From an uncultured Eubacteriales bacterium (GTDB lineage: Bacteria; Bacillota; Clostridia; Monoglobales; Monoglobaceae), in contig CAOKIL010000004.1 in the NCBI GenBank assembly GCA_948468535.1, positions 1 to 55,328 of the forward strand: a DNA stretch of 55,328 nt. Reading direction: 5' to 3'. The notes below the pieces were generated by a model. The model ran no database searches and was not told the origin of the DNA. It saw only the letters and a list, made by a program, of their open reading frames with translations. The translations under genes were made by a program, and so were the position numbers. This document shows positions 1 to 55,328 of the stretch, in pieces. Numbering within the stretch: position 1 is the first letter of the stretch; each line of letters begins with the position of its first letter.

Positions 1-32
1 CGGACGGATTTGAGTTAAAGGAGCGTTAATCT

Positions 33-1424
33 ATGAAAAGAAAATTCAAAAAAACACTTTGTTTGCTGCTGAGTATATTATGCTCAGTTGCATGTATTGG
101 AGGCATTACAGCAAACGCCGAGGTTAGTATTCCGTCTGTGATTAAAGTCGGACTGTTTTACGGCTCAAATGCCAAAACATCGTTTGGTGTATCATGTGAA
201 AGGGGATATTATGCCGGATGGTTTGATGATCGTGATTTTAAAGAGGACAAGATTATTGAAAATACGGATATCAAAATAGGTCTTGATACAAACGGACAGG
301 TCACAGCATTTGACTTAAACGGTAATCTTTTATATCAGGAATCAGGAAATCAGGGGCTGGGCATCAGTCCGATATATACCAACTTTTGGGAAGAACGTTT
401 TTCGATTGACGGGACAAGCTATCGTGGCAGTCTGTATTTTATTAAAGATGGCGACGGTATTGCGGTGATAAATATAGTCGATATGGATCAATACCTGTAC
501 GGTGTTGTTTCGCGTGAAATGAGCGACACATGGCCGATAGAGTCACTTAAGGCACAGGCGGTGTGTTCACGCAATTATGCGGCGCAGAACCTAAACAAGC
601 ACTCGGCTTACGGCTTTGATATATGCGCAAATACGCATTGCCAGATGTATACAGGTATAGAACGTGAGGCACAGTCGATATATGATGCGGTTGACGCAAC
701 CCGCGGACAGGTTCTTACATATAACGGCGAGCTTTGCAAGTGTTATTATTCTGCTTCGATGGGAGCAACCACCGAAGATGTAAAATACGTGTGGGGCAAC
801 GAAGTGCCGTACCTCGTATCTGTTGATAATTCCTATGAAGATACAGAAAACATACCAAACGGTGTGTGGTCAGGTGTTATTACTGTTGATGAAGCATCAA
901 CAATGATGCGCAACAAGGGGTATGATGTCGGCGATGTGCAGAAGATAGAAGTTCTTGAATATTCACCAAACGGAAGAGTAATAAAAATGCGTGTGACAGG
1001 CAACACGGCTATAAAAACTCTTGAACGCGAAGCGTGCCGTCTTGTATTCAGTACAGTCACAAAGAGTCAGATGTTCACTGTTGTAGGCGACGGCGAGGCG
1101 GAAGGTCATGCGTATGTTGCAGTCACAGACGGTCAGAAGCTTGCAAGAGTTCGTCCCGGCAAGCTTGAACTTCTGACAAGCGTCGGACGTTCGGAATTCC
1201 AAGGTGAAACACTGTATACGACAAACGGACGTTATCAAAAGACATATCAGGATTCTACAGAAGTCTCCGCGGCAAACAAGAGTTTTACGTTCAGGGGACA
1301 GGGCTGGGGTCACGGAGTAGGAATGAGCCAATACGGTGCAAGAGGTATGGCTAATGCAGGCTACAATTATGCTGATATACTAACGCATTATTTTTCAGGT
1401 GCAGAAGTAACTCAGGTATATTAA
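33..1424 (+). CDS. SpoIID/LytB-domain secreted protein
   Basis: The 463-residue product starts with a basic segment and a hydrophobic signal sequence ending near ANA-E (about residue 29), so it is probably exported. The central part carries the SpoIID signature (GVVSREMSDTWPIESLKAQA, about residues 155-175) and the C-terminal GHGVGMSQYGARGMA motif of SpoIID/LytB proteins. Known family members are peptidoglycan lytic transglycosylases acting on denuded glycan in engulfment, or amidase enhancers. The start is supported by AAAGGAG at 17-23. It lies 55 bp before queA. Because it is not in a spoIID-spoIIIC context, it may be a SpoIID paralogue rather than SpoIID itself. Confidence 0.88.
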   Translation: MKRKFKKTLCLLLSILCSVACIGGITANAEVSIPSVIKVGLFYGSNAKTSFGVSCERGYYAGWFDDRDFKEDKIIENTDIKIGLDTNGQVTAFDLNGNLLYQESGNQGLGISPIYTNFWEERFSIDGTSYRGSLYFIKDGDGIAVINIVDMDQYLYGVVSREMSDTWPIESLKAQAVCSRNYAAQNLNKHSAYGFDICANTHCQMYTGIEREAQSIYDAVDATRGQVLTYNGELCKCYYSASMGATTEDVKYVWGNEVPYLVSVDNSYEDTENIPNGVWSGVITVDEASTMMRNKGYDVGDVQKIEVLEYSPNGRVIKMRVTGNTAIKTLEREACRLVFSTVTKSQMFTVVGDGEAEGHAYVAVTDGQKLARVRPGKLELLTSVGRSEFQGETLYTTNGRYQKTYQDSTEVSAANKSFTFRGQGWGHGVGMSQYGARGMANAGYNYADILTHYFSGAEVTQVY

Positions 1425-1479
1425 ATCTGTTGAATTTTTGAATTGTGATTATAACTCAGGAAAGGTATAATATTTTTAA

Positions 1480-2505
1480 ATGACAACAAAAGATTTCTAT
1501 TACGATTTACCGCCGGAACTTATAGCTCAGCATCCGCTGGAGGACAGGACCGGTTCAAAACTGTTGTGTCTCAGCCGTGAAACAGGCGAAATACAGCATA
1601 AGCATTTTAGGAATATTATTGAATATTTAAATCCAGGCGATTGTTTGGTGATGAACAACACGAGGGTCATTCCTGCCAGACTTTATGGCGTTAAAGAGGA
1701 TACCGGCGGAAAGATTGAGTTTCTGCTGCTCAAGAGATTGGATATAAATACATGGAACGTGATTTTAAAGCCCGGAAAGCGCGCAAGATGCGGAGCGAGG
1801 TTTGTGTTCGGAGACGGAATGCTTAGGGCAGAGATAACTGAAGTTTGTTCGGACGGAAACAGAATCGTCAGGTTTGAATATGACGGTGTGTGGGAGGAAA
1901 TCCTTGATAAGCTGGGTGAGATGCCGCTTCCACCGTACATAAAAGAGAAGCTCAGCGACAGGGAACGGTATCAGACAGTATATTCCAAAATAGAGGGTTC
2001 GGCTGCCGCACCGACTGCCGGTCTGCACTTTACAAATGAACTTTTAGATAAAATCAAAGTAAAAGGTGTGAGTACTGCGTATCTCACACTGCATGTCGGA
2101 CTTGGCACATTCCGCCCGGTTTCAGTCGAAAATGTAGAAGAGCATGTAATGCACACTGAGCATTATGAAGTCACAAAAGAAGCTGCGGATATAATAAACA
2201 GTACCCGAAAAAACGGCGGCAGAATTATTGCTGTCGGAACAACATCTGTCCGTACTCTTGAGACGGTTGCGGATGATGACGGAGCAGTTCATGAGGGGAT
2301 AGGCGATACGAGTATATTTATATATCCGGGCTATAAGTTTAAGGTTACCGATAGTATAATAACAAATTTTCATCTTCCTGAATCTACCTTGCTGATGCTG
2401 GTTTCGGCATTTGCAGGCAAGGACAATATATTCAGGGCTTATGACATTGCGGTTAAGGACAAGTACCGCTTTTTCAGTTTCGGTGACGCAATGTTTTTAT
2501 ATTAA
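1480..2505 (+). CDS. queA: S-adenosylmethionine:tRNA ribosyltransferase-isomerase QueA
   Basis: The 341-residue protein matches QueA in length and along its whole sequence: an N-terminal start of type [31 protein letters not shown] near residue 55, the [10 protein letters not shown] motif near 176, and a C-terminal [19 protein letters not shown]. QueA transfers the ribosyl part of SAM to preQ1 in tRNA anticodons to make epoxyqueuosine. It is directly followed by tgt, the preceding step of the queuosine pathway, so the two genes form a pathway pair and probably one transcript. The preQ1 biosynthesis genes queCDEF are not in the window. Confidence 0.97.
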
Positions 2506-2541
2506 TTTGGCAGGACTTTGCTGAAAAATCAGGAGAAAAAT

Positions 2542-3672
2542 ATGTTTAAAATATTAAAGCAACAAGGCAGGGCAAGACGCGGAAGATTTGAAACTGTACA
2601 CGGTACAATTGAGACCCCTGTGTTTATGAACGTCGGAACCGCTGCAGCAATTAAGGGCGCACTTGATACGTTTGACTTAAAGGAGATAGGGTGTCAGGTT
2701 GAGCTGTCGAATACATATCATCTGCATCTGCGTCCCGGTGATGATGTAGTCCGTGATATGGGCGGACTTCACAAATTCATGAACTGGGACAGACCTATCC
2801 TTACCGACAGCGGCGGATTTCAGGTATTTTCACTTGCCAAGCTGCGTAATATAAAAGAAGATGGAGTTTATTTTTCATCTCATATTGACGGAAGAAAGAT
2901 TTTCATGGGACCGAAAGAGAGTATGCAGATTCAGTCAAATCTTGCTTCTACTATAGCAATGGCGTTTGATGAGTGTATTGAAAACCCATGCGAAAAGGAC
3001 TATGCAAAGCAGTCTGCGGACAGGACGGTTAGGTGGCTGAAACGCTGCAAGGCTGAGATGAACCGTTTAAACAGTCTTGATTCCACGATAAACAGGAATC
3101 AAATGCTGTTTGGTATAAATCAGGGCAGTACATATGATGACATCCGTGTTGAGCATATGAAGCAGATAGCTGACCTTGACCTTGACGGCTATGCCATAGG
3201 CGGACTGGCGGTAGGCGAATCAACAGAGGAGATGTACAGAATCATTGAAAGCGTTGAACCGTATATGCCGATGAACAAACCGAGGTATCTTATGGGCGTG
3301 GGTACGCCGGTCAATATTATTGAAGCCGTTGACAGAGGCGTTGATTTTTTCGACTGTGTAATGCCGAGCCGAAACGCAAGGCATGGAACTTTGTTTACTT
3401 CAAAGGGAATAGTGAATATCAGAAACGCCAAATATGAGAGGGATGATTCGCCTGTTGATTTAAGTTGCAGATGTCATACTTGCAGAAACTTCTCGAAATC
3501 ATATTTGCGGCACTTGTTTAAGGCAAACGAGATGCTCGCCATGCGTCTTGCGGTTATTCATAATCTTTCTTTCTATAATAATATGATGCAGGAAATCAGA
3601 GACGCGCTTGACAATGGTGAATTTGATAAGTATAAACAAAGTAGGGTCGGAGTTTTAGATAAAAGAATATAA
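2542..3672 (+). CDS. tgt: tRNA-guanine transglycosylase Tgt
   Basis: The enzyme exchanges guanine-34 of GUN-anticodon tRNAs for preQ1 (or queuine). Visible family marks are TDSGGFQVFSL (catalytic Asp region), GGLAVGE, the second catalytic Asp in FDCVMPSRNARHGTLFT, and the zinc ligands CRCHTC with a His about 25 residues on. The open frame reaches back to a TTG at 2518, but the ATG at 2542 is preceded by AGGAGA at suitable spacing and gives the usual 376-residue length, so I chose it. It follows queA by 36 bp. Confidence 0.97.
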   Translation: MFKILKQQGRARRGRFETVHGTIETPVFMNVGTAAAIKGALDTFDLKEIGCQVELSNTYHLHLRPGDDVVRDMGGLHKFMNWDRPILTDSGGFQVFSLAKLRNIKEDGVYFSSHIDGRKIFMGPKESMQIQSNLASTIAMAFDECIENPCEKDYAKQSADRTVRWLKRCKAEMNRLNSLDSTINRNQMLFGINQGSTYDDIRVEHMKQIADLDLDGYAIGGLAVGESTEEMYRIIESVEPYMPMNKPRYLMGVGTPVNIIEAVDRGVDFFDCVMPSRNARHGTLFTSKGIVNIRNAKYERDDSPVDLSCRCHTCRNFSKSYLRHLFKANEMLAMRLAVIHNLSFYNNMMQEIRDALDNGEFDKYKQSRVGVLDKRI

Positions 3673-3707
3673 AACAAACTAATAAACCAATAAACGGAGG
3701 TAAGCAC

Positions 3708-4529
3708 ATGGGATTAAATTTTATTGAGATAATCAGGTCTGTTATACTCGGTATTGTGGAGGGCATAACAGAATGGCTGCCTATAAGCAGCACAGGTCAT
3801 ATGATTTTGGTGAACGCGTTTATGAATAACTACGATACGTTTACATCATCGGATTTGTACTTATACGTTATACAGCTTGGTGCGATACTGGCGGTCGTAA
3901 CTTTGTATTTTAAGAAGCTTAACCCGTTTTCTTCGTCAAAGACCAATCAGGAGAAATCCGATACATGGCAGATGTGGTTCAAGGTAATAATTGCTTGTCT
4001 GCCTGCGGCAATAATAGGATTGCTGCTTGATAATATTATGAATAAGTTCGAGAATCCGTGGGTTGTTTCAGCGATGCTGATTATATATGGTATTGCATTT
4101 ATTATCATTGAATCAAGAAACAAAACGGCAGTTATAAATGATATGAAGTCAATGACATACAAAACTGCATTATATATAGGTATGTTTCAGGTTTTGTCAA
4201 TTATTCCCGGTACATCGAGATCGGGCGCGACTATTCTCGGCGCGATAATCTTAGGCTGTTCGAGAGGTGTAGCTGCTGAGTTTTCGTTCTTTTTGGCAAT
4301 CCCGGTTATGTTCGGCGTGAGTCTTTTGAAGATAGTAAAATACGGTCTAAGTATGCCATTTAATGATATTTTTGTTCTTATAATCGGAATGGTGGTTGCA
4401 TATGTGGTGTCAATGATGGCGATAGAGTTCCTGGTTAGCTATGTCAGAAAGCATGACTTTAAAGCCTTCGGATGGTACAGAATAATTTTGGGCGCTTTGG
4501 TAATAGCGTACTTTCTTATAATGTTTTAG
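3708..4529 (+). CDS. uppP: Undecaprenyl-diphosphatase UppP (BacA family)
   Basis: The 273-residue, strongly hydrophobic protein (about eight membrane segments) has both BacA signatures: EGITEWLPISSTGHM near residue 22 and PGTSRSGATI near residue 169. It dephosphorylates undecaprenyl diphosphate so the lipid carrier can be recycled in peptidoglycan synthesis, and overexpression is known to give bacitracin resistance. The start has GGAGG about 8 bases upstream. It is 35 bp downstream of tgt and could be read from the same transcript. Confidence 0.97.
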   Translation: MGLNFIEIIRSVILGIVEGITEWLPISSTGHMILVNAFMNNYDTFTSSDLYLYVIQLGAILAVVTLYFKKLNPFSSSKTNQEKSDTWQMWFKVIIACLPAAIIGLLLDNIMNKFENPWVVSAMLIIYGIAFIIIESRNKTAVINDMKSMTYKTALYIGMFQVLSIIPGTSRSGATILGAIILGCSRGVAAEFSFFLAIPVMFGVSLLKIVKYGLSMPFNDIFVLIIGMVVAYVVSMMAIEFLVSYVRKHDFKAFGWYRIILGALVIAYFLIMF

Positions 4530-4617
4530 TATAGTTTGTAAAGATACTGTAATATTGCGGCATTAAGTTTTATGATTATGGATGAACTATATAGTGCGTG
4601 TTTGTTAACATTGCATA

Positions 4618-4646
4618 TTGCGGATTACTTTTTTATATGATATAAT
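4618..4646 (+). promoter_or_regulatory. Promoter of the SLH-glycosidase gene
   Basis: TTGCGG (4618-4623) and an exact TATAAT (4641-4646) are separated by 17 bp. Transcription would begin near 4653. This excludes the earlier in-frame starts at 4618 and 4648 and supports the GTG at 4693. Confidence 0.6.
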
Positions 4647-4692
4647 TATGTTTATTCAAGTTTTTTTACACAAAATAAAAAGGATTGATTTA

Positions 4693-7341
4693 GTGAGAAA
4701 CCATAAAGGTATACATAACAACAGAAAAATTTGTAGTATGATTTTTGGAAAGAATGCAAAGCGTGTAATGTCTTTAGTAACGTCGGGGCTTATCGTTTTC
4801 AGTTCGCTTACCGGTTTTGCATCTGTTTTGGGAGAACAGACTTCTCATAGACAGACTGAGTTTGCTCAGGGAACGACCTATAACCGCAATACGTTTGAAA
4901 ACAGCAGTGTAGGTCAGCAGACTGAAAACTTTTTTGAGTACATTCCAAATGTTGACGTTCTGCCTATTATTTCAAACGGTGAACAGGTATTCGGCAAAAG
5001 AACAGTATCCGAGGCGAATGAATATTTAAATGAACAGGGAATATTCGCAGCTATGGGAATGAACGCGGATTTCTTCTCGTTCCAAACGGGCGTGCCGATG
5101 AGCAATACAATCACTGACGGATATGTTCTGACATCAGATGCAGATCTGACGACAGGTATCGGATTTAATAAAGACGGTACGGCTTTTGTTGCACCTATGC
5201 AGCTTAGCATTAATATATCGCCTGATGACAGCTCATATTTTAATGTAGAGTGTCTTAATAAATACCGTCAGCCGTATGCTTTGTATCTGTATACCGATGA
5301 GTTTGGCAGCTATACAAACGCATCGGGCAGTGGCAGAAATGTAGTGCTGGGAAATGTGAGCGGAAACTTAGCAATTGGACAGGCAGTAACGGCAACTGTT
5401 GAAAATATATTTGACGATGACGGTTCGGTTGAGATTCCTGACGGAAAGCTCGTTTTGAGCGTTGACAATAACGCCGCATGGGAGATTAAAGCACGTCTTG
5501 ACGTACTCAGTGTGGGACAAACGGTGACAATACAGGTGAGCGAGATTACAGGTGAGAGCCGCTGGAGTGCCGCACAGTACGGAACAGGATGTCTTGGCGG
5601 AACGCTGGTCAGAAACGGTCAGCTTGACTTTGAGGACGACTCTGCCGCACCGAGAAGTGCAGTTGGAATAAAGGCGGATGGCACTGTTATATTCTATACC
5701 ATTGATGGCAGACAGGAAGGACACAGCTACGGCGTGAGAAAAGAGACCTTGGCAAAGCGTCTGCTTGAGCTTGGCTGTGTTGACGCAGTCAACCTTGACG
5801 GCGGAGGAAGCACTCAGCTTGGCGGTACCTTGCCTGAGACAACCGAGTTTCAGATACTAAACTCACCGTCAGAGGGTCTGAGAAAATGCGCGAACTTTAT
5901 ATTCCTGAAAAAGATGAACGAACCGGATGGATTGCCATATAAGCTGTTTGTATATCCGTACGGCGACTATGTTCTGTCGGGCAGCACAATAGGAGTATGG
6001 GCTGCGGCGATAGATGCGTCATATGGCAAGGCTACAATGCGTGAGCCGCTCAAGTTTAACATACAGTCTGACTTAACCGGTAGTGGGCGTTCTGTTATAA
6101 CCAATGACGGTTATCTTACAGTATATGGTGACGGCGAAGTTTATATTGCTGCAACGTCAGGTTTGGCAAACGGCAGTACAATGGTTCACTCAGTCACAAC
6201 GCCTGAGAGCATAACTGTTATGAATGAAGCGACAGGCAGCGAAGTAAGCTCAGTTACTCTTCCGGCAGGCGGAATGATAAATATGACTGCTGACTCATAC
6301 TACCAGGGTATGAACCTGAGCGATAGCGACGAGGCATATAGCTGGATGGTCAGCGACCCGAATCTCGGAACTATAACATCTGACGGAATATTTACCGCAT
6401 CAGGAAATCTGGCAAGCGGAGCGATAATTTGTTCGGCAGGTTCCGTTCAGAAAAGAATAAGCGTGGATATTTCAGGCGAGGGTGTTCCTTCAACTCCTTC
6501 AACATCAAAGCCCGATTCGTTTGAAACTGACTATCCGACAATAGTATGTTCAAGAAACGGCAGTATGTTCACCGCAAAGATATACGATGCAAAGGGTAGC
6601 ATATCTTCAGATAATATAACATTTAAAGTGGACGGCAGAAAAACACAATTCACATACTTTGACGATGATAATACTTTGCAGTACACTTTTCCCGCCGAAT
6701 TTGATAAATCTGCTCATCAGCTCACGGTCAGCGTAACAGATTCTGAAGGCTACAGCGGGTTTAAGGCACACACTATCGGCAGTCTGTCGTCGCTTGAAAA
6801 TAATTATGAAGATACAGTCGGTCACTGGGCTGAAGAGTATATCGAATATATGTCGCAGAGAGGCGTTATTTCGGGATATGAAGAGGATGGTCAGTTCAGA
6901 CCAAACCGTGACATGACCCGCGCTGAGTTTGCATGTATGCTGGCAAAATATCTTGATATAAATGTGTATAACTATCGCGGAACCGAGCTTCCGTATGCGG
7001 ATGCGGACAGTATTCCCGAATGGGCAATGATGCAGGTTCAGGCTCTGTATTCGCTTGGTATAATGCAGGGAAAGCAAGACGGCGATCGTGTTTTATTTGC
7101 TCCGTATGATAATATAAGGCGCTGTGATTATGCAGTTGCTGCAGCAAGACTGATGCCTGACGGACTTTACAGTGCGCCTATGGACGCACCTGATTCAGAT
7201 GATATACCGGGCTGGGCATACGATAGCATAGAATTGTTGCTGACCCAGGATATAATGAACGGTTACACAGATGGTTCTATACGTCCTATGAATAACGTAA
7301 CTCGTGCGGAAGCAGTAAAAATTCTTTTTGGCTTAGGATAA
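4693..7341 (+). CDS. S-layer-anchored phosphodiester glycosidase-domain protein
   Basis: The roughly 882-residue protein has an N-terminal signal/membrane segment, then a phosphodiester glycosidase (NAGPA-type) domain marked by GMNADFFSFQTGVP and VNLDGGGSTQLG, then beta-rich Ig-like segments. The last ~170 residues hold three SLH repeats (GHWAEEYIEYMSQRGVISGY; a second around IPEWAMMQVQALYSLGIMQG; a third around IPGWAYDSIELLL). SLH repeats bind secondary cell-wall polymer, so the protein should be displayed on the surface. The domain family cleaves sugar-1-phosphodiester linkages or acts on exopolysaccharide; the substrate here is unknown. The GTG start at 4693 is preceded by AAAAGGA and fits the promoter at 4618-4646. 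Confidence 0.85.
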   Translation: MRNHKGIHNNRKICSMIFGKNAKRVMSLVTSGLIVFSSLTGFASVLGEQTSHRQTEFAQGTTYNRNTFENSSVGQQTENFFEYIPNVDVLPIISNGEQVFGKRTVSEANEYLNEQGIFAAMGMNADFFSFQTGVPMSNTITDGYVLTSDADLTTGIGFNKDGTAFVAPMQLSINISPDDSSYFNVECLNKYRQPYALYLYTDEFGSYTNASGSGRNVVLGNVSGNLAIGQAVTATVENIFDDDGSVEIPDGKLVLSVDNNAAWEIKARLDVLSVGQTVTIQVSEITGESRWSAAQYGTGCLGGTLVRNGQLDFEDDSAAPRSAVGIKADGTVIFYTIDGRQEGHSYGVRKETLAKRLLELGCVDAVNLDGGGSTQLGGTLPETTEFQILNSPSEGLRKCANFIFLKKMNEPDGLPYKLFVYPYGDYVLSGSTIGVWAAAIDASYGKATMREPLKFNIQSDLTGSGRSVITNDGYLTVYGDGEVYIAATSGLANGSTMVHSVTTPESITVMNEATGSEVSSVTLPAGGMINMTADSYYQGMNLSDSDEAYSWMVSDPNLGTITSDGIFTASGNLASGAIICSAGSVQKRISVDISGEGVPSTPSTSKPDSFETDYPTIVCSRNGSMFTAKIYDAKGSISSDNITFKVDGRKTQFTYFDDDNTLQYTFPAEFDKSAHQLTVSVTDSEGYSGFKAHTIGSLSSLENNYEDTVGHWAEEYIEYMSQRGVISGYEEDGQFRPNRDMTRAEFACMLAKYLDINVYNYRGTELPYADADSIPEWAMMQVQALYSLGIMQGKQDGDRVLFAPYDNIRRCDYAVAAARLMPDGLYSAPMDAPDSDDIPGWAYDSIELLLTQDIMNGYTDGSIRPMNNVTRAEAVKILFGLG

Positions 7342-7350
7342 GAAGTTAAT

Positions 7351-7400
7351 AAAATAAAGGCGTTTCGCAAAATTGCGAAACGCCTTTATTTTATACTGCA
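7351..7400. terminator. Bidirectional terminator between the SLH gene and mrnC
   Basis: Perfect 20-bp inverted repeat AAAATAAAGGCGTTTCGCAA (7351-7370) and its complement (7373-7392) with a 2-4 base loop. A/T tracts on both sides let it serve the converging genes. It overlaps the mrnC stop codon. Confidence 0.9.
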
Positions 7401-7789
7401 AAACTCATTAATTCACAAATCCGTTCGTTCTGTTTTTTAAGATACAGATAACCAATTAAGGCTTCAATGCCTGTTGCAATTCGATAATCCTTCATCTCGG
7501 AATTTTTCGGAACATGCGACTTTGTATTTCTGCCGCGTTTAAATACGGCGAGTTCTTCATCTGTCAGCATCCTCTCGATTTTATAAAAGAATTCCGCCTG
7601 ATGTTTGCAGCAAACATACTTTGTTGCGGTTTTATGCAGTTTATTCACGTTATGGTTGGCGTCCTTTATCAGGTATGTGCGTACATACAGTTCATACACG
7701 CAATCTCCGATATACGCCAGTGTCAGCGGTGAGTATTGCTCTGCTTTTGGCATTTCGCCGCCGAGATTTTTTAAAATAGATTCTATCAT
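7391..7789 (-). CDS. mrnC: Mini-ribonuclease III
   Basis: The 132-residue protein consists only of an RNase III catalytic domain with no double-stranded RNA-binding domain, as in MrnC (MRNIII). The YIGDCVYELYVRTYL segment near residue 27 is the active-site helix, and HVPKNSEMKDYRIATGIEALIGYLYL carries the second acidic/hydrophobic signature. MrnC trims 23S rRNA precursor ends in Firmicutes. It follows cysS on the same strand, the usual cysS-mrnC arrangement in this phylum. The start has AGGAAA upstream. Confidence 0.94.
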   Translation of the reverse strand: MIESILKNLGGEMPKAEQYSPLTLAYIGDCVYELYVRTYLIKDANHNVNKLHKTATKYVCCKHQAEFFYKIERMLTDEELAVFKRGRNTKSHVPKNSEMKDYRIATGIEALIGYLYLKKQNERICELMSFAV

Positions 7790-7831
7790 ATAGTATTTTC
7801 CTGTTATTTTTTTGATAAGTATTGTTATGTT

Positions 7832-9232
7832 TTACAGACGGCTGAGCTGCTGACCTTTTGGTGTGTCCTTCACGGCATAGCCAAGTTCTTTCAGCGCGTC
7901 TCGGATTTCGTCTGACTTTGCCCAATTCTTTTCAGCTCTTGCGGTTTGTCTCTCGTCAAGCATTGCCTGGATTTCAGCCGGGATTCCTTCATCTGATTTG
8001 CTCAAAAGTCCAAGAACTCCGCCGAGTTCCCTGAGCACATCCAGTGCATATTCAAGAATTTCTTTTGACGGTTCGTTCTCGGCGGTGAGTTTTTTGTTTG
8101 ATTCACCAACGATTTCAAACAGTTCGGATATGGCGTCCGCAGTGTTGAGGTCATCCTCCATAGAATCAATAAACTTTTGCTTGTATCCGTCGAATGATTC
8201 TTTAACCTGATTTTCTTCCTGCTTTATATTTTCAATCGTACTGTTTTCGGCAAGGAATTTTAATGTTTCCATACATGTGTATATTCTGTCAAGCGCTGAT
8301 TTTGCCGATTCCATTAGGTCTTTGCTGAAGTTAATCGGACTTCTGTAATGCGCGGACAGCATAAAGAAGCGGATTACTTCATAATCGAACTCTTTGGCTA
8401 CATCACGCACGGTGAAGAAGTTACCCAGAGACTTTGACATCTTGCGGTTATCAACATTTATGTAACCGTTGTGAACCCAATAGTTTGCGAACTGACAGTT
8501 GTTTGCGGCTTCGCTTTGAGCGATTTCATTCTCGTGATGAGGAAAGATTAAATCCTGACCGCCGCTGTGTATATCAATTGTCTTTGCCAGATATTTGTTC
8601 GCCATTGCGCTGCATTCGATATGCCAGCCAGGTCTGCCCATGCCCCAGGGACTTTCCCATGCAGGCTCGCCTGGTTTTTGCTTCTTCCACAGCGCAAAGT
8701 CCATCGGATCTTGCTTATCCTCATTGACTTCGATTCTGGCTCCGCTTTCCAAATCTTCAAGCGGCTGATGTGACAGCTTGCCGTATTCCCTGAACTTTTT
8801 TGTGCTGTAATACACGTCGCCATCAACATTGTACGCATATCCGTTTTCTATAAGGTGATTAATGATATCAATGATCGCATCTATATTTTCAGTTGCTCTG
8901 GGATGAACGCTCGCCTCATGTATGCCAAGACCTTTGGCATCAATAAAATATTCGGCAATATATTGGTCAGCGAGTTCCTTTACGGTTATGCCGAGTTCGT
9001 TCGATTTGTTTATCATCTTGTCGTCTATGTCGGTGAAGTTTTGGACAAATGTCACGTCATAGCCTTTATATTCAAGATAGCGGCGCAGCGTGTCAAATAT
9101 AATAAACGGACGCGCGTTGCCTATATGAAAGTAATTATATACAGTCGGACCGCATGAGTACATTTTTACTTTTCCGTCCTCAATCGGTACGAATTCGTCC
9201 TTTTGTCTTGTAAGTGTATTAAAGAGCTTCAT
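7832..9232 (-). CDS. cysS: Cysteinyl-tRNA synthetase
   Basis: Class I aminoacyl-tRNA synthetase of 466 residues. It shows the HIGH-type motif [10 protein letters not shown] near residue 35, zinc ligands including CSCGP-region Cys and [19 protein letters not shown], and KMSKSLGNF near residue 267. It charges tRNA-Cys in the cytoplasm. It lies between cysE upstream (26 bp) and mrnC downstream (42 bp), so cysteine synthesis and cysteine charging are probably co-transcribed. I saw no T-box leader upstream of the operon. Confidence 0.97.
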
Positions 9233-9258
9233 AAGTTATCAACTTCCTTCTTAATTAT

Positions 9259-9930
9259 TTATACATCAGAATTGCACTCAATATTTTCCATGCGTTTGTA
9301 CAGTTTTTCAACTTGAACTCTAAGACTGCATAAGTCCATAGAAACAGGGTCAGGAAAGTGAACTTGGTCAAGGTCAGGAACAAACGGTTTAGCCGGAGCA
9401 ACACGCACACCCTCACGCTTTACGATATGTGCAGGAACCCCAACACAAGTGCTGTCCGGGGGTATTTCGTTCAGCACGACCGCATTTGCCGCAACTTTTG
9501 AGTTGTCGCCGACCGTGAAAGGCCCGAGAATTTTCGCTCCGCTGCCTATGGTGACATTTTTGCCTATAGTCGGATGGCGTTTGCCTTTGTCTTTTCCTGT
9601 GCCGCCGAGAGTTACACCCTGATATATTGTACAGTTATCGCCGACTTCGGCGGTTTCGCCTATTACAACGCCCATACCGTGGTCTATAAACACGTTCTTT
9701 CCAATCTTTGCGGCAGGATGAATCTCTATACCGGTTACGCGTCTTGCGTGCATCGCAATACAGTCAGCGAGGAAGTACCTGCCTTTGCCGTGGAGCTTGT
9801 GAGCGATTCTGTAATAAATCATTGCCTTTACACCCGGATAGAAAAAACAAATCTGCGCCATTGACCGTGCCGCAGGGTCACGTTCAAAGGTCAGCCGGAT
9901 TTCGTCTTTGATTAACTTGATAATCCCCAT
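9259..9930 (-). CDS. cysE: Serine O-acetyltransferase
   Basis: The 223-residue protein has the SAT N-terminal helical part followed by a left-handed beta-helix of hexapeptide repeats (IHPAAKIGKNVFIDHGMGVV, GETAEVGDNCTIYQGVTLGG, IGKNVTIGSGAKILG). It makes O-acetylserine from serine and acetyl-CoA, the first step of cysteine synthesis. The C-terminus continues about 45 residues past the helix. It is the first gene of the cysE-cysS-mrnC operon, with its own promoter at 10001-10029; a GGGGAAT ribosome binding site precedes the ATG. Confidence 0.96.
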   Translation of the reverse strand: MGIIKLIKDEIRLTFERDPAARSMAQICFFYPGVKAMIYYRIAHKLHGKGRYFLADCIAMHARRVTGIEIHPAAKIGKNVFIDHGMGVVIGETAEVGDNCTIYQGVTLGGTGKDKGKRHPTIGKNVTIGSGAKILGPFTVGDNSKVAANAVVLNEIPPDSTCVGVPAHIVKREGVRVAPAKPFVPDLDQVHFPDPVSMDLCSLRVQVEKLYKRMENIECNSDV

Positions 9931-9955
9931 ATATATTCCCCAATACTTTGAAATT

Positions 9956-9971
9956 AAACTAATCAGTTAGT
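9956..9971. promoter_or_regulatory. Inverted repeat in the cysE leader
   Basis: AACTAATCAGTTAGTT is an inverted repeat (6-bp arms, 4-base centre) between the cysE promoter and its start codon. It could be an operator or leader hairpin for cysteine-responsive control. The binding protein is unknown and the call is tentative. Confidence 0.3.
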
Positions 9972-10000
9972 TCGATTAATTATATCAAACATTAACCTAT

Positions 10001-10029
10001 ATTATAACATTAAAATTCCTTATATACAA
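10001..10029 (-). promoter_or_regulatory. Promoter of cysE-cysS-mrnC
   Basis: On the minus strand TTGTAT (10029-10024), 17 bp, then TATAAT (10006-10001). It would start transcription near 9994 and gives a ~64-nt leader before the cysE ATG. Confidence 0.6.
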
Positions 10030-10092
10030 GAGTGAATTTGCAATAATGAAATCAGTACAGGCAAATTAAATATATTTTTGCTAAAATAATGC

Positions 10093-10121
10093 TTGCATTT
10101 TGTAGTATGTAAGTATATAAT
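10093..10121 (+). promoter_or_regulatory. Promoter of the thiamine operon
   Basis: TTGCAT (10093-10098), 17 bp, TATAAT (10116-10121). It places the transcript start near 10128, just before the TPP aptamer. Confidence 0.7.
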
Positions 10122-10134
10122 GTAATTATATAAT

Positions 10135-10220
10135 TGCTGGGGGGACCGCATACAGGCGGTTGAGATAGGCAGAAGCCTGACCCTTTGAACCTGACGGTTA
10201 ATACCGACGTAGGAAAGCAC
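10135..10220 (+). promoter_or_regulatory. TPP riboswitch aptamer (THI element)
   Basis: The conserved TPP-aptamer core is easy to read: GGGGGGACC near 10139, TTGAGATAGGC near 10160, ACCCTTTGAACCTGA near 10180 and the GACGTAGGAAA end near 10206. P1 can form between TGCT (10135-10138) and AGCA (10216-10219). It lies upstream of thiC, a classic target. When TPP is bound the RNA should terminate at 10243-10270. Confidence 0.96.
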
Positions 10221-10242
10221 AGTGTTTATTTGAATATTCTCG

Positions 10243-10275
10243 GTGCTTGCTATATTGGTAAGCACTTTTGTTTAT
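10243..10275 (+). terminator. TPP-controlled terminator upstream of thiC
   Basis: An 8-bp stem between GTGCTTGC (10243-10250) and GTAAGCAC (10258-10265) is followed by TTTTGTTTATTT. The 5' arm GTGCTT can instead pair with AAGCAC at 10215-10220, which is part of aptamer P1, so terminator and antiterminator are mutually exclusive. Confidence 0.8.
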
Positions 10276-10307
10276 TTAAATCATTTTATACAAGGAGTTA
10301 TATTAAT

Positions 10308-11612
10308 ATGGAACGAAACTACACTACACAAATGGACGCTGCAAAGCGAGGAATTATCACGCCTGAGATGAAGATTGTGGCAGAAAAGGAGCATATGGAT
10401 ATTGAAGTCCTAATGTCACGTGTTGCAAAGGGAACAATTGCCATACCGGCAAACCGGAACCACAAATCATTATCGCCTGAGGGTATCGGCGAGGGGCTTA
10501 GAACAAAGATTAACGTCAACCTTGGAATTTCACGCGATGCTGCCGACATGGATCTTGAACTTGAAAAGGTAAGAACAGCGATTAACATGAAAGCCGAAGC
10601 GATTATGGATTTGTCGAATTATGGCAAGACCCACGAGATGCGTCAGAAGATTCTTGAAATATCAACAGCAATGCTTGGTACGGTTCCGGTATACGATACT
10701 ATCGGATACTGTGAAAAGAAGCTCAAAGACATTACAAAAGACGACTTTTTGAGAGTAGTGCGTCAGCATGCGGAGGACGGTGTGGACTTTATGACAATCC
10801 ATGCAGGAATCAACCGTGCTACTGCCGAAAAGGTCAAGAGAAACAAGCGCCGTATGAATATAGTATCGCGCGGCGGTGCACTGCTTTTTGCGTGGATGGA
10901 GATGACAGGCAACGAAAATCCGTTTTATGAGTATTATGACGAGGTTATGGATATATTTGCCGAGTATGATGTAACAATCAGTCTTGGTGATGCGTGCCGT
11001 CCCGGTTGTCTTGATGATTCGACAGATGCCTCACAGATTTCAGAACTCATTGTACTGGGCGAACTCACTAAGAGAGCATGGGCAAAGAATGTTCAGGTTA
11101 TGGTCGAGGGTCCGGGTCACATGGCAATGAACGAAATTGCAGCCAATATGATTGCTGAAAAACGCATATGCCACGGCGCACCGTTTTATGTGCTCGGCCC
11201 TCTGGTTACTGACATTGCTCCGGGTTATGACCATATAACGTCTGCTATCGGCGGCGCAATTGCTGCGGCAAACGGAGCGGACTTCCTTTGTTATGTTACA
11301 CCTGCGGAGCATTTGAGACTTCCTGATTTGGATGATATGAAGGAGGGCATTATTGCGTCAAGGATAGCCGCACATGCAGCGGATATTGCCAAAAAGGTTC
11401 CGGGCGCAATGGACTGGGATAACGCAATGGCTGATGCACGCCGTAAGATAGATTGGGATAATATGTTTGAGCTTGCGCTTGACTCTGAGAAGCCAAAGGC
11501 ATACAGAGCAAGTTCAAAGCCGAGAGAAGAGAACACATGTACAATGTGCGGTGAACAGTGTGCGGTTAAAAACATGAATAAAATTCTCGGCGGAGAGGAT
11601 ATAGGTATATAA
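10308..11612 (+). CDS. thiC: Phosphomethylpyrimidine synthase ThiC
   Basis: The 434-residue radical-SAM enzyme converts AIR to HMP-P, the pyrimidine half of thiamine. Family marks include [39 protein letters not shown] and the C-terminal cluster-binding CTMCGEQC. It is the short form lacking the N-terminal extension of proteobacterial ThiC. The frame is open upstream to 10185 but that would run through the riboswitch; the ATG at 10308 has AAGGAG (10292-10297). First gene of thiC-thiD-thiM-thiE-HAD. Confidence 0.98.
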
Positions 11613-11618
11613 ATAAAT

Positions 11619-12443
11619 ATGAAAAACTTACTGACTATTGCAGGTTCGGATTCAAGCGGCGGAGCAGGGATTCAGGCTGATATAAAGACATTTTCGGCAA
11701 ACGGCGGTTATGGTATGAGCGTTATAACTTCAGTCACTGCCCAAAACACAACAGGGGTTACTGCAATACACGATATACCTGCGGATATGGTTATTGCACA
11801 GATTGACGCTGTGTTCAGCGATATTAGAGTTGACGGAGTTAAAATCGGAATGCTGTCTAATCCGGAAATCGTTTCAGCGGTTGCGGACAGGCTCAGAAAA
11901 TATGCGCCGAGAATAATAATCGTTGACCCTGTGATGGTCTCCACAAGCGGTTCTAAGCTGTTGAGCGATGACGCGGTAAATTTAATCAAGACCGAGCTTA
12001 TACCGATTGCAGCTATGGTTACGCCAAACATACCGGAGGCAGAGGTTTTGACAGGCGTCAAGATAAGTGATGTGCATGATATGGGCGATGCGGCACGGAT
12101 TATAGGAGACATGGGATGCAGATATGTGCTTGTCAAGGGCGGTCATTTGACAGATACTGCAAATGACCTGTTGTATGGCAGCGGTAAGGAGACCGTTTTT
12201 GAAGGCACACGGCTTTTGTCAAAGAACACGCACGGAACAGGGTGTTCGATTTCGTCAGCGATTTGTGCAAATCTCGCGAAGGGCATGGATGCAGAAACAG
12301 CAGTTGGAGTGGCAAAGAAGTATATAAGGAACGGTATTAAAAATTCAGTCTCAATCGGCAGAGGAAACGGACCTATACATCATTTTTATGATTTATGGAA
12401 AACTTCAAATCCTAATATTGAGAAGGAACACACATCTTATTAA
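11619..12443 (+). CDS. thiD: Hydroxymethylpyrimidine/phosphomethylpyrimidine kinase
   Basis: The ribokinase-like enzyme of 274 residues phosphorylates HMP and HMP-P to HMP-PP. The N-terminus TIAGSDSSGGAGIQADIKTF is the ThiD signature, and NTHGTGCSISSAI near residue 205 provides the anion hole and catalytic base. It begins 7 bp after thiC, so translation is probably coupled. Its product is one of the two substrates of ThiE, encoded two genes on. Confidence 0.97.
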   Translation: MKNLLTIAGSDSSGGAGIQADIKTFSANGGYGMSVITSVTAQNTTGVTAIHDIPADMVIAQIDAVFSDIRVDGVKIGMLSNPEIVSAVADRLRKYAPRIIIVDPVMVSTSGSKLLSDDAVNLIKTELIPIAAMVTPNIPEAEVLTGVKISDVHDMGDAARIIGDMGCRYVLVKGGHLTDTANDLLYGSGKETVFEGTRLLSKNTHGTGCSISSAICANLAKGMDAETAVGVAKKYIRNGIKNSVSIGRGNGPIHHFYDLWKTSNPNIEKEHTSY

Positions 12444-12465
12444 GGCAGAGAGAATGGAGTATATT

Positions 12466-13311
12466 ATGGAAAGAAATAATGCGATTTTGAAGAATATTAT
12501 TGATGTAACAGAAAGTATGAAAGCCAAAAAGCCGTTGGTTGAATGCCTTACAAACCGTGTAACAATAAACGACTGCGCCAATATGGTTCTTGCAATGGGC
12601 GCATCGCCGATAATGGCAGAAATCGAATGTGAGATGCGGGATATTATGAATATTTCGGACGCATTGGTTATTAATCTCGGCTTGCTTGGTGAAGTGTATC
12701 TTGAAGCGATGCGGACTGCCGCGAAGGCGGCTAAGGAATTCGGCAAGCCGATTGTGCTTGACCCGGTCGGAGCAGGAGCCTCCGCGCTTCGAGACAGGGT
12801 ATGCAGTGAGATGATTGAGACGGTTCAGCCTGACATAATAAGGGGGAACTTATCAGAGATAAAATCTCTTGCCGGCGGTGAGGTCAGGAGCAAGGGTGTT
12901 GACGCTTCAGCAGACGATGCAGTGAATGACGACAATATGGCGGAGTTCGGAGAGCTTGTGAGAGCATATGCTGAAAAGTGCGGCTGTACTGTCTGCGCTA
13001 CAGGCGCAATAGATATAATCTCTGACGGAAGCCGCATAGTGTTTATAAAGAACGGTAACGAAATGCTCTGTGATGTGACGGGCACGGGCTGTATGTGTAC
13101 GGCAATGACAGGAGCAATGGTTGCGTCAGGGGATGCGCTGGCGGCAGCGGCAGCGGCAGTGGTTATGCTCGGTATTGCCGGCGAGTATGCACATGAGTAT
13201 GTTGAAGAGACTGAACAGGGTATAGGTACCTTCAAAGTTAAGCTGTTTGATTATGTGTATACGATGAGTGCTGAGGATTACATAAAGCGAGGTGAAGTTT
13301 ACTGTGAATAA
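12466..13311 (+). CDS. thiM: Hydroxyethylthiazole kinase
   Basis: ThiM phosphorylates the thiazole moiety, a salvage step supplying the second ThiE substrate. The start region KPLVECLTNRVTINDCANMVLAMGASPIM is typical, followed by VLDPVGAGAS and the DVTGTGCMCTAM anion-hole motif. The open frame extends upstream into thiD; the ATG at 12466 is best supported by GGAG six bases upstream and gives 281 residues, the usual size. De novo thiazole genes (thiF, thiS, thiG, thiH) are absent from this operon, so thiazole is either salvaged or made elsewhere. Confidence 0.96.
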   Translation: MERNNAILKNIIDVTESMKAKKPLVECLTNRVTINDCANMVLAMGASPIMAEIECEMRDIMNISDALVINLGLLGEVYLEAMRTAAKAAKEFGKPIVLDPVGAGASALRDRVCSEMIETVQPDIIRGNLSEIKSLAGGEVRSKGVDASADDAVNDDNMAEFGELVRAYAEKCGCTVCATGAIDIISDGSRIVFIKNGNEMLCDVTGTGCMCTAMTGAMVASGDALAAAAAAVVMLGIAGEYAHEYVEETEQGIGTFKVKLFDYVYTMSAEDYIKRGEVYCE

Positions 13312-13930
13312 TGTAGATTACAGTATATATCTTGTTACCGATACCGATATGTGTCCGCGCGAGAATTTGGTTCAGGTTGTCGGTGAGGCTGTCAGGGGCG
13401 GCGTTACGCTGGTGCAGCTCAGAGAAAAGAACATTTCAACGCGTGATTTTTATAATGAAGCGTTAGCTCTTAAAGAGCTATGCTTAAAGAATAATGTTCC
13501 GCTGATTATAAATGACCGTTTGGACATTGCGTTGGCGGTTGACGCTGACGGTATCCATGTAGGGCAGAGCGATATGCCGGTTTCTGTTGTCAGGCGGATT
13601 TTAGGCAATGATAAGATAATCGGTCTGTCAGCCGGTAGTGTAAAGCAAGCAGAGGAAGCAGTCAAAGACGGAGCCGATTATCTCGGTGTCGGAGCGGTTT
13701 TTCATACTTCAACAAAGAGTGATGCGAATGATGTAGGAATAGAGATTCTTAAAAAAGTCCGCAGCTCGGTGAAGATTCCGATAGTCGGGATAGGCGGTAT
13801 CAATGCGGAGAATATAGAAGAACTTTACGGAACAGGGATTGACGGTGTGGCGGTTGTGTCGTGTATTATGGCAAGCAGCGACCCGTATGCCGCGACAAAA
13901 AGACTTGCCGAAAAGGTGAAAAATCTATGA
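13304..13930 (+). CDS. thiE: Thiamine-phosphate synthase
   Basis: The TIM-barrel enzyme of about 208 residues joins HMP-PP and thiazole phosphate to thiamine phosphate. Seen motifs are LVTD near the start, LVQLREKN, LIINDRLDIALAVDADGIHVGQSDMP, and LGVGAVFHTSTKSDA. Two GTG starts are possible (13292 and 13304); GAGGTGA at 13289-13295 favours 13304. Either start overlaps the end of thiM, indicating translational coupling. Confidence 0.96.
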   Translation: MNNVDYSIYLVTDTDMCPRENLVQVVGEAVRGGVTLVQLREKNISTRDFYNEALALKELCLKNNVPLIINDRLDIALAVDADGIHVGQSDMPVSVVRRILGNDKIIGLSAGSVKQAEEAVKDGADYLGVGAVFHTSTKSDANDVGIEILKKVRSSVKIPIVGIGGINAENIEELYGTGIDGVAVVSCIMASSDPYAATKRLAEKVKNL

Positions 13931-14586
13931 TTAACAAAGAAACATTGCTTGATAAGAGCGGATTCATATTTGATTTTGACGGAACATTGGTTGATTCTAT
14001 GTGGGTTTGGGACAATCTGCTGATTGACTTTTTGAGGCGTTATGACTACGATACACCTGACGAACTGCTTAAAGAAGTAGCGTATATGTCTATGGAACAA
14101 AGTTCAAGTCATGTATGCAGTCTTTATGATTTGCCGCTGACGCCGAAGCAGGTTTATCAATCATGGAATGATATGATTTATGACGGTTATGCAAACGAAA
14201 TCAGGCTTAAAACGGGAGTAAAAGAGTATTTGGAGCGGCTCAGGCAGCAGGGTAAGACGCTTGCGATTGCAACCGCAAATACAAAAATGCTGACCGAGAT
14301 TTGTCTTGAAAATAACGGAGTGCTTGAACTGTTTGACGTATTCACTTATGCAGATGAAGTCGGAGCGGGCAAGTCTGACCCGAAAATATATTTGGAAACA
14401 TTGAGAAAAATGAATATGCAGACCTGTGAAGTTGTGCTGTTTGAGGATATTTTAAAGGCGCTTGAAACGGCAAAGTCAATCGGGCTTGATGTGGTGATTG
14501 CCGAGGACGGAGCCGCAGAAGCAGACAGAAACTCGCTTATGACTTTGGCGGATTTGTATATCAACAGTTTTGAGGAATTGTTATAG
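13927..14586 (+). CDS. HAD-family phosphatase of the thiamine operon
   Basis: A 219-residue HAD hydrolase: nucleophile motif FIFDFDGTLVDS at the N-terminus, a helical cap, motif II ATANT, motif III Lys region GAGKSDPKIY, and acidic motif IV VVLFEDILKAL. The best match by eye is the beta-phosphoglucomutase/PGP-like subclass. The ATG overlaps the thiE stop codon (ATGA), so it is translated with thiE. Operon position suggests a phosphorylated thiamine compound as substrate (for example thiamine monophosphate or damaged intermediates), but that is inference; the sequence alone does not fix it. The upstream GTG at 13861 would lie deep inside thiE and was not used. Confidence 0.85.
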   Translation: MINKETLLDKSGFIFDFDGTLVDSMWVWDNLLIDFLRRYDYDTPDELLKEVAYMSMEQSSSHVCSLYDLPLTPKQVYQSWNDMIYDGYANEIRLKTGVKEYLERLRQQGKTLAIATANTKMLTEICLENNGVLELFDVFTYADEVGAGKSDPKIYLETLRKMNMQTCEVVLFEDILKALETAKSIGLDVVIAEDGAAEADRNSLMTLADLYINSFEELL

Positions 14587-14686
14587 TTCAGATTTGTTTT
14601 TGAATTCATTAAGGCAAAGCCTTGATGAAAAATTTTCATTTATATTAAAAACGATCATGATGAACGTCCCGTAATATTATTGTAAT

Positions 14687-14715
14687 TTGACATTGTTCGT
14701 GAGATATTGTATAAT
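14687..14715 (+). promoter_or_regulatory. Consensus promoter of a small RNA
   Basis: TTGACA (14687-14692), exactly 17 bp, TATAAT (14710-14715): a perfect sigma-A consensus. Predicted start near 14722. Confidence 0.85.
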
Positions 14716-14721
14716 GTTGAT

Positions 14722-14788
14722 ACTGACAATAGTCAGGCAGAATAAGAAGGTATTAAAGAGCGTCATACCGGACGCTCTTTATTTTTAT
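14722..14788 (+). ncRNA. Candidate small RNA, ~65 nt
   Basis: Between the perfect promoter and a perfect terminator lies a unit of about 65 nt with no start codon of note. It opens with the hairpin CTGAC-AATA-GTCAG (14723-14736), has a single-stranded linker containing AAGAAGG, and ends in the stem TAAAGAGCGTC/GACGCTCTTTA (14754-14781) followed by TTTTTAT. I do not recognise the family. A base-pairing regulator is a plausible role but no target can be named. Confidence 0.6.
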
Positions 14789-14860
14789 AATGACCTTAGT
14801 TACTTTGAATAAATGAAATACTTTATTAGATGCACAATCAAAGATTGTGGTCACAGTTAG

Positions 14861-14901
14861 CCTCCCCTACATATAGGTGAATGCTTATATGACAAAGGAG
14901 G
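14861..14901 (+). promoter_or_regulatory. Shine-Dalgarno sequestering hairpin of the toxin mRNA
   Basis: CCTCC (14861-14865) can pair with the toxin's own GGAGG (14897-14901), and CTA-CATA-TAG sits inside. Masking of the ribosome site in the full-length message is a recurrent property of type I toxin mRNAs such as txpA and bsrG. Confidence 0.55.
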
Positions 14902-14908
14902 TCTGCAT

Positions 14909-14983
14909 ATGTGGAATACAATACTTAAAGTAATTGTTTCTATTATAATATTTTTTATAATAGTCTCCATAAAAGCAATATAG
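14909..14983 (+). CDS. Type I toxin-like small membrane peptide (24 aa)
   Basis: The ORF has a very strong ribosome site (AAAGGAGG, 14894-14901) and encodes 24 residues: a short N-terminus MWNTILK, an uninterrupted hydrophobic stretch rich in Ile/Val/Phe, and the end SIKAI. This is the profile of holin-like type I toxins. The stop codon lies inside the 10-bp stem that would end the convergent antisense RNA. The arrangement (hydrophobic peptide, SD-masking leader, antisense RNA across the 3' UTR) resembles txpA/RatA and bsrG/SR4. Toxicity is inferred, not shown. Confidence 0.7.
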   Translation: MWNTILKVIVSIIIFFIIVSIKAI

Positions 14984-15054
14984 CCGTCTCCGGGTCAAAG
15001 GTACGGCTATATGTCTAACTTTGGCTAACCGTTTTTACGGTGCCTTCTTTTTCT
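14970..15054 (-). ncRNA. Antisense RNA, probable type I antitoxin
   Basis: Driven by a perfect minus-strand promoter, this ~80-nt RNA would begin near 15054, cross the whole 3' UTR and terminator of the toxin mRNA, and stop after the stem ATATAGCCGT/ACGGCTATAT (14978-14987 with 15003-15012) followed on the minus strand by TGCTTTTA. It would therefore pair fully with the toxin message over its last codons and 3' UTR. Confidence 0.65.
15023..15054 (+). terminator. Terminator of the toxin mRNA
   Basis: ACCGT (15028-15032) pairs with ACGGT (15037-15041), extended by GGC/GCC around a two-base bulge, and is followed by TTCTTTTTC. It lies fully within the region covered by the antisense RNA. Confidence 0.6.
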
Positions 15055-15060
15055 GTTTTT

Positions 15061-15089
15061 ATTATATTATTTATTATTTTATTTGTCAA
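15061..15089 (-). promoter_or_regulatory. Consensus promoter of the antitoxin RNA
   Basis: On the minus strand TTGACA (15089-15084), exactly 17 bp, TATAAT (15066-15061). A perfect consensus is expected for an antitoxin RNA that must outnumber its target. Confidence 0.85.
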
Positions 15090-15161
15090 TATATTTATTT
15101 TAAAGCCTTAAATGTTGCGAATGATTATGCGATTGTTTTAAAATTTATAAAAAAAATTTCC

Positions 15162-15189
15162 TTTACAAATATAAAAAGTGTGATATAAT
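15162..15189 (+). promoter_or_regulatory. Promoter of the long-stem RNA
   Basis: TTTACA (15162-15167), 16 bp, TATAAT (15184-15189). The predicted first base, near 15196, coincides with the first base of the long stem. Confidence 0.7.
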
Positions 15190-15195
15190 GTTTTT

Positions 15196-15347
15196 GTGAT
15201 AGAAATGAATATTTAACCAATTAATAAGTTTATGTTTAGGTAAAAACGTATGCTTTGATTTATTATAACTATTAATTGGTTATGATATTTCTATCACAAG
15301 GTCAAGGGTGCGTTTTTGTGCGTCAGCTTTGCTGGCGCATTTTTTAG
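15196..15347 (+). ncRNA. Structured RNA with long stem and terminator, ~150 nt
   Basis: An outer 11-bp stem GTGATAGAAAT (15196-15206)/ATTTCTATCAC (15287-15297) and an inner perfect 13-bp stem TAACCAATTAATA (15214-15226)/TATTAATTGGTTA (15270-15282) are separated by a small asymmetric internal loop; the apical loop is 43 nt. After a short single-stranded linker comes a terminator, TGCGTCAGC/GCTGGCGCA (15319-15339) with TTTTTT. There is no ORF with a ribosome site. The shape is superficially like 6S RNA but lacks a clear central bubble; family unknown. Confidence 0.6.
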
Positions 15348-15369
15348 TTTAGAGGTTAATTTAAGGGGG

Positions 15370-15405
15370 ATGAATAGTATGTTTAACCTCAAAACAAAAA
15401 AATAG
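15370..15405 (+). other. Remnant micro-ORF (11 codons) beside an antisense unit
   Basis: AAGGGGG precedes an ORF MNSMFNLKTKK and stop. The second ATG (15379) has better spacing to the ribosome site. The ORF is enclosed by the stem GAGGTTAA (15352-15359)/TTAACCTC (15383-15390), and its TAG sits in the terminator stem of the minus-strand RNA at 15395-15475. This is the same geometry as the toxin locus at 14909, but the hydrophobic part is missing, so I read it as a decayed toxin gene or leader peptide. Confidence 0.35.
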
Positions 15406-15475
15406 AACGCTCACAGTTCCGGCAAGAATAGATGAGCGTTCTATAACCACAAGACAAGAGCGAATTCTGTCCGTA
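15395..15475 (-). ncRNA. Second antisense-like small RNA, ~80 nt
   Basis: Begins near 15475 from a perfect minus-strand promoter and ends in a 12-bp stem, ATAGAACGCTCA (15402-15413)/TGAGCGTTCTAT (15433-15444), followed on the minus strand by TTTTTTGTTTT. Its 5' part contains GGACAGAATTCGC. Promoter, length, terminator and relation to a plus-strand stop codon mirror the antitoxin at 14970-15054. Confidence 0.6.
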
Positions 15476-15481
15476 AATTCA

Positions 15482-15510
15482 ATTATACTACTGAAAGTTC
15501 CTCTTGTCAA
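15482..15510 (-). promoter_or_regulatory. Consensus promoter of the second antisense RNA
   Basis: On the minus strand TTGACA (15510-15505), exactly 17 bp, TATAAT (15487-15482). Confidence 0.85.
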
Positions 15511-15544
15511 ATACAAAATAATAAAAAATCAGGAGGAATATGCA

Positions 15545-15673
15545 ATGAACGAAAAAACAAATACAATAACCAACAGATTGGTGGAGATAATAAAATGGCT
15601 GTCAAGTCATCGTGAAATACAGCGGATTATATGCCGCGAAGGATATGAGGCCGAATTGCCGGAAATAAATTAA
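15545..15673 (+). CDS. Small hypothetical protein (42 aa)
   Basis: A near-ideal AGGAGG (15531-15536) lies 8 bases before the ATG. The product is a 42-residue, charged, probably helical peptide (MNEKTNTITNRLVEIIKWLS at the start, then HREIQRIICREGYEAELPEIN, ending at TAA). No family is recognised. It is the only ORF of this size with a strong ribosome site in the 14.6-15.7 kb stretch. Expression is likely, function unknown. Confidence 0.5.
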   Translation: MNEKTNTITNRLVEIIKWLSSHREIQRIICREGYEAELPEIN

Positions 15674-15723
15674 TGTGCAGAGATATAAAAGAACGCATTA
15701 AAGCTGAAATAGAGTTAAAATAA
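15673..15723 (+). CDS. Possible coupled micro-ORF (16 aa)
   Basis: The ATG overlaps the TAA of the 42-codon ORF (TAATG), giving MCRDIKERIKAEIELK. Start-stop overlap suggests reinitiation. With no ribosome site of its own and such a short length, this may be chance. Confidence 0.2.
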   Translation: MCRDIKERIKAEIELK

Positions 15724-15724
15724 A

Positions 15725-15750
15725 AATGCGCAGCCTCATAACAGGCTGCA
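15725..15750 (-). terminator. Terminator of the DUF2508 gene
   Basis: Stem GCAGCCT/AGGCTGC with a 6-base loop; on the minus strand it is followed by GCATTTTTATTTT. Confidence 0.7.
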
Positions 15751-15761
15751 CTAAAAATATC

Positions 15762-16013
15762 CTAAAACTCTTCAAAATTAATTCGTTTGAGCTCGCTCAC
15801 TAAGTATTCATATCTCGACATTGCCTTTTGTATATCGTATATGCAAACATCTACAAGTTTTTCTTCACTTATAAAATTAAAGTTGTTCACACAGCGTTTA
15901 AAGTCGCCGAGGGCGGACAGCGCTTCTTCACGCAAATATTCATATGCTTCTCGCTCCTGACGTATAATTCGTTTTTCGACTGATGAAAGAGATTTTTCCG
16001 CAGATGTACTCAT
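15762..16013 (-). CDS. YaaL/DUF2508-like small protein
   Basis: The 83-residue, helical, charged protein has the pattern of DUF2508 proteins: an N-terminal Lys/Glu-rich helix, a middle DFKRCVNNFNFISEEKLVD, and the C-terminal CIYDIQKAMSRYEYLVSELKR, which resembles the family's IYEI...RYxYLLR core. In Bacillus the homologue yaaL lies beside bofA, which acts in sporulation control; there is no bofA here. The start has AAAGGAG about 12 bases upstream. Function is not known. Confidence 0.6.
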   Translation of the reverse strand: MSTSAEKSLSSVEKRIIRQEREAYEYLREEALSALGDFKRCVNNFNFISEEKLVDVCIYDIQKAMSRYEYLVSELKRINFEEF

Positions 16014-16153
16014 AATGTGTTTTTTACTCCTTTTCCTGAGCTGAATTTACGCATTAGTCTTAAAAATTTTTCTTGTACAGATTTATTTTACCAAGATTAG
16101 AGAATGCTATACAAATTGTTTTAAATTTATTTTATAAATGTTCATAAAATATT

Positions 16154-16182
16154 TAGACATTTCAGATTTTATATGTTATACT
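16154..16182 (+). promoter_or_regulatory. Promoter of the two-component/subtilase operon
   Basis: TAGACA (16154-16159), 17 bp, TATACT (16177-16182), 41 bp before the response-regulator ATG. Confidence 0.5.
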
Positions 16183-16223
16183 TAATTATATTGTAAAATG
16201 GGCTAAAGCCGGAGGTGCAGAAA

Positions 16224-16919
16224 ATGGATAATAAACAAAAGATACTTATTGTAGATGATGAAGAAAATATATGCGAGCTTGTGCGGCTGTATATCGAAAA
16301 GGATGGCTTTGATTCTGTTATAGCAAATGACGGAGGTGAGGCTGTAGCAAAGTTCAATACTGAAAAACCGGATTTAATTCTGCTTGATATCATGCTCCCT
16401 ATTAAAGACGGCTGGCAGGTTTGCCGCGAGATCCGTTCACAGAGCAATGTGCCGATTATTATGCTTACTGCAAAGGGCGAGACATTTGACAAGGTTCTTG
16501 GTCTTGAACTCGGCGCTGATGATTATGTTGTAAAGCCGTTTGAGCCGAAGGAACTTATTGCAAGAATAAGAGCCGTGCTCAGGCGTTCCACGGCAGTTGT
16601 TCAGGATAATATCTCAGATGATGAACTGCGCTTTGACGGACTCAGAATAAATCAGTCAACTTATGAGGTATACATAGACGATAAAAAAGTTGAGATGCCG
16701 CCAAAGGAATTTGAGCTTTTGTATTTTTTGGCAAAAAATACGAACAAGGTGTTTACCAGAGACCAGCTTCTTGATGAAATCTGGGGCTATGAATTCTTTG
16801 GAGATTCGCGTACTGTGGACGTTCATATAAAGAGAATACGCGAGAAACTTGACGGTGATGACAGAGCATGGGCTCTTAAAACGGTTTGGGGCGTTGGTTA
16901 TAAGTTTGAGGTGAACTGA
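16224..16919 (+). CDS. OmpR/PhoB-family response regulator
   Basis: 231 residues: receiver domain with acidic pair DD near 11-12, phospho-acceptor Asp about residue 55 (LILLDIMLP), and a conserved Lys in VVKPFEP; then a winged-helix DNA-binding domain ending in WGVGYKFEVN. The ATG at 16224 has GGAGG eight bases before it; an upstream GTG at 16215 overlaps that site and was rejected. The stop overlaps the next gene's start (TGATG), so it is translated together with its sensor kinase. Confidence 0.95.
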   Translation: MDNKQKILIVDDEENICELVRLYIEKDGFDSVIANDGGEAVAKFNTEKPDLILLDIMLPIKDGWQVCREIRSQSNVPIIMLTAKGETFDKVLGLELGADDYVVKPFEPKELIARIRAVLRRSTAVVQDNISDDELRFDGLRINQSTYEVYIDDKKVEMPPKEFELLYFLAKNTNKVFTRDQLLDEIWGYEFFGDSRTVDVHIKRIREKLDGDDRAWALKTVWGVGYKFEVN

Positions 16920-18418
16920 TGTTCGGAAAGACGATATTTTCAAGAGTTTTCTTTACTAATCTTGCAACTGTTTTGATTGGTATAATAATCCTGGCTTCAC
17001 TGCAAATGGTGCTTATGAGCAACTATATCACTAAGCAGAACGAAAGTACTCTTTCAAAGAATGCGGATTCAATTGTCGGGCTTATAAGCAACGGAATATC
17101 ACGCGAAAGTTTGAGCTCGGTACTAAATGGATTTTCAAAAAGCAGCAGCAGTCATATTATTGTTACTGATGTTAACGGTTATGTGCTTGTCAATACCAAA
17201 GAGAGCGGTTACCTCCAGAATCAGAGCATGGACAGTCTTGAGATGGAATATCTGCGCGAAGTCTTAAACGGACGAAGAATTACTTTTGTAGGTACTATGA
17301 ACGGATTGTTCAGCGAGACAATGTTTACGCTTGAAGTTCCTGTTCTCAGCGGCAGCGGCGAGGTTCACGGAGCCGTATTAATCAGTGTGCCTATACCTCA
17401 GAGAAGAAATATGCTTGTGGAGCTTTTTAAAATTCTTTTATTTTCAGCGCTTGTAGTAATATTAGTGTCATTTATCCTGTCATATATGCTGTCAAAAATT
17501 CTTGCAAATCCGATAAAGCGCGTAAGCAGCAGCGCAAAGGAGTTTGCAAAAGGCGATTTGTCGTCCAGGGTTGATATTGACCGTGTTGACGAAAACGTAA
17601 CTGAGCTTACTGAACTCGCTGACGCATTCAATAATATGGCAGATGAGCTTGAAAAGTCTGAAGATATAAGAATGAGTTTTATATCAGATGTGTCACATGA
17701 GCTTAGAACGCCTATGACGACAATAGGCGGATTTGTTGACGGAATTCTGGACGATACTATTCCTGTCGAGAAGCAGAAGGACTATCTTGTTATTGTCAGG
17801 GATGAGGTTACGCGTTTGTCAAGACTGGTCAACACATTCCTGGATATTACCAGAATGCAGACGGATAAAGTTAATCTTGTAATATCAAATTTTGATGTCA
17901 ATGAAGCAATAAGGCTAATTATTATCGGGCTTGGTTCTAAGATAGACGAGCGCAAACTTAACATTAATCTTGAATTTGAGTCGGATGTGTGCTATGTCAG
18001 AGCTGATGCGGACAAGATAAAAATGGTTATCACCAATCTGATTGACAACGCAATAAAGTTCACGTTTGAAAATGGCACAATCACTATATTCACACGCCCG
18101 AAAGGTTCGGAGATTCAGATAAGCGTGCATAATACCGGTGTGGGAATCCCGGAGGAGCAGCAGAAGATAATATTTGAGAGGCTGTATAAAGTCGATAAGT
18201 CAAGAAGCATTAATAAAGAGGGTACCGGCATCGGTTTGTATATCGTAAAGAGTATGCTTGCTGCTCACGGCAAGGATATAAAGGTATCAAGCAAAGAAGG
18301 CGAATATGCTGAGTTTGTGTTCTGTCTTGAAAGAGGAAAGAACCCGTCCAAGAGCAGCTATCGGATTGAATCAGATACTGCCGGTGCAATGAATAAAAAA
18401 TCCGAACAAAATAGTTAA
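16919..18418 (+). CDS. Sensor histidine kinase with HAMP domain
   Basis: 499 residues: a transmembrane helix around 12-35, an extracytoplasmic sensor part of about 125 residues, a second membrane helix around 168-190, HAMP, the dimerisation/phospho-acceptor motif SFISDVSHELRTPMTTIGG (His about 260), and a HATPase domain with N-box NLIDNAIKFT and G-box GTGIGLYIVKSM. The partner is the response regulator just upstream. A secreted subtilase follows 26 bp downstream and may be its output or part of a cell-envelope response. The signal is unknown. Confidence 0.94.
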   Translation: MFGKTIFSRVFFTNLATVLIGIIILASLQMVLMSNYITKQNESTLSKNADSIVGLISNGISRESLSSVLNGFSKSSSSHIIVTDVNGYVLVNTKESGYLQNQSMDSLEMEYLREVLNGRRITFVGTMNGLFSETMFTLEVPVLSGSGEVHGAVLISVPIPQRRNMLVELFKILLFSALVVILVSFILSYMLSKILANPIKRVSSSAKEFAKGDLSSRVDIDRVDENVTELTELADAFNNMADELEKSEDIRMSFISDVSHELRTPMTTIGGFVDGILDDTIPVEKQKDYLVIVRDEVTRLSRLVNTFLDITRMQTDKVNLVISNFDVNEAIRLIIIGLGSKIDERKLNINLEFESDVCYVRADADKIKMVITNLIDNAIKFTFENGTITIFTRPKGSEIQISVHNTGVGIPEEQQKIIFERLYKVDKSRSINKEGTGIGLYIVKSMLAAHGKDIKVSSKEGEYAEFVFCLERGKNPSKSSYRIESDTAGAMNKKSEQNS

Positions 18419-18444
18419 TTATTATTTATGAGGGAAATAATCTT

Positions 18445-20172
18445 ATGACTAAAATAACAAAATTGTTTATGTGTATGTTTTTTGCATTTGTGACTGCGAT
18501 ACTTGGTGTACAATTTTGTGTTTTTGCCGAGAGTTTTGACGGATATATTGTCAAGTTTGTCAATCCTCCTGTTATGACGCTGTCTGATAATGTTTTGATA
18601 GAAGCGGTAGTTCCGGATAACAATGTGTTTAAAGTAAGCACAAATGACAGTGACTATATATCATATCTTGAATCTGACCCAAATGTTGAGTTCATTGAAC
18701 CTAATTATATTATTCCCGCGCATGATGACGAAGTGGTTTACTTAAATAATGATACAGAAGAAGCCGTTTCAGAGGATTTAAACAGCAGAAGCGGTTTAGG
18801 TTTTGAGACGCCGAACGATTTTGGTTATAAGAACCAATGGAATATGCCACTGATTAATGCACCGTATCTGTGGAAATGCGGAATATCCGCGGATTCTGTG
18901 AAGATAGGGGTTATTGACAGCGGTAATCCGTCGAAGCATCCTGATGTAACATTCAATATCGAAACCGGCAGAGATTATACTGATACAAATGTATATGATA
19001 TATTCGGTCACGGAACATTTGTAAGCGGAGTTATCGCGTCAAATATTAATAATTATATGGGTACGGCAGGTATACTTAATGACTGCACTATTATTCCGCT
19101 CAAGATTTTTCGCAATAGCGCTACGGATTCTGATACTTTAAAGCTCTACCGCGCAATTTATGATGCGGTTCATGTATATAACTGTGACGTAATAAATTTG
19201 AGTTTGAGCATGACTACGCCGATTGAGAGTATAAAATCTGTGATAGACGATGCGCTGGCAAACGGAACAATTGTTGTTGCGGCGGCAGGAAATCATAAGG
19301 ATTCAGGGATATTATACCCTGCCGGTTATGATGGCGTAATAGGTGTTGCGGCGGTAGGCAAGAACAAAGTTCGCTATGTAAACTCACAGCGCAATGAGTC
19401 TGTTGATGTTTCTGCGCCCGGAGCAAGCGTGTATGGCGCATATGTTCAAAAGGCGGATTACGGAAGCAATAAAGCATTAAACTACACATATGTTTACGGA
19501 AACGGCACGTCATATGCTGCACCTCATGTTACGGCAGCCGCGGCTATAGCGAAAAAATTTAATCCAAAAATCACATCGGATGAGTTTCTGAAGATTTTGG
19601 CGCAGACGTCAGAAACTTTAGGTGAAGTTGACAGCAGCGGAAAGAATATTGACTATGGCTATGGGCTTCTTGATATCCAAAAGATTGTTGAGCTAATGGA
19701 GACGGAGGCAAGTCCGTCTCCGACAAGACGACCGGGAGGCTCATCAGGTACAGAGCCGACAGAAGAACCGAGCACAGAGCCGTCATCTGAACCGTCTGTG
19801 TATCTGAGCAGTTTTGAGCCAAGAGTAGTGATTGATGCGAACTTCAGAGTGACAAACATTTCGGCAAAAGTTTCGGTAAAGAATAATATGCCGAATACGA
19901 AAGTCAAAGTTATTATGGCGCTTTATGATAAAAGTCCTGATTTAGCGGACGAGCTGTCTTTCAGTGATAGATTTTGTGACGCAGTGGTTTTGAGCGGTGA
20001 GATAGTAAAAAACAGTTCTTCAAGCTTCACATTGAGTTCGATTGACATACCGACAGACTGTGAAAATCCGTATGTCAAAGTGTTTTTGTGGGATGAAAAC
20101 CTGTCGCCGCTGATAATGCCGTATGATTATATTATTCAGACGTACAGTGTTGATTACGGTCAGTCTAAGTAA
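18445..20172 (+). CDS. Secreted subtilisin-like serine protease (S8)
   Basis: 575 residues: a signal peptide, an I9-like propeptide (YLESDPNVEFIEPNYIIPAH), and the S8 catalytic domain with the Asp in IGVIDSG (about 158), His in FGHGTFVSG (about 189), oxyanion Asn in AAAGNH (about 283) and Ser in GNGTSYAAPH (about 356). A Pro/Ser/Thr/Glu-rich linker (about 425-450) leads to a C-terminal beta-rich domain of ~125 residues with no known motif. It probably matures by propeptide removal outside the cell. It lies 26 bp after the histidine kinase, so the three genes likely form one operon. Confidence 0.92.
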   Translation: MTKITKLFMCMFFAFVTAILGVQFCVFAESFDGYIVKFVNPPVMTLSDNVLIEAVVPDNNVFKVSTNDSDYISYLESDPNVEFIEPNYIIPAHDDEVVYLNNDTEEAVSEDLNSRSGLGFETPNDFGYKNQWNMPLINAPYLWKCGISADSVKIGVIDSGNPSKHPDVTFNIETGRDYTDTNVYDIFGHGTFVSGVIASNINNYMGTAGILNDCTIIPLKIFRNSATDSDTLKLYRAIYDAVHVYNCDVINLSLSMTTPIESIKSVIDDALANGTIVVAAAGNHKDSGILYPAGYDGVIGVAAVGKNKVRYVNSQRNESVDVSAPGASVYGAYVQKADYGSNKALNYTYVYGNGTSYAAPHVTAAAAIAKKFNPKITSDEFLKILAQTSETLGEVDSSGKNIDYGYGLLDIQKIVELMETEASPSPTRRPGGSSGTEPTEEPSTEPSSEPSVYLSSFEPRVVIDANFRVTNISAKVSVKNNMPNTKVKVIMALYDKSPDLADELSFSDRFCDAVVLSGEIVKNSSSSFTLSSIDIPTDCENPYVKVFLWDENLSPLIMPYDYIIQTYSVDYGQSK

Positions 20173-20209
20173 TTAAGTCTTAAAATCAAAAAAACGGAAT
20201 ACTATTATT

Positions 20210-20247
20210 TCACCTCTAATATCATTAGATATATGGGGTGATTTTTT
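20210..20247 (+). terminator. Hairpin overlapping the ribosome site of the deacetylase gene
   Basis: TCACCTC (20210-20216) pairs with GGGGTGA (20235-20241), with ATATC-ATTA-GATAT inside, followed by TTTTTT and then immediately the ATG at 20248. It would act as terminator of the subtilase message and, in read-through transcripts, would hide the GGGGTGA ribosome site. Confidence 0.6.
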
Positions 20248-21156
20248 ATGTTTGTTATACGGCTGCATACATTGATTTTTGCTGTATTAATTTGTATTAT
20301 TTCTGCCGCATTAATTGTGTTTGGTGCGGTATGGATATATGATTCTGCTAACACACCGAGCTTTGCGGTACCGGCAGACGGAACGGCATCGGTTGAATTG
20401 CCTATACTTATGTACCATTCACTTACCGATAAGCAGTCAAAGGTGAATACATATACAGTTGCATTGAGTGACTTTGAGGCTGATTTGAAGTTTCTGAAAG
20501 ACAACGGATATACTACCGTACTGCTCAGTGATGTTATAGATTATGTTGACGGCAAAGCAGATTTGCCTGAAAATCCGATAGTTCTTACATTTGACGATGG
20601 GTTCAGAAATAATCTGGAATTTGGTCTGCCGCTTCTTGAAAAATACGATATGAAAGCAGTAATCTCGGTTGTGGGGAGTTACTCTGAAAAGTTTGCAGGG
20701 CTTGATGACAAAAATCCCGATTATGCGTATCTTGACTGGAACGATATAAAAGAACTTGATGCAAGCGGACGTGTGGAGATAGACAGCCATACATACAATA
20801 TGCACATGCTGCCCGGAGTGAAAGATAATAAAGACTCACGCAAAGGCGCGGCACAGAAGAGCAGCGAATCAAGCGAAGTATACAAGTCAAAATTAGTTGA
20901 GGACGTCACAAAGCTCCAGAACATGCTAAAGGAAAACTGCGGAATTGAGCCAAAGGTTTTTACATATCCTTACGGAGAGTTGTGCAAGACATCAGAAGCA
21001 ACCTTAAAGGAGCTTGGTTTTAGAGCGACACTCTCGTGTTTAGAAAAAATGAATTATGTATCTGTGGGTAATACAGACAGTCTTTATTGCATGTGCAGAT
21101 TTTTGCGAAGCGATAAAAAAAGCGCCGCTGCAATCTTAAAAGACGGCGCCAATTAG
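20248..21156 (+). CDS. Membrane-anchored polysaccharide deacetylase
   Basis: 302 residues: an N-terminal membrane anchor (about 8-32), then a NodB-type deacetylase domain with LPILMYHS, the metal/catalytic motif VLTFDDGFRNN, and the His motif DSHTYNMH. Such enzymes remove acetyl groups from peptidoglycan or exopolysaccharide N-acetylglucosamine. The ATG is seven bases after GGGGTGA. It converges with prmC. The substrate cannot be decided from sequence. Confidence 0.92.
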   Translation: MFVIRLHTLIFAVLICIISAALIVFGAVWIYDSANTPSFAVPADGTASVELPILMYHSLTDKQSKVNTYTVALSDFEADLKFLKDNGYTTVLLSDVIDYVDGKADLPENPIVLTFDDGFRNNLEFGLPLLEKYDMKAVISVVGSYSEKFAGLDDKNPDYAYLDWNDIKELDASGRVEIDSHTYNMHMLPGVKDNKDSRKGAAQKSSESSEVYKSKLVEDVTKLQNMLKENCGIEPKVFTYPYGELCKTSEATLKELGFRATLSCLEKMNYVSVGNTDSLYCMCRFLRSDKKSAAAILKDGAN

Positions 21157-21172
21157 GCACCGTCTTAGAATT
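21139..21172. terminator. Terminator between the deacetylase gene and prmC
   Basis: AAGACGG-c-GCC/GGC-a-CCGTCTT around the loop AATTA, spanning the deacetylase stop codon, with A/T tracts on each side for both converging genes. Confidence 0.7.
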
Positions 21173-22021
21173 TTATGTTGTATATCCAAGGACAACGCGT
21201 TCGATTCCCGATAAATCTTTATGAATTTCAATATCCCGGTATCCGTGTTTGTGCATTAGATTCGCAACATCATCTGATTGGTCATAGCCGACTTCAAAGG
21301 CTGTTATTCCGCCTTTGACAGGATGTGCATTTTTTAATATTGCACGGTAAAAGTCAAGTCCGTCCTCACCGCCGTCAAGTGCGAGAATAGGTTCGTGCTC
21401 TATAACTTCCGGCTGGAGTTCAAGCAAATCGTTAGTTCTGATATACGGCGGATTTGATACAATGCAGTTAGGCACATATCCTATATCGGGCAGACCGCTT
21501 ATTATATCACCGTGTATAAAATCAATTTGTTTTGAAACCTGATGTGTCTCGGCGTTACGCTTTGCCAGTCTGAGCGCAGGGTCAGAGATATCAAGCTCTG
21601 TGACCGTGCAACCGTGCAGGTGTTTTGCCAGACTTATGCCTATACAGCCGCAGCCGCAGCCGATATCAAGAATTTTAGGCTGGACTGAATTTAACTTATA
21701 TTTCGCAATCACTGCCTCAACAAGCGTCTCGGTGTCGGCTCTTGGTATAAGTACGTCCTTGCTTACCGCAAATTCCAAAGACATAAATTCACACTTTCCG
21801 ATGATGTACTGAACAGGCATACCGCTTAAACGTCTGTTAATGTACGAGTTAACTTCAACTGCCAGAGCATCGGGAATGTTTAAATCCTTTGTCAGCAGTG
21901 CAGTTTTGTCCAAATCAAGGACGTGCATTATTATCAAATCAGCATCGGTTTCAGGTGAGTCAATGCCCGGATTTTCTTTAAGCTTTGTATGCGCAGTGCG
22001 GCGAAGTTCTTTTAATGTCAT
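21173..22021 (-). CDS. prmC: Release factor glutamine N5-methyltransferase PrmC
   Basis: The 282-residue SAM-dependent methyltransferase modifies the GGQ glutamine of release factors RF1/RF2. It has an N-terminal helical RF-binding part, motif I ILDIGCGCGCIGISLA, and the catalytic VSNPPYI. It follows the DUF1385 gene on the minus strand, an arrangement common in Clostridia where prfA is usually next; prfA is not in this window, since the neighbour here is a convergent gene. Confidence 0.95.
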   Translation of the reverse strand: MTLKELRRTAHTKLKENPGIDSPETDADLIIMHVLDLDKTALLTKDLNIPDALAVEVNSYINRRLSGMPVQYIIGKCEFMSLEFAVSKDVLIPRADTETLVEAVIAKYKLNSVQPKILDIGCGCGCIGISLAKHLHGCTVTELDISDPALRLAKRNAETHQVSKQIDFIHGDIISGLPDIGYVPNCIVSNPPYIRTNDLLELQPEVIEHEPILALDGGEDGLDFYRAILKNAHPVKGGITAFEVGYDQSDDVANLMHKHGYRDIEIHKDLSGIERVVLGYTT

Positions 22022-22025
22022 AATT

Positions 22026-22050
22026 CCTAATCTCTAATCTCTAATCTCTA
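22026..22050. repeat. Short tandem repeat (CTAATCT)
   Basis: Three tandem copies of a 7-bp unit lie between prmC and the DUF1385 gene. This is a simple repeat with no evident function; it may vary in copy number. Confidence 0.5.
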
Positions 22051-22059
22051 TTACCTATG

Positions 22060-23103
22060 TTACCATCTATCTAAGTTTTTGTCCTCAGGAATAACCGCTT
22101 TGAGTGAAGCGATTGCAACCTCAATCTGAGAGTCGTCAGGTTCGTTAGTTGTGATATGCTGGAACCACATTCCCGGTGCGCTTATGGCGCATGTAAACCA
22201 ATTATCGTGACGGCCTGCAAACTTGATTATTTCATAGGAAATCCCTGCAACAACCGGAAGGAGCAGAAGCCGTAGAACAAGTCTCCAAATTGCCCATGGC
22301 ATAACTGTAAATATTCCGCCGATATACGGTATATGTGTAAAGGATTCCTGCTGCCATGGTATAATTGAGAATACCAGAATACTTATTACCATAACGATAA
22401 GAAGAAAGCTGGTTCCGCACCTGGGATGCAGTCTTGACTGAGTGCGTACGTTTTCGACAGTCAGCGGCAGACCTTTTTCATAGCAGAATATAGACTTATG
22501 CTCCGCACCGTGATACATGAATACGCGTTTGATGTCCTTCATTTGAGACACCAATGCGAGGTATGCAATAAATATTACAATCCTGACAATGCCTTCTATA
22601 AGAGTCAGAATTGTATTGCCTGTCACATGCAGGAAGTCAGTCAAAAATCCTGCGACCAATGTAGGGAGCAGAATAAACAAACCCACTGACATAATCAGAG
22701 ATATTATAACAGAGCAGTATATAACAACATTCATTGCCGCTTCTGAATCGAGCTTTTTCTCCAGCCAGGCTTCAAACCGGCTCGGCTCTTGTTCAACTTC
22801 ATTGCCGTCATCGTCAACGTCAAAGAACTTTGCTGAGAACATCAGTGATTTGACTCCCAGAATCATAGAATCAAAAAATCCAACACAGCCGCGGACAATC
22901 GGGGCTTTTGCAATTTTGCTTTTTCTGCCCTTTCCGAGTTCATGCTCATCAACTATTATTTCTCCGTCAGGCTTTCTGACAGCAACAGCGATTTTTTCAG
23001 GACCGCGCATCATTACGCCTTCAATAACCGCCTGACCGCCGATAGAAGTCTTTTTCAAAACACAGGAACTGTCAGGCGAGTTTTGCTTTATTTCTTCACT
23101 CAT
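22060..23103 (-). CDS. DUF1385 (YqhQ-like) membrane protein
   Basis: 347 residues with the DUF1385 hallmarks GGQAVIEGVMMRGP at the start of the domain, four or so membrane segments, GAEHKSIFCYE, and LHPRCGTSFLL. The family is widespread in Firmicutes next to rpmE/prmC/prfA; its biochemical role is not established. The ATG at 23103 is preceded by GAAGGTG; the upstream in-frame codons to 23211 are excluded because they run through the promoter at 23142-23170. Confidence 0.9.
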   Translation of the reverse strand: MSEEIKQNSPDSSCVLKKTSIGGQAVIEGVMMRGPEKIAVAVRKPDGEIIVDEHELGKGRKSKIAKAPIVRGCVGFFDSMILGVKSLMFSAKFFDVDDDGNEVEQEPSRFEAWLEKKLDSEAAMNVVIYCSVIISLIMSVGLFILLPTLVAGFLTDFLHVTGNTILTLIEGIVRIVIFIAYLALVSQMKDIKRVFMYHGAEHKSIFCYEKGLPLTVENVRTQSRLHPRCGTSFLLIVMVISILVFSIIPWQQESFTHIPYIGGIFTVMPWAIWRLVLRLLLLPVVAGISYEIIKFAGRHDNWFTCAISAPGMWFQHITTNEPDDSQIEVAIASLKAVIPEDKNLDRW

Positions 23104-23141
23104 GTGTTCACCTTCTCTTTCAAAAATCGTCATAATATCAT

Positions 23142-23170
23142 ATAATATCATAACCGGTATTAAAAAGCAA
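23142..23170 (-). promoter_or_regulatory. Promoter of the DUF1385-prmC operon
   Basis: On the minus strand TTGCTT (23170-23165), 17 bp, TATTAT (23147-23142). Confidence 0.5.
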
Positions 23171-23228
23171 TGAATATATTGTAAACATTGCAGCTGGTAT
23201 TGTTGCAGCACATAACAAAAAATTTTTA

Positions 23229-23453
23229 TTATTCAGATTTATTTACTTCAACAACATCAGTTCGTCCCAAAAGGTAATCAACAGAACAGTCAAGATAATT
23301 AGCTAAAATATCTAACTTTACGGCTGATGGCATACTGCGTCCGCTTTTCCAATCGCTTATGTTTCCGTTTGATATTCCTGTCGCCGTGGATAATTGCGTA
23401 GCTTTAATTCCCTTCTCATCTAAACGCTTAAAAATATTGTCTATATTTACCAA
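23229..23453 (-). CDS. XRE-family helix-turn-helix regulator (74 aa)
   Basis: A Cro/CI-type HTH fills the protein: KATQLSTATGISNGNISDWKSG is the helix-turn-helix, followed by the YLDCSVDYLLGRT end typical of small XRE repressors. I place the start at the TTG at 23453, eight bases after GGGAGG; the frame is open further upstream but without support. Immediately upstream lie two similar palindromes, one overlapping the consensus promoter of a divergent structured RNA, so the likely role is repression of that RNA and of itself. Confidence 0.85.
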   Translation of the reverse strand: MVNIDNIFKRLDEKGIKATQLSTATGISNGNISDWKSGRSMPSAVKLDILANYLDCSVDYLLGRTDVVEVNKSE

Positions 23454-23487
23454 AATAATATCCTCCCTATTAGGCACATGCAACAAA

Positions 23488-23503
23488 TTTCGTAATTACG
23501 AAA
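23488..23503. promoter_or_regulatory. Palindromic operator O1 of the XRE regulator
   Basis: TTTCGTAATTACGAAA is a perfect 16-bp palindrome upstream of the XRE gene. Its core CGTAATTACG recurs with one change 31 bp away. Confidence 0.65.
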
Positions 23504-23511
23504 AACATATC

Positions 23512-23540
23512 TTGACAAACACGTATTTACGAATTATAAT
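23512..23540 (+). promoter_or_regulatory. Consensus promoter containing operator O2
   Basis: TTGACA (23512-23517), exactly 17 bp, TATAAT (23535-23540). The spacer contains CGTATTTACG (23522-23531), the second copy of the operator core. The two operator centres are 31 bp apart, about three helical turns, so repressor dimers would sit on the same face. Confidence 0.8.
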
Positions 23541-23546
23541 ATAACT

Positions 23547-23740
23547 AAGTTATTAATAACTTATAAAATCAAAAGCTATTGCAAATTAACACCCAAACTA
23601 AAGATATGTGGTGATTTTTAAGGGTGATAAATTGTTGTTAATTATTTCGACAAAAGTATTATATAACAATTTATTTTAATTTGCAACAGTTTTGATTTAA
23701 TATTGTCAGCGCGCGAACTCGCGCGCTGACAATTTTTATT
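23547..23740 (+). ncRNA. Structured RNA with three-way junction, ~195 nt
   Basis: Read from the operator-controlled promoter. Long-range P1 pairs 23566-23589 with 23676-23698 (AAATCAAAA/TTTTGATTT and TTGCAAATTAA/TTAATTTGCAA with a small internal irregularity). P2 is CACCC (23590-23594)/GGGTG (23622-23626). P3 is ATAAATTGTT (23627-23636)/AACAATTTAT (23665-23674). The helices abut with one unpaired base at the junction. A perfect palindrome TAAGTTATTAATAACTTA (23546-23563) is at the 5' end and a strong terminator at the 3' end. No ORF with a ribosome site is present. I do not recognise the family. Confidence 0.65.
23703..23740 (+). terminator. Terminator of the structured RNA
   Basis: Perfect 13-bp GC-rich stem TTGTCAGCGCGCG-AACT-CGCGCGCTGACAA followed by TTTTTATTT. 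Confidence 0.92.
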
Positions 23741-23750
23741 TATGCTCATG

Positions 23751-23779
23751 TTGACAACTTAATCTGTAAGGATTATAAT
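23751..23779 (+). promoter_or_regulatory. Consensus promoter of the DUF624 gene
   Basis: TTGACA (23751-23756), exactly 17 bp, TATAAT (23774-23779), 38 bp before the start codon. Confidence 0.8.
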
Positions 23780-23816
23780 AACGTATATAAAACTTAGCAG
23801 ATTAGGAGAAAATAAC

Positions 23817-24734
23817 ATGGGAATCTTTATGCGGAATTATAACAAGCCCGGTAAGGGTGTTGACCCGCTTGCGCCGAAAAGTGAAGGCGCAATGCTTTTT
23901 TTTGAAATATTTTTCAGAAAGTTCTGGAAGTTCATTCAAATTAACTTGTTGTACTGTCTGGCACTTATCCCGACTTTTATTATTATGTTAATACTGTCAG
24001 GAGCAGTATCAAACGCAGTGCTGACTACGTTTAACGCGCAGATTGCTTCGCTTGTAGGGCTGTCTGCTCCGGATTTCAATAATGCTGACTTTAACCTGAT
24101 GTACATTACAATCGACGTTTGCCTTCGCGCTTTTGTAACTGTTATGTTTACCGTGTTCTGGGGTATGGGTCCCGCAACCGCAGGTGTACATTATATATTC
24201 AGAAACTACTCGCGTGAAGAAAATTCTTTTATCATGAGCGATTTCTGGGATGCGGTCAAGGATAACTTCAAACAGTCTGCTGTGGTGTTTTTAGTTGATG
24301 TTGTTATGATGTTTGTGTTCTTTTATGCAATTACGTTCTACAGCTCACAGAGTAATATTCTAAAGTACGCAAAATATATCGTGTATTGTTTGTTTCTGTT
24401 CTATACAATGGTGCACTTGTTCCTGTATCCGATTATGGTTAGGTATAAGCTGACAATCGGAAAGTTATACAGAAACGCAGCGCTGTTTTGCATGGTCAGT
24501 CTGCCGTACAGTTTTTTGGTTATAATATTGCTTCTTGCTCTTACGGTCGGACTATTGTATATTATGTCAAAACTGGCGTTCACAACGGCGATAACAGTGT
24601 TTGTAATTTTTGCAGTGCTTCTGCTTTACTCGCTTTGCGGATTTATAGTAAGCTACAATGCCGAACGTCAGATTATAAGACATTTGGATGAAAACGCAGT
24701 TGTTGAGGAAAAACCGACGCACAGTGAAAAATAA
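23817..24734 (+). CDS. DUF624 (YesL-like) membrane protein
   Basis: The 305-residue protein matches YesL-type proteins: a soluble N-terminus, FFRKFWKFIQINLLYCLALIPTF entering the first membrane helix, a conserved GMGPATAGVHYIFRNYSREE loop, and four to six membrane helices. In Bacillus YesL sits with a sugar ABC transporter, but no transporter is adjacent here and the role is unknown. AGGAGAA precedes the ATG. Confidence 0.85.
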   Translation: MGIFMRNYNKPGKGVDPLAPKSEGAMLFFEIFFRKFWKFIQINLLYCLALIPTFIIMLILSGAVSNAVLTTFNAQIASLVGLSAPDFNNADFNLMYITIDVCLRAFVTVMFTVFWGMGPATAGVHYIFRNYSREENSFIMSDFWDAVKDNFKQSAVVFLVDVVMMFVFFYAITFYSSQSNILKYAKYIVYCLFLFYTMVHLFLYPIMVRYKLTIGKLYRNAALFCMVSLPYSFLVIILLLALTVGLLYIMSKLAFTTAITVFVIFAVLLLYSLCGFIVSYNAERQIIRHLDENAVVEEKPTHSEK

Positions 24735-24764
24735 TTTAATGAGTTCGACTTCTGTCAGCCTAAT

Positions 24765-24805
24765 GCTGTCTCGTCAAGTTTAAAGCGAGGCAGCTTGTTA
24801 TTTTT
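24765..24805 (+). terminator. Terminator after the DUF624 gene
   Basis: GCTGTCTCG (24765-24773) pairs with CGAGGCAGC (24786-24794), followed by TTGTTATTTTT. Confidence 0.8.
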
Positions 24806-24830
24806 ACATATTTGCAACGGAGATATAAAA

Positions 24831-25319
24831 ATGGATATAATAAGAAAATATACAGAAAACGATGTTGAAATGATGAAGGATATCTGGAATGAAGTCGTGC
24901 GCAGCGGTATAGCGTTCCCTCAGGAGAATGAGCTTGACACTGATTCTGCAAAGGATTTTTTTGCTGAGCAGTCATACTGCGGAGCTGCGTTTGACAGCGA
25001 GAGCGGCAGAGTTACAGGGATGTATATACTTCATCCCAATAATGTTGGAAGGTGCGGACACATATGCAATGCAAGCTATGCAGTAGCATCGGATATGAGA
25101 GGAAAGCATATAGGTGAAAAGCTTGTGAAGGATTGCATTGTACAGGCAGAAAAGCTTGGATTTAAGATTTTGCAGTTCAACGCAGTTGTTGCGTCAAATT
25201 CGGCAGCGCTTTTGCTGTATGAAAAACTTGGTTTTACAAGACTGGGAATAATTCCGCATGGGTTTCGGCTGCCAAACGGTGAATATGAGGATATTATTCC
25301 GCATTATATCAATTTATAA
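24831..25319 (+). CDS. GNAT-family N-acetyltransferase
   Basis: 162 residues with the acetyl-CoA-binding motif A at VASDMRGKHIGEKLVKDCI and the C-terminal NSAALLLYEKLGFTRLG. It resembles the phosphinothricin-acetyltransferase/RimI-like group. The ATG at 24831 follows GGAG; the longer frame from 24795 lies in the preceding terminator and was rejected. The substrate is unknown. Confidence 0.88.
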   Translation: MDIIRKYTENDVEMMKDIWNEVVRSGIAFPQENELDTDSAKDFFAEQSYCGAAFDSESGRVTGMYILHPNNVGRCGHICNASYAVASDMRGKHIGEKLVKDCIVQAEKLGFKILQFNAVVASNSAALLLYEKLGFTRLGIIPHGFRLPNGEYEDIIPHYINL

Positions 25320-25475
25320 ATATTTTATAATTGTTTAGAAATAATTTATATTTGTTTTATATGTTTTCAACTTTTTGGTCTTATACTTTCGGTATAGAGT
25401 TAAGCGAACGTTCCGGCTCTATCGAAACTCAAAACAAAAACCTTCCAACAATTTAAAGAAAGCGAGGATTAAGTC

Positions 25476-26459
25476 ATGAAGAAGAACAAAAACAGGTTTG
25501 TGCGTGCAGCGATTTGTATCGGAGTAAGCATTGTGCTTTTGACAATGGCAGTGTTTGCCAATTATGACAATGCGAACGGATATTCGACAATCAAAGAAGC
25601 GGCAAAAAATATGATGTATACTGATAATATGACAGTGAACACAATTCTGGAGGCAAATATTGACGGCGTAAGTCTCGGAAAATACAACGGTACGATAAAG
25701 CTTGACAAAATCGGTGATGTAAAAATGCAGTCGTCTATGAATTTCGGCAACAGTGAGTACACAAGTGAATCTTTTGAAACTGTGCAGGACGGTTATAAAT
25801 TCAATAAGTATAGCTACGGCGGAGTAAATGATTATTCATCAAGCTATAAGTATCAGATATCTGATGATAGTCTTCCGATGGTTATGGACAGGGATAATGA
25901 AATGTTCACTAAGGGCGTTAATCTTGTTGAGACACTCTGTGACACACTTATCGGTGATGTAAAGAATAATATCGTTTTGGCAGAAACTGACGGCGGCAGC
26001 AGAACATACAGTCTTAATGTTTCGGGTGAACAATTGCCAAAGTATATGACGGCTGCATTTTCATTCATGTGTGCAGGTATGCGTTCTGATATGGATTATG
26101 ACGCTGATGTTGAGATTAGCGAAACAGAAAAAATGATAAATGAAATGTTTGTAAATCCGACAGAGCCGTATATCAATAACGTAAACGGCAAAGTTACAGT
26201 TGACGAGTGTAACAGAGTCACGGCGTTTGACGGAAAACTGATAATCACAGGTTATGACAATCAGGGCAATGCAAAGGATATGACTTTTGATGTCAACATG
26301 ACAGCAGGTGAGTTTGGCACAACGGCAATCGAAAGAGTAAATCCGGATGAGTATGAGGATATTGTCTCATCTAGTTCATACGCTGTGACATACAGCGATG
26401 ATGTAGAAGTAAATGTTAATACGTTGACCGGAGACTATATGATTAGCGAGAATAATTAA
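25476..26459 (+). CDS. Secreted or lipid-free exported protein of unknown function
   Basis: 327 residues with a clear signal peptide (basic start, hydrophobic core about 12-28, cleavage near VFA-N). The rest is hydrophilic with repeated beta-strand-like segments; the region near 225-280 (PTEPYINNVNGKVTVDECN) looks like a beta domain. I recognise no family. It precedes an ABC transporter and two-component system on the same strand, suggesting an extracellular partner of that module. It lacks a lipobox cysteine. Confidence 0.65.
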   Translation: MKKNKNRFVRAAICIGVSIVLLTMAVFANYDNANGYSTIKEAAKNMMYTDNMTVNTILEANIDGVSLGKYNGTIKLDKIGDVKMQSSMNFGNSEYTSESFETVQDGYKFNKYSYGGVNDYSSSYKYQISDDSLPMVMDRDNEMFTKGVNLVETLCDTLIGDVKNNIVLAETDGGSRTYSLNVSGEQLPKYMTAAFSFMCAGMRSDMDYDADVEISETEKMINEMFVNPTEPYINNVNGKVTVDECNRVTAFDGKLIITGYDNQGNAKDMTFDVNMTAGEFGTTAIERVNPDEYEDIVSSSSYAVTYSDDVEVNVNTLTGDYMISENN

Positions 26460-26466
26460 CAGCATA

Positions 26467-26490
26467 CCACATCAAAGATGTGGGTCACAG
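26467..26490 (+). repeat. Hairpin with AAA loop and GTCACAG tail
   Basis: CCACATC-AAA-GATGTGG followed by GTCACAG lies between the secreted protein gene and the ABC ATPase. A close relative (CACAATC-AAA-GATTGTG-GTCACAG) is at 14833-14856 in the toxin leader. It has no U-tract, so it is not a terminator. A small dispersed repeat is possible. Confidence 0.4.
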
Positions 26491-26504
26491 AAAGGTAAAT
26501 TAGT

Positions 26505-27257
26505 ATGTCGAAAACAATACTTTCGGTAAAGAATTTAAAAAAGCTATATAAGAACAATCGCGGCGTGCAGGACATCACCCTCAGTTTAGATGAGGGTGAT
26601 GTCGTTGGTCTGCTTGGTCCCAATGGTTCGGGAAAGACGACCGCAATGAAGGCGATTATGGGTATGACAAGTGTGGATAACGGAGAAATACGCATTTTCA
26701 ATCATGATATAGATACGGACTTTGAGGCGGCAATTCAAAATGTAGGCTGTCTCATTGAAGCTCCTGCACTCTATGAAAACATGACGGCGTATCAGAACCT
26801 AAAGCTTGCGGCACGGTTTTATCCGAACATGAGCAGAAGTGAGACACACGATAGAATTAATCATGTAATGCGGCTTGTTAATCTTGAAAAATATGCAAAT
26901 GACAAAGCGGGCAGATTTTCACTTGGTATGAAGCAGAGACTTGGTATTGCTTTGGCATTACTTTCGTGCCCCAAACTTGTAATACTTGACGAACCTACAA
27001 ACGGACTTGATATAGAAGGCGTTGTGCATATCCGTGATGTAGTTACGGATATGGCAAAGAGCGGAGGCGCATCGTTTTTGATAGCAGGGCATGTTGCGTC
27101 TGAGCTTGAAAAGATGTGCAACAAGGCGGCTATAATTTATGACGGTCAGCTTATGGCGTTTGAGTCGATGGATAAAATCCTGGAGAGCCATCCATCGCTT
27201 GAAGATTATTTTCTTGAAACTGTCGCTCATCAGCGGCGTCATGTAACAGGGATATAG
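26505..27257 (+). CDS. ABC transporter ATP-binding protein (BcrA-like)
   Basis: 250 residues: Walker A GLLGPNGSGKTTAM, signature FSLGMKQRLGIALAL, Walker B LVILDEPTNGLD and H-loop AGHV. The overall pattern matches the BcrA/DrrA-type ATPases of antimicrobial-peptide and lantibiotic exporters or sensors. Its partner permease follows 12 bp downstream, then a sensor kinase and response regulator. Confidence 0.92.
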   Translation: MSKTILSVKNLKKLYKNNRGVQDITLSLDEGDVVGLLGPNGSGKTTAMKAIMGMTSVDNGEIRIFNHDIDTDFEAAIQNVGCLIEAPALYENMTAYQNLKLAARFYPNMSRSETHDRINHVMRLVNLEKYANDKAGRFSLGMKQRLGIALALLSCPKLVILDEPTNGLDIEGVVHIRDVVTDMAKSGGASFLIAGHVASELEKMCNKAAIIYDGQLMAFESMDKILESHPSLEDYFLETVAHQRRHVTGI

Positions 27258-27269
27258 GGAGGCGGAATT

Positions 27270-28016
27270 ATGAAACTAATAACGGCAAATCTTAAAAACG
27301 AGAGCGCTAAAATCTTTGCACATAAAAAATACATAGTATTTATGATAATAGAAGTTATAATCTGTATTGGCGCGGTATGTTCAAAATTGCTTGCAGCAAG
27401 ACTGTCAAACGGTATGTTGACAATGAGCAATATTAGTACTTCTATAACTATGATGAGCCTTTTCTTTGAGGCTGTTATTCCGTTTATCAGCATTATGGCG
27501 GTGTGCGAGCTGTTTTCAGCGGAGTTTCATTCAAAGACGATACGCAGTATATTTGTGCGTCCGGCAGAACGGTACAAGGTATATATCGGCAAGATAAGTG
27601 CGGTTTTGATTCTTGCGGTTATTAATATGGCAGTGGTGTTTATTGCGTCAAGTGCTGCTGATTTTGCGGTATCGGGCAAGGTTGTCAGCTTTGGTTATTC
27701 GCTTAGCGCATATATTTTGGATATTATACCCATGCTTGTTGTTATACTGATGGCAGTAATGCTTAATCAGATTGTAAAAAGCTCGACAATGGCTATGTTT
27801 TTGTGTATAATAGTATATGCAGGATTAAAGGTTATGGGCATTTCGTTCTCAAGCCTCAGCGGTTTGGTATTTACCGGATACATGCAGTGGCACAAAATTT
27901 GGCTTGGCGGCGGTATGCCGTATCTGGCGGCATCGTTCAAAGCTCTTTTGCTTTTGGGCTATGGCTTGACCTTTGGTGCTGTCGGATATTATATATTCAG
28001 ATTTAAGGAATGTTAA
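27270..28016 (+). CDS. ABC transporter permease (ABC-2 type)
   Basis: 248 residues with about six membrane helices and ELFSAEFHSKTIRSIFVRPAERYKVYIGK, the cytoplasmic motif characteristic of BcrB/ABC-2 permeases. GGAGG lies before the ATG. It forms the transporter with the preceding ATPase. Confidence 0.88.
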   Translation: MKLITANLKNESAKIFAHKKYIVFMIIEVIICIGAVCSKLLAARLSNGMLTMSNISTSITMMSLFFEAVIPFISIMAVCELFSAEFHSKTIRSIFVRPAERYKVYIGKISAVLILAVINMAVVFIASSAADFAVSGKVVSFGYSLSAYILDIIPMLVVILMAVMLNQIVKSSTMAMFLCIIVYAGLKVMGISFSSLSGLVFTGYMQWHKIWLGGGMPYLAASFKALLLLGYGLTFGAVGYYIFRFKEC

Positions 28017-28017
28017 C

Positions 28018-29172
28018 ATGTCTATAAAAACCAAATTTTTTATTTCGTCAATAATAATGCTGGTGCTGCCTGTTTTCATTATGCTTTTGATTACAGCATT
28101 TATTTTTGTGATTTTCGCAAGTTATATGCCCGGCATTTCTATTGAGATAAGCGGTATGTCAGAAACATATACAAATCCGGTTATGCAGAAGTATGCTATT
28201 CTTTGGATTATTATACTAATCGGTGTTGTCGCTATTTGCTGTGTAGGGATTACAACATATTTATCTCGGACTATTCTATCACCGCTCAGGCAAATGATAG
28301 ATGCGATGGAGCATATCGCAAAGGGTGACTTGGATTATGAATTTACTTGCTCGGCGGATAAGGAAATCAGAGAGGTGTATGATTCGCTTGACAGGCTTAG
28401 GATAAGCCTTAAAAATTCTGTCAGCTCTGAACTGAGGCGTGAGAAGGAGTACAGAAGGCTTATAGCTAACATCTCGCATGATTTAAGAACGCCGATAACC
28501 TCCATAAAGGGATATGTAGAAGGAATAAAAGACGGAGTGGCAAATACGCCCGAAAAGACTGAAAAATATTTAGATACGATACTACTAAAGGCAAATGTGC
28601 TTGAAAAGATGGTTGATAATCTTTCGGTTTATTCAAGGCTCGACTTTGAGAACGAATCGTATAATATGCAGATACATGATTTAAATAGATTTGTTACGGA
28701 GCTTTTGGGTGAATATTCGATTGATTTGCGGAACGGAAATGTTGAACTTGAAATAGGTGAAGCTTTGGATAAAGGCGATACCGTCTATGCTAAGTTTGAC
28801 AGAGAGAAATTGCGCCGCGTCATAGTCAACGTAGTAGGAAACGCAATAAAGTATAAAAAACCCGGCGCACAAGGCAGTCTCAAAGTTGATATAACCCACG
28901 AAGATAATGGTGTGATACTTAGCTTTGCCGATAACGGAATAGGAATATCAAAAGAAGAGGAAAGCAAGGTGTTTGAGACATTCTATCGTTCTGACCCTGC
29001 GAGAAATCTTGACGCGCAGGGTAACGGTCTCGGTCTGTCAATAGCCGACAGAATAGTGAGAGAGCATGGCGGAAAGATTTGGATGCGTTCAAACGAGAAA
29101 GACGGTGGCGTTACGGTTTACATTTTTCTGCCGAACAGAATACTGAAAAGAGGAAGAACATGCGAATATTAA
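28018..29172 (+). CDS. Sensor histidine kinase
   Basis: 384 residues: two membrane helices (about 10-36 and 60-80) with a very short external loop, a HAMP domain, the phospho-acceptor ANISHDLRTPITSIKGYVEG (His about 154), and a HATPase domain (NVVGNAIKYKK, DNGIGISKEE, GNGLGLSIADRIV). The short external loop is typical of intramembrane-sensing kinases that need a partner transporter, consistent with the neighbouring ABC genes. The ATG at 28018 follows AAGGA; the earlier GTG-type start overlaps the permease gene and was rejected. Confidence 0.93.
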   Translation: MSIKTKFFISSIIMLVLPVFIMLLITAFIFVIFASYMPGISIEISGMSETYTNPVMQKYAILWIIILIGVVAICCVGITTYLSRTILSPLRQMIDAMEHIAKGDLDYEFTCSADKEIREVYDSLDRLRISLKNSVSSELRREKEYRRLIANISHDLRTPITSIKGYVEGIKDGVANTPEKTEKYLDTILLKANVLEKMVDNLSVYSRLDFENESYNMQIHDLNRFVTELLGEYSIDLRNGNVELEIGEALDKGDTVYAKFDREKLRRVIVNVVGNAIKYKKPGAQGSLKVDITHEDNGVILSFADNGIGISKEEESKVFETFYRSDPARNLDAQGNGLGLSIADRIVREHGGKIWMRSNEKDGGVTVYIFLPNRILKRGRTCEY

Positions 29173-29852
29173 TAATAGAGGATGATCGCAGTATAGCCGA
29201 ACTCGAACGGGATTATCTTGAAATTGACGGATTTGAATGTGACTTGACGGCAGACGGGAACACCGGTCTCAAGATGGCACTCAGTAATGAGTACGATTTG
29301 ATTATAATAGATATTATGATACCGGGTCGAGATGGTTTCTCGGTATGCAGTGAGATTCGGAAGGAAAAAGAAATTCCGGTAATATTTGTATCAGCAAGAA
29401 GCGAGGACATTGACAAAATCCGCGGTTTTGGTCTCGGTGCTGACGACTATATCGCAAAACCGTTTTCACCGTCCGAAATGGTTGCAAGGGTGAAGGCACA
29501 TATTAAGCGTTATAATAAGTTGGTGAGTTCAGGAGTAAAACCTAAGAACAAAGTTATAGAAGTCAAAGGACTGACGATTGACACCGGGTCAAGGCGTGTG
29601 TATATAGGAAGCAGCGAAGTTATCCTCACTGTTAAGGAATATGATTTGCTTGTGTTTTTGATAGAAAACCCGAACATAGTGTTCAGCAAAGACACTTTGT
29701 TTGACAGAATATGGGGCATGGACGCACTTGGTGATGCCGCAACCGTAACGGTTCATGTGCAGCGCATAAGAGATAAGATATCGCCAGGCTCAGAGAATAA
29801 GAACAAATACATAGAAACTGTCTGGGGCGCCGGATATAGGTTCAAAGTATAA
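29160..29852 (+). CDS. OmpR-family response regulator
   Basis: 230 residues: receiver domain (IIEDD, acceptor Asp about 51 in LIIIDIMIPG, Lys in IAKPFSP) and a winged-helix output domain ending WGAGYRFKV. The ATG at 29160 overlaps the last 13 bases of the kinase gene, so kinase and regulator are coupled. It probably controls the operon 25476-29852 or a resistance gene elsewhere. Confidence 0.93.
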   Translation: MRILIIEDDRSIAELERDYLEIDGFECDLTADGNTGLKMALSNEYDLIIIDIMIPGRDGFSVCSEIRKEKEIPVIFVSARSEDIDKIRGFGLGADDYIAKPFSPSEMVARVKAHIKRYNKLVSSGVKPKNKVIEVKGLTIDTGSRRVYIGSSEVILTVKEYDLLVFLIENPNIVFSKDTLFDRIWGMDALGDAATVTVHVQRIRDKISPGSENKNKYIETVWGAGYRFKV

Positions 29853-29914
29853 TGCTCCGCATATTGTACTGTATAAAATTATAAGTGATTTTATGACATG
29901 TTGCTAAACAGAAT

Positions 29915-29955
29915 GAAAACAGCGCAGTATTTTAAATTCTACGCTGTTTTATCTT
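29915..29955. terminator. Terminator between the response regulator and the R-M remnant
   Basis: AAAACAGCG/CGCTGTTTT stem with an inner AG/CT pair and A/T-rich loop. A-tract on one side and T-rich sequence on the other suit both converging genes. Confidence 0.65.
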
Positions 29956-29997
29956 TGTTATCAAATTATTAATTTAGATTTTAATATTTATGCTATT

Positions 29998-31115
29998 TCA
30001 TAACTCTTTTTTGAAGTCTGTCCATTTGGCAGCCACTTCAAGATGTATGTCATTGTCCAATTCTTTAAAATGTTCCTGCCCGCAACGGATTTTTAATCGT
30101 TCTGTTTCTCTTAAATTCATAGAGTCGTTCGTGCCTTTTGTTTCAAAAACAAAATATAATTTTTCTGTTCCATCCTTGTCAAGATATACAGCCCAGTCAG
30201 GATTATAATTGCCTATTGGTGTTCTTATTTTGAACTTTTGTGGAAGTTTGAAGAACATTTTAACATCAGAGTCATTATCTAAGGCTATCGCAAAATCCTT
30301 TTCTATGTTACTATCATAAATCGTATAATCATAGACACTGTTATTTACAGCAACTGCATTTTTATCAAGTGTCGCAATAAATTCCTTACTGTCAAAAACC
30401 TCCTGTGCATAGTATTCCTGTCCGTCCAATTTGATATACTTGATACCGTCTATTGATAATTTGTGCCTTGTAGTTTGTATAATATCAGTACAGCGTTCAA
30501 TAAATAGCTGTGGATTGTTTATTAAGTCCTTTATCCGTCCGCTCTGTTTGATAATTTCAAATATAGTTCGTTCCGTTGTCAGTGTTTCAGCACATATAGC
30601 CGCCAATCTTAAACGGGGATACATCATATTAAGCCAATTTGTATGGAAACGTCCCATTGTTTCAGGATTGCTCTTTGTGGTCTGCTCTGTAACCTCTTTA
30701 TATCTGCTTATCGGGTCTGAAAAATCGTCCTCATAAACAAAATCGTTGCCTGTGTTTTACGGAGGGTCTATGTAAATCATTTTAATTTTACGATAGTAGG
30801 AAGTTTGCAATAATTTTAAAACCTCTAAATTATCGCCTTTAATATAGATATTTTTTGTTTCATCAAAATTGACGCTCTCGTCCTTGTTTGGTCGGAGCGT
30901 TCCTATTGAGCGTTTTTGAGCGAGCTGTAAACATTCGCTTTTGCCTTTCCACTCAAATTTATATTTTTCAAGGTCATTTGTAATATATTCACCGCATAAG
31001 GACAGCAACTTGTCAATATCCAGCTTTCTCTCGCTGAAACATTCGGGAAAGACAGATTTTAGTTTTCTATATTTGCACTCTCCAAATCCATTGAAAGACC
31101 GTCTAATATATCCAT
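29998..31115 (-). pseudogene. Decayed type III restriction-modification locus (Mod N-terminus fused to Res C-terminus)
   Basis: Reading leftward from an ATG at 31115, the first ~17 codons match a Mod start (MDILDGLSMDLESANIE). A one-base frameshift near 31060 shifts into KLKSVFPECF..., which continues through the methyltransferase motif MIYIDPP. There the Tyr codon of DPPY is TAA (30757-30759), and the frame continues NTGNDFVYEDDFSDP. After NMMYPRLRLA (near 30600) the sequence switches to the C-terminal part of a type III Res subunit, with GNYNPDWAVY and FVFETKGT nuclease motifs, ending at 29998. Most of Mod and the Res helicase are deleted. At least three inactivating events are visible, so neither modification nor cleavage should remain. 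Confidence 0.88.
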
Positions 31116-31223
31116 TGTAAATTCCTCAGCTCTAATTTTTGATTTCTCATTCTATTATAAAGTTTTTACTGCATTTTGTCAATAAATAGTATTTAATAGG
31201 TTGTACGATATTAGCATTATTAT

Positions 31224-31266
31224 GAAAAAATGAAACAGCATATTATGAAATTATGCTGTTTCATTA
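31224..31266 (-). terminator. Terminator of hydG
   Basis: Perfect 14-bp stem AATGAAACAGCATA (31229-31242)/TATGCTGTTTCATT (31252-31265), followed on the minus strand by a T-tract. Confidence 0.88.
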
Positions 31267-31311
31267 AAAATAGTATTAGTGTTTTATGAGTACTAACAAT
31301 ATGTGAAATAT

Positions 31312-32739
31312 TTAAAATCTGAAATCTCTTTCGCCGTGTTCGATTTTGCCGAGATATTCAATTGTTGTGTTTCTCACCTTTTCGTTCGGAATCTTTTTAA
31401 TTTCTTCTGCGATTACCTTTTCGCCCTTTTGTTTTGTGTCGTCGCTTGCGTAGTCCTCAAGATATTCCTTTAAGGTGATTAGAGCGTTCGGCTGGCAGCA
31501 GTTTTGTATTGCGCCCGACTTTGCCAGAGGCATGAAGCGGTCGCCTGTTCTGCCCTGACGGTAGCACGCAGTACAGAAGCTTGGTATATATCCGAGTTCA
31601 AGCAGCCAGTTTAAAACTTCGTCAAGAGTTCTCGTGTCGCTGCGGTCGAACTGCGCGGTGTTTTCATCTTCGCTTTCAGGCTCTACATATCCGCCGACGC
31701 TTGTGCTTGACGCGCCGCTTATCTGTGAAACTCCGAGCTCGAGCGCGCGTCTGCGGCTTTCTTTGCTTTCACGTGTTGAAATAATCATCCCGGTATACGG
31801 AACAGCTATTCGTATTACGGCAACAATCTTTTCAAATATATCGTCGGATACTGCGTTTGAAAAATCATCGACATCAATATCGTCGGCGGGGCAGATTCGC
31901 GGTACGCTGATTGTGTGCGGACCTACGCCAAACGCCGCTTCCAGATGTTCGGCGTGCATAAGCAATCCCACAAAGTCATAGCGGTAGAGGTTTAGTCCAA
32001 AAAGAACGCCGCAGCCGACATCGTCAATACCGCCCTGCATTGCTCTGTCCATCGCTTCAGTATGATAGGCATAGTCATGCTTCGGTCCTGTCGGATGAAG
32101 CTGTAGGTAATTTTCTTTGTTGTATGTCTCCTGAAACAATATATATGTTCCTATTCCTGCATCTTTGAGCTTTTTGTAATTCTCAACGGTCGTTGCCGCA
32201 ATATTGACGTTTACACGGCGGATAGCGCCGTTTTTATGTTTTATGCCATAAATTGTGTTAATACATTCGAGGATATATTCGAGAGGGTTATTTACAGGGT
32301 CCTCGCCGGCTTCAAGCGCCAGGCGTTTGTGTCCCATATCCTGGAGAGCAATTGTTTCGGCTTTGACCTGATCCTGAGTCAGCTTCTTGCGGCAGATAGT
32401 TTTGTTCTTTGCGTGATAAGGGCAGTAGACGCATCCGTTAACACAGTAGTTTGACAGATAAAGCGGTGCAAACATAACAATTCTGTTGCCGTAAATCTTT
32501 TGCTTTATCTCGCGTGCGAGTTTGTACATCTCTTGATTCAAGTCATTAATTTCACAGTCAAGAAGAACAGCCGCCTCACGATGAGTTAACCCCTTACATT
32601 CGCGTGCTTTTTCAATTATTGATTTAATCAGTTCGCGGTTATTTTTATTTTCACTTGCATATTTAAGCGTTTCATTGATTTCACCGTCGTTAATAAATTC
32701 TTCGGCTTTCATTGACTTTACGTCATATTTGTATTTCAT
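31312..32739 (-). CDS. hydG: [FeFe]-hydrogenase maturase HydG
   Basis: 475-residue radical-SAM enzyme: the SAM cluster motif CVNGCVYC near residue 95 and the HydG-specific C-terminal CTACYRQGRTGDRFM that binds the auxiliary cluster. HydG cleaves tyrosine to supply CO and CN ligands of the H-cluster. The ATG at 32739 has AAAGGAG; the longer frame to 32793 is unsupported. hydE, hydF and hydrogenase structural genes are not in the window, so it must cooperate with genes elsewhere. ThiH, a related enzyme, lacks the C-terminal motif. Confidence 0.94.
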   Translation of the reverse strand: MKYKYDVKSMKAEEFINDGEINETLKYASENKNNRELIKSIIEKARECKGLTHREAAVLLDCEINDLNQEMYKLAREIKQKIYGNRIVMFAPLYLSNYCVNGCVYCPYHAKNKTICRKKLTQDQVKAETIALQDMGHKRLALEAGEDPVNNPLEYILECINTIYGIKHKNGAIRRVNVNIAATTVENYKKLKDAGIGTYILFQETYNKENYLQLHPTGPKHDYAYHTEAMDRAMQGGIDDVGCGVLFGLNLYRYDFVGLLMHAEHLEAAFGVGPHTISVPRICPADDIDVDDFSNAVSDDIFEKIVAVIRIAVPYTGMIISTRESKESRRRALELGVSQISGASSTSVGGYVEPESEDENTAQFDRSDTRTLDEVLNWLLELGYIPSFCTACYRQGRTGDRFMPLAKSGAIQNCCQPNALITLKEYLEDYASDDTKQKGEKVIAEEIKKIPNEKVRNTTIEYLGKIEHGERDFRF

Positions 32740-32896
32740 ATTATTACTCCTTTGAACTATCAATATGTTAACACACAAAACAACAAAAGTCAATATAGAG
32801 ATTTATGTATTTGCCGGATGAAATCCCCTGAATACATGGGATAATGTTTGCATATAGTTAGATAAACGCAGAGTTTCGGTCAAAAGGATGATGAAG

Positions 32897-33226
32897 ATGA
32901 ATAACAGTGCAAGACACAACGACAGAGATAACCGCCGTGACAGAAAAAAGGAACGTGATGAGGATACCTTAAAAGAAAAGATAGCCGATGCGGTTGATAT
33001 ATCAAAGGACACGATTCTCGGTATACCGCTTGTATCTATGATTGGAGACAGAGAGATAACTATTGAAAACTACATAGGAATTCTTGAATACACCGATACG
33101 GTTATTCGCATTAAGTGTAAGGCGCTGAGCGTCAGGCTTGAAGGTAAGAACCTTGAACTTAAAACAATGACCCGTTCGTTTTTGTATATTACCGGGAGGT
33201 TTAAATGCTTTTCATACGAATACTAA
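32897..33226 (+). CDS. yqfC: Sporulation protein YqfC
   Basis: The ~109-residue protein has a charged, disordered N-terminus and the YqfC core SKDTILGIPLVSMIGDREITIENYIGILEYTD. Homologues are sporulation proteins of the mother cell. Three nearby ATGs compete; the one at 32897 is nine bases after AAAAGG and is preferred. It overlaps yqfD by 22 bp, the standard arrangement. Confidence 0.9.
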   Translation: MNNSARHNDRDNRRDRKKERDEDTLKEKIADAVDISKDTILGIPLVSMIGDREITIENYIGILEYTDTVIRIKCKALSVRLEGKNLELKTMTRSFLYITGRFKCFSYEY

Positions 33227-34431
33227 ATTTTCTAAAAGGCTATTTGATTATAACCGCTTCTGGTCGGTTTACCGAAAGGTTCATAAACATATGTGTGCGC
33301 CGCAATATGACAATGTGGGACGTCAAGTCAGAAAACGGAGTTATAATCGCAAAACTTTCTGCTTCGGATTTTTTCAAAATCCGTGATGTCGCACGAATCA
33401 CCTCTACAAGTGTCAGGATAAAAAGACGTATAGGACTTGGATTTCTGTGCAGAAGATACCGCAATCGCTGGCCTTTGATATTTGCAGTTATTTTGTTTAC
33501 GGCAATCATTTATTATACCTCAACTCATGTTATGTCAATAGAGGTGACAGGCAACCAAAGAATCCCAACAGATAAAATTTTAGACGAGCTGAATCAGACC
33601 GGTCTAAAGACCGGTATCAAAGCCGAGGATATTGTGCCTGACCAAATAAGAAACCAAATCATGATAATGGACGAGGATGTGTCGTGGCTGGGTGTGAATG
33701 TCAGAGGCAGCCGGGTATACATAGAAGTCGCTGAAAGAATCGATAGTGAAAGCATACCTCATGAAACAGGCGAGCCGTGTAATGTTGTAGCTGCTAAAGA
33801 CGGAATTATCAGCAGTATGCAGGTTAAACAGGGGCAGACAATGATTAAAAAGGGTGACGGCGTGAGAGAGGGAGACCTGCTTGTCAGCGGAATAATGGAC
33901 AGTACATACGGCGGATTCAGAACTGTTCACGCATACGGCGAAATTTGGGCAAGAACCGAATATTCAGCATCAGCAGATTATCCGCTTGTATATACAAAGC
34001 GTGAATACAGCGATAATGTGAAAACATTTTTGGGTCTGGATTTGCTTGGGAACTGTGTCGATTTATTTTCGAGAAAACACATTGATGATTCGCGTTTTGA
34101 AGAGAGAAGTACGAATTATGTGTATAAGACAAATATTTGGGGCAGAGATATTGAAATAGGGGCAAAACGCTATGACTTTGTGGGATATGATACGGTTGAG
34201 ATTCACAGAACGGTGAGCGAGGCGGTTGAAGAGGCGGAGACAGAACTGACAAAACAGGTTGAAGCGGAAGTTCCCGGCAGTGCAAAGGTTGTTTCAAAAA
34301 ATACCGACCATAATATTGTGTCAGGTGAGACAGTAAGAGTTACCGTTACATGGTACTGTGACGAGAACATAGCGAAAGAAGCGCCGATTGAAGATATGGA
34401 AGATATAGATTATACGGATGATGGGATTTAA
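33205..34431 (+). CDS. yqfD: Sporulation protein YqfD
   Basis: 408 residues: a cytoplasmic N-terminal part (FLKGYLIITASGRFTERFIN), one membrane helix around 90-110, and an extracytoplasmic part with VTGNQRIPTDKILDEL resembling FtsQ/POTRA-like beta domains, ending in an acidic tail. Required for a late stage of sporulation in Bacillus. GGGAGGT precedes the ATG, which overlaps the end of yqfC. Confidence 0.92.
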   Translation: MLFIRILNFLKGYLIITASGRFTERFINICVRRNMTMWDVKSENGVIIAKLSASDFFKIRDVARITSTSVRIKRRIGLGFLCRRYRNRWPLIFAVILFTAIIYYTSTHVMSIEVTGNQRIPTDKILDELNQTGLKTGIKAEDIVPDQIRNQIMIMDEDVSWLGVNVRGSRVYIEVAERIDSESIPHETGEPCNVVAAKDGIISSMQVKQGQTMIKKGDGVREGDLLVSGIMDSTYGGFRTVHAYGEIWARTEYSASADYPLVYTKREYSDNVKTFLGLDLLGNCVDLFSRKHIDDSRFEERSTNYVYKTNIWGRDIEIGAKRYDFVGYDTVEIHRTVSEAVEEAETELTKQVEAEVPGSAKVVSKNTDHNIVSGETVRVTVTWYCDENIAKEAPIEDMEDIDYTDDGI

Positions 34432-34466
34432 GCGATAAAATCGCTTAAATCCCATATTTTTATTTG
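34423..34466 (+). terminator. Terminator after yqfD
   Basis: Perfect 13-14-bp stem GGGATTTAAGCGAT/ATCGCTTAAATCCC with an AAA loop, spanning the yqfD stop codon, followed by ATATTTTTATTT. Confidence 0.93.
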
Positions 34467-34492
34467 ACAAATTCTTCTTTTTGGATTATCAT
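34464..34492 (+). promoter_or_regulatory. Promoter of the phoH-ybeY-dgkA-era-recO operon
   Basis: TTGACA (34464-34469), 17 bp, TATCAT (34487-34492). It gives a ~95-nt leader before phoH. Confidence 0.75.
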
Positions 34493-34593
34493 ATATTAAG
34501 TAAAAATATATCTTATAAACTTTGGTAAAAATATTGATAAAACGGTTTGAAACATCGTTTTTGCAATACTTTAATTAACTACGAGGTAATTTG

Positions 34594-35577
34594 ATGGAAA
34601 GACACATTGAAGTTGAAAAAATGGAGCTTGTCGTAAACCTTTTCGGAAGCTACGACGAGAATGTTAAAATAATAGAAAAGGAACTTGACGTTGCGATTAT
34701 AAACCGGGGTTCAGAAATCAAAATAGGCGGCGAGCCCGATAAGGTAGGCAAGGCAGTAAGCGCTGTAAATCAGCTTTTGGCTATGGCGGCAAATGGTGAT
34801 ACTATCGGTGAACAAGAGGTTCGTTATGTAATGTCACAAGTCGAAATCGGAAATGAAGAACAGCTTGAAGAATTAGGCAAGGATGTAATCTGCATTACAG
34901 CAAACGGTACGCCGCTAAAGGCAAAGACTCTCGGTCAGAAGCAGTATGTCGATAAGATAAAAAATAATTCAATCGTGTTCGGCATAGGTCCTGCCGGAAC
35001 CGGAAAGACATATCTTGCTGTTGCAATGGCGGTTCGGGCTTTTAAAAACAAAGAGGTCAAGCGTATTATCCTTACCCGCCCTGCGATTGAGGCAGGCGAG
35101 AGCCTCGGCTTTCTTCCGGGCGATATGCAGGAAAAGGTTGACCCGTACCTCAGACCGTTATATGACGCACTCGGTGAGATGTTCGGTTACGAATCGTTCC
35201 ATAAGAACATTGAACGCGGACAGATTGAGGTTGCTCCTTTGGCATACATGAGGGGCAGAACGCTGGACGACGCGTTTATAATTCTTGATGAGGCGCAGAA
35301 CACTACTCAGGAACAGATGAAGATGTTTCTGACCCGTATGGGATTTGCGTCAAAAATAGTTGTAACCGGCGATATAACTCAGGTTGACCTCCCGCGGGAC
35401 AAGAAGTCGGGATTGCGTGATGCAGAGATAGTGCTGAAAAATATAGAAGGTATCGAGTTTATGTATCTTTCAGAAACAGACGTTGTGCGTCATCCGTTGG
35501 TACAAAAGATTGTAAAGGCGTATGAACGCAAGACTATGGAACGTGAACGTGCGGCAAAACAGCGTAAAAATAAATAA
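34594..35577 (+). CDS. PhoH-family ATPase
   Basis: 327 residues with an N-terminal KH-like region and a PhoH ATPase domain: Walker A FGIGPAGTGKTYLAV near 130, FLPGDMQEKVDPYLRPLYD, Walker B AFIILDEAQNTT, and TGDITQVDLP. PhoH is linked to RNA metabolism and is conserved upstream of ybeY. The ATG at 34594 follows ACGAGGTAATTT; the preceding TTG is not needed. First gene of the operon. Confidence 0.94.
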   Translation: MERHIEVEKMELVVNLFGSYDENVKIIEKELDVAIINRGSEIKIGGEPDKVGKAVSAVNQLLAMAANGDTIGEQEVRYVMSQVEIGNEEQLEELGKDVICITANGTPLKAKTLGQKQYVDKIKNNSIVFGIGPAGTGKTYLAVAMAVRAFKNKEVKRIILTRPAIEAGESLGFLPGDMQEKVDPYLRPLYDALGEMFGYESFHKNIERGQIEVAPLAYMRGRTLDDAFIILDEAQNTTQEQMKMFLTRMGFASKIVVTGDITQVDLPRDKKSGLRDAEIVLKNIEGIEFMYLSETDVVRHPLVQKIVKAYERKTMERERAAKQRKNK

Positions 35578-35606
35578 TATATGATAAATCAGGAGCGGTA
35601 AGTCAT

Positions 35607-36092
35607 ATGAGGGTTTCAATATTAAATCAGCAGGACAAAATAAAGGTAGGCAAAAAGCTAAAAGATTTGATTAGTGAAGCGGCAAAAGCTGCGCTTGACT
35701 TCTTTGAACTCAGCATTGATGTGGAAATCAGCGTTATGCTCACGGATAATGAGGAGATACAAACACTTAACAAGCTCCACAGAAATATCGACAGACCTAC
35801 AGACGTACTGTCCTTTCCTATGTTCGAGTATGATGAAAAGGGCGATATAGAAGAGGACTATGCTGAAATCAGCGAGATGAGCGAAATCTGTATCGGGGAT
35901 ATTGTAATATCGCTTGAGCGGGCACAGGAACAAGCTGAGGAATACGGACATTCATTCGAGCGTGAAGTTGGATTTTTGACTGTTCATTCAATGCTTCATT
36001 TGCTCGGATATGACCATATGACGCCGGAGGACGAAGATGAAATGTTCGGATACCAGCGTGAAATCCTCGACAAAATGGAGCTTAAAAGATGA
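35607..36092 (+). CDS. ybeY: Endoribonuclease YbeY
   Basis: 161-residue metalloprotein with the zinc-binding signature HSMLHLLGYDHMTPEDEDEM near residue 131, used in 16S rRNA 3'-end maturation and ribosome quality control. It sits between phoH and dgkA as in most Firmicutes. Its TGA overlaps the next ATG. Confidence 0.96.
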   Translation: MRVSILNQQDKIKVGKKLKDLISEAAKAALDFFELSIDVEISVMLTDNEEIQTLNKLHRNIDRPTDVLSFPMFEYDEKGDIEEDYAEISEMSEICIGDIVISLERAQEQAEEYGHSFEREVGFLTVHSMLHLLGYDHMTPEDEDEMFGYQREILDKMELKR

Positions 36093-36544
36093 TTAAGTTT
36101 TTAAAGAGCTTTAAATATGCCATTTGCGGGATTTGGATATGTGTGAGATGCGAGAGAAATTTTAGGGTTCATATTGCTGTGGCGTTGACTGTACTTATAT
36201 TCTCATGTGTTTACGGAATAGACGGCACGCACTTTCTTGTGCTGACGCTGACGGTGTTTTTTGTCATGGCAGCAGAGGCGGTTAATACCTCAATAGAGGC
36301 GGCAATAGACTTAATCTCGCCTGAAAAGACAGAGCTTGCAAAGATTGCCAAGGACACTGCGGCAGGAGCTGTTTTGCTGTCTGCTGTATGCGCCTTGATT
36401 GTAGCTGTTGTCACGTTTTCGGACTTGCAGAGACTGGCTTATACATTTTTGGTGTTTATAAAAATGCCGAATCTGATATATACATGTTCATATGCAGTCG
36501 CCGTGCTGATTTTTGTGTTTGGGATAAAGAATAAAAAGTATTAA
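36089..36544 (+). CDS. dgkA: Diacylglycerol/undecaprenol kinase
   Basis: The 151-residue membrane protein has SFKYAICGIWICVRCERNFRVHIAVA, the family core AAEAVNTSIEAAIDLI, and four membrane helices. In Firmicutes the enzyme phosphorylates undecaprenol and feeds the same lipid carrier pool as UppP. The ATG overlaps the ybeY stop. The C-terminal ~35 residues form an extra hydrophobic helix longer than in the usual ~125-residue family. Confidence 0.9.
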   Translation: MIKFLKSFKYAICGIWICVRCERNFRVHIAVALTVLIFSCVYGIDGTHFLVLTLTVFFVMAAEAVNTSIEAAIDLISPEKTELAKIAKDTAAGAVLLSAVCALIVAVVTFSDLQRLAYTFLVFIKMPNLIYTCSYAVAVLIFVFGIKNKKY

Positions 36545-36589
36545 TACAGGGGATGTTAGGGTGTTTATCACCTGTCAGAAGGAGATATT

Positions 36590-37477
36590 ATGAAGTCTGG
36601 ATTTGTTGCTATAACAGGACGGCCTAATGCCGGTAAGTCTACATTGCTGAATAAAATAATAGGAGAAAAAGTGGCTATCGTTTCACGAAAGCCACAGACT
36701 ACCAGAACAAAAATTCTGGGTGTTCATACAGGTGACGATTTTCAGATTGTCCTGATTGACACACCGGGAATCCATAAGCCGCATAACAAGCTGGGAGAGA
36801 GAATGGCGAAGTATATATATTCCGCCACACAGGATATTGACGTGCTGATATATGTAATCGACTGCAATATATCTGATCGCGAACTCGAACTTGAAAAAGA
36901 GGCTTTGGCAGGCCTGAAAAAATCGGGAGTTCCGGTCGTTCTTGCCGTGAATAAAATTGATACAGTACCCAGGCTTAATTTACTTCCGGTTTTGGACAAG
37001 CTAAAGGATATATACGATTTTAGTGATATAGTTCCTATTTCAGCGCAGAAGGGCAATAATGTCGAAAAGCTGATGGATACGGTTAAGGAATATATTAAAG
37101 ACGGTCCTAAGTTCTTTCCTGACGACGTAATAACAGATCAGCCCGAACGTCAGATTGTGGCGGAGTTTATACGCGAGAAGGCGCTGAGACTGCTAAATAA
37201 AGAAGTTCCGCACGGAATAGCTGTTGAAATCGAGAGAATGTCACAGCGCGCAAACGGAACATATGAGATACTTGCGGCGATTTACTGTGAGAGGACAAGC
37301 CACAAGGGAATTATTATCGGTAAGGGCGGCGAGAAATTAAAAGATATCGGACGTCAGGCAAGACAGGATATAGAGAGATTTTTAGGTGAAAAGGTATATC
37401 TTGAACTTTGGGTTAAAGTAAAGGAAAACTGGCGCAATCTTGAAAACTTTATAAATGAAATGGGATTTGATAAGTAG
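36590..37477 (+). CDS. era: GTPase Era
   Basis: 295 residues: G1 GRPNAGKST, G3 DTPG, G4 NKID, G5 SAQKG, followed by a C-terminal KH domain (IIIGKGGEKLKDIGRQARQD). Era binds the 3' end of 16S rRNA and assists 30S assembly, working with YbeY encoded two genes upstream. AAGGAG precedes the ATG. Confidence 0.97.
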   Translation: MKSGFVAITGRPNAGKSTLLNKIIGEKVAIVSRKPQTTRTKILGVHTGDDFQIVLIDTPGIHKPHNKLGERMAKYIYSATQDIDVLIYVIDCNISDRELELEKEALAGLKKSGVPVVLAVNKIDTVPRLNLLPVLDKLKDIYDFSDIVPISAQKGNNVEKLMDTVKEYIKDGPKFFPDDVITDQPERQIVAEFIREKALRLLNKEVPHGIAVEIERMSQRANGTYEILAAIYCERTSHKGIIIGKGGEKLKDIGRQARQDIERFLGEKVYLELWVKVKENWRNLENFINEMGFDK

Positions 37478-37514
37478 CCGTAAGCAATTTTAAAATAATC
37501 AAAGGAGTGTGCAT

Positions 37515-38276
37515 ATGCCGAATATTGATGTTTCCGGACTTGTCACGCGCGAGGTCAAGTATGGTGAAAATAGTCGTATACTGACTGTACTCGGCAAGGA
37601 CAGCGGCAAGGTTTCAATACTTGCAAGCCGTGCCAGAACCAACAGATCCGGACTTCTCACGGCAACGCAGCTCTTTGCGTATTCGGACTTTACGCTATTT
37701 AAAGGGCGCGATGGGTCACTGTTCAAACTGAATGAGGGCGAGGCAGTCAGTACCTTTCCGAATATACGCAATTCACTTGAGAAAATGGCGTATGCTTCAT
37801 ACTTTTGCGATGTGGTCAATCAAATCTGCCGTGAGGGCAGCGAAGAAAACGAACTGCTTGCGCTTATCTTGAACATGCTGTACCTGCTTGACCGTGACGA
37901 CTGCACTGCCGAGAAGGCAGTGAAAATAAGAGCTGTATTTCAGTTCAGAGCGCTTGCTGCCGCAGGATTTGCACCTGATTGTGACGGATGTGCCGAATGC
38001 GGAGACGGAGCGGTGAGATACTTCAGCCGCAGCGGAGGAGTGTTCTACTGCGAAAAATGCAGCGAAAACGGAAACGCTTTGTCAGAAGTCAATCAGGGGA
38101 TATTCAATGCGATAAAGTATATCATTACATCCGACAGCAAAAAAATTATGGCGTTTAGTTTAAGCGATACAGCGATGAAGTACCTTGCGGATATTGGTGA
38201 AGAATTTATGCGTATCCAGCTTGAACACGACTTTAAAACTCTGGATTACCTAAAGAATGTTATCGCTTTGGGATAA
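37515..38276 (+). CDS. recO: DNA repair protein RecO
   Basis: 253 residues: an N-terminal OB fold (VTREVKYGENSRILTVLGKDSGKVSI region), a helical domain, and four cysteines CDGCAEC...CEKC forming a zinc site. RecO loads RecA with RecR. The ATG at 37515 has AAAGGAG at seven bases; the GTG six bases upstream overlaps this site and was rejected. Last gene of the operon. Confidence 0.94.
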   Translation: MPNIDVSGLVTREVKYGENSRILTVLGKDSGKVSILASRARTNRSGLLTATQLFAYSDFTLFKGRDGSLFKLNEGEAVSTFPNIRNSLEKMAYASYFCDVVNQICREGSEENELLALILNMLYLLDRDDCTAEKAVKIRAVFQFRALAAAGFAPDCDGCAECGDGAVRYFSRSGGVFYCEKCSENGNALSEVNQGIFNAIKYIITSDSKKIMAFSLSDTAMKYLADIGEEFMRIQLEHDFKTLDYLKNVIALG

Positions 38277-38293
38277 AGATTGCAAACAAATAC

Positions 38294-38322
38294 TTGACAA
38301 ATTCTGCGATATATAAGATAAT
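38294..38322 (+). promoter_or_regulatory. Promoter of carB
   Basis: TTGACA (38294-38299), 17 bp, GATAAT (38317-38322). It removes the upstream in-frame start at 38294 from consideration. Confidence 0.75.
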
Positions 38323-38356
38323 ATATTTTAAGTATATAGTTAGGAGAAACGATAAC

Positions 38357-41300
38357 ATGAAAAAGAGAGAAGATATTCATAAGGTTCTGATTATCGGTTC
38401 AGGACCTATTATTATAGGTCAGGCATGTGAGTTTGATTATTCGGGCACACAGGCGTGTAAGGCTTTGCGTAAGCTGGGCTATGAAATCGTGCTTGTTAAC
38501 TCAAATCCGGCTACCATTATGACCGACCCAGAAACCGCAGATGTGACGTACATAGAACCGCTTAACGTCGAAAGACTTACGCAGATTATTGAAAAGGAAC
38601 GTCCTGACGCATTGCTTCCGAATCTCGGCGGTCAGTCAGGGCTTAACCTGTGCTCTGAGCTTGCAAAGGCAGGCGTTCTTGATAAGTATGGTGTTGAAGT
38701 AATAGGCGTACAGGTTGACGCAATCGACAGAGGTGAGGACAGAATCGCATTCAAGCAGACGATGGACAGCCTTGGCATTGAGATGGCAAGAAGTGAAGTT
38801 GCGTATTCTGTAGATGAAGCGCTTGCTATTGCTGATAAGCTTGGTTATCCTGTTGTATTGCGCCCGGCTTATACGATGGGCGGCGCAGGCGGCGGTCTGG
38901 TATATAATACTGAGGAACTAAAGACTGTTTGTGAAAGAGGTTTGCAGGCGAGCCTTGTCGGACAGGTTCTTGTCGAGGAGTCTGTTCTCGGCTGGGAAGA
39001 GCTTGAACTTGAGGTTGTCAGAGATTCAAAGGGCAACATGATAACCGTATGCTTTATCGAGAATATTGATCCTCTCGGAGTTCATACAGGAGATTCGTTC
39101 TGTTCGGCGCCTATGCTGACTATATCGGAGGATGTTCAGGCAGAATTACAGAGACAGGCGTATAAGATTGTTGAAGCGATTGAAGTTATCGGCGGTACAA
39201 ATGTGCAGTTTGCAAGAAACCCTGAGGACGGCAGAATAATTGTTATCGAAATCAATCCCAGAACATCACGTTCGTCAGCTCTTGCATCAAAGGCTACAGG
39301 CTTCCCTATCGCTCTTGTTTCGGCTATGCTCGCGTCAGGACTTGATCTCAGTGATATCCCCTGCGGAAAGTACGGAACTCTCGATAAGTATTATCCTGAC
39401 GGTGAATATATCGTAATCAAGTTTGCACGCTGGGCATTTGAAAAGTTCAAGGGTGCAGAGGACAAGCTTGGTACACAGATGCGTGCTGTCGGCGAGGTTA
39501 TGAGTATAGGCAAGACATATAAAGAAGCATTACAAAAGGCTATCAGAAGTCTTGAGACGGGCAGATACGGTCTCGGCGGGGCAAAGGATTTTGCTGAAAA
39601 GTCAAAAGAAGAACTGATCAAAATGCTCCATACACCGAGCAGTGAACGTCAGTTTATTATGTATGAGGCGCTGCGCAAAGGCGCAACAGTTGATGAACTT
39701 CATAATCTGACTAAGATTAAACATTATTTCATTGAACAAATGAAGGAACTGGTAGAAGAAGAGGAAGAGCTAAAGTCATATAAGGGCAGCGTTCCGCCGA
39801 CAGATGTGCTTGAAAGCGCAAAGAAGAACGGATTTTCTGACCGTTACCTGAGCAATATTCTTGAAGTGGTTGAGGCTGATATAAGAAACGCAAGAGTCAG
39901 TGCAGGTATAGTTGAGGCATGGGAGGGCGTTCATGTAAGCGGTACTGAAGATGCTGCATACTATTATTCTTCATATAATATGCAGGATAAAAATCCTGTT
40001 AACCCCGACAAGCCAAAGATTATGATTCTTGGCGGAGGTCCGAATAGAATAGGACAGGGTATCGAGTTTGACTATTGCTGTGTTCATGCGGCTATAGCCT
40101 TAAAGAAGCTCGGATTTGAAACCATTATAGTTAACTGTAATCCCGAAACAGTATCAACCGATTATGATACTTCGGACAAGCTCTACTTTGAGCCGCTCAC
40201 ATTAGAGGATGTTTTGAGTATACATGACAAAGAAAAGCCGGTTGGAGTTATAGCCCAGTTTGGCGGTCAAACACCGCTTAACCTTGCGGCTGAACTCAAA
40301 AAGAACGGTGTAAATATCTTGGGTACTACACCGGAGACAATAGATTTGGCGGAGGACAGAGACTTGTTCCGTGAGATGATGGACAAGCTCAGAATCCCAA
40401 TGCCTGAATCAGGTATGGCGGTTAATGTTGATGAAGCGCTCAAGATTGCCGAGGAAATTGGATATCCGGTTATGGTTCGTCCGTCATACGTTCTCGGCGG
40501 AAGAGGTATGGAAGTGGTGCATGATGCAGACAGTCTGCGCGTATATATGGATGCAGCAGTAGGCGTAACTCCTGACAGACCGATTTTGATTGATAGATTC
40601 CTGAGCCATGCAATGGAGTGTGAGGCGGATGCAATCAGTGACGGTGAGAATGTGTTTGTTCCGGCTGTTATGGAGCATATCGAACTTGCTGGTATACATT
40701 CGGGTGACTCAGCATGTATTTTGCCATCGCTTCATATACCTGAAAAACATGTTGAAACAATAAAGGAATATACAAGAAAGATTGCAAAAGAGATGAACGT
40801 TCGCGGACTTATGAATATGCAGTATGCTATCGAGGACGACAAAGTTTATGTTCTTGAAGCAAATCCTAGAGCGTCAAGAACTGTACCGCTTGTTTCAAAG
40901 GTGTGTAATATCAGAATGGTTCAGCTTGCGACTGAAATTATTACAGCTCCGCTTACAGGCAAAGATTCTCCTGTACCGGCGCTTAAAGAAAAGAATATAC
41001 CGCATTACGGAGTTAAAGAAGCTGTGTTCCCGTTCAACATGTTCCAGGAGGTTGATCCGCTGCTCGGACCTGAAATGCGTTCGACAGGTGAGGTGCTTGG
41101 AATGGCATCGGGATTCGGCGAAGCGTTTGCAAAGGCGCAGGAGGCAACTCAGACAAAACTGCCTGTATCGGGCAAGGTGCTGATAAGCGTAAAAGACCGT
41201 GATAAGGATGAACTAGTTGAAGTTGCCAAAGGTTTTTACGACTGTGGATTTGAGATTATTGCCACAGAGGGCAGCAGCAAATATCTGAATGAAAATGGTA

Positions 41301-41575
41301 TCTCGTCTGAGAAGATTGCAAAGCTCGGCGAGGGCAGACCAAATGTACTCGATGTGATAACAAACGGTGAGGTCAGCATTGTTATAAATACACCGAACGA
41401 TAAAAAAGGGGCGGCTGACGATAGTTATATAAGAAAGGGAGTAATCAAAGGACGCATCCCTTATATGACAACGATGGCGGAAGCTAAGGCGAGTGTTGCA
41501 GGTATAAAGGCAATGCAGACTAACAGTTCGGGTGTGAAGTCACTTCAGGAATTCCATAGTGAAATTACGGATTAA
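38357..41575 (+). CDS. carB: Carbamoyl-phosphate synthase large subunit
   Basis: 1072 residues in two homologous halves, each with an ATP-grasp fold (VLIIGSGPIIIGQACEFDYSG at the start, and ILGGGPNRIGQGIEFDYCCV near 555) and a C-terminal MGS-like allosteric domain. It makes carbamoyl phosphate for pyrimidines and arginine with ammonia from CarA. The ATG at 38357 follows TAGGAGA. carA is not adjacent, so this is a separated carB with its own promoter. Confidence 0.97.
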   Translation: MKKREDIHKVLIIGSGPIIIGQACEFDYSGTQACKALRKLGYEIVLVNSNPATIMTDPETADVTYIEPLNVERLTQIIEKERPDALLPNLGGQSGLNLCSELAKAGVLDKYGVEVIGVQVDAIDRGEDRIAFKQTMDSLGIEMARSEVAYSVDEALAIADKLGYPVVLRPAYTMGGAGGGLVYNTEELKTVCERGLQASLVGQVLVEESVLGWEELELEVVRDSKGNMITVCFIENIDPLGVHTGDSFCSAPMLTISEDVQAELQRQAYKIVEAIEVIGGTNVQFARNPEDGRIIVIEINPRTSRSSALASKATGFPIALVSAMLASGLDLSDIPCGKYGTLDKYYPDGEYIVIKFARWAFEKFKGAEDKLGTQMRAVGEVMSIGKTYKEALQKAIRSLETGRYGLGGAKDFAEKSKEELIKMLHTPSSERQFIMYEALRKGATVDELHNLTKIKHYFIEQMKELVEEEEELKSYKGSVPPTDVLESAKKNGFSDRYLSNILEVVEADIRNARVSAGIVEAWEGVHVSGTEDAAYYYSSYNMQDKNPVNPDKPKIMILGGGPNRIGQGIEFDYCCVHAAIALKKLGFETIIVNCNPETVSTDYDTSDKLYFEPLTLEDVLSIHDKEKPVGVIAQFGGQTPLNLAAELKKNGVNILGTTPETIDLAEDRDLFREMMDKLRIPMPESGMAVNVDEALKIAEEIGYPVMVRPSYVLGGRGMEVVHDADSLRVYMDAAVGVTPDRPILIDRFLSHAMECEADAISDGENVFVPAVMEHIELAGIHSGDSACILPSLHIPEKHVETIKEYTRKIAKEMNVRGLMNMQYAIEDDKVYVLEANPRASRTVPLVSKVCNIRMVQLATEIITAPLTGKDSPVPALKEKNIPHYGVKEAVFPFNMFQEVDPLLGPEMRSTGEVLGMASGFGEAFAKAQEATQTKLPVSGKVLISVKDRDKDELVEVAKGFYDCGFEIIATEGSSKYLNENGISSEKIAKLGEGRPNVLDVITNGEVSIVINTPNDKKGAADDSYIRKGVIKGRIPYMTTMAEAKASVAGIKAMQTNSSGVKSLQEFHSEITD

Positions 41576-41591
41576 TATTATTTATTAAGTT

Positions 41592-41636
41592 AATAACGCC
41601 GCTATTGCAATTTTGCAATAGCGGCGTTTGTTATTC
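41592..41636. terminator. Bidirectional terminator between carB and the purF-like gene
   Basis: Perfect 16-bp stem AACGCCGCTATTGCAA (41595-41610)/TTGCAATAGCGGCGTT (41613-41628), with A/T-rich flanks on both sides. Confidence 0.92.
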
Positions 41637-41645
41637 AGTTAATAA

Positions 41646-43058
41646 TTATTCTTTGCCGTTCCAGCAGTAAGTACAAAGTTTTGACGGGTCAATACCTACC
41701 GAATCAAGCAAGTCGTCAAGACGATGATATCTGAGAGTAGTAAAGTGTAGTTTCTCTTTAATCTTTTCAACCATTGCTTTGTATTTATCACTGTCAGGAT
41801 CTGCGTACTCGCGGAGAGTTTCGTCACTCGGCTCGCCGCCTTCAAGTTCGTTTATAACACGCCGTGTTATAAGTTCCATTTCGGATGTAGAACGCGAGAA
41901 GTTAAGATACTTACAGCCGTACAGAAGAGGAGGACATCCTGTTCTTATATGTACTTCTTTAGCTCCGCTGTCGTATAAGAATTCGGTTGTCTCACGTAGT
42001 TGTGTTCCGCGTACTATCGAATCATCAATAAATAAAAGACTTTTTCCGTCTATGAGATCGTGTATCGGTATGAGCTTCATTTTGGCAATCAAGTCGCGTT
42101 TGCTCTGATGCGTCGGCATAAACGAACGCGGCCATGTGGGCGTATACTTGACAAACGGTCTTGAAAACGGAACACCCGATTCGTTTGCATAGCCTATAGC
42201 GTGAGCAATTCCCGAATCCGGGATACCTGCAACTATGTCAGGTTTAACGCTCTCGTTATCACGTTTTGCCAAATACTTACCACAGTTATAACGCATTTTC
42301 TCGACGCTTATTCCCTCGTATGAAGAAGAGGGATAACCATAGTAAACCCATAGGAATGTGCAGATTTTCATATCATTTCCTGGAGCTGCAAGAGTTTTGA
42401 CATCATCAGGCGTCATAACAACAATTTCACCCGGACCGAGTTCGCGGTAATCAGCATAACCCAGATTCAGATAGGCAAAGCTCTCAAAACTTGCACAGTA
42501 ACCATCGTCTTTTTTGCCTATAACAATCGGCGTTCTGCCGAATTTATCTCTTGCTGCATAAATACCCTTTGGAGTTAAAATAAGCATACTCATAGAGCCG
42601 TCGATTATTTCCTGAGCATACTTAATACCCTCAATAAAATTCTCTTTTTGATTAATGATTGCAGCGACTAATTCTGTTTGGTTTATTTCGCCGTTTTGCA
42701 TTTCAAAAAAGTGAGCATTTTTGTCGATGATTTTATCAACAATTTCGTTTAAATTATTGATTTTTCCGACTGTGGTTATTGCAAATGTGCCATGGTGAGA
42801 GCGTACAAGAATGGGCTGAGCCTCAAAGTCTGAAATACAACCGATTCCAAGCTGACCATGCATTGTGTTTGATTCTTTTGTAAATTTCGTTCTAAACGGC
42901 GCATTCTCAATGTTATGAATCGCTTTATCAAACCCGTTTTCTTCGCTGTAAACTGCCATTCCTGCGCGGCGTGTACCAAGATGCGAGTGATAGTCGATTC
43001 CAAAAAATAAGTCAAATACACAATCGTCTTTAGATGCCGTGCCGAAAAATCCGCCCAT
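41646..43058 (-). CDS. PurF-like amidophosphoribosyltransferase lacking the catalytic Cys1
   Basis: 470 residues with the class II glutaminase fold followed by a type I phosphoribosyltransferase domain (LLFIDDSIVRGTQLRET, the PRPP loop, near 345). Four cysteines that match the [4Fe-4S] ligands of Bacillus PurF are kept (KICTF, YGCKYL, LCTYC). The N-terminus, however, is MGGFFGTAS: the residue that should be the nucleophilic Cys exposed by Met removal is Gly. No in-frame alternative start gives a Cys. The enzyme probably uses free ammonia or has another role; I believe similar MGG-type paralogues occur in other anaerobes. A true purF elsewhere is likely. Confidence 0.85.
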   Translation of the reverse strand: MGGFFGTASKDDCVFDLFFGIDYHSHLGTRRAGMAVYSEENGFDKAIHNIENAPFRTKFTKESNTMHGQLGIGCISDFEAQPILVRSHHGTFAITTVGKINNLNEIVDKIIDKNAHFFEMQNGEINQTELVAAIINQKENFIEGIKYAQEIIDGSMSMLILTPKGIYAARDKFGRTPIVIGKKDDGYCASFESFAYLNLGYADYRELGPGEIVVMTPDDVKTLAAPGNDMKICTFLWVYYGYPSSSYEGISVEKMRYNCGKYLAKRDNESVKPDIVAGIPDSGIAHAIGYANESGVPFSRPFVKYTPTWPRSFMPTHQSKRDLIAKMKLIPIHDLIDGKSLLFIDDSIVRGTQLRETTEFLYDSGAKEVHIRTGCPPLLYGCKYLNFSRSTSEMELITRRVINELEGGEPSDETLREYADPDSDKYKAMVEKIKEKLHFTTLRYHRLDDLLDSVGIDPSKLCTYCWNGKE

Positions 43059-43100
43059 AAATTATACCTCTTTCCTGAGTTATTTGGCTTGTCCTCAGTT

Positions 43101-43129
43101 AGTATAACATATATTTCTACATATTTCAA
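43101..43129 (-). promoter_or_regulatory. Promoter of the purF-like gene
   Basis: On the minus strand TTGAAA (43129-43124), 17 bp, TATACT (43106-43101). No purine riboswitch or other leader structure was seen between it and the start. Confidence 0.65.
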
Positions 43130-43139
43130 TAAGCAGACT

Positions 43140-43407
43140 GAAAAAATATCGGTTTTCTGCGATTTATATTTATTAATTTTCAGGATTTCTTAATAATTTT
43201 TGTGTTTTCTTCTGCAAGTATATAGTAAAGCACAGAGGTTAATGTCCCCCGTGCTTTAATTTGAGCTTTTACTGTTTGAGTTCAAACATCCTCTCTTTTC
43301 AGCAGTGAATTTATAAAATTCATTTGCGCCTTCAATATTCGTGAGCATATGCTCGTCATAACATATCAATGCTATTTTCAAAGAAAATATCTATTATTTA
43401 TAGCATA
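43140..43407. other. Intergenic stretch with a hairpin
   Basis: Between the purF-like promoter and the GNAT gene. It contains an AAAGCAC/GTGCTTT hairpin at about 43228-43257, which may terminate transcripts from the accessory region, and a short minus-strand open stretch (about 43260-43385) that could be a gene remnant. Nothing else is supportable. Confidence 0.4.
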
Positions 43408-43938
43408 TTATATACCTCTTGTTAATTCATAAAAGTTACGCAATTCAGCTTTATCATCAAACATATCTTGATATATTTTCGTATCAACAAGCACAAATCC
43501 CGCTTTTTCGAGTGTCTTACATGACGCTTTGTTACTGACTGCCGGCGTTGCTATAAGAACATCAGCATCGTATTGTTGAAAAAAATACTTTGCAAACGCT
43601 TGAACAGCTTCTGCCATATACCCATGACTTCTGGAATTAGTGCCGAGAAAATAGCTGATGCCGACTTTCTGCATATCTTCATAGTACGAAGTGCCGACAC
43701 TTCCTATAGCATGACCACTGCTTTTCTCGTCAATAACAAACGCCAGATACGCATGATTCGGATTGTTCTCTGTCTCTAACTGTATACTTTCTTGAATCCA
43801 TTTTTTCATCCATTTATGACATTCACTGCAATCACCATAGATTTCAGTCAGGCTTCCGTCAGATGCCATTTCAATAAACGCCTGTTCGTCAGCTAATGTC
43901 AAACTACGGATTATTAGCCGTTTTGTTTCAATTCTCAT
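43408..43938 (-). CDS. GNAT N-acetyltransferase (RimJ/RimL type)
   Basis: 176 residues beginning RIETKRLIIRSLTLADEQAF, the RimJ/RimL-like start, with the acetyl-CoA motif GTNSRSHGYMAEAVQAFAKY and C-terminal NKASCKTLEKAGF. AGGAGAGAAGC precedes the ATG. It is the second gene of the first cassette (GrpB then GNAT); the junction with the GrpB gene carries the repeated motif TAACAAATTCCAA (43965-43977). The substrate is unknown. Confidence 0.88.
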   Translation of the reverse strand: MRIETKRLIIRSLTLADEQAFIEMASDGSLTEIYGDCSECHKWMKKWIQESIQLETENNPNHAYLAFVIDEKSSGHAIGSVGTSYYEDMQKVGISYFLGTNSRSHGYMAEAVQAFAKYFFQQYDADVLIATPAVSNKASCKTLEKAGFVLVDTKIYQDMFDDKAELRNFYELTRGI

Positions 43939-43974
43939 GCTTCTCTCCTATATATAAATATAAATTGGAATTTG

Positions 43975-44535
43975 TTAGTATCTGTTTCCGTATTTTAATT
44001 TTGCTTCATTTGTGTATTTTTGGACAAATTCAGTTTTTGCATTTGTATAGTCATCTCTGTTATGTTCAAATTTTTTCCACAGCGATAACTTCATTTTTTG
44101 GTATTCACAAGCAACATTCGGATGTTCAATAATGTAATCTCGGAAGTACAATTCATCATTGTCTCCAATGTATCTTAAATGTAAATGAAATACTTTCTCA
44201 GAAAATCCATTTTTTGTATATCCTTTATTAAAAGAAAGTCTATCTGCACTTTGACTCATACAGGTGTAGCCATTTTTTATTAGTAAATCTTTTGTAACCG
44301 TCAAATCGCATTCTTTTGGAACTTCCATAAGAATATCAACAATTGGTTTTGCCAATATAGAGCTTACTGCTGTACTACCTATATGGTTTATTCTGAAAGA
44401 TTGGGGAATGGCTTTCTCCAAAGCAGCTTTTTCATTATCATACCAATTTTTCCAACTGTCTTGATGTTCTGTTAAAAATATAGGAAATAACTGCCACAGT
44501 TCTTCTAAACTCATTTTTGATAGTTTTTTACCCAT
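43975..44535 (-). CDS. GrpB-family (UPF0157) nucleotidyltransferase-like protein
   Basis: About 186 residues with the family motif FRINHIGSTAVSSILAKPIVDILMEV, which resembles the nucleotidyltransferase GS...D.D core, and a C-terminal WKKFEHNRDDYTNAKTEFVQ. The family is often carried on accessory elements; biochemical role not settled. The start at 44535 follows GAGGTG; a start at 44547 is possible. First gene of the cassette behind leader copy 0. Confidence 0.85.
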   Translation of the reverse strand: MGKKLSKMSLEELWQLFPIFLTEHQDSWKNWYDNEKAALEKAIPQSFRINHIGSTAVSSILAKPIVDILMEVPKECDLTVTKDLLIKNGYTCMSQSADRLSFNKGYTKNGFSEKVFHLHLRYIGDNDELYFRDYIIEHPNVACEYQKMKLSLWKKFEHNRDDYTNAKTEFVQKYTNEAKLKYGNRY

Positions 44536-44549
44536 TGCACACCTCATCA

Positions 44550-44632
44550 ATTCCGATTTGTCTATTATATAATCATACCACAACTATCGTCAAAATTCAA
44601 TTATTAATAATACAAAAATGGGTGTTTAGGAC
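44550..44632 (-). repeat. Cassette leader repeat, copy 0 (promoter plus partial palindrome)
   Basis: Shares with copies at 46513-46594 and 51186-51267 a ~50-bp block containing a minus-strand promoter (TTGAAT 44600-44595, 17 bp, TATGAT 44577-44572) and the AATCGGAAT end just before the gene. Beyond it is AAAAATGGGTGTTTAGGAC (44614-44632), matching the palindrome arm of the other copies at 17 of 19 positions. Only a short inverted repeat (ATGGGTGTT/AACACCCAT, to 44652) remains instead of the full palindrome. Confidence 0.75.
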
Positions 44633-44665
44633 TTTCATCTTATAACACCCATAATTACCATTACC

Positions 44666-44685
44666 ACATGATGCTAGCACCATGT
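44666..44685. repeat. Imperfect palindrome
   Basis: ACATGATGCTAGCACCATGT is palindromic except for one A/C pair, lies 46 bp after the 2H phosphoesterase stop, and has no U-tract. It could be a binding site; unexplained. Confidence 0.3.
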
Positions 44686-44731
44686 CATTATATAATTAAA
44701 AAAAATCAGTTTCCTATTCATACTGGATTTC

Positions 44732-45268
44732 TCAATTCAAATCTATCGTAAAAATCTCCTCTACCGGAAAAGTTATTTTAACCAATCCTATTGCAGTAAA
44801 TTCGCCACTCATCTTTTTAAATTCGCGCAATAATAAATCACTTGCCTTAAAAAAAGCCTCATTGTCATCCTCGCTAGTAAGTGCTATCGTACAATGCGGC
44901 ACCCATCGATTCGGACAATACCACTCCCAACCATTTATATCAAAATCTCCTAAGCACTCATGTAACTCTCGCTGGAATTGATACATACTGTTATTCATTA
45001 CGGGCGATACAAAAATTGTCTTCGTATCATTAAACATTCCAACAGAGCCAATATAGGCAGGCATAGTTTTATGGTTTTGCGCAAAGACCTTTAACTGTTC
45101 TATACACTGAGATTCATCTACATCATTAAAACAAGCTAATGTAAGATGTGGTCTTGTTTTCCATTCCAAAAACTTTGTGCTGATTTTTTCATCAGCAATT
45201 CTTTTGGTTAAATTAAAAAGTTTCTTTTCTGTTTCTTTGTCATAATATAATTCTATTGCATACTGCAT
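44732..45268 (-). CDS. 2H phosphoesterase (2'-5' RNA ligase-like)
   Basis: About 178 residues with the two diagnostic HxT/S motifs: RPHLTLACF near 45 and WVPHCTIAL near 124. The 2H superfamily hydrolyses or forms 2',3'-cyclic phosphodiesters of RNA or nucleotides; the cell substrate is unknown. The ATG at 45268 has AAGGATG upstream and is preferred to 45286. In the accessory array. Confidence 0.87.
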   Translation of the reverse strand: MQYAIELYYDKETEKKLFNLTKRIADEKISTKFLEWKTRPHLTLACFNDVDESQCIEQLKVFAQNHKTMPAYIGSVGMFNDTKTIFVSPVMNNSMYQFQRELHECLGDFDINGWEWYCPNRWVPHCTIALTSEDDNEAFFKASDLLLREFKKMSGEFTAIGLVKITFPVEEIFTIDLN

Positions 45269-45280
45269 AATAACATCCTT

Positions 45281-45295
45281 CATCATTCCCGCTCG
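45281..45295. repeat. Possible attachment-site-like repeat, left copy
   Basis: CATCATTCCCGCTCG matches CATCATTCCCACTCG at 46931-46945 in 14 of 15 positions, in direct orientation. It overlaps the extended start of the 2H gene. With the TAGTATC pairs inside (45396-45415 and 46855-46874) it could mark the ends of a small integrated element. A short match like this can also arise by chance. Confidence 0.3.
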
Positions 45296-45395
45296 GCAAA
45301 GTTTTCTTAATACTAAAATATTTGTTTAGCGTTTCATAGATTTTAGCGTATATTTTATACCTAATATCCATATTATTTTACTCTATTCAGTTTCT

Positions 45396-45415
45396 TAGTA
45401 TCAAAATAGTATCAC
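45396..45415. repeat. TAGTATC double repeat, left copy
   Basis: TAGTATC-N4-TAGTATCAC, also found at 46855-46874 in the same orientation. Repeated heptamers near element ends can be recombinase arm sites; here this is inference. Confidence 0.4.
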
Positions 45416-45492
45416 ATAAAATCAATACATAATATAATCTTTTGACATTATCTATAATACCATATATTCTATCAAAATACAAGGTTTGTATA

Positions 45493-45954
45493 TCATAAAT
45501 ACAGCTCCATTTCATTTTCTTTTTTGATAAATCCTCGTTCTGTATATAATTTCTTCCATTACTCACTACTATTGAGCCATAACCTTTTTATGTTATTTTT
45601 TTGACTATACTTAATAATATTATCTAAAATTTGATTTGCAAAACCACACTTTCTAAATTGCGGAGAAGTATATATGTTTAATATATAGCCCTCTAATCCA
45701 CTTAAATTTTCTTTATACGGAATACGAGTAAATAGACATAAAGAACCTATGGCAACAAGTTTTTCTTTTTGGAATATCCCCCAGCAAATTAAATCTTTAT
45801 TTATATGCGACAAATAGTATTGCTTGGTTGCTGATTTCAATTCGTAAATATCCTCGTATTTACTGACTTCACCTAATTCCTCAAACAGCTCTATTCTTAA
45901 ACGCCAAACATCATCTGCCGATTTCTCATCTAATCTTAAAATATCACTTCCCAT
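45493..45954 (-). pseudogene. GNAT acetyltransferase broken by a stop codon
   Basis: Starts MGSDILRLDEKSADDVWRL and runs through the acetyl-CoA motif TSPQFRKCGFANQILDNII to LWLNSSE, where TAA (45561-45559) interrupts the frame. The next 21 codons stay in frame and give the expected GNAT end (KLYTERGFIKKENEMELYL), finishing with TGA at 45495-45493. A single nonsense change has therefore removed the last strand and helix. It is the second gene of cassette A. Confidence 0.85.
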
Positions 45955-45987
45955 AACGTGAACACCTCTCACTCAATTTGGAATTTG

Positions 45988-46497
45988 TTAATGCTGTATG
46001 ACATAACGATAATGTGGCATATCTATACCCCGATAATGCTTTGTCCAAATATCTGTTATTGTCATACCATTTCTAATAGCTAAATTTTGAGAGGCAATAT
46101 TCGTATCTCTAATGATAGAGCATACTTCATCTGCCTTTAATATTTCAAAAGCATATTTTTTACAAGCCTTTGCTGCTTCTATTGCATAACCTTTATGCCA
46201 ATATAACCTGTTGAAAAGATAACCTATTTCAAGCACTTCTATTTCTTTCCATGGTTGCATTGTAAGTCCGCACTGACCTATCATTTCATCGGTTTCTTTT
46301 AAAATTACTGCCCATAAACCAAAATTCCATTTTTGATAACGGAAAATCTGTTTATCAAGCCACTCTTGTACTTCATTATCGCTGAATGCTCCCTCATATG
46401 CATACATTGTATATTCATCTTGTAAGATTTTGCACAAAGAATTAAAATCTGCTTGATTCATCTCTCTCATATACAATCGTTCCGTTTCAAGTATCAT
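45988..46497 (-). CDS. GNAT N-acetyltransferase (RimJ/RimL type)
   Basis: About 169 residues: MILETERLYMREMNQADF at the start, acetyl-CoA motif NRLYWHKGYAIEAAKACKKY, and NLAIRNGMTITD. It resembles ribosomal-protein or small-molecule acetyltransferases. GGGGG lies before the ATG at 46497. First gene of cassette A, directly behind leader copy A; its stop codon lies in the junction repeat TAACAAATTCCAA (45978-45990). Confidence 0.87.
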   Translation of the reverse strand: MILETERLYMREMNQADFNSLCKILQDEYTMYAYEGAFSDNEVQEWLDKQIFRYQKWNFGLWAVILKETDEMIGQCGLTMQPWKEIEVLEIGYLFNRLYWHKGYAIEAAKACKKYAFEILKADEVCSIIRDTNIASQNLAIRNGMTITDIWTKHYRGIDMPHYRYVIQH

Positions 46498-46512
46498 ATT
46501 TACCCCCAATAA

Positions 46513-46770
46513 ATTCCGAATTGTCTACTATATAATCATACCACAAATACAGGCAAAATTCATTATTATGAAATAAAAAATGAGCATTTAGGACTTGATT
46601 TTGAAGAATATCCGCATAAGCTATATTACCTTGTTCAATTATGAATTTGAACATATAGCTTTTATGCGATTTTCATTGTCCTAAACGCCCATTTTTATAT
46701 TAAGATTTATAATGCCTTCTCTTTTATATACAATCGTTGAATATACGATTTCCTCCGCCTGTGCATTTAT
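46513..46770 (-). repeat. Cassette leader repeat, copy A (promoter, palindrome, tnpV end)
   Basis: Homologous along ~260 bp to 51186-51440. From gene to distal end: promoter block (ATGAAT 46563-46558, 17 bp, TATGAT 46540-46535); a 121-bp palindrome with 19-bp arms AAAAATGAGCATTTAGGAC (46576-46594) and GTCCTAAACGCCCATTTTT (46678-46696), with nested CCGCATA/TATGCG and TGTTCAA/TTGAACA; then the 3' end of a tnpV gene. Arm mismatches against copy B show that the copies have diverged. Confidence 0.85.
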
Positions 46771-46772
46771 AA
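46697..46772 (-). pseudogene. tnpV 3'-end fragment
   Basis: Translates as NAQAEEIVYSTIVYKREGI, against KAQTEEIVYSTIVYKRKTL at the end of the complete tnpV at 51377-51757. Only about 22 codons remain; everything upstream has been replaced by the sequence holding the 46784-46819 terminator. Confidence 0.8.
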
Positions 46773-46783
46773 AAAAACGAAAA

Positions 46784-46822
46784 AATACCACTGAAAACGG
46801 TAAAGTTTTCAGTGGTATTTCT
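46784..46822. terminator. Strong hairpin terminator
   Basis: Perfect 15-bp stem AATACCACTGAAAAC/GTTTTCAGTGGTATT with loop GGTAAA. T-rich on both strands, so orientation is undecided; it would insulate cassette A from the DUF6414 operon. Confidence 0.85.
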
Positions 46823-46854
46823 ATATAGTCAGTATTATCGGCTCATAATACAAA

Positions 46855-46945
46855 TAGTATCATTTTAGTATCACAAGCTGTTTTCAACCCTTAAAAAGTC
46901 AGTGTTTATGCGACTTTCAAGGTTTTATGACATCATTCCCACTCG
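46855..46945. other. Possible recombination scar (TAGTATC repeats and guaA-end-like site)
   Basis: TAGTATC-N4-TAGTATCAC (46855-46874) is followed by CATCATTCCCACTCG (46931-46945). On the minus strand the latter reads GTCGAGTGGGAATGA, i.e. codons VEWE and a stop, like the 3' end of guaA, a known integration site of genomic islands. No guaA gene body and no intact integrase are present. The rest of 46,820-47,068 holds nothing else I can support. Confidence 0.35.
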
Positions 46946-47068
46946 ACTTCTGATAAATCAACCTTAAACAATTTTGTATGAGTGATTTATCACGGAGTAT
47001 TTACATTTCTTGTATTATTCATTTATTTTTCACTATCTAATTTTTCGTTGCCATATTGTTGCCACAAA

Positions 47069-47884
47069 TTATTGATATACTGCGATAGGGATTATCACCA
47101 TGGCTGGCCCCTTTATAACATCTCGCATAATATCAGGATTATCCATATTTTTAGGCATTTTCCTGCGTTGTTTTCGGTTAAGCGGCATACTTTTTATGTC
47201 ATCAAAAAGCTCATCAAGTTTGACACTACTGCCTTTAGGAATTTTCCGTAGAATTTTACACAAAACATATGCTTGGCCTACAAAGTTATCTTGTTCACAT
47301 CTAAAATAACTTTCATCTAAATAGGCAATTAGAGGGTACTTTCCATCATTGAATTCAAACACACATGAAATTTCTTTTTTTGAGCTTAACTTTCCAAGAG
47401 AGGAAAAGCCGTTTATTGCTTCAGTAGCTTCTTCATCAAGAATTTTTTGGTCAGTAATTCCTTGAATTACAGCAGCTAAGTCGGCAACTTTTTTCACACT
47501 ATCCGTGAGTTCCTTTGTTTTTGAAAATCGTGATGTTGTAAGAACTTCAATAAAATCGTCTCTATCCAATTCTTCATAAATTTCTTCTGTTAGAAACTCG
47601 TAATATTTTAACGATTCATCTTCACTTTCCGATTGCAAATATTTATATATTTTATCAAACTTTGCGGCATCGCTAATTTTTACTGAACGCTTTATTTCTT
47701 TAGAAGTTTTTCCGCTGTGTGAACCTTCTCTAGATACAATTTTCACACCAAGACTACCTTTAGCTGTATTTTCACTGCTGTTAGTAATCGCCTGTGCTTC
47801 TTCATAATATGTATATCCATCAATAGCAGAAATATAGTCTTCCACTATTTTTGTGTTTAGATAAAGGAAATTCCGCAATTTCAT
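47069..47884 (-). CDS. DUF6414-family protein
   Basis: 271 residues starting KLRNFLYLNTKIVEDYISAIDGYTY, the characteristic DUF6414-type start. The middle is helical (about 70-150) and the C-terminal third is beta-rich (VFEFNDGKYPLIAYLDESYF), ending in a basic stretch NRKQRRK and a hydrophobic tail. The family occurs in accessory and defence-associated contexts without assigned function. It lies 27 bp downstream of a nuclease-like gene on the same strand, so the two are probably one operon. Confidence 0.65.
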   Translation of the reverse strand: MKLRNFLYLNTKIVEDYISAIDGYTYYEEAQAITNSSENTAKGSLGVKIVSREGSHSGKTSKEIKRSVKISDAAKFDKIYKYLQSESEDESLKYYEFLTEEIYEELDRDDFIEVLTTSRFSKTKELTDSVKKVADLAAVIQGITDQKILDEEATEAINGFSSLGKLSSKKEISCVFEFNDGKYPLIAYLDESYFRCEQDNFVGQAYVLCKILRKIPKGSSVKLDELFDDIKSMPLNRKQRRKMPKNMDNPDIMRDVIKGPAMVIIPIAVYQ

Positions 47885-47911
47885 TAATTACACCTCGTAT
47901 AACCTAATATT

Positions 47912-48397
47912 TTAATCCTTTTTATAAATTACTTTCCCAGCTTCAATCAAAGCATTTGTAACCTGCAAATTATACGCACCAATTCTTGAGTGCCAGTGTT
48001 TATGTTTAAAAAAAGCTTCCCAATCGAGTTCTAAAATAAGTTCAGGTTGATACTTTTTGTCAAGTTTAATTATTACTACATATTCAAATAGCGGTTTAAA
48101 GGAACTGATATCTGCATCTTTTTCTATACCGTAAAAGGCTCCCGTTGTATTTGTAGTAATGCATTTGATTGAATACCTTTCGCCATTAACACTAATAGCA
48201 TCTATATTCTTAGTTGATGGTGGGGCAAATTGCAATTTGGGCAAACCTTTTGTTTTAGTATAATAATCGACAACAATGTATTCGCCCAAATCACCAGTAA
48301 CGTTTTTGGAACGAATCAGCTTATCTTCACGCATTTTGTTCAGCAATTCGCCATAAATTTGTATTAATTCCATATCTGAATATTTTGAAAAATCCAT
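47912..48397 (-). CDS. Probable PD-(D/E)XK nuclease-fold protein
   Basis: 161 residues. The order GDLGEYIVVDYY (helix with Glu), KNIDAISVNGERYSIKCIT (Asp, then a beta-strand with SIK in the place of the usual E/QxK) fits a restriction-endonuclease-like core as found in DUF6998-type proteins; the C-terminal half has FEYVVIIKLDKKYQPELILELDW. The catalytic Glu/Gln of the third motif appears replaced by Ser, so activity is uncertain. First gene of the pair with the DUF6414 gene. Confidence 0.5.
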   Translation of the reverse strand: MDFSKYSDMELIQIYGELLNKMREDKLIRSKNVTGDLGEYIVVDYYTKTKGLPKLQFAPPSTKNIDAISVNGERYSIKCITTNTTGAFYGIEKDADISSFKPLFEYVVIIKLDKKYQPELILELDWEAFFKHKHWHSRIGAYNLQVTNALIEAGKVIYKKD

Positions 48398-48535
48398 TAA
48401 CTCTAATCCTTTATTATTTATTTTGCAAATCCTCTATATTCATTATAATATCATAAAATTTGACAAAAATCAATGTATTAACAAGCTATATAAAAGAAGA
48501 TATGCAACTGCATATCTTCCTTATAAAATTTTGTA

Positions 48536-49348
48536 TTATTCCTCTAAACCATCATAACTCATAGTTCTAAATACTTGGCAATATTTCCCAAATCCGTCTT
48601 GCCCGATAACATACATATTCGGCATATAGCTCATTCTTGCTTTTGAATATACAATTCTTTCCAATCCATTATCAACAGCAGTATGATTGCTTAATGCCAC
48701 ATTGACTTGTTTTTCATCAGCTTTTTCAAGAAAATAATCCAATGATTTAAGATATTGTATTACACCGTGCTTTGTTCTCGGCGGTGTTGTTCCGCCCCAA
48801 AGTCCCGCCATATATGCTTTGCCGTTTTCCGTAACAGGAAATATATAGCTCAATCCGCCCGGAGTATGTCCCGGTGTACCGTAAGCATATATTGTTTTAT
48901 CGCCTAATGTTATGGTATCGCCATCTTTAATATAATTTGTTATATCATAATCTTTCCAAGTTTCAGGACGGTCAGGCTTTGTGTGGTGTTCTAACCAAAA
49001 AATATCGTCTGTTTCGGATAAATAGGTATTAACACCATATTCCTCAACAAACCACTTTCCGCAGCCTGTATGGTCGGTATGCCCATGTGTTAAAACTAAT
49101 TTTTTTATTGTATCAGCATTCCAGCCAATATCTTTGATTGCGTTTATTATGGCGTCAAATGCCTGCTTTGACGGCCATATAGCGTCTATCACAATCAATC
49201 CATCAGTAGTCTTTAATACAAAACAGTTTGTTTCTTTTTGAGCTATGATAAGCAAATCATCAAATATTTGTGCGTGGATAAACCACGACATATCTTCCAT
49301 ATTTTTAATTGTTTCTTTTGTTACGATTGGCTTATTTAACCTATTCAT
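48536..49348 (-). CDS. Metallo-beta-lactamase fold hydrolase
   Basis: 270 residues with the metal-binding signature LVLTHGHTDHTGCGKWF near 90, an Asp/His ligand region TPGHTPGGLSY and NHTAVDNG. A general MBL-fold hydrolase, not a classical beta-lactamase by eye. GAGGAGG precedes the ATG. Part of the accessory array; substrate unknown. Confidence 0.9.
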   Translation of the reverse strand: MNRLNKPIVTKETIKNMEDMSWFIHAQIFDDLLIIAQKETNCFVLKTTDGLIVIDAIWPSKQAFDAIINAIKDIGWNADTIKKLVLTHGHTDHTGCGKWFVEEYGVNTYLSETDDIFWLEHHTKPDRPETWKDYDITNYIKDGDTITLGDKTIYAYGTPGHTPGGLSYIFPVTENGKAYMAGLWGGTTPPRTKHGVIQYLKSLDYFLEKADEKQVNVALSNHTAVDNGLERIVYSKARMSYMPNMYVIGQDGFGKYCQVFRTMSYDGLEE

Positions 49349-49451
49349 TTATATCCTCCTCTGCACAATAAATTTATTTTTGCACAGAGGATAAACGGTT
49401 CTTTGGGTGTATGCGTAACATCATTTTCACGTTTTCACCTGCTTTCTATAT

Positions 49452-49885
49452 TTATTTTTCATATTGCATAGGTGTGTATCTTATACCGTTTTTTAATTGT
49501 TCCATATCCGTATCAATAAACCCCAACTTATGATAGATAGGTACAGCGTATGGAGAGGAATTGACCGTAATTATATTGTGAGGACTGCTGTTTTTAACAT
49601 ATTCCCATAGTTTCCGACCAATCCCCAGTCCTTGAAATTGTTCCTTTACAAAAAAGCAACAGATATGCTTTCTGTCATTTCTCGTGGCAATAACTCCTTT
49701 CAGCTCACCATTTTCATGCGCACCAAAAAATTCTATTTCTGACAGAATGTCTTTGTTATAAATAAACTCCTGAAACGATTTAACTCCATCAGGTGAATAA
49801 TCGGGAGCTTCAAATTTCAAAAATGTTTCCCATATCAGTTTTATGGCTTTATCAATTTTGAAACGTTAATTTTTTGTATTTTCAT
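49452..49885 (-). pseudogene. GNAT acetyltransferase with N-terminal frameshift
   Basis: A well-placed ATG at 49885 (after AAGGTG) starts MKIQKINVSK, then a one-base loss near 49850-49862 breaks the frame. The remaining frame IDKAIKLIWETFLKFEAPDY continues into a full GNAT body with QFQGLGIGRKLWEYV and VPIYHKLGFIDT, ending at 49452. A shorter product from a TTG at 49820 would lack the first strand, so I treat it as disrupted, though partial activity cannot be excluded. Confidence 0.75.
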
Positions 49886-49941
49886 ACCGTAAACACCTTG
49901 TTTCTTATCTGCTTGAAAAATTTTAGTATAAATTATTTACC

Positions 49942-50709
49942 TTATAATTCTTCTATTAGTTTAATAGCGGTTAAAATCATATTTGAACGCACACTCTCTT
50001 GCATATTCCAATTTCGAGAATCCCATACCTCTCCGCTTACATCATCGCCTGCATAAAGCAGCTGCGCTAAAGGAATATCATAATATTTAGACACAGCAAA
50101 AAATGCTGCCGCTTCCATTTCAACCGTTATGCAGCCTTCGCTTCTTCTCAACTCGACCATATCAGGTGTTTCTCTGTAAATAGCGTCTGATGTCCATGTT
50201 TTTCCTGTTGTAAATGGAATACCCATTTGTTTTAAACACGAAACAACAGTCTCAACTGTTTCTTTATGACATTCCACTTCATGTGACGGTTCTAAATAGT
50301 GGTACGATGTACCTTCATCTCTTACAGCCGCAACAGGAACGATAATTTCTCCTACTTTAGAATCTTTTTTTATCGAACCTGCACCACCGCATATTATAAA
50401 TTTTTTACATCCCATAGCATGCAGTTCTTCAAGCGTTACCGCCGCACCGGGCGCACCGCAAAATGCCATTGTAATGCAAATTCTTTCTGACGGTGTATAA
50501 TACTCATAGATAGGAATGTCTAAAACTTCAGAATGGAGATACCCGATTACGGAAAGCTTTTTATCTTCTACAAACTGATTAAGTTCTTTCCCCAAAAATG
50601 TAATGACGCATTTTTCGGGAAGTGTTTTTGCCAAAAAATCAGCGGCATTTATAATGGGTTTTCGACTTGTGTCATGCTCACAAACAGGATATTTATTCTT
50701 GATTATCAT
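49942..50709 (-). CDS. Nucleoside phosphorylase
   Basis: 255 residues with the phosphorylase family 1 motifs: KKFIICGGAGSIKKDSKVGEIIVP near 103 and VEMEAAAFFAVSKYYDIPLAQLLYAGDD near 195. It splits nucleosides with phosphate to base and ribose-1-phosphate; uridine-phosphorylase-like rather than PNP by pattern, but specificity is not decidable. GGAGGG precedes the ATG. Second gene of cassette B; an ACAACTTCCAAGTT element lies just upstream. Confidence 0.87.
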   Translation of the reverse strand: MIIKNKYPVCEHDTSRKPIINAADFLAKTLPEKCVITFLGKELNQFVEDKKLSVIGYLHSEVLDIPIYEYYTPSERICITMAFCGAPGAAVTLEELHAMGCKKFIICGGAGSIKKDSKVGEIIVPVAAVRDEGTSYHYLEPSHEVECHKETVETVVSCLKQMGIPFTTGKTWTSDAIYRETPDMVELRRSEGCITVEMEAAAFFAVSKYYDIPLAQLLYAGDDVSGEVWDSRNWNMQESVRSNMILTAIKLIEEL

Positions 50710-50757
50710 TTCTTATCCCTCCATAAAACTTGGAAGTTGTATTATTTAATAGCAATT

Positions 50758-51171
50758 TTATTTTCTATTTGGCTTTCTTTTAATTCTCAACAATCTAATA
50801 AAATCATTAAACAAAGAAGTATCTACTGGCTCAAACATTATCCATTTCCCATCGTGGTAAGTTTGAGCTTCGTCATATATTTCTTGAACCTCCTTTGAGT
50901 AATTTTCTCTATCTGTTTCAAATTTTAACCGTTCGTCTTTCCCTAAGATAATCATAAAACCCACACAGTTTTCTCTTACATATAATGCACATAGCGTTTT
51001 ACCGCCACGATGATATTTATATTTATATTTCCATGCTTTACCGCCTTTATTCCACAAACAATCCATATCATATTCTTCATCAATTAAAGTACATAACTTG
51101 TTCCATACATCATATAGAGATTTTCCAACTAAAGCTGTCATTTCTTCTTCGTTAGGTATCGTATTAAGCAT
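50758..51171 (-). CDS. DUF3788-family protein
   Basis: 137 residues: LVGKSLYDVWNKLCTLIDEEY, WKYKYKYHRGGKTLCALYVRENCVGFMIILGKDE, and a C-terminal YHDGKWIMFEPVD, as in DUF3788 proteins (YdhG-like fold). The ATG at 51171 follows AGGAGGG; the longer frame runs through the promoter and was rejected. First gene of cassette B behind leader copy B. Function unknown. Confidence 0.85.
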   Translation of the reverse strand: MLNTIPNEEEMTALVGKSLYDVWNKLCTLIDEEYDMDCLWNKGGKAWKYKYKYHRGGKTLCALYVRENCVGFMIILGKDERLKFETDRENYSKEVQEIYDEAQTYHDGKWIMFEPVDTSLFNDFIRLLRIKRKPNRK

Positions 51172-51185
51172 AATAACCCTCCTAT

Positions 51186-51440
51186 ATTCCGATTTGCCTA
51201 TAATATAATCATACCACAAATACAGACAAAATTCAATCCGTATACACAAAAAATGGGCATTTAGGACTTGATTTTGAATAATATCCGCATAGCTATATTA
51301 TCTTGTTCAATTCTACATTTGAACATATAGTATTTATGCGGTTTTCAGTGTCCTAAATGCCCATTTTATATTAAGTTTATAATGTTTTTCTCTTATACAC
51401 AATCGTTGAATATACGATTTCCTCTGTCTGTGCTTTTATA
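51186..51440 (-). repeat. Cassette leader repeat, copy B (promoter, palindrome, tnpV end)
   Basis: Promoter TTGAAT (51236-51231), 17 bp, TATGAT (51213-51208). Beyond it a 118-bp palindrome with perfect 18-bp arms AAAATGGGCATTTAGGAC (51250-51267) and GTCCTAAATGCCCATTTT (51350-51367), nested CCGCATA/TATGCGG and TGTTCAA/TTGAACA pairs, then the end of the complete tnpV gene. It is the best preserved of the three copies. Confidence 0.88.
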
Positions 51441-51757
51441 TTATTCATCAGACCAACCCATTTCATTTGGTTAGTGGCTTTTAACTGCTCTGTAACACCC
51501 TGCTTGTCTGCAAGTTCGGCAATCAGCCTATCAACCTCGTTTTTAGCTTTTGTATCAATTTTTTTAAGATATTCAAGCAGTGTTCCGTTTGCAAGCAGTA
51601 AAGAATAAAAAGCATTATGATGTTCCTTAATGAATTTCTTATGTAAGTTGCCATATTTCCCGATATTGTATCGCTTCTGTGGAACAGTTAAATTCGGGAT
51701 ATAATAATCTCCAACTTTAACATACTCAATTCCGTTTTCAACAAATCTCTCTTTCAT
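51377..51757 (-). CDS. TnpV-like transposon-encoded protein
   Basis: 126 residues with the TnpV pattern: GIEYVKVGDYYIPNLTVPQKRYNIGKYGNLHKKFIKEHH near the start, GVTEQLKATNQMKWVGLMNNIK and EEIVYSTIVY at the end. TnpV proteins are carried by clostridial mobile elements; their role is unclear. AGGAGG precedes the ATG. Located between the palindrome of copy B and the truncated Mob gene. Confidence 0.87.
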   Translation of the reverse strand: MKERFVENGIEYVKVGDYYIPNLTVPQKRYNIGKYGNLHKKFIKEHHNAFYSLLLANGTLLEYLKKIDTKAKNEVDRLIAELADKQGVTEQLKATNQMKWVGLMNNIKAQTEEIVYSTIVYKRKTL

Positions 51758-51848
51758 AATCGTGTCCTCCTAAAATTCAATATATTTTCCTAACTACCCA
51801 CACAGGAATGTGGCACATTCCTGTATGAGTAATTATGGAATAGTCTGT

Positions 51849-52700
51849 TTATCTTGATATATCAGACCGTTTCTTGTGTTTGGTTTTATTTATGGTTCTT
51901 AATATTTCCTTTATTTTATCAATTCCGAAAAATTCTTTTATTCTGTCAAAATCTCTGACTTGCACCTTTAATTGGCTATTCTCTAAATTCAAATCCCAAA
52001 CTTTTGATTTCAGCTTTTGGTTTTCATTTGTTAGTATTGAGATTTTATCTGCGGATTGTTGTTCTAATTGTTCTGCTCGATAACATCTTCGGACAAGGTT
52101 TTGAATAATTGATTTCAATTTTTTCAAAATCGGCTCTGCATACTTTGTCTTATATGTTTTTGCCGACATAAACGGTGGCGGCTCTGTAATTTCAAAGTCC
52201 TTGTTATCATTCAACTTTTGAGCTGTTGTCAATGCGTATTCTTCTGCATTTTTGTAAACAGACATTTTATGCTCTAATTCCGATTTTTGCTCTGTTAAGG
52301 CTTTGACTTCCTCAATCAGTTTATCACGCTTAAACTCACTGACTGATTTATGCTTTTCGTGTGTTCCTTTTTTATCCCACTCAATGCCGTATTCAAGCAT
52401 AATTTCAGATAGCTTTTCCTTTTCGGAATAAACCCATCTGTTACACTCCGTATCGCTTCTGCCGTTACCGATAAAGCCCTGCGCTTCAAGAGCCTTTTTG
52501 AGCGAAACCCTTGTTTCAAGACCTCGTTTACTTCCTGTTGTGAACGGAACAAAATCTATATGTAGATGCGGTGTAGCTTCGTCCATATGAAGATGAGCCG
52601 AGAATACATATAAATTCGGATTGCGTTCTTGAAATGTTTTCATAATTGTAATATAAATTTTATCAAGTATTTTTTCCGTCTTTTGCAATTTGTTTGTATA
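51849..52700 (-). pseudogene. Truncated Pre/Mob relaxase (MobV type)
   Basis: Retains the relaxase histidine triad HLHMDEATPHLHIDFVPF and the following TGSKRGLETRVSLKKALEAQG, plus a long coiled-coil C-terminus (about 170-300) and a basic tail. The N-terminal ~120-150 residues with the catalytic start of the family are missing: upstream of LQKTEKILDKIY the sequence becomes unrelated. An ATG at 52643 could still give a short product. It indicates past carriage on a mobilisable plasmid or element. Confidence 0.8.
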
Positions 52701-52904
52701 TAAAATCCAGAAAATATAGACTTTTATCTCCGTTTGTGCTATAATAACGACAAAAGCAATGTTGTTCAAAATACTGCGAGATATGAAGGATGAATAAAGA
52801 TTAATCAAATTACAGCGTTCCAATATTGTGCTCAATTCAAAAGGCGGTATAAGCGTTAAAGTTTCATCGGATGTTGCGAACTAATAGAATAAGAGGGTGC
52901 TCAA

Positions 52905-53426
52905 ATGTTATCTAATGTGAATAGATCTTTGTTGTTGTACTTATTAATAGCAATTATAGTTATTGCTGTTTTAGTCATAGTTATCGGAACTATAATAACA
53001 ATAATAAAATCGTACAGACAAGGAGAGCATAAAGCTGTCCTTGTAACATTGTTATGCATAGCTGTCGCAGCGGTTTCGTGGATTTTTAATATGGGGTGGA
53101 TAAGATTTATCATGACACTTTTACTTATTCCATTTATCCACGCAGTAATTTTCTTTTTGGTAAATATTTTTTCTGCAAAATATATGCAAAAATCAAAAAA
53201 ATCAAGAAACATATTTATTATGTTTTGCGTAACATATTTATTATTCTATTTACTGTTGCCTGATATAGCAGATATTGGTGAAATGTATGTGTTTTTAGGG
53301 CTAATACATAACAATACATTTTCATACATTTGTTATTCGATATCTTTAGTTGCCATTTTAGTGCATATAGGGTTATTGATATTGCAAATAACAGAAATAG
53401 TAAAGATAAGGAAATCAATAAAATAA
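52905..53426 (+). CDS. Small integral membrane protein of unknown function
   Basis: 173 residues with four to five predicted membrane helices (about 8-32, 44-62, 65-90, 104-120, 138-162) and a basic C-terminus. No family recognised. GAGGG lies before the ATG. It is the only plus-strand gene in the accessory region and is bounded by a strong terminator, so it is an independent insertion. A fragment ending KVSSDVAN in front of it (to 52883) suggests a lost neighbour. Confidence 0.6.
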   Translation: MLSNVNRSLLLYLLIAIIVIAVLVIVIGTIITIIKSYRQGEHKAVLVTLLCIAVAAVSWIFNMGWIRFIMTLLLIPFIHAVIFFLVNIFSAKYMQKSKKSRNIFIMFCVTYLLFYLLLPDIADIGEMYVFLGLIHNNTFSYICYSISLVAILVHIGLLILQITEIVKIRKSIK

Positions 53427-53477
53427 ATAAAACTATTGTTTATTTTATTATTATCTTGAACTCAAAAGGTAAAAAGA

Positions 53478-53520
53478 ACCCCCGAAAGCATTGCAAATAC
53501 GCAGCTTTCGGGGCGTTTTA
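53478..53520 (+). terminator. Terminator after the membrane protein gene
   Basis: Stem CCCCGAAAGC/GCTTTCGGGG around a 14-base loop, followed by CGTTTTA. Confidence 0.85.
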
Positions 53521-53706
53521 CTCTCACTCGGCGTATTCTTTGCTACCGTTTAACTCTATTTGTTTAAGTTTTGTGCAAATACACGCCCTTTTTTACGTCA
53601 ATTACATCATTTATTATGGCTTGCTGATTTTCTGTTGCTAAATTGTTGACAAAAATCAATTATAGCATTTGCTCCTCAAAATTTAATATTTTTGCATAAA
53701 ATAACT
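53521..53706. other. Intergenic stretch, no gene seen
   Basis: AT-rich sequence with a segment GTTGCTAAATTGTTGACAAA (53633-53652) that resembles 47048-47067. No gene or clear regulatory unit. Confidence 0.5.
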
Positions 53707-55328
53707 TTATGCTATATCACCGTTTTCTAAATATTCATTTATCAGAATATCTTGTTTATAGCTCTCATATGAATTTTTTCTTTCTTTAAGATATGCCCTA
53801 TGTTCAATAAAATCCGCCCCTTTAAGATATGTTATTAAATCGCTTAAAAAATCAATCTTATTTTCAATAAGAGGCATTTCACTACCACTCCAAGACGAAG
53901 AACTTGCAAATAAAGGTATAGACTTGAATACCTCTATATCTTTTGTATAGTTCATCAATTCTTCCAAAAACTCTAATTTATCTGATACGAAAAATATTGC
54001 AATAACGTCAAAAATCATTCGTAGATTATTGCTATTTTCAATATTTTTCCCAATATAATCTTTTATCCATTCCTTTTTACGCTTCGTTATAAATTCTGAA
54101 GTTTCTTGGCTATTAGCGAAAATCGCCGTCCCCTCACGTTCTACCTTAAACCCAAAGCAATCGCCCGGTATATTCTCATATGCAATTTGAATTAATTCCT
54201 TATAATTATCCATCCCCCAAATATTTTCAAATACTTTATCTTCATGCAATGTTTTGTGCATATTACCATGAAGTTTCTGTGTAATTTCTCTCCAAAAGGA
54301 GGAGTTTCTTTTGATAAGTTCTATTAAAAGCGTTCCGTCATAATCAAAATACTCTCCTAAAGCAAGAAGATATAGATTTTCCAATAACTCCCATTCATCC
54401 AGGAACAAATCCAATATTATTTGAATTGTTTCCTGATCAGCATAATTAAAGAATTTCGCTACATAAAAACTATTTTTAGGTGGAGAATCTAAAATAATTT
54501 CTGATACTCTTTTTACAATTTTTGTATCATAATTCCTATATTTCTCCAAACATAATATAGAAGGGAAATCAGGCCTCTCTAAAGAAACCTCTTGCTCCAT
54601 AAAATTTAAAAACTCTTTTGTCAATTCTTTATTAAGCATTTCTCTCGGAACATTTTCCCAAATAGCACTTTCCCAATTATGCTTATATGGAAAGTCCTTT
54701 TCTGCTATAATTTTTTTGGTCTGCTCAATTCCAAAATACATTAATAGTTTGTTTATAATTCTATCAGCATTATATCCATAAGGAGCTTGACATCGAAGAT
54801 AACTGTTTACAACATCTAAATATACATTTGGTTCAGACTCTAAGTTTACAAAAATAATATCTATCCCTGATTTTAATGACCAATCTTCTTTATTTTTATT
54901 GTTTTCACAAAATCTACATAATTTAAATAAATGGGTATAATCTTCTAACTTATAGTTTTTAATCATTTCTTTTATTTGTTCTTTTCTCTCCGCGTCCTCC
55001 ACTTCCCATGTTTTACCTTTTATATGCTCTTTAACCAGTGTTTTGTATATCATAAAATCCTTGTTTTCAGTATATCTATCAAATAAGTCCTTATTATCTA
55101 TTTCCAACCATTCACAATGTTTTTCTAATTGTCTTAATATTTTACATTGTTCAAATGTCAAATTATTCCATTTATCAAAAAACATTTCCTTTATACATTG
55201 CAAATCAAACTGTTGGAACTGCTTTGCGTCTTCCTGTTTTAATCCACTTATATAACATGACGAAATAATTCCATTAAGCTGCTCTACATATTTATTATTG
55301 GAATATAACTTAGAAAATCCTCTCCAAA
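53707..55328 (-). CDS. Large helical protein of unknown function (5'-partial)
   Basis: The frame stays open to the window edge: upstream of the first start-like codon at 55203 it continues with WRGFSKLYSNNKYVEQLNG and further, so the gene begins outside and the visible part is about 540 residues. It is rich in Leu, Glu, Lys and Asn, apparently all helical with repeated ~40-residue helix pairs, and shows no signal peptide, membrane segment or nucleotide-binding motif in the visible part. The composition resembles C-terminal helical parts of large defence NTPases, but no motif proves this. Confidence 0.6.
   Translation of the reverse strand, partial: WRGFSKLYSNNKYVEQLNGIISSCYISGLKQEDAKQFQQFDLQCIKEMFFDKWNNLTFEQCKILRQLEKHCEWLEIDNKDLFDRYTENKDFMIYKTLVKEHIKGKTWEVEDAERKEQIKEMIKNYKLEDYTHLFKLCRFCENNKNKEDWSLKSGIDIIFVNLESEPNVYLDVVNSYLRCQAPYGYNADRIINKLLMYFGIEQTKKIIAEKDFPYKHNWESAIWENVPREMLNKELTKEFLNFMEQEVSLERPDFPSILCLEKYRNYDTKIVKRVSEIILDSPPKNSFYVAKFFNYADQETIQIILDLFLDEWELLENLYLLALGEYFDYDGTLLIELIKRNSSFWREITQKLHGNMHKTLHEDKVFENIWGMDNYKELIQIAYENIPGDCFGFKVEREGTAIFANSQETSEFITKRKKEWIKDYIGKNIENSNNLRMIFDVIAIFFVSDKLEFLEELMNYTKDIEVFKSIPLFASSSSWSGSEMPLIENKIDFLSDLITYLKGADFIEHRAYLKERKNSYESYKQDILINEYLENGDIA

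What the first reader, a model, noticed from the sequence alone, without database searches (positions are those of the whole stretch)
44550..51440. Three gene pairs share one mobile leader: palindrome, promoter and interchangeable cargo
The same ~50-bp promoter block (TTGAAT-type -35, 17 bp, TATGAT, then a conserved AATCGGAAT end) stands directly before three unrelated genes: GrpB (44535), GNAT (46497) and DUF3788 (51171). In the latter two it is joined to a 118-121 bp palindrome with 18-19 bp arms and to tnpV 3' sequence; in the first only one arm survives. Each first gene is followed by a second small enzyme gene. Homology stops at the coding sequences, so the leader is constant and the cargo varies, as in a cassette system but without integron attC sites. 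Leader sharing is seen; mobility is inferred.
Basis: partly seen in the sequence, partly recalled or inferred. Interest (0 to 1): 0.82.

Follow-up and report, generated by a model that had tools for sequence, protein, structure and literature searches.

The report
Swappable gene cassettes behind a shared promoter
Three unrelated small-enzyme genes in a gut Clostridia genome share one promoter because each is a small mobile gene cassette with a characteristic end sequence, and the same end sequences bound interchangeable genes in other gut bacteria, which looks like an undescribed gene-shuffling system resembling integrons.

Summary
A ~50-bp promoter block stands before GrpB, GNAT and DUF3788 (0 expected by chance), and in two of the three it is joined to a palindrome and tnpV 3' sequence.

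The interpretation needs turning round. The leader itself is not a widespread mobile unit: it was found only in this genome. Its last ~13 bp (GACAAATCGGAAT) is a separate module, the 5' border ("R") of a widespread family of promoterless one-ORF cassettes. The 3' border ("L", ACAAATTCCAGTTT) is an inverted copy just after the stop codon.

R-headed ORFs carry L in 12/17 cases, other ORFs in 6/604. The same cassette sits in unrelated flanks with breaks exactly at R and L. In one conjugative-element backbone, three copies (~91-97% identical flanks) carry SnoaL, Imm70, or a four-gene array between the same two breakpoints. The window's GrpB cassette recurs in another family, R to L, with unrelated flanks. 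The L-type sites after GrpB, GNAT and DUF3788 mark the joint to each "second gene".

Best reading: integron-like ORF cassettes placed behind a tnpV-linked promoter platform. The recombinase is unidentified. No integron integrase passed the cut-off, and attC-like folding is not supported.

The parts
51377..51757 (-). tnpV (Tn4451-type TnpV), upstream end of platform copy 3
   Evidence: Pfam PF14198 9.3e-40
51250..51367 (-). 118-bp palindrome, copy 3 (probable terminator of tnpV)
   Evidence: 18/18 bp arms
51208..51236 (-). promoter-like -35 TTGAAT / 17 bp / -10 TATGAT, copy 3
   Evidence: sequence
51177..51198 (-). R border of the DUF3788 cassette (GGCAAATCGGAATATAGGAGGG)
50758..51171 (-). DUF3788 ORF, first cassette behind platform 3
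   Evidence: PF12663 2.1e-37
50718..50740 (-). border site between DUF3788 and the phosphorylase ORF (ACAACTTCCAAGTTTTATGGAGG), L-type core
   Evidence: L core, 3 mismatches
49942..50709 (-). nucleoside-phosphorylase-like ORF, second gene of pair 3
   Evidence: PF01048
46717..46771 (-). 55-bp tnpV 3' remnant of platform copy 2
   Evidence: 89% to 51386-51440
46577..46695 (-). palindrome, copy 2
46504..46525 (-). R border of the GNAT cassette (GACAATTCGGAATTTATTGGGG)
   Evidence: 4 mismatches to consensus
45988..46497 (-). GNAT ORF, first cassette behind platform 2
   Evidence: PF13302 7.6e-30
45969..45989 (-). L border of the GNAT cassette, overlapping the stop codon (TAACAAATTCCAAATT)
45559..45954 (-). 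second GNAT ORF, frameshifted near its end
   Evidence: 77% to an intact 153-aa ORF in G017, where it is followed by an R-headed VOC ORF
44618..44652 (-). shortened hairpin of platform copy 1 (9-bp arms)
   Evidence: sequence
44541..44562 (-). R border of the GrpB cassette (GACAAATCGGAATTGATGAGGT)
43975..44535 (-). GrpB ORF, first cassette behind platform 1
   Evidence: PF04229 3e-43; whole cassette R to L recurs in G396
43956..43976 (-). L border of the GrpB cassette, overlapping the stop codon (TAACAAATTCCAATTT)
   Evidence: 1 mismatch in the L core
43408..43938 (-). GNAT ORF, second gene of pair 1
   Evidence: PF13302

Best explanation
Each of the three joints is the place where a promoterless one-ORF gene cassette sits directly behind a fixed expression platform (tnpV 3' end, hairpin terminator, strong promoter). 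The cassette is [R: GACAAATCGGAA(T/G)TTnTGGAGG] - ORF - stop - [L: ACAAATTCCAGTTT]. R and L are near-identical ~16-bp imperfect palindromes in opposite orientation. The cassette ORF is read from the platform promoter, and later cassettes follow in the same operon. Shown: real R/L borders in this window and elsewhere; the same cassette in unrelated flanks; different cassettes and arrays between the same two flanks. Inferred: that a site-specific recombinase acts at R/L, that excision passes through a circle with junction ...CCAGTTT|GACAAATCGG..., that the hairpin terminates tnpV transcription, and that three platform copies arose by duplication or separate acquisition.
For: R pattern: 16 hits in 14 of 391 class genomes, 0 for the reversed control pattern. 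All but one (L167, inside a coding sequence) stand just upstream of an ORF, or of a contig end close after it. The cargo is unrelated: SnoaL, methyltransferases, VOC, GNAT and others. R-headed ORFs have L within 50 nt of the stop in 12/17 cases, against 6/604 other ORFs in the same loci (Fisher p 1.8e-17). SnoaL cassette: 469 bp, ~99% identical from GACAAAT to CCAGTTT in L196 and L181, flanks unrelated. One element backbone, three alleles: L181 SnoaL, L255 Imm70, L218 SnoaL plus three genes, all between GGGGCA|GACAAATCGG and TTCCAGTTT|AACGAACAGG, flanks 96-97% (L181/L255) and 91-97% (L181/L218) identical. Window: GrpB, R to L, aligns at 72% with G396 and the alignment stops at both borders. 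A hit found after the motif was fixed (L260) has the same ORF as the last gene of the L183 array, with R and L and different flanks. Independent tnpV platforms with a shared hairpin and promoter but different cargo: C. coli plasmid and Pusillibacter.
Against: No recombinase was identified. No integron integrase passed the cut-off in 14 carrier genomes. No clean empty site was found. The borders of the window copies are degenerate (R 4-6, L 6 mismatches), so these copies may be relics. Close homologues of the window's GNAT and DUF3788 found in the class lack recognisable R/L. R/L are short, so exchange by homologous or illegitimate recombination cannot be excluded. The 17 and 604 ORFs come from loci chosen for R, some of which (L181, L218, L196) hold the same cassette, so they are not fully independent.
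Confidence: 0.72

Rival explanations
1. The leader (promoter plus palindrome plus tnpV end) is the mobile unit and inserts before different genes, a 'mobile promoter' or MITE.
For: Three copies before unrelated genes; the palindrome has long inverted arms; one arm occurs alone at the end of contig C69 of the same genome.
Against: No copy outside this genome in any search. No target-site duplication seen. The shared block ends inside a motif that belongs to the cassette elsewhere.
Confidence: 0.08
2. Local duplication: one tnpV-leader-gene unit was duplicated twice inside this island, and the downstream genes were then replaced by ordinary recombination.
For: The copies lie within 7 kb on one strand and are found only here; identities of 80-87% fit old duplicates. 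Remnants of tyrosine-recombinase integration sites show a much rearranged island.
Against: Explains the three platforms but not the R/L borders shared with other genomes or the exact ORF exchange in L181/L255/L218. Compatible with the best explanation as the origin of the platforms only.
Confidence: 0.12
3. R and L are functional sequences (ribosome-binding-site stem, operator, terminator) kept by selection; cassette borders coincide because exchange happens by homologous recombination between such short conserved stretches.
For: R includes the Shine-Dalgarno sequence; R and L are palindromic; L lies right after the stop codon. No recombinase found.
Against: R/L are shared by unrelated genes across families and absent from 598 of 604 neighbouring ORFs; same cassette at ~99% in unrelated flanks with breaks at both ends.
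Confidence: 0.2
4. True integron cassettes: L and R of neighbouring cassettes form folded attC sites used by an IntI-type integrase.
For: Promoterless one-ORF cassettes in tandem behind one promoter; L is reverse-complementary to R; G195 array (L183) has repeated ~75-bp L-spacer-R sites.
Against: No hit over the TIGR02249 cut-off in 14 carrier genomes, and generic recombinases ring equally in controls. The breakpoints lie between L and R, not at one outer end of the site. Folding of six sites is near shuffle level, z 0.0 to -1.9.
Confidence: 0.08

Closest known systems
Integron gene cassettes (intI, attI/Pc, attC)
   Same: Promoterless single ORFs, tandem arrays, one upstream promoter, interchangeable cargo with many small enzymes
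   Different: Borders are inverted ~16-bp palindromes at both ends of the ORF; exchange point between L and R; no integron integrase over cut-off; host group Clostridia; attC-like folding not supported
pdif (Xer) modules of Acinetobacter plasmids (own knowledge)
   Same: Genes bounded by two inverted copies of a short palindromic recombination site, modules shuffled without their own recombinase
   Different: pdif sites are 28 bp (XerC/XerD arms with a 6-bp centre); R/L cores are ~16 bp, were not seen to resemble dif, and overlap the stop codon and ribosome-binding site
Tn4451/Tn4453 family, tnpV followed by cargo such as catP (own knowledge)
   Same: tnpV directly upstream of a cargo gene; in L039 a recombinase gene, tnpV, hairpin, promoter and R-headed ORF stand in that order
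   Different: The known family moves as a whole by TnpX; one-ORF cassettes with R/L ends are, as far as I know, not described for it
Putative mobile promoters (own knowledge)
   Same: Conserved promoter before unrelated genes
   Different: No spread of the promoter outside this genome; the gene moves, not the promoter

Membership tests
Integron cassette system | Integron integrase (IntI, TIGR02249) in the carrier | tested here: not met
   0 of 14 carrier genomes over the cut-off; weak hits are generic tyrosine recombinases that ring in controls too. Several carriers are incomplete, and the integrase could act from elsewhere.
Integron cassette system | Complete attC site at the 3' end of the cassette, crossover at its outer R' box | tested here: not met
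   Borders are GACAAAT at the 5' end and CCAGTTT at the 3' end of one cassette; the crossover lies between L and R
Integron cassette system | Recombination site folds as a hairpin | tested here: inconclusive
   Six L-spacer-R or joined sites, z 0.0 to -1.9
Integron cassette system | Promoterless one-ORF cassettes read from a shared upstream promoter | tested here: met
   Sequence anatomy in the window, L102/L196, L039 and L169; expression not testable here
pdif (Xer) modules | Flanking recombination sites in inverted orientation | tested here: met
   R and the reverse complement of L share ACAAA(T/C)(C/T)GGAATTTGT
pdif (Xer) modules | 28-bp dif-like XerC/XerD site | not tested
   Only compared from memory; no dif-like sequence recognised
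Non-autonomous transposon / MITE with passenger | Terminal inverted repeats | tested here: met
   R/L inverted
Non-autonomous transposon / MITE with passenger | Target-site duplication | tested here: inconclusive
   None apparent at L181 (GGGGCA/AACGAA) or L196 (GTGAGC/GCCAGT); no empty site available
Mobile promoter | Copies of the leader before unrelated genes in several genomes | tested here: not met
   Only in this genome
Tn4451-type platform | TnpV gene beside the cargo promoter | tested here: met
   PF14198 9.3e-40; remnant at copy 2; not seen at copy 1
Tn4451-type platform | Large serine recombinase TnpX beside tnpV | not tested
   No such ORF was seen in the part of the window read (40-55.3 kb); the contig ends at 55328

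The most novel reading that the evidence does not exclude
Clostridia and their conjugative elements have their own gene-capture system, unrelated to integrons: one-ORF cassettes with inverted ~16-bp R/L borders, exchanged by a dedicated, unidentified recombinase and expressed from tnpV-linked platforms, with occasional spread into Campylobacter and Enterococcus plasmids.
Probability: 0.45. Interest if true: 0.92.

Novelty: new variant of a known kind. Interest (0 to 1): 0.8.

Why it matters
Gene-cassette capture is regarded as an integron speciality, mostly of Gram-negative bacteria. A second system in the dominant gut Firmicutes would explain how small detoxifying and modifying enzymes are collected on their conjugative elements. 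R-headed ORFs also lie next to known resistance genes: an R-headed ATPase remnant is fused upstream of aadE-sat4-aphA-3 in Campylobacter plasmids and of aph(3')-IIIa/cfr(C) in C. difficile pCd13_cfrC, and an R/L cassette lies downstream of tet(O) in pTet. The border motif gives a direct handle to list such cassettes and look for their recombinase.

Tried and rejected
Leader as a spread mobile element: searched by pattern and blastn in genomes, viruses, plasmids and phages, nothing outside this genome. tnpV as the constant partner: 19 tnpV relatives and a survey of 136 tnpV loci showed no copy of this leader downstream; most shared downstream stretches are coding. Only L039/L042 share a short non-coding hairpin-promoter with different cargo; L102/L111 share a shorter stretch. 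attC-like folding: weak. Integron integrase: none over cut-off. Empty site in viral contigs: none. A strict full L-R pattern in viral contigs: none. GA-core large-serine-recombinase model for the cassette: not pursued, since no GA stands at the 3' junctions. aadE, sat4 and aphA-3 as cassettes themselves: rejected, since R there belongs to an ATPase remnant fused to them. Literature searches found no description of such cassettes.

Full report
What was checked. Pfam names the genes: GrpB, GNAT, DUF3788, TnpV, and as second genes GNAT, GNAT and a nucleoside-phosphorylase-like ORF. Copy 1 keeps a short hairpin of its own (9-bp arms), so it is reduced rather than one-armed. All three hairpins lie between tnpV sequence, or its place, and the promoter; a terminator role is likely but inferred.

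Exact-spacing patterns in 11.3 million genome contigs and in viral contigs, blastn in plasmids and phages, blastn in the genus and order, and a pattern with up to 3 mismatches in 391 genomes of the class found the leader only in this genome; a family-wide blastn gave, outside it, only 22-46-bp chance-level pieces. Relatives of tnpV are common, in 140 of 391 genomes, but none examined carries this leader.

The clue. Other tnpV loci showed a shared hairpin and promoter followed by different cargo (C. coli plasmid L039 and Pusillibacter L042, 94% identity over 130 bp and then a sharp end). In L102 and L039 the 5'UTR of the cargo reads ACAAATCGGAAGTTATGGAGG or ACAAATCGAAAGTTGTGGAGG, the same motif that ends the window's leader.

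A widespread border motif. RACAAATCGGAANTTNTGGAGG with <=1 mismatch occurs 16 times in 14 of 391 class genomes; the reversed pattern occurs 0 times. Apart from one hit inside a coding sequence (L167), hits lie directly upstream of an ORF or of a contig end close after it, and the ORFs are of unrelated families. The same ORF recurs with different upstream DNA, identity starting at the motif (L165 against L181; L168, L169 and L175). An inverted partner, AACAAATTCCAGTTTGTCGGG (L), stands right after the stop codon. In the loci gathered, 12 of 17 R-headed ORFs have L within 50 nt of the stop, against 6 of 604 other ORFs (p = 1.8e-17). These loci were chosen for R and some hold the same cassette, so the number overstates independence; L248, L250, L252, L255 and L260, found afterwards, show the same arrangement, while L251 does not clearly.

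Proof of exchange. The SnoaL cassette is ~99% identical between L196 and L181 from GACAAATCGG to TTCCAGTTT, 469 bp, with unrelated DNA on both sides. L181, L218 and L255 are copies of one conjugative-element backbone, ~91-97% identical to L181 next to the site. Between GGGGCA|GACAAATCGG and TTCCAGTTT|AACGAACAGG they carry SnoaL (L181), SnoaL plus three genes (L218) and Imm70 (L255; PF15601 6.9e-53). The ORF is exchanged and the borders stay.

Back to the window. All three first genes begin with R (44562, 46525, 51198, reading down). GrpB and GNAT end with TAACAAATTCCAA(T)TT over their stop codons (43976, 45989); DUF3788 is followed by the looser ACAACTTCCAAGTTTTATGGAGG (50740). In the 43-52 kb stretch R/L cores with <=3 mismatches number 31 against 6.8 in simple shuffles (mononucleotide shuffles only, and partly a repeat and low-complexity effect). 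The GrpB unit aligns at 72% with a genome of another family, and the alignment covers R to L and nothing else. The second GNAT has a 77% homologue in G017 with different neighbours, where an R-headed VOC ORF follows. So 'gene pairs' are short cassette arrays and the leader is the platform that expresses them. Cargo homologues for GNAT and DUF3788 elsewhere lack clear borders, so the case is strongest for GrpB.

Mechanism. Shown: borders, orientation, exchange. Inferred: site-specific recombination at R/L, probably through a circle, by a recombinase not yet known. It works like integron cassettes or Xer modules, but it is not filed as an integron: no integrase over the cut-off in 14 carriers, the exchange point is between L and R, and folding of the sites is near shuffle level. 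Ordinary recombination between short conserved borders is the main rival.

Known or new. Literature searches in the held open-access library found no description; subscription papers are not covered, so prior description cannot be excluded. Graded as a new variant of a known kind (gene-cassette capture), with a real possibility of a separate system.

Noticed in passing
46931-46944 and 45281-45294 (minus strand): Two direct copies of a guaA-3'-end type integration core (GAGTGGGAATGATG / GAGCGGGAATGATG) with arm-like TGTGATACTA repeats at 46855-46875 and 45396-45416 bound a 1.65-kb segment holding platform 2 and both GNAT genes. Relatives have the same core at guaA and beside a tyrosine recombinase, so an integrative-element remnant is likely.
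   Followed up: partly
45490-45560: The second GNAT ORF appears frameshifted near its C-terminus compared with an intact 153-aa homologue in G017.
   Followed up: partly
L013 8529-8577 (contig C69 of the same genome): One arm of the large palindrome stands alone near a contig end, without tnpV or the promoter; it may be an independent repeat.
   Followed up: partly
L183 (G195:C19): Array of four to five small ORFs separated by repeated ~75-bp L-spacer-R sites; a good model locus for the cassette system.
   Followed up: partly
L249 3400-4052, L250 1272-1400: An R-headed AAA-ATPase ORF is truncated and fused upstream of aadE-sat4-aphA-3 (Campylobacter plasmids) and of aph(3')-IIIa/cfr(C) (C. difficile), which explains their shared 5' sequence.
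   Followed up: partly
L248 3252-3721 (C. jejuni 81-176 pTet): A hypothetical ORF between R-like and L (1 mismatch) borders lies downstream of tet(O).
   Followed up: no
47069-49820: DUF6414, a DUF6998-like ORF, a metallo-beta-lactamase-fold ORF and a GNAT ORF lie between the second and third platform without clear R/L borders.
   Followed up: no
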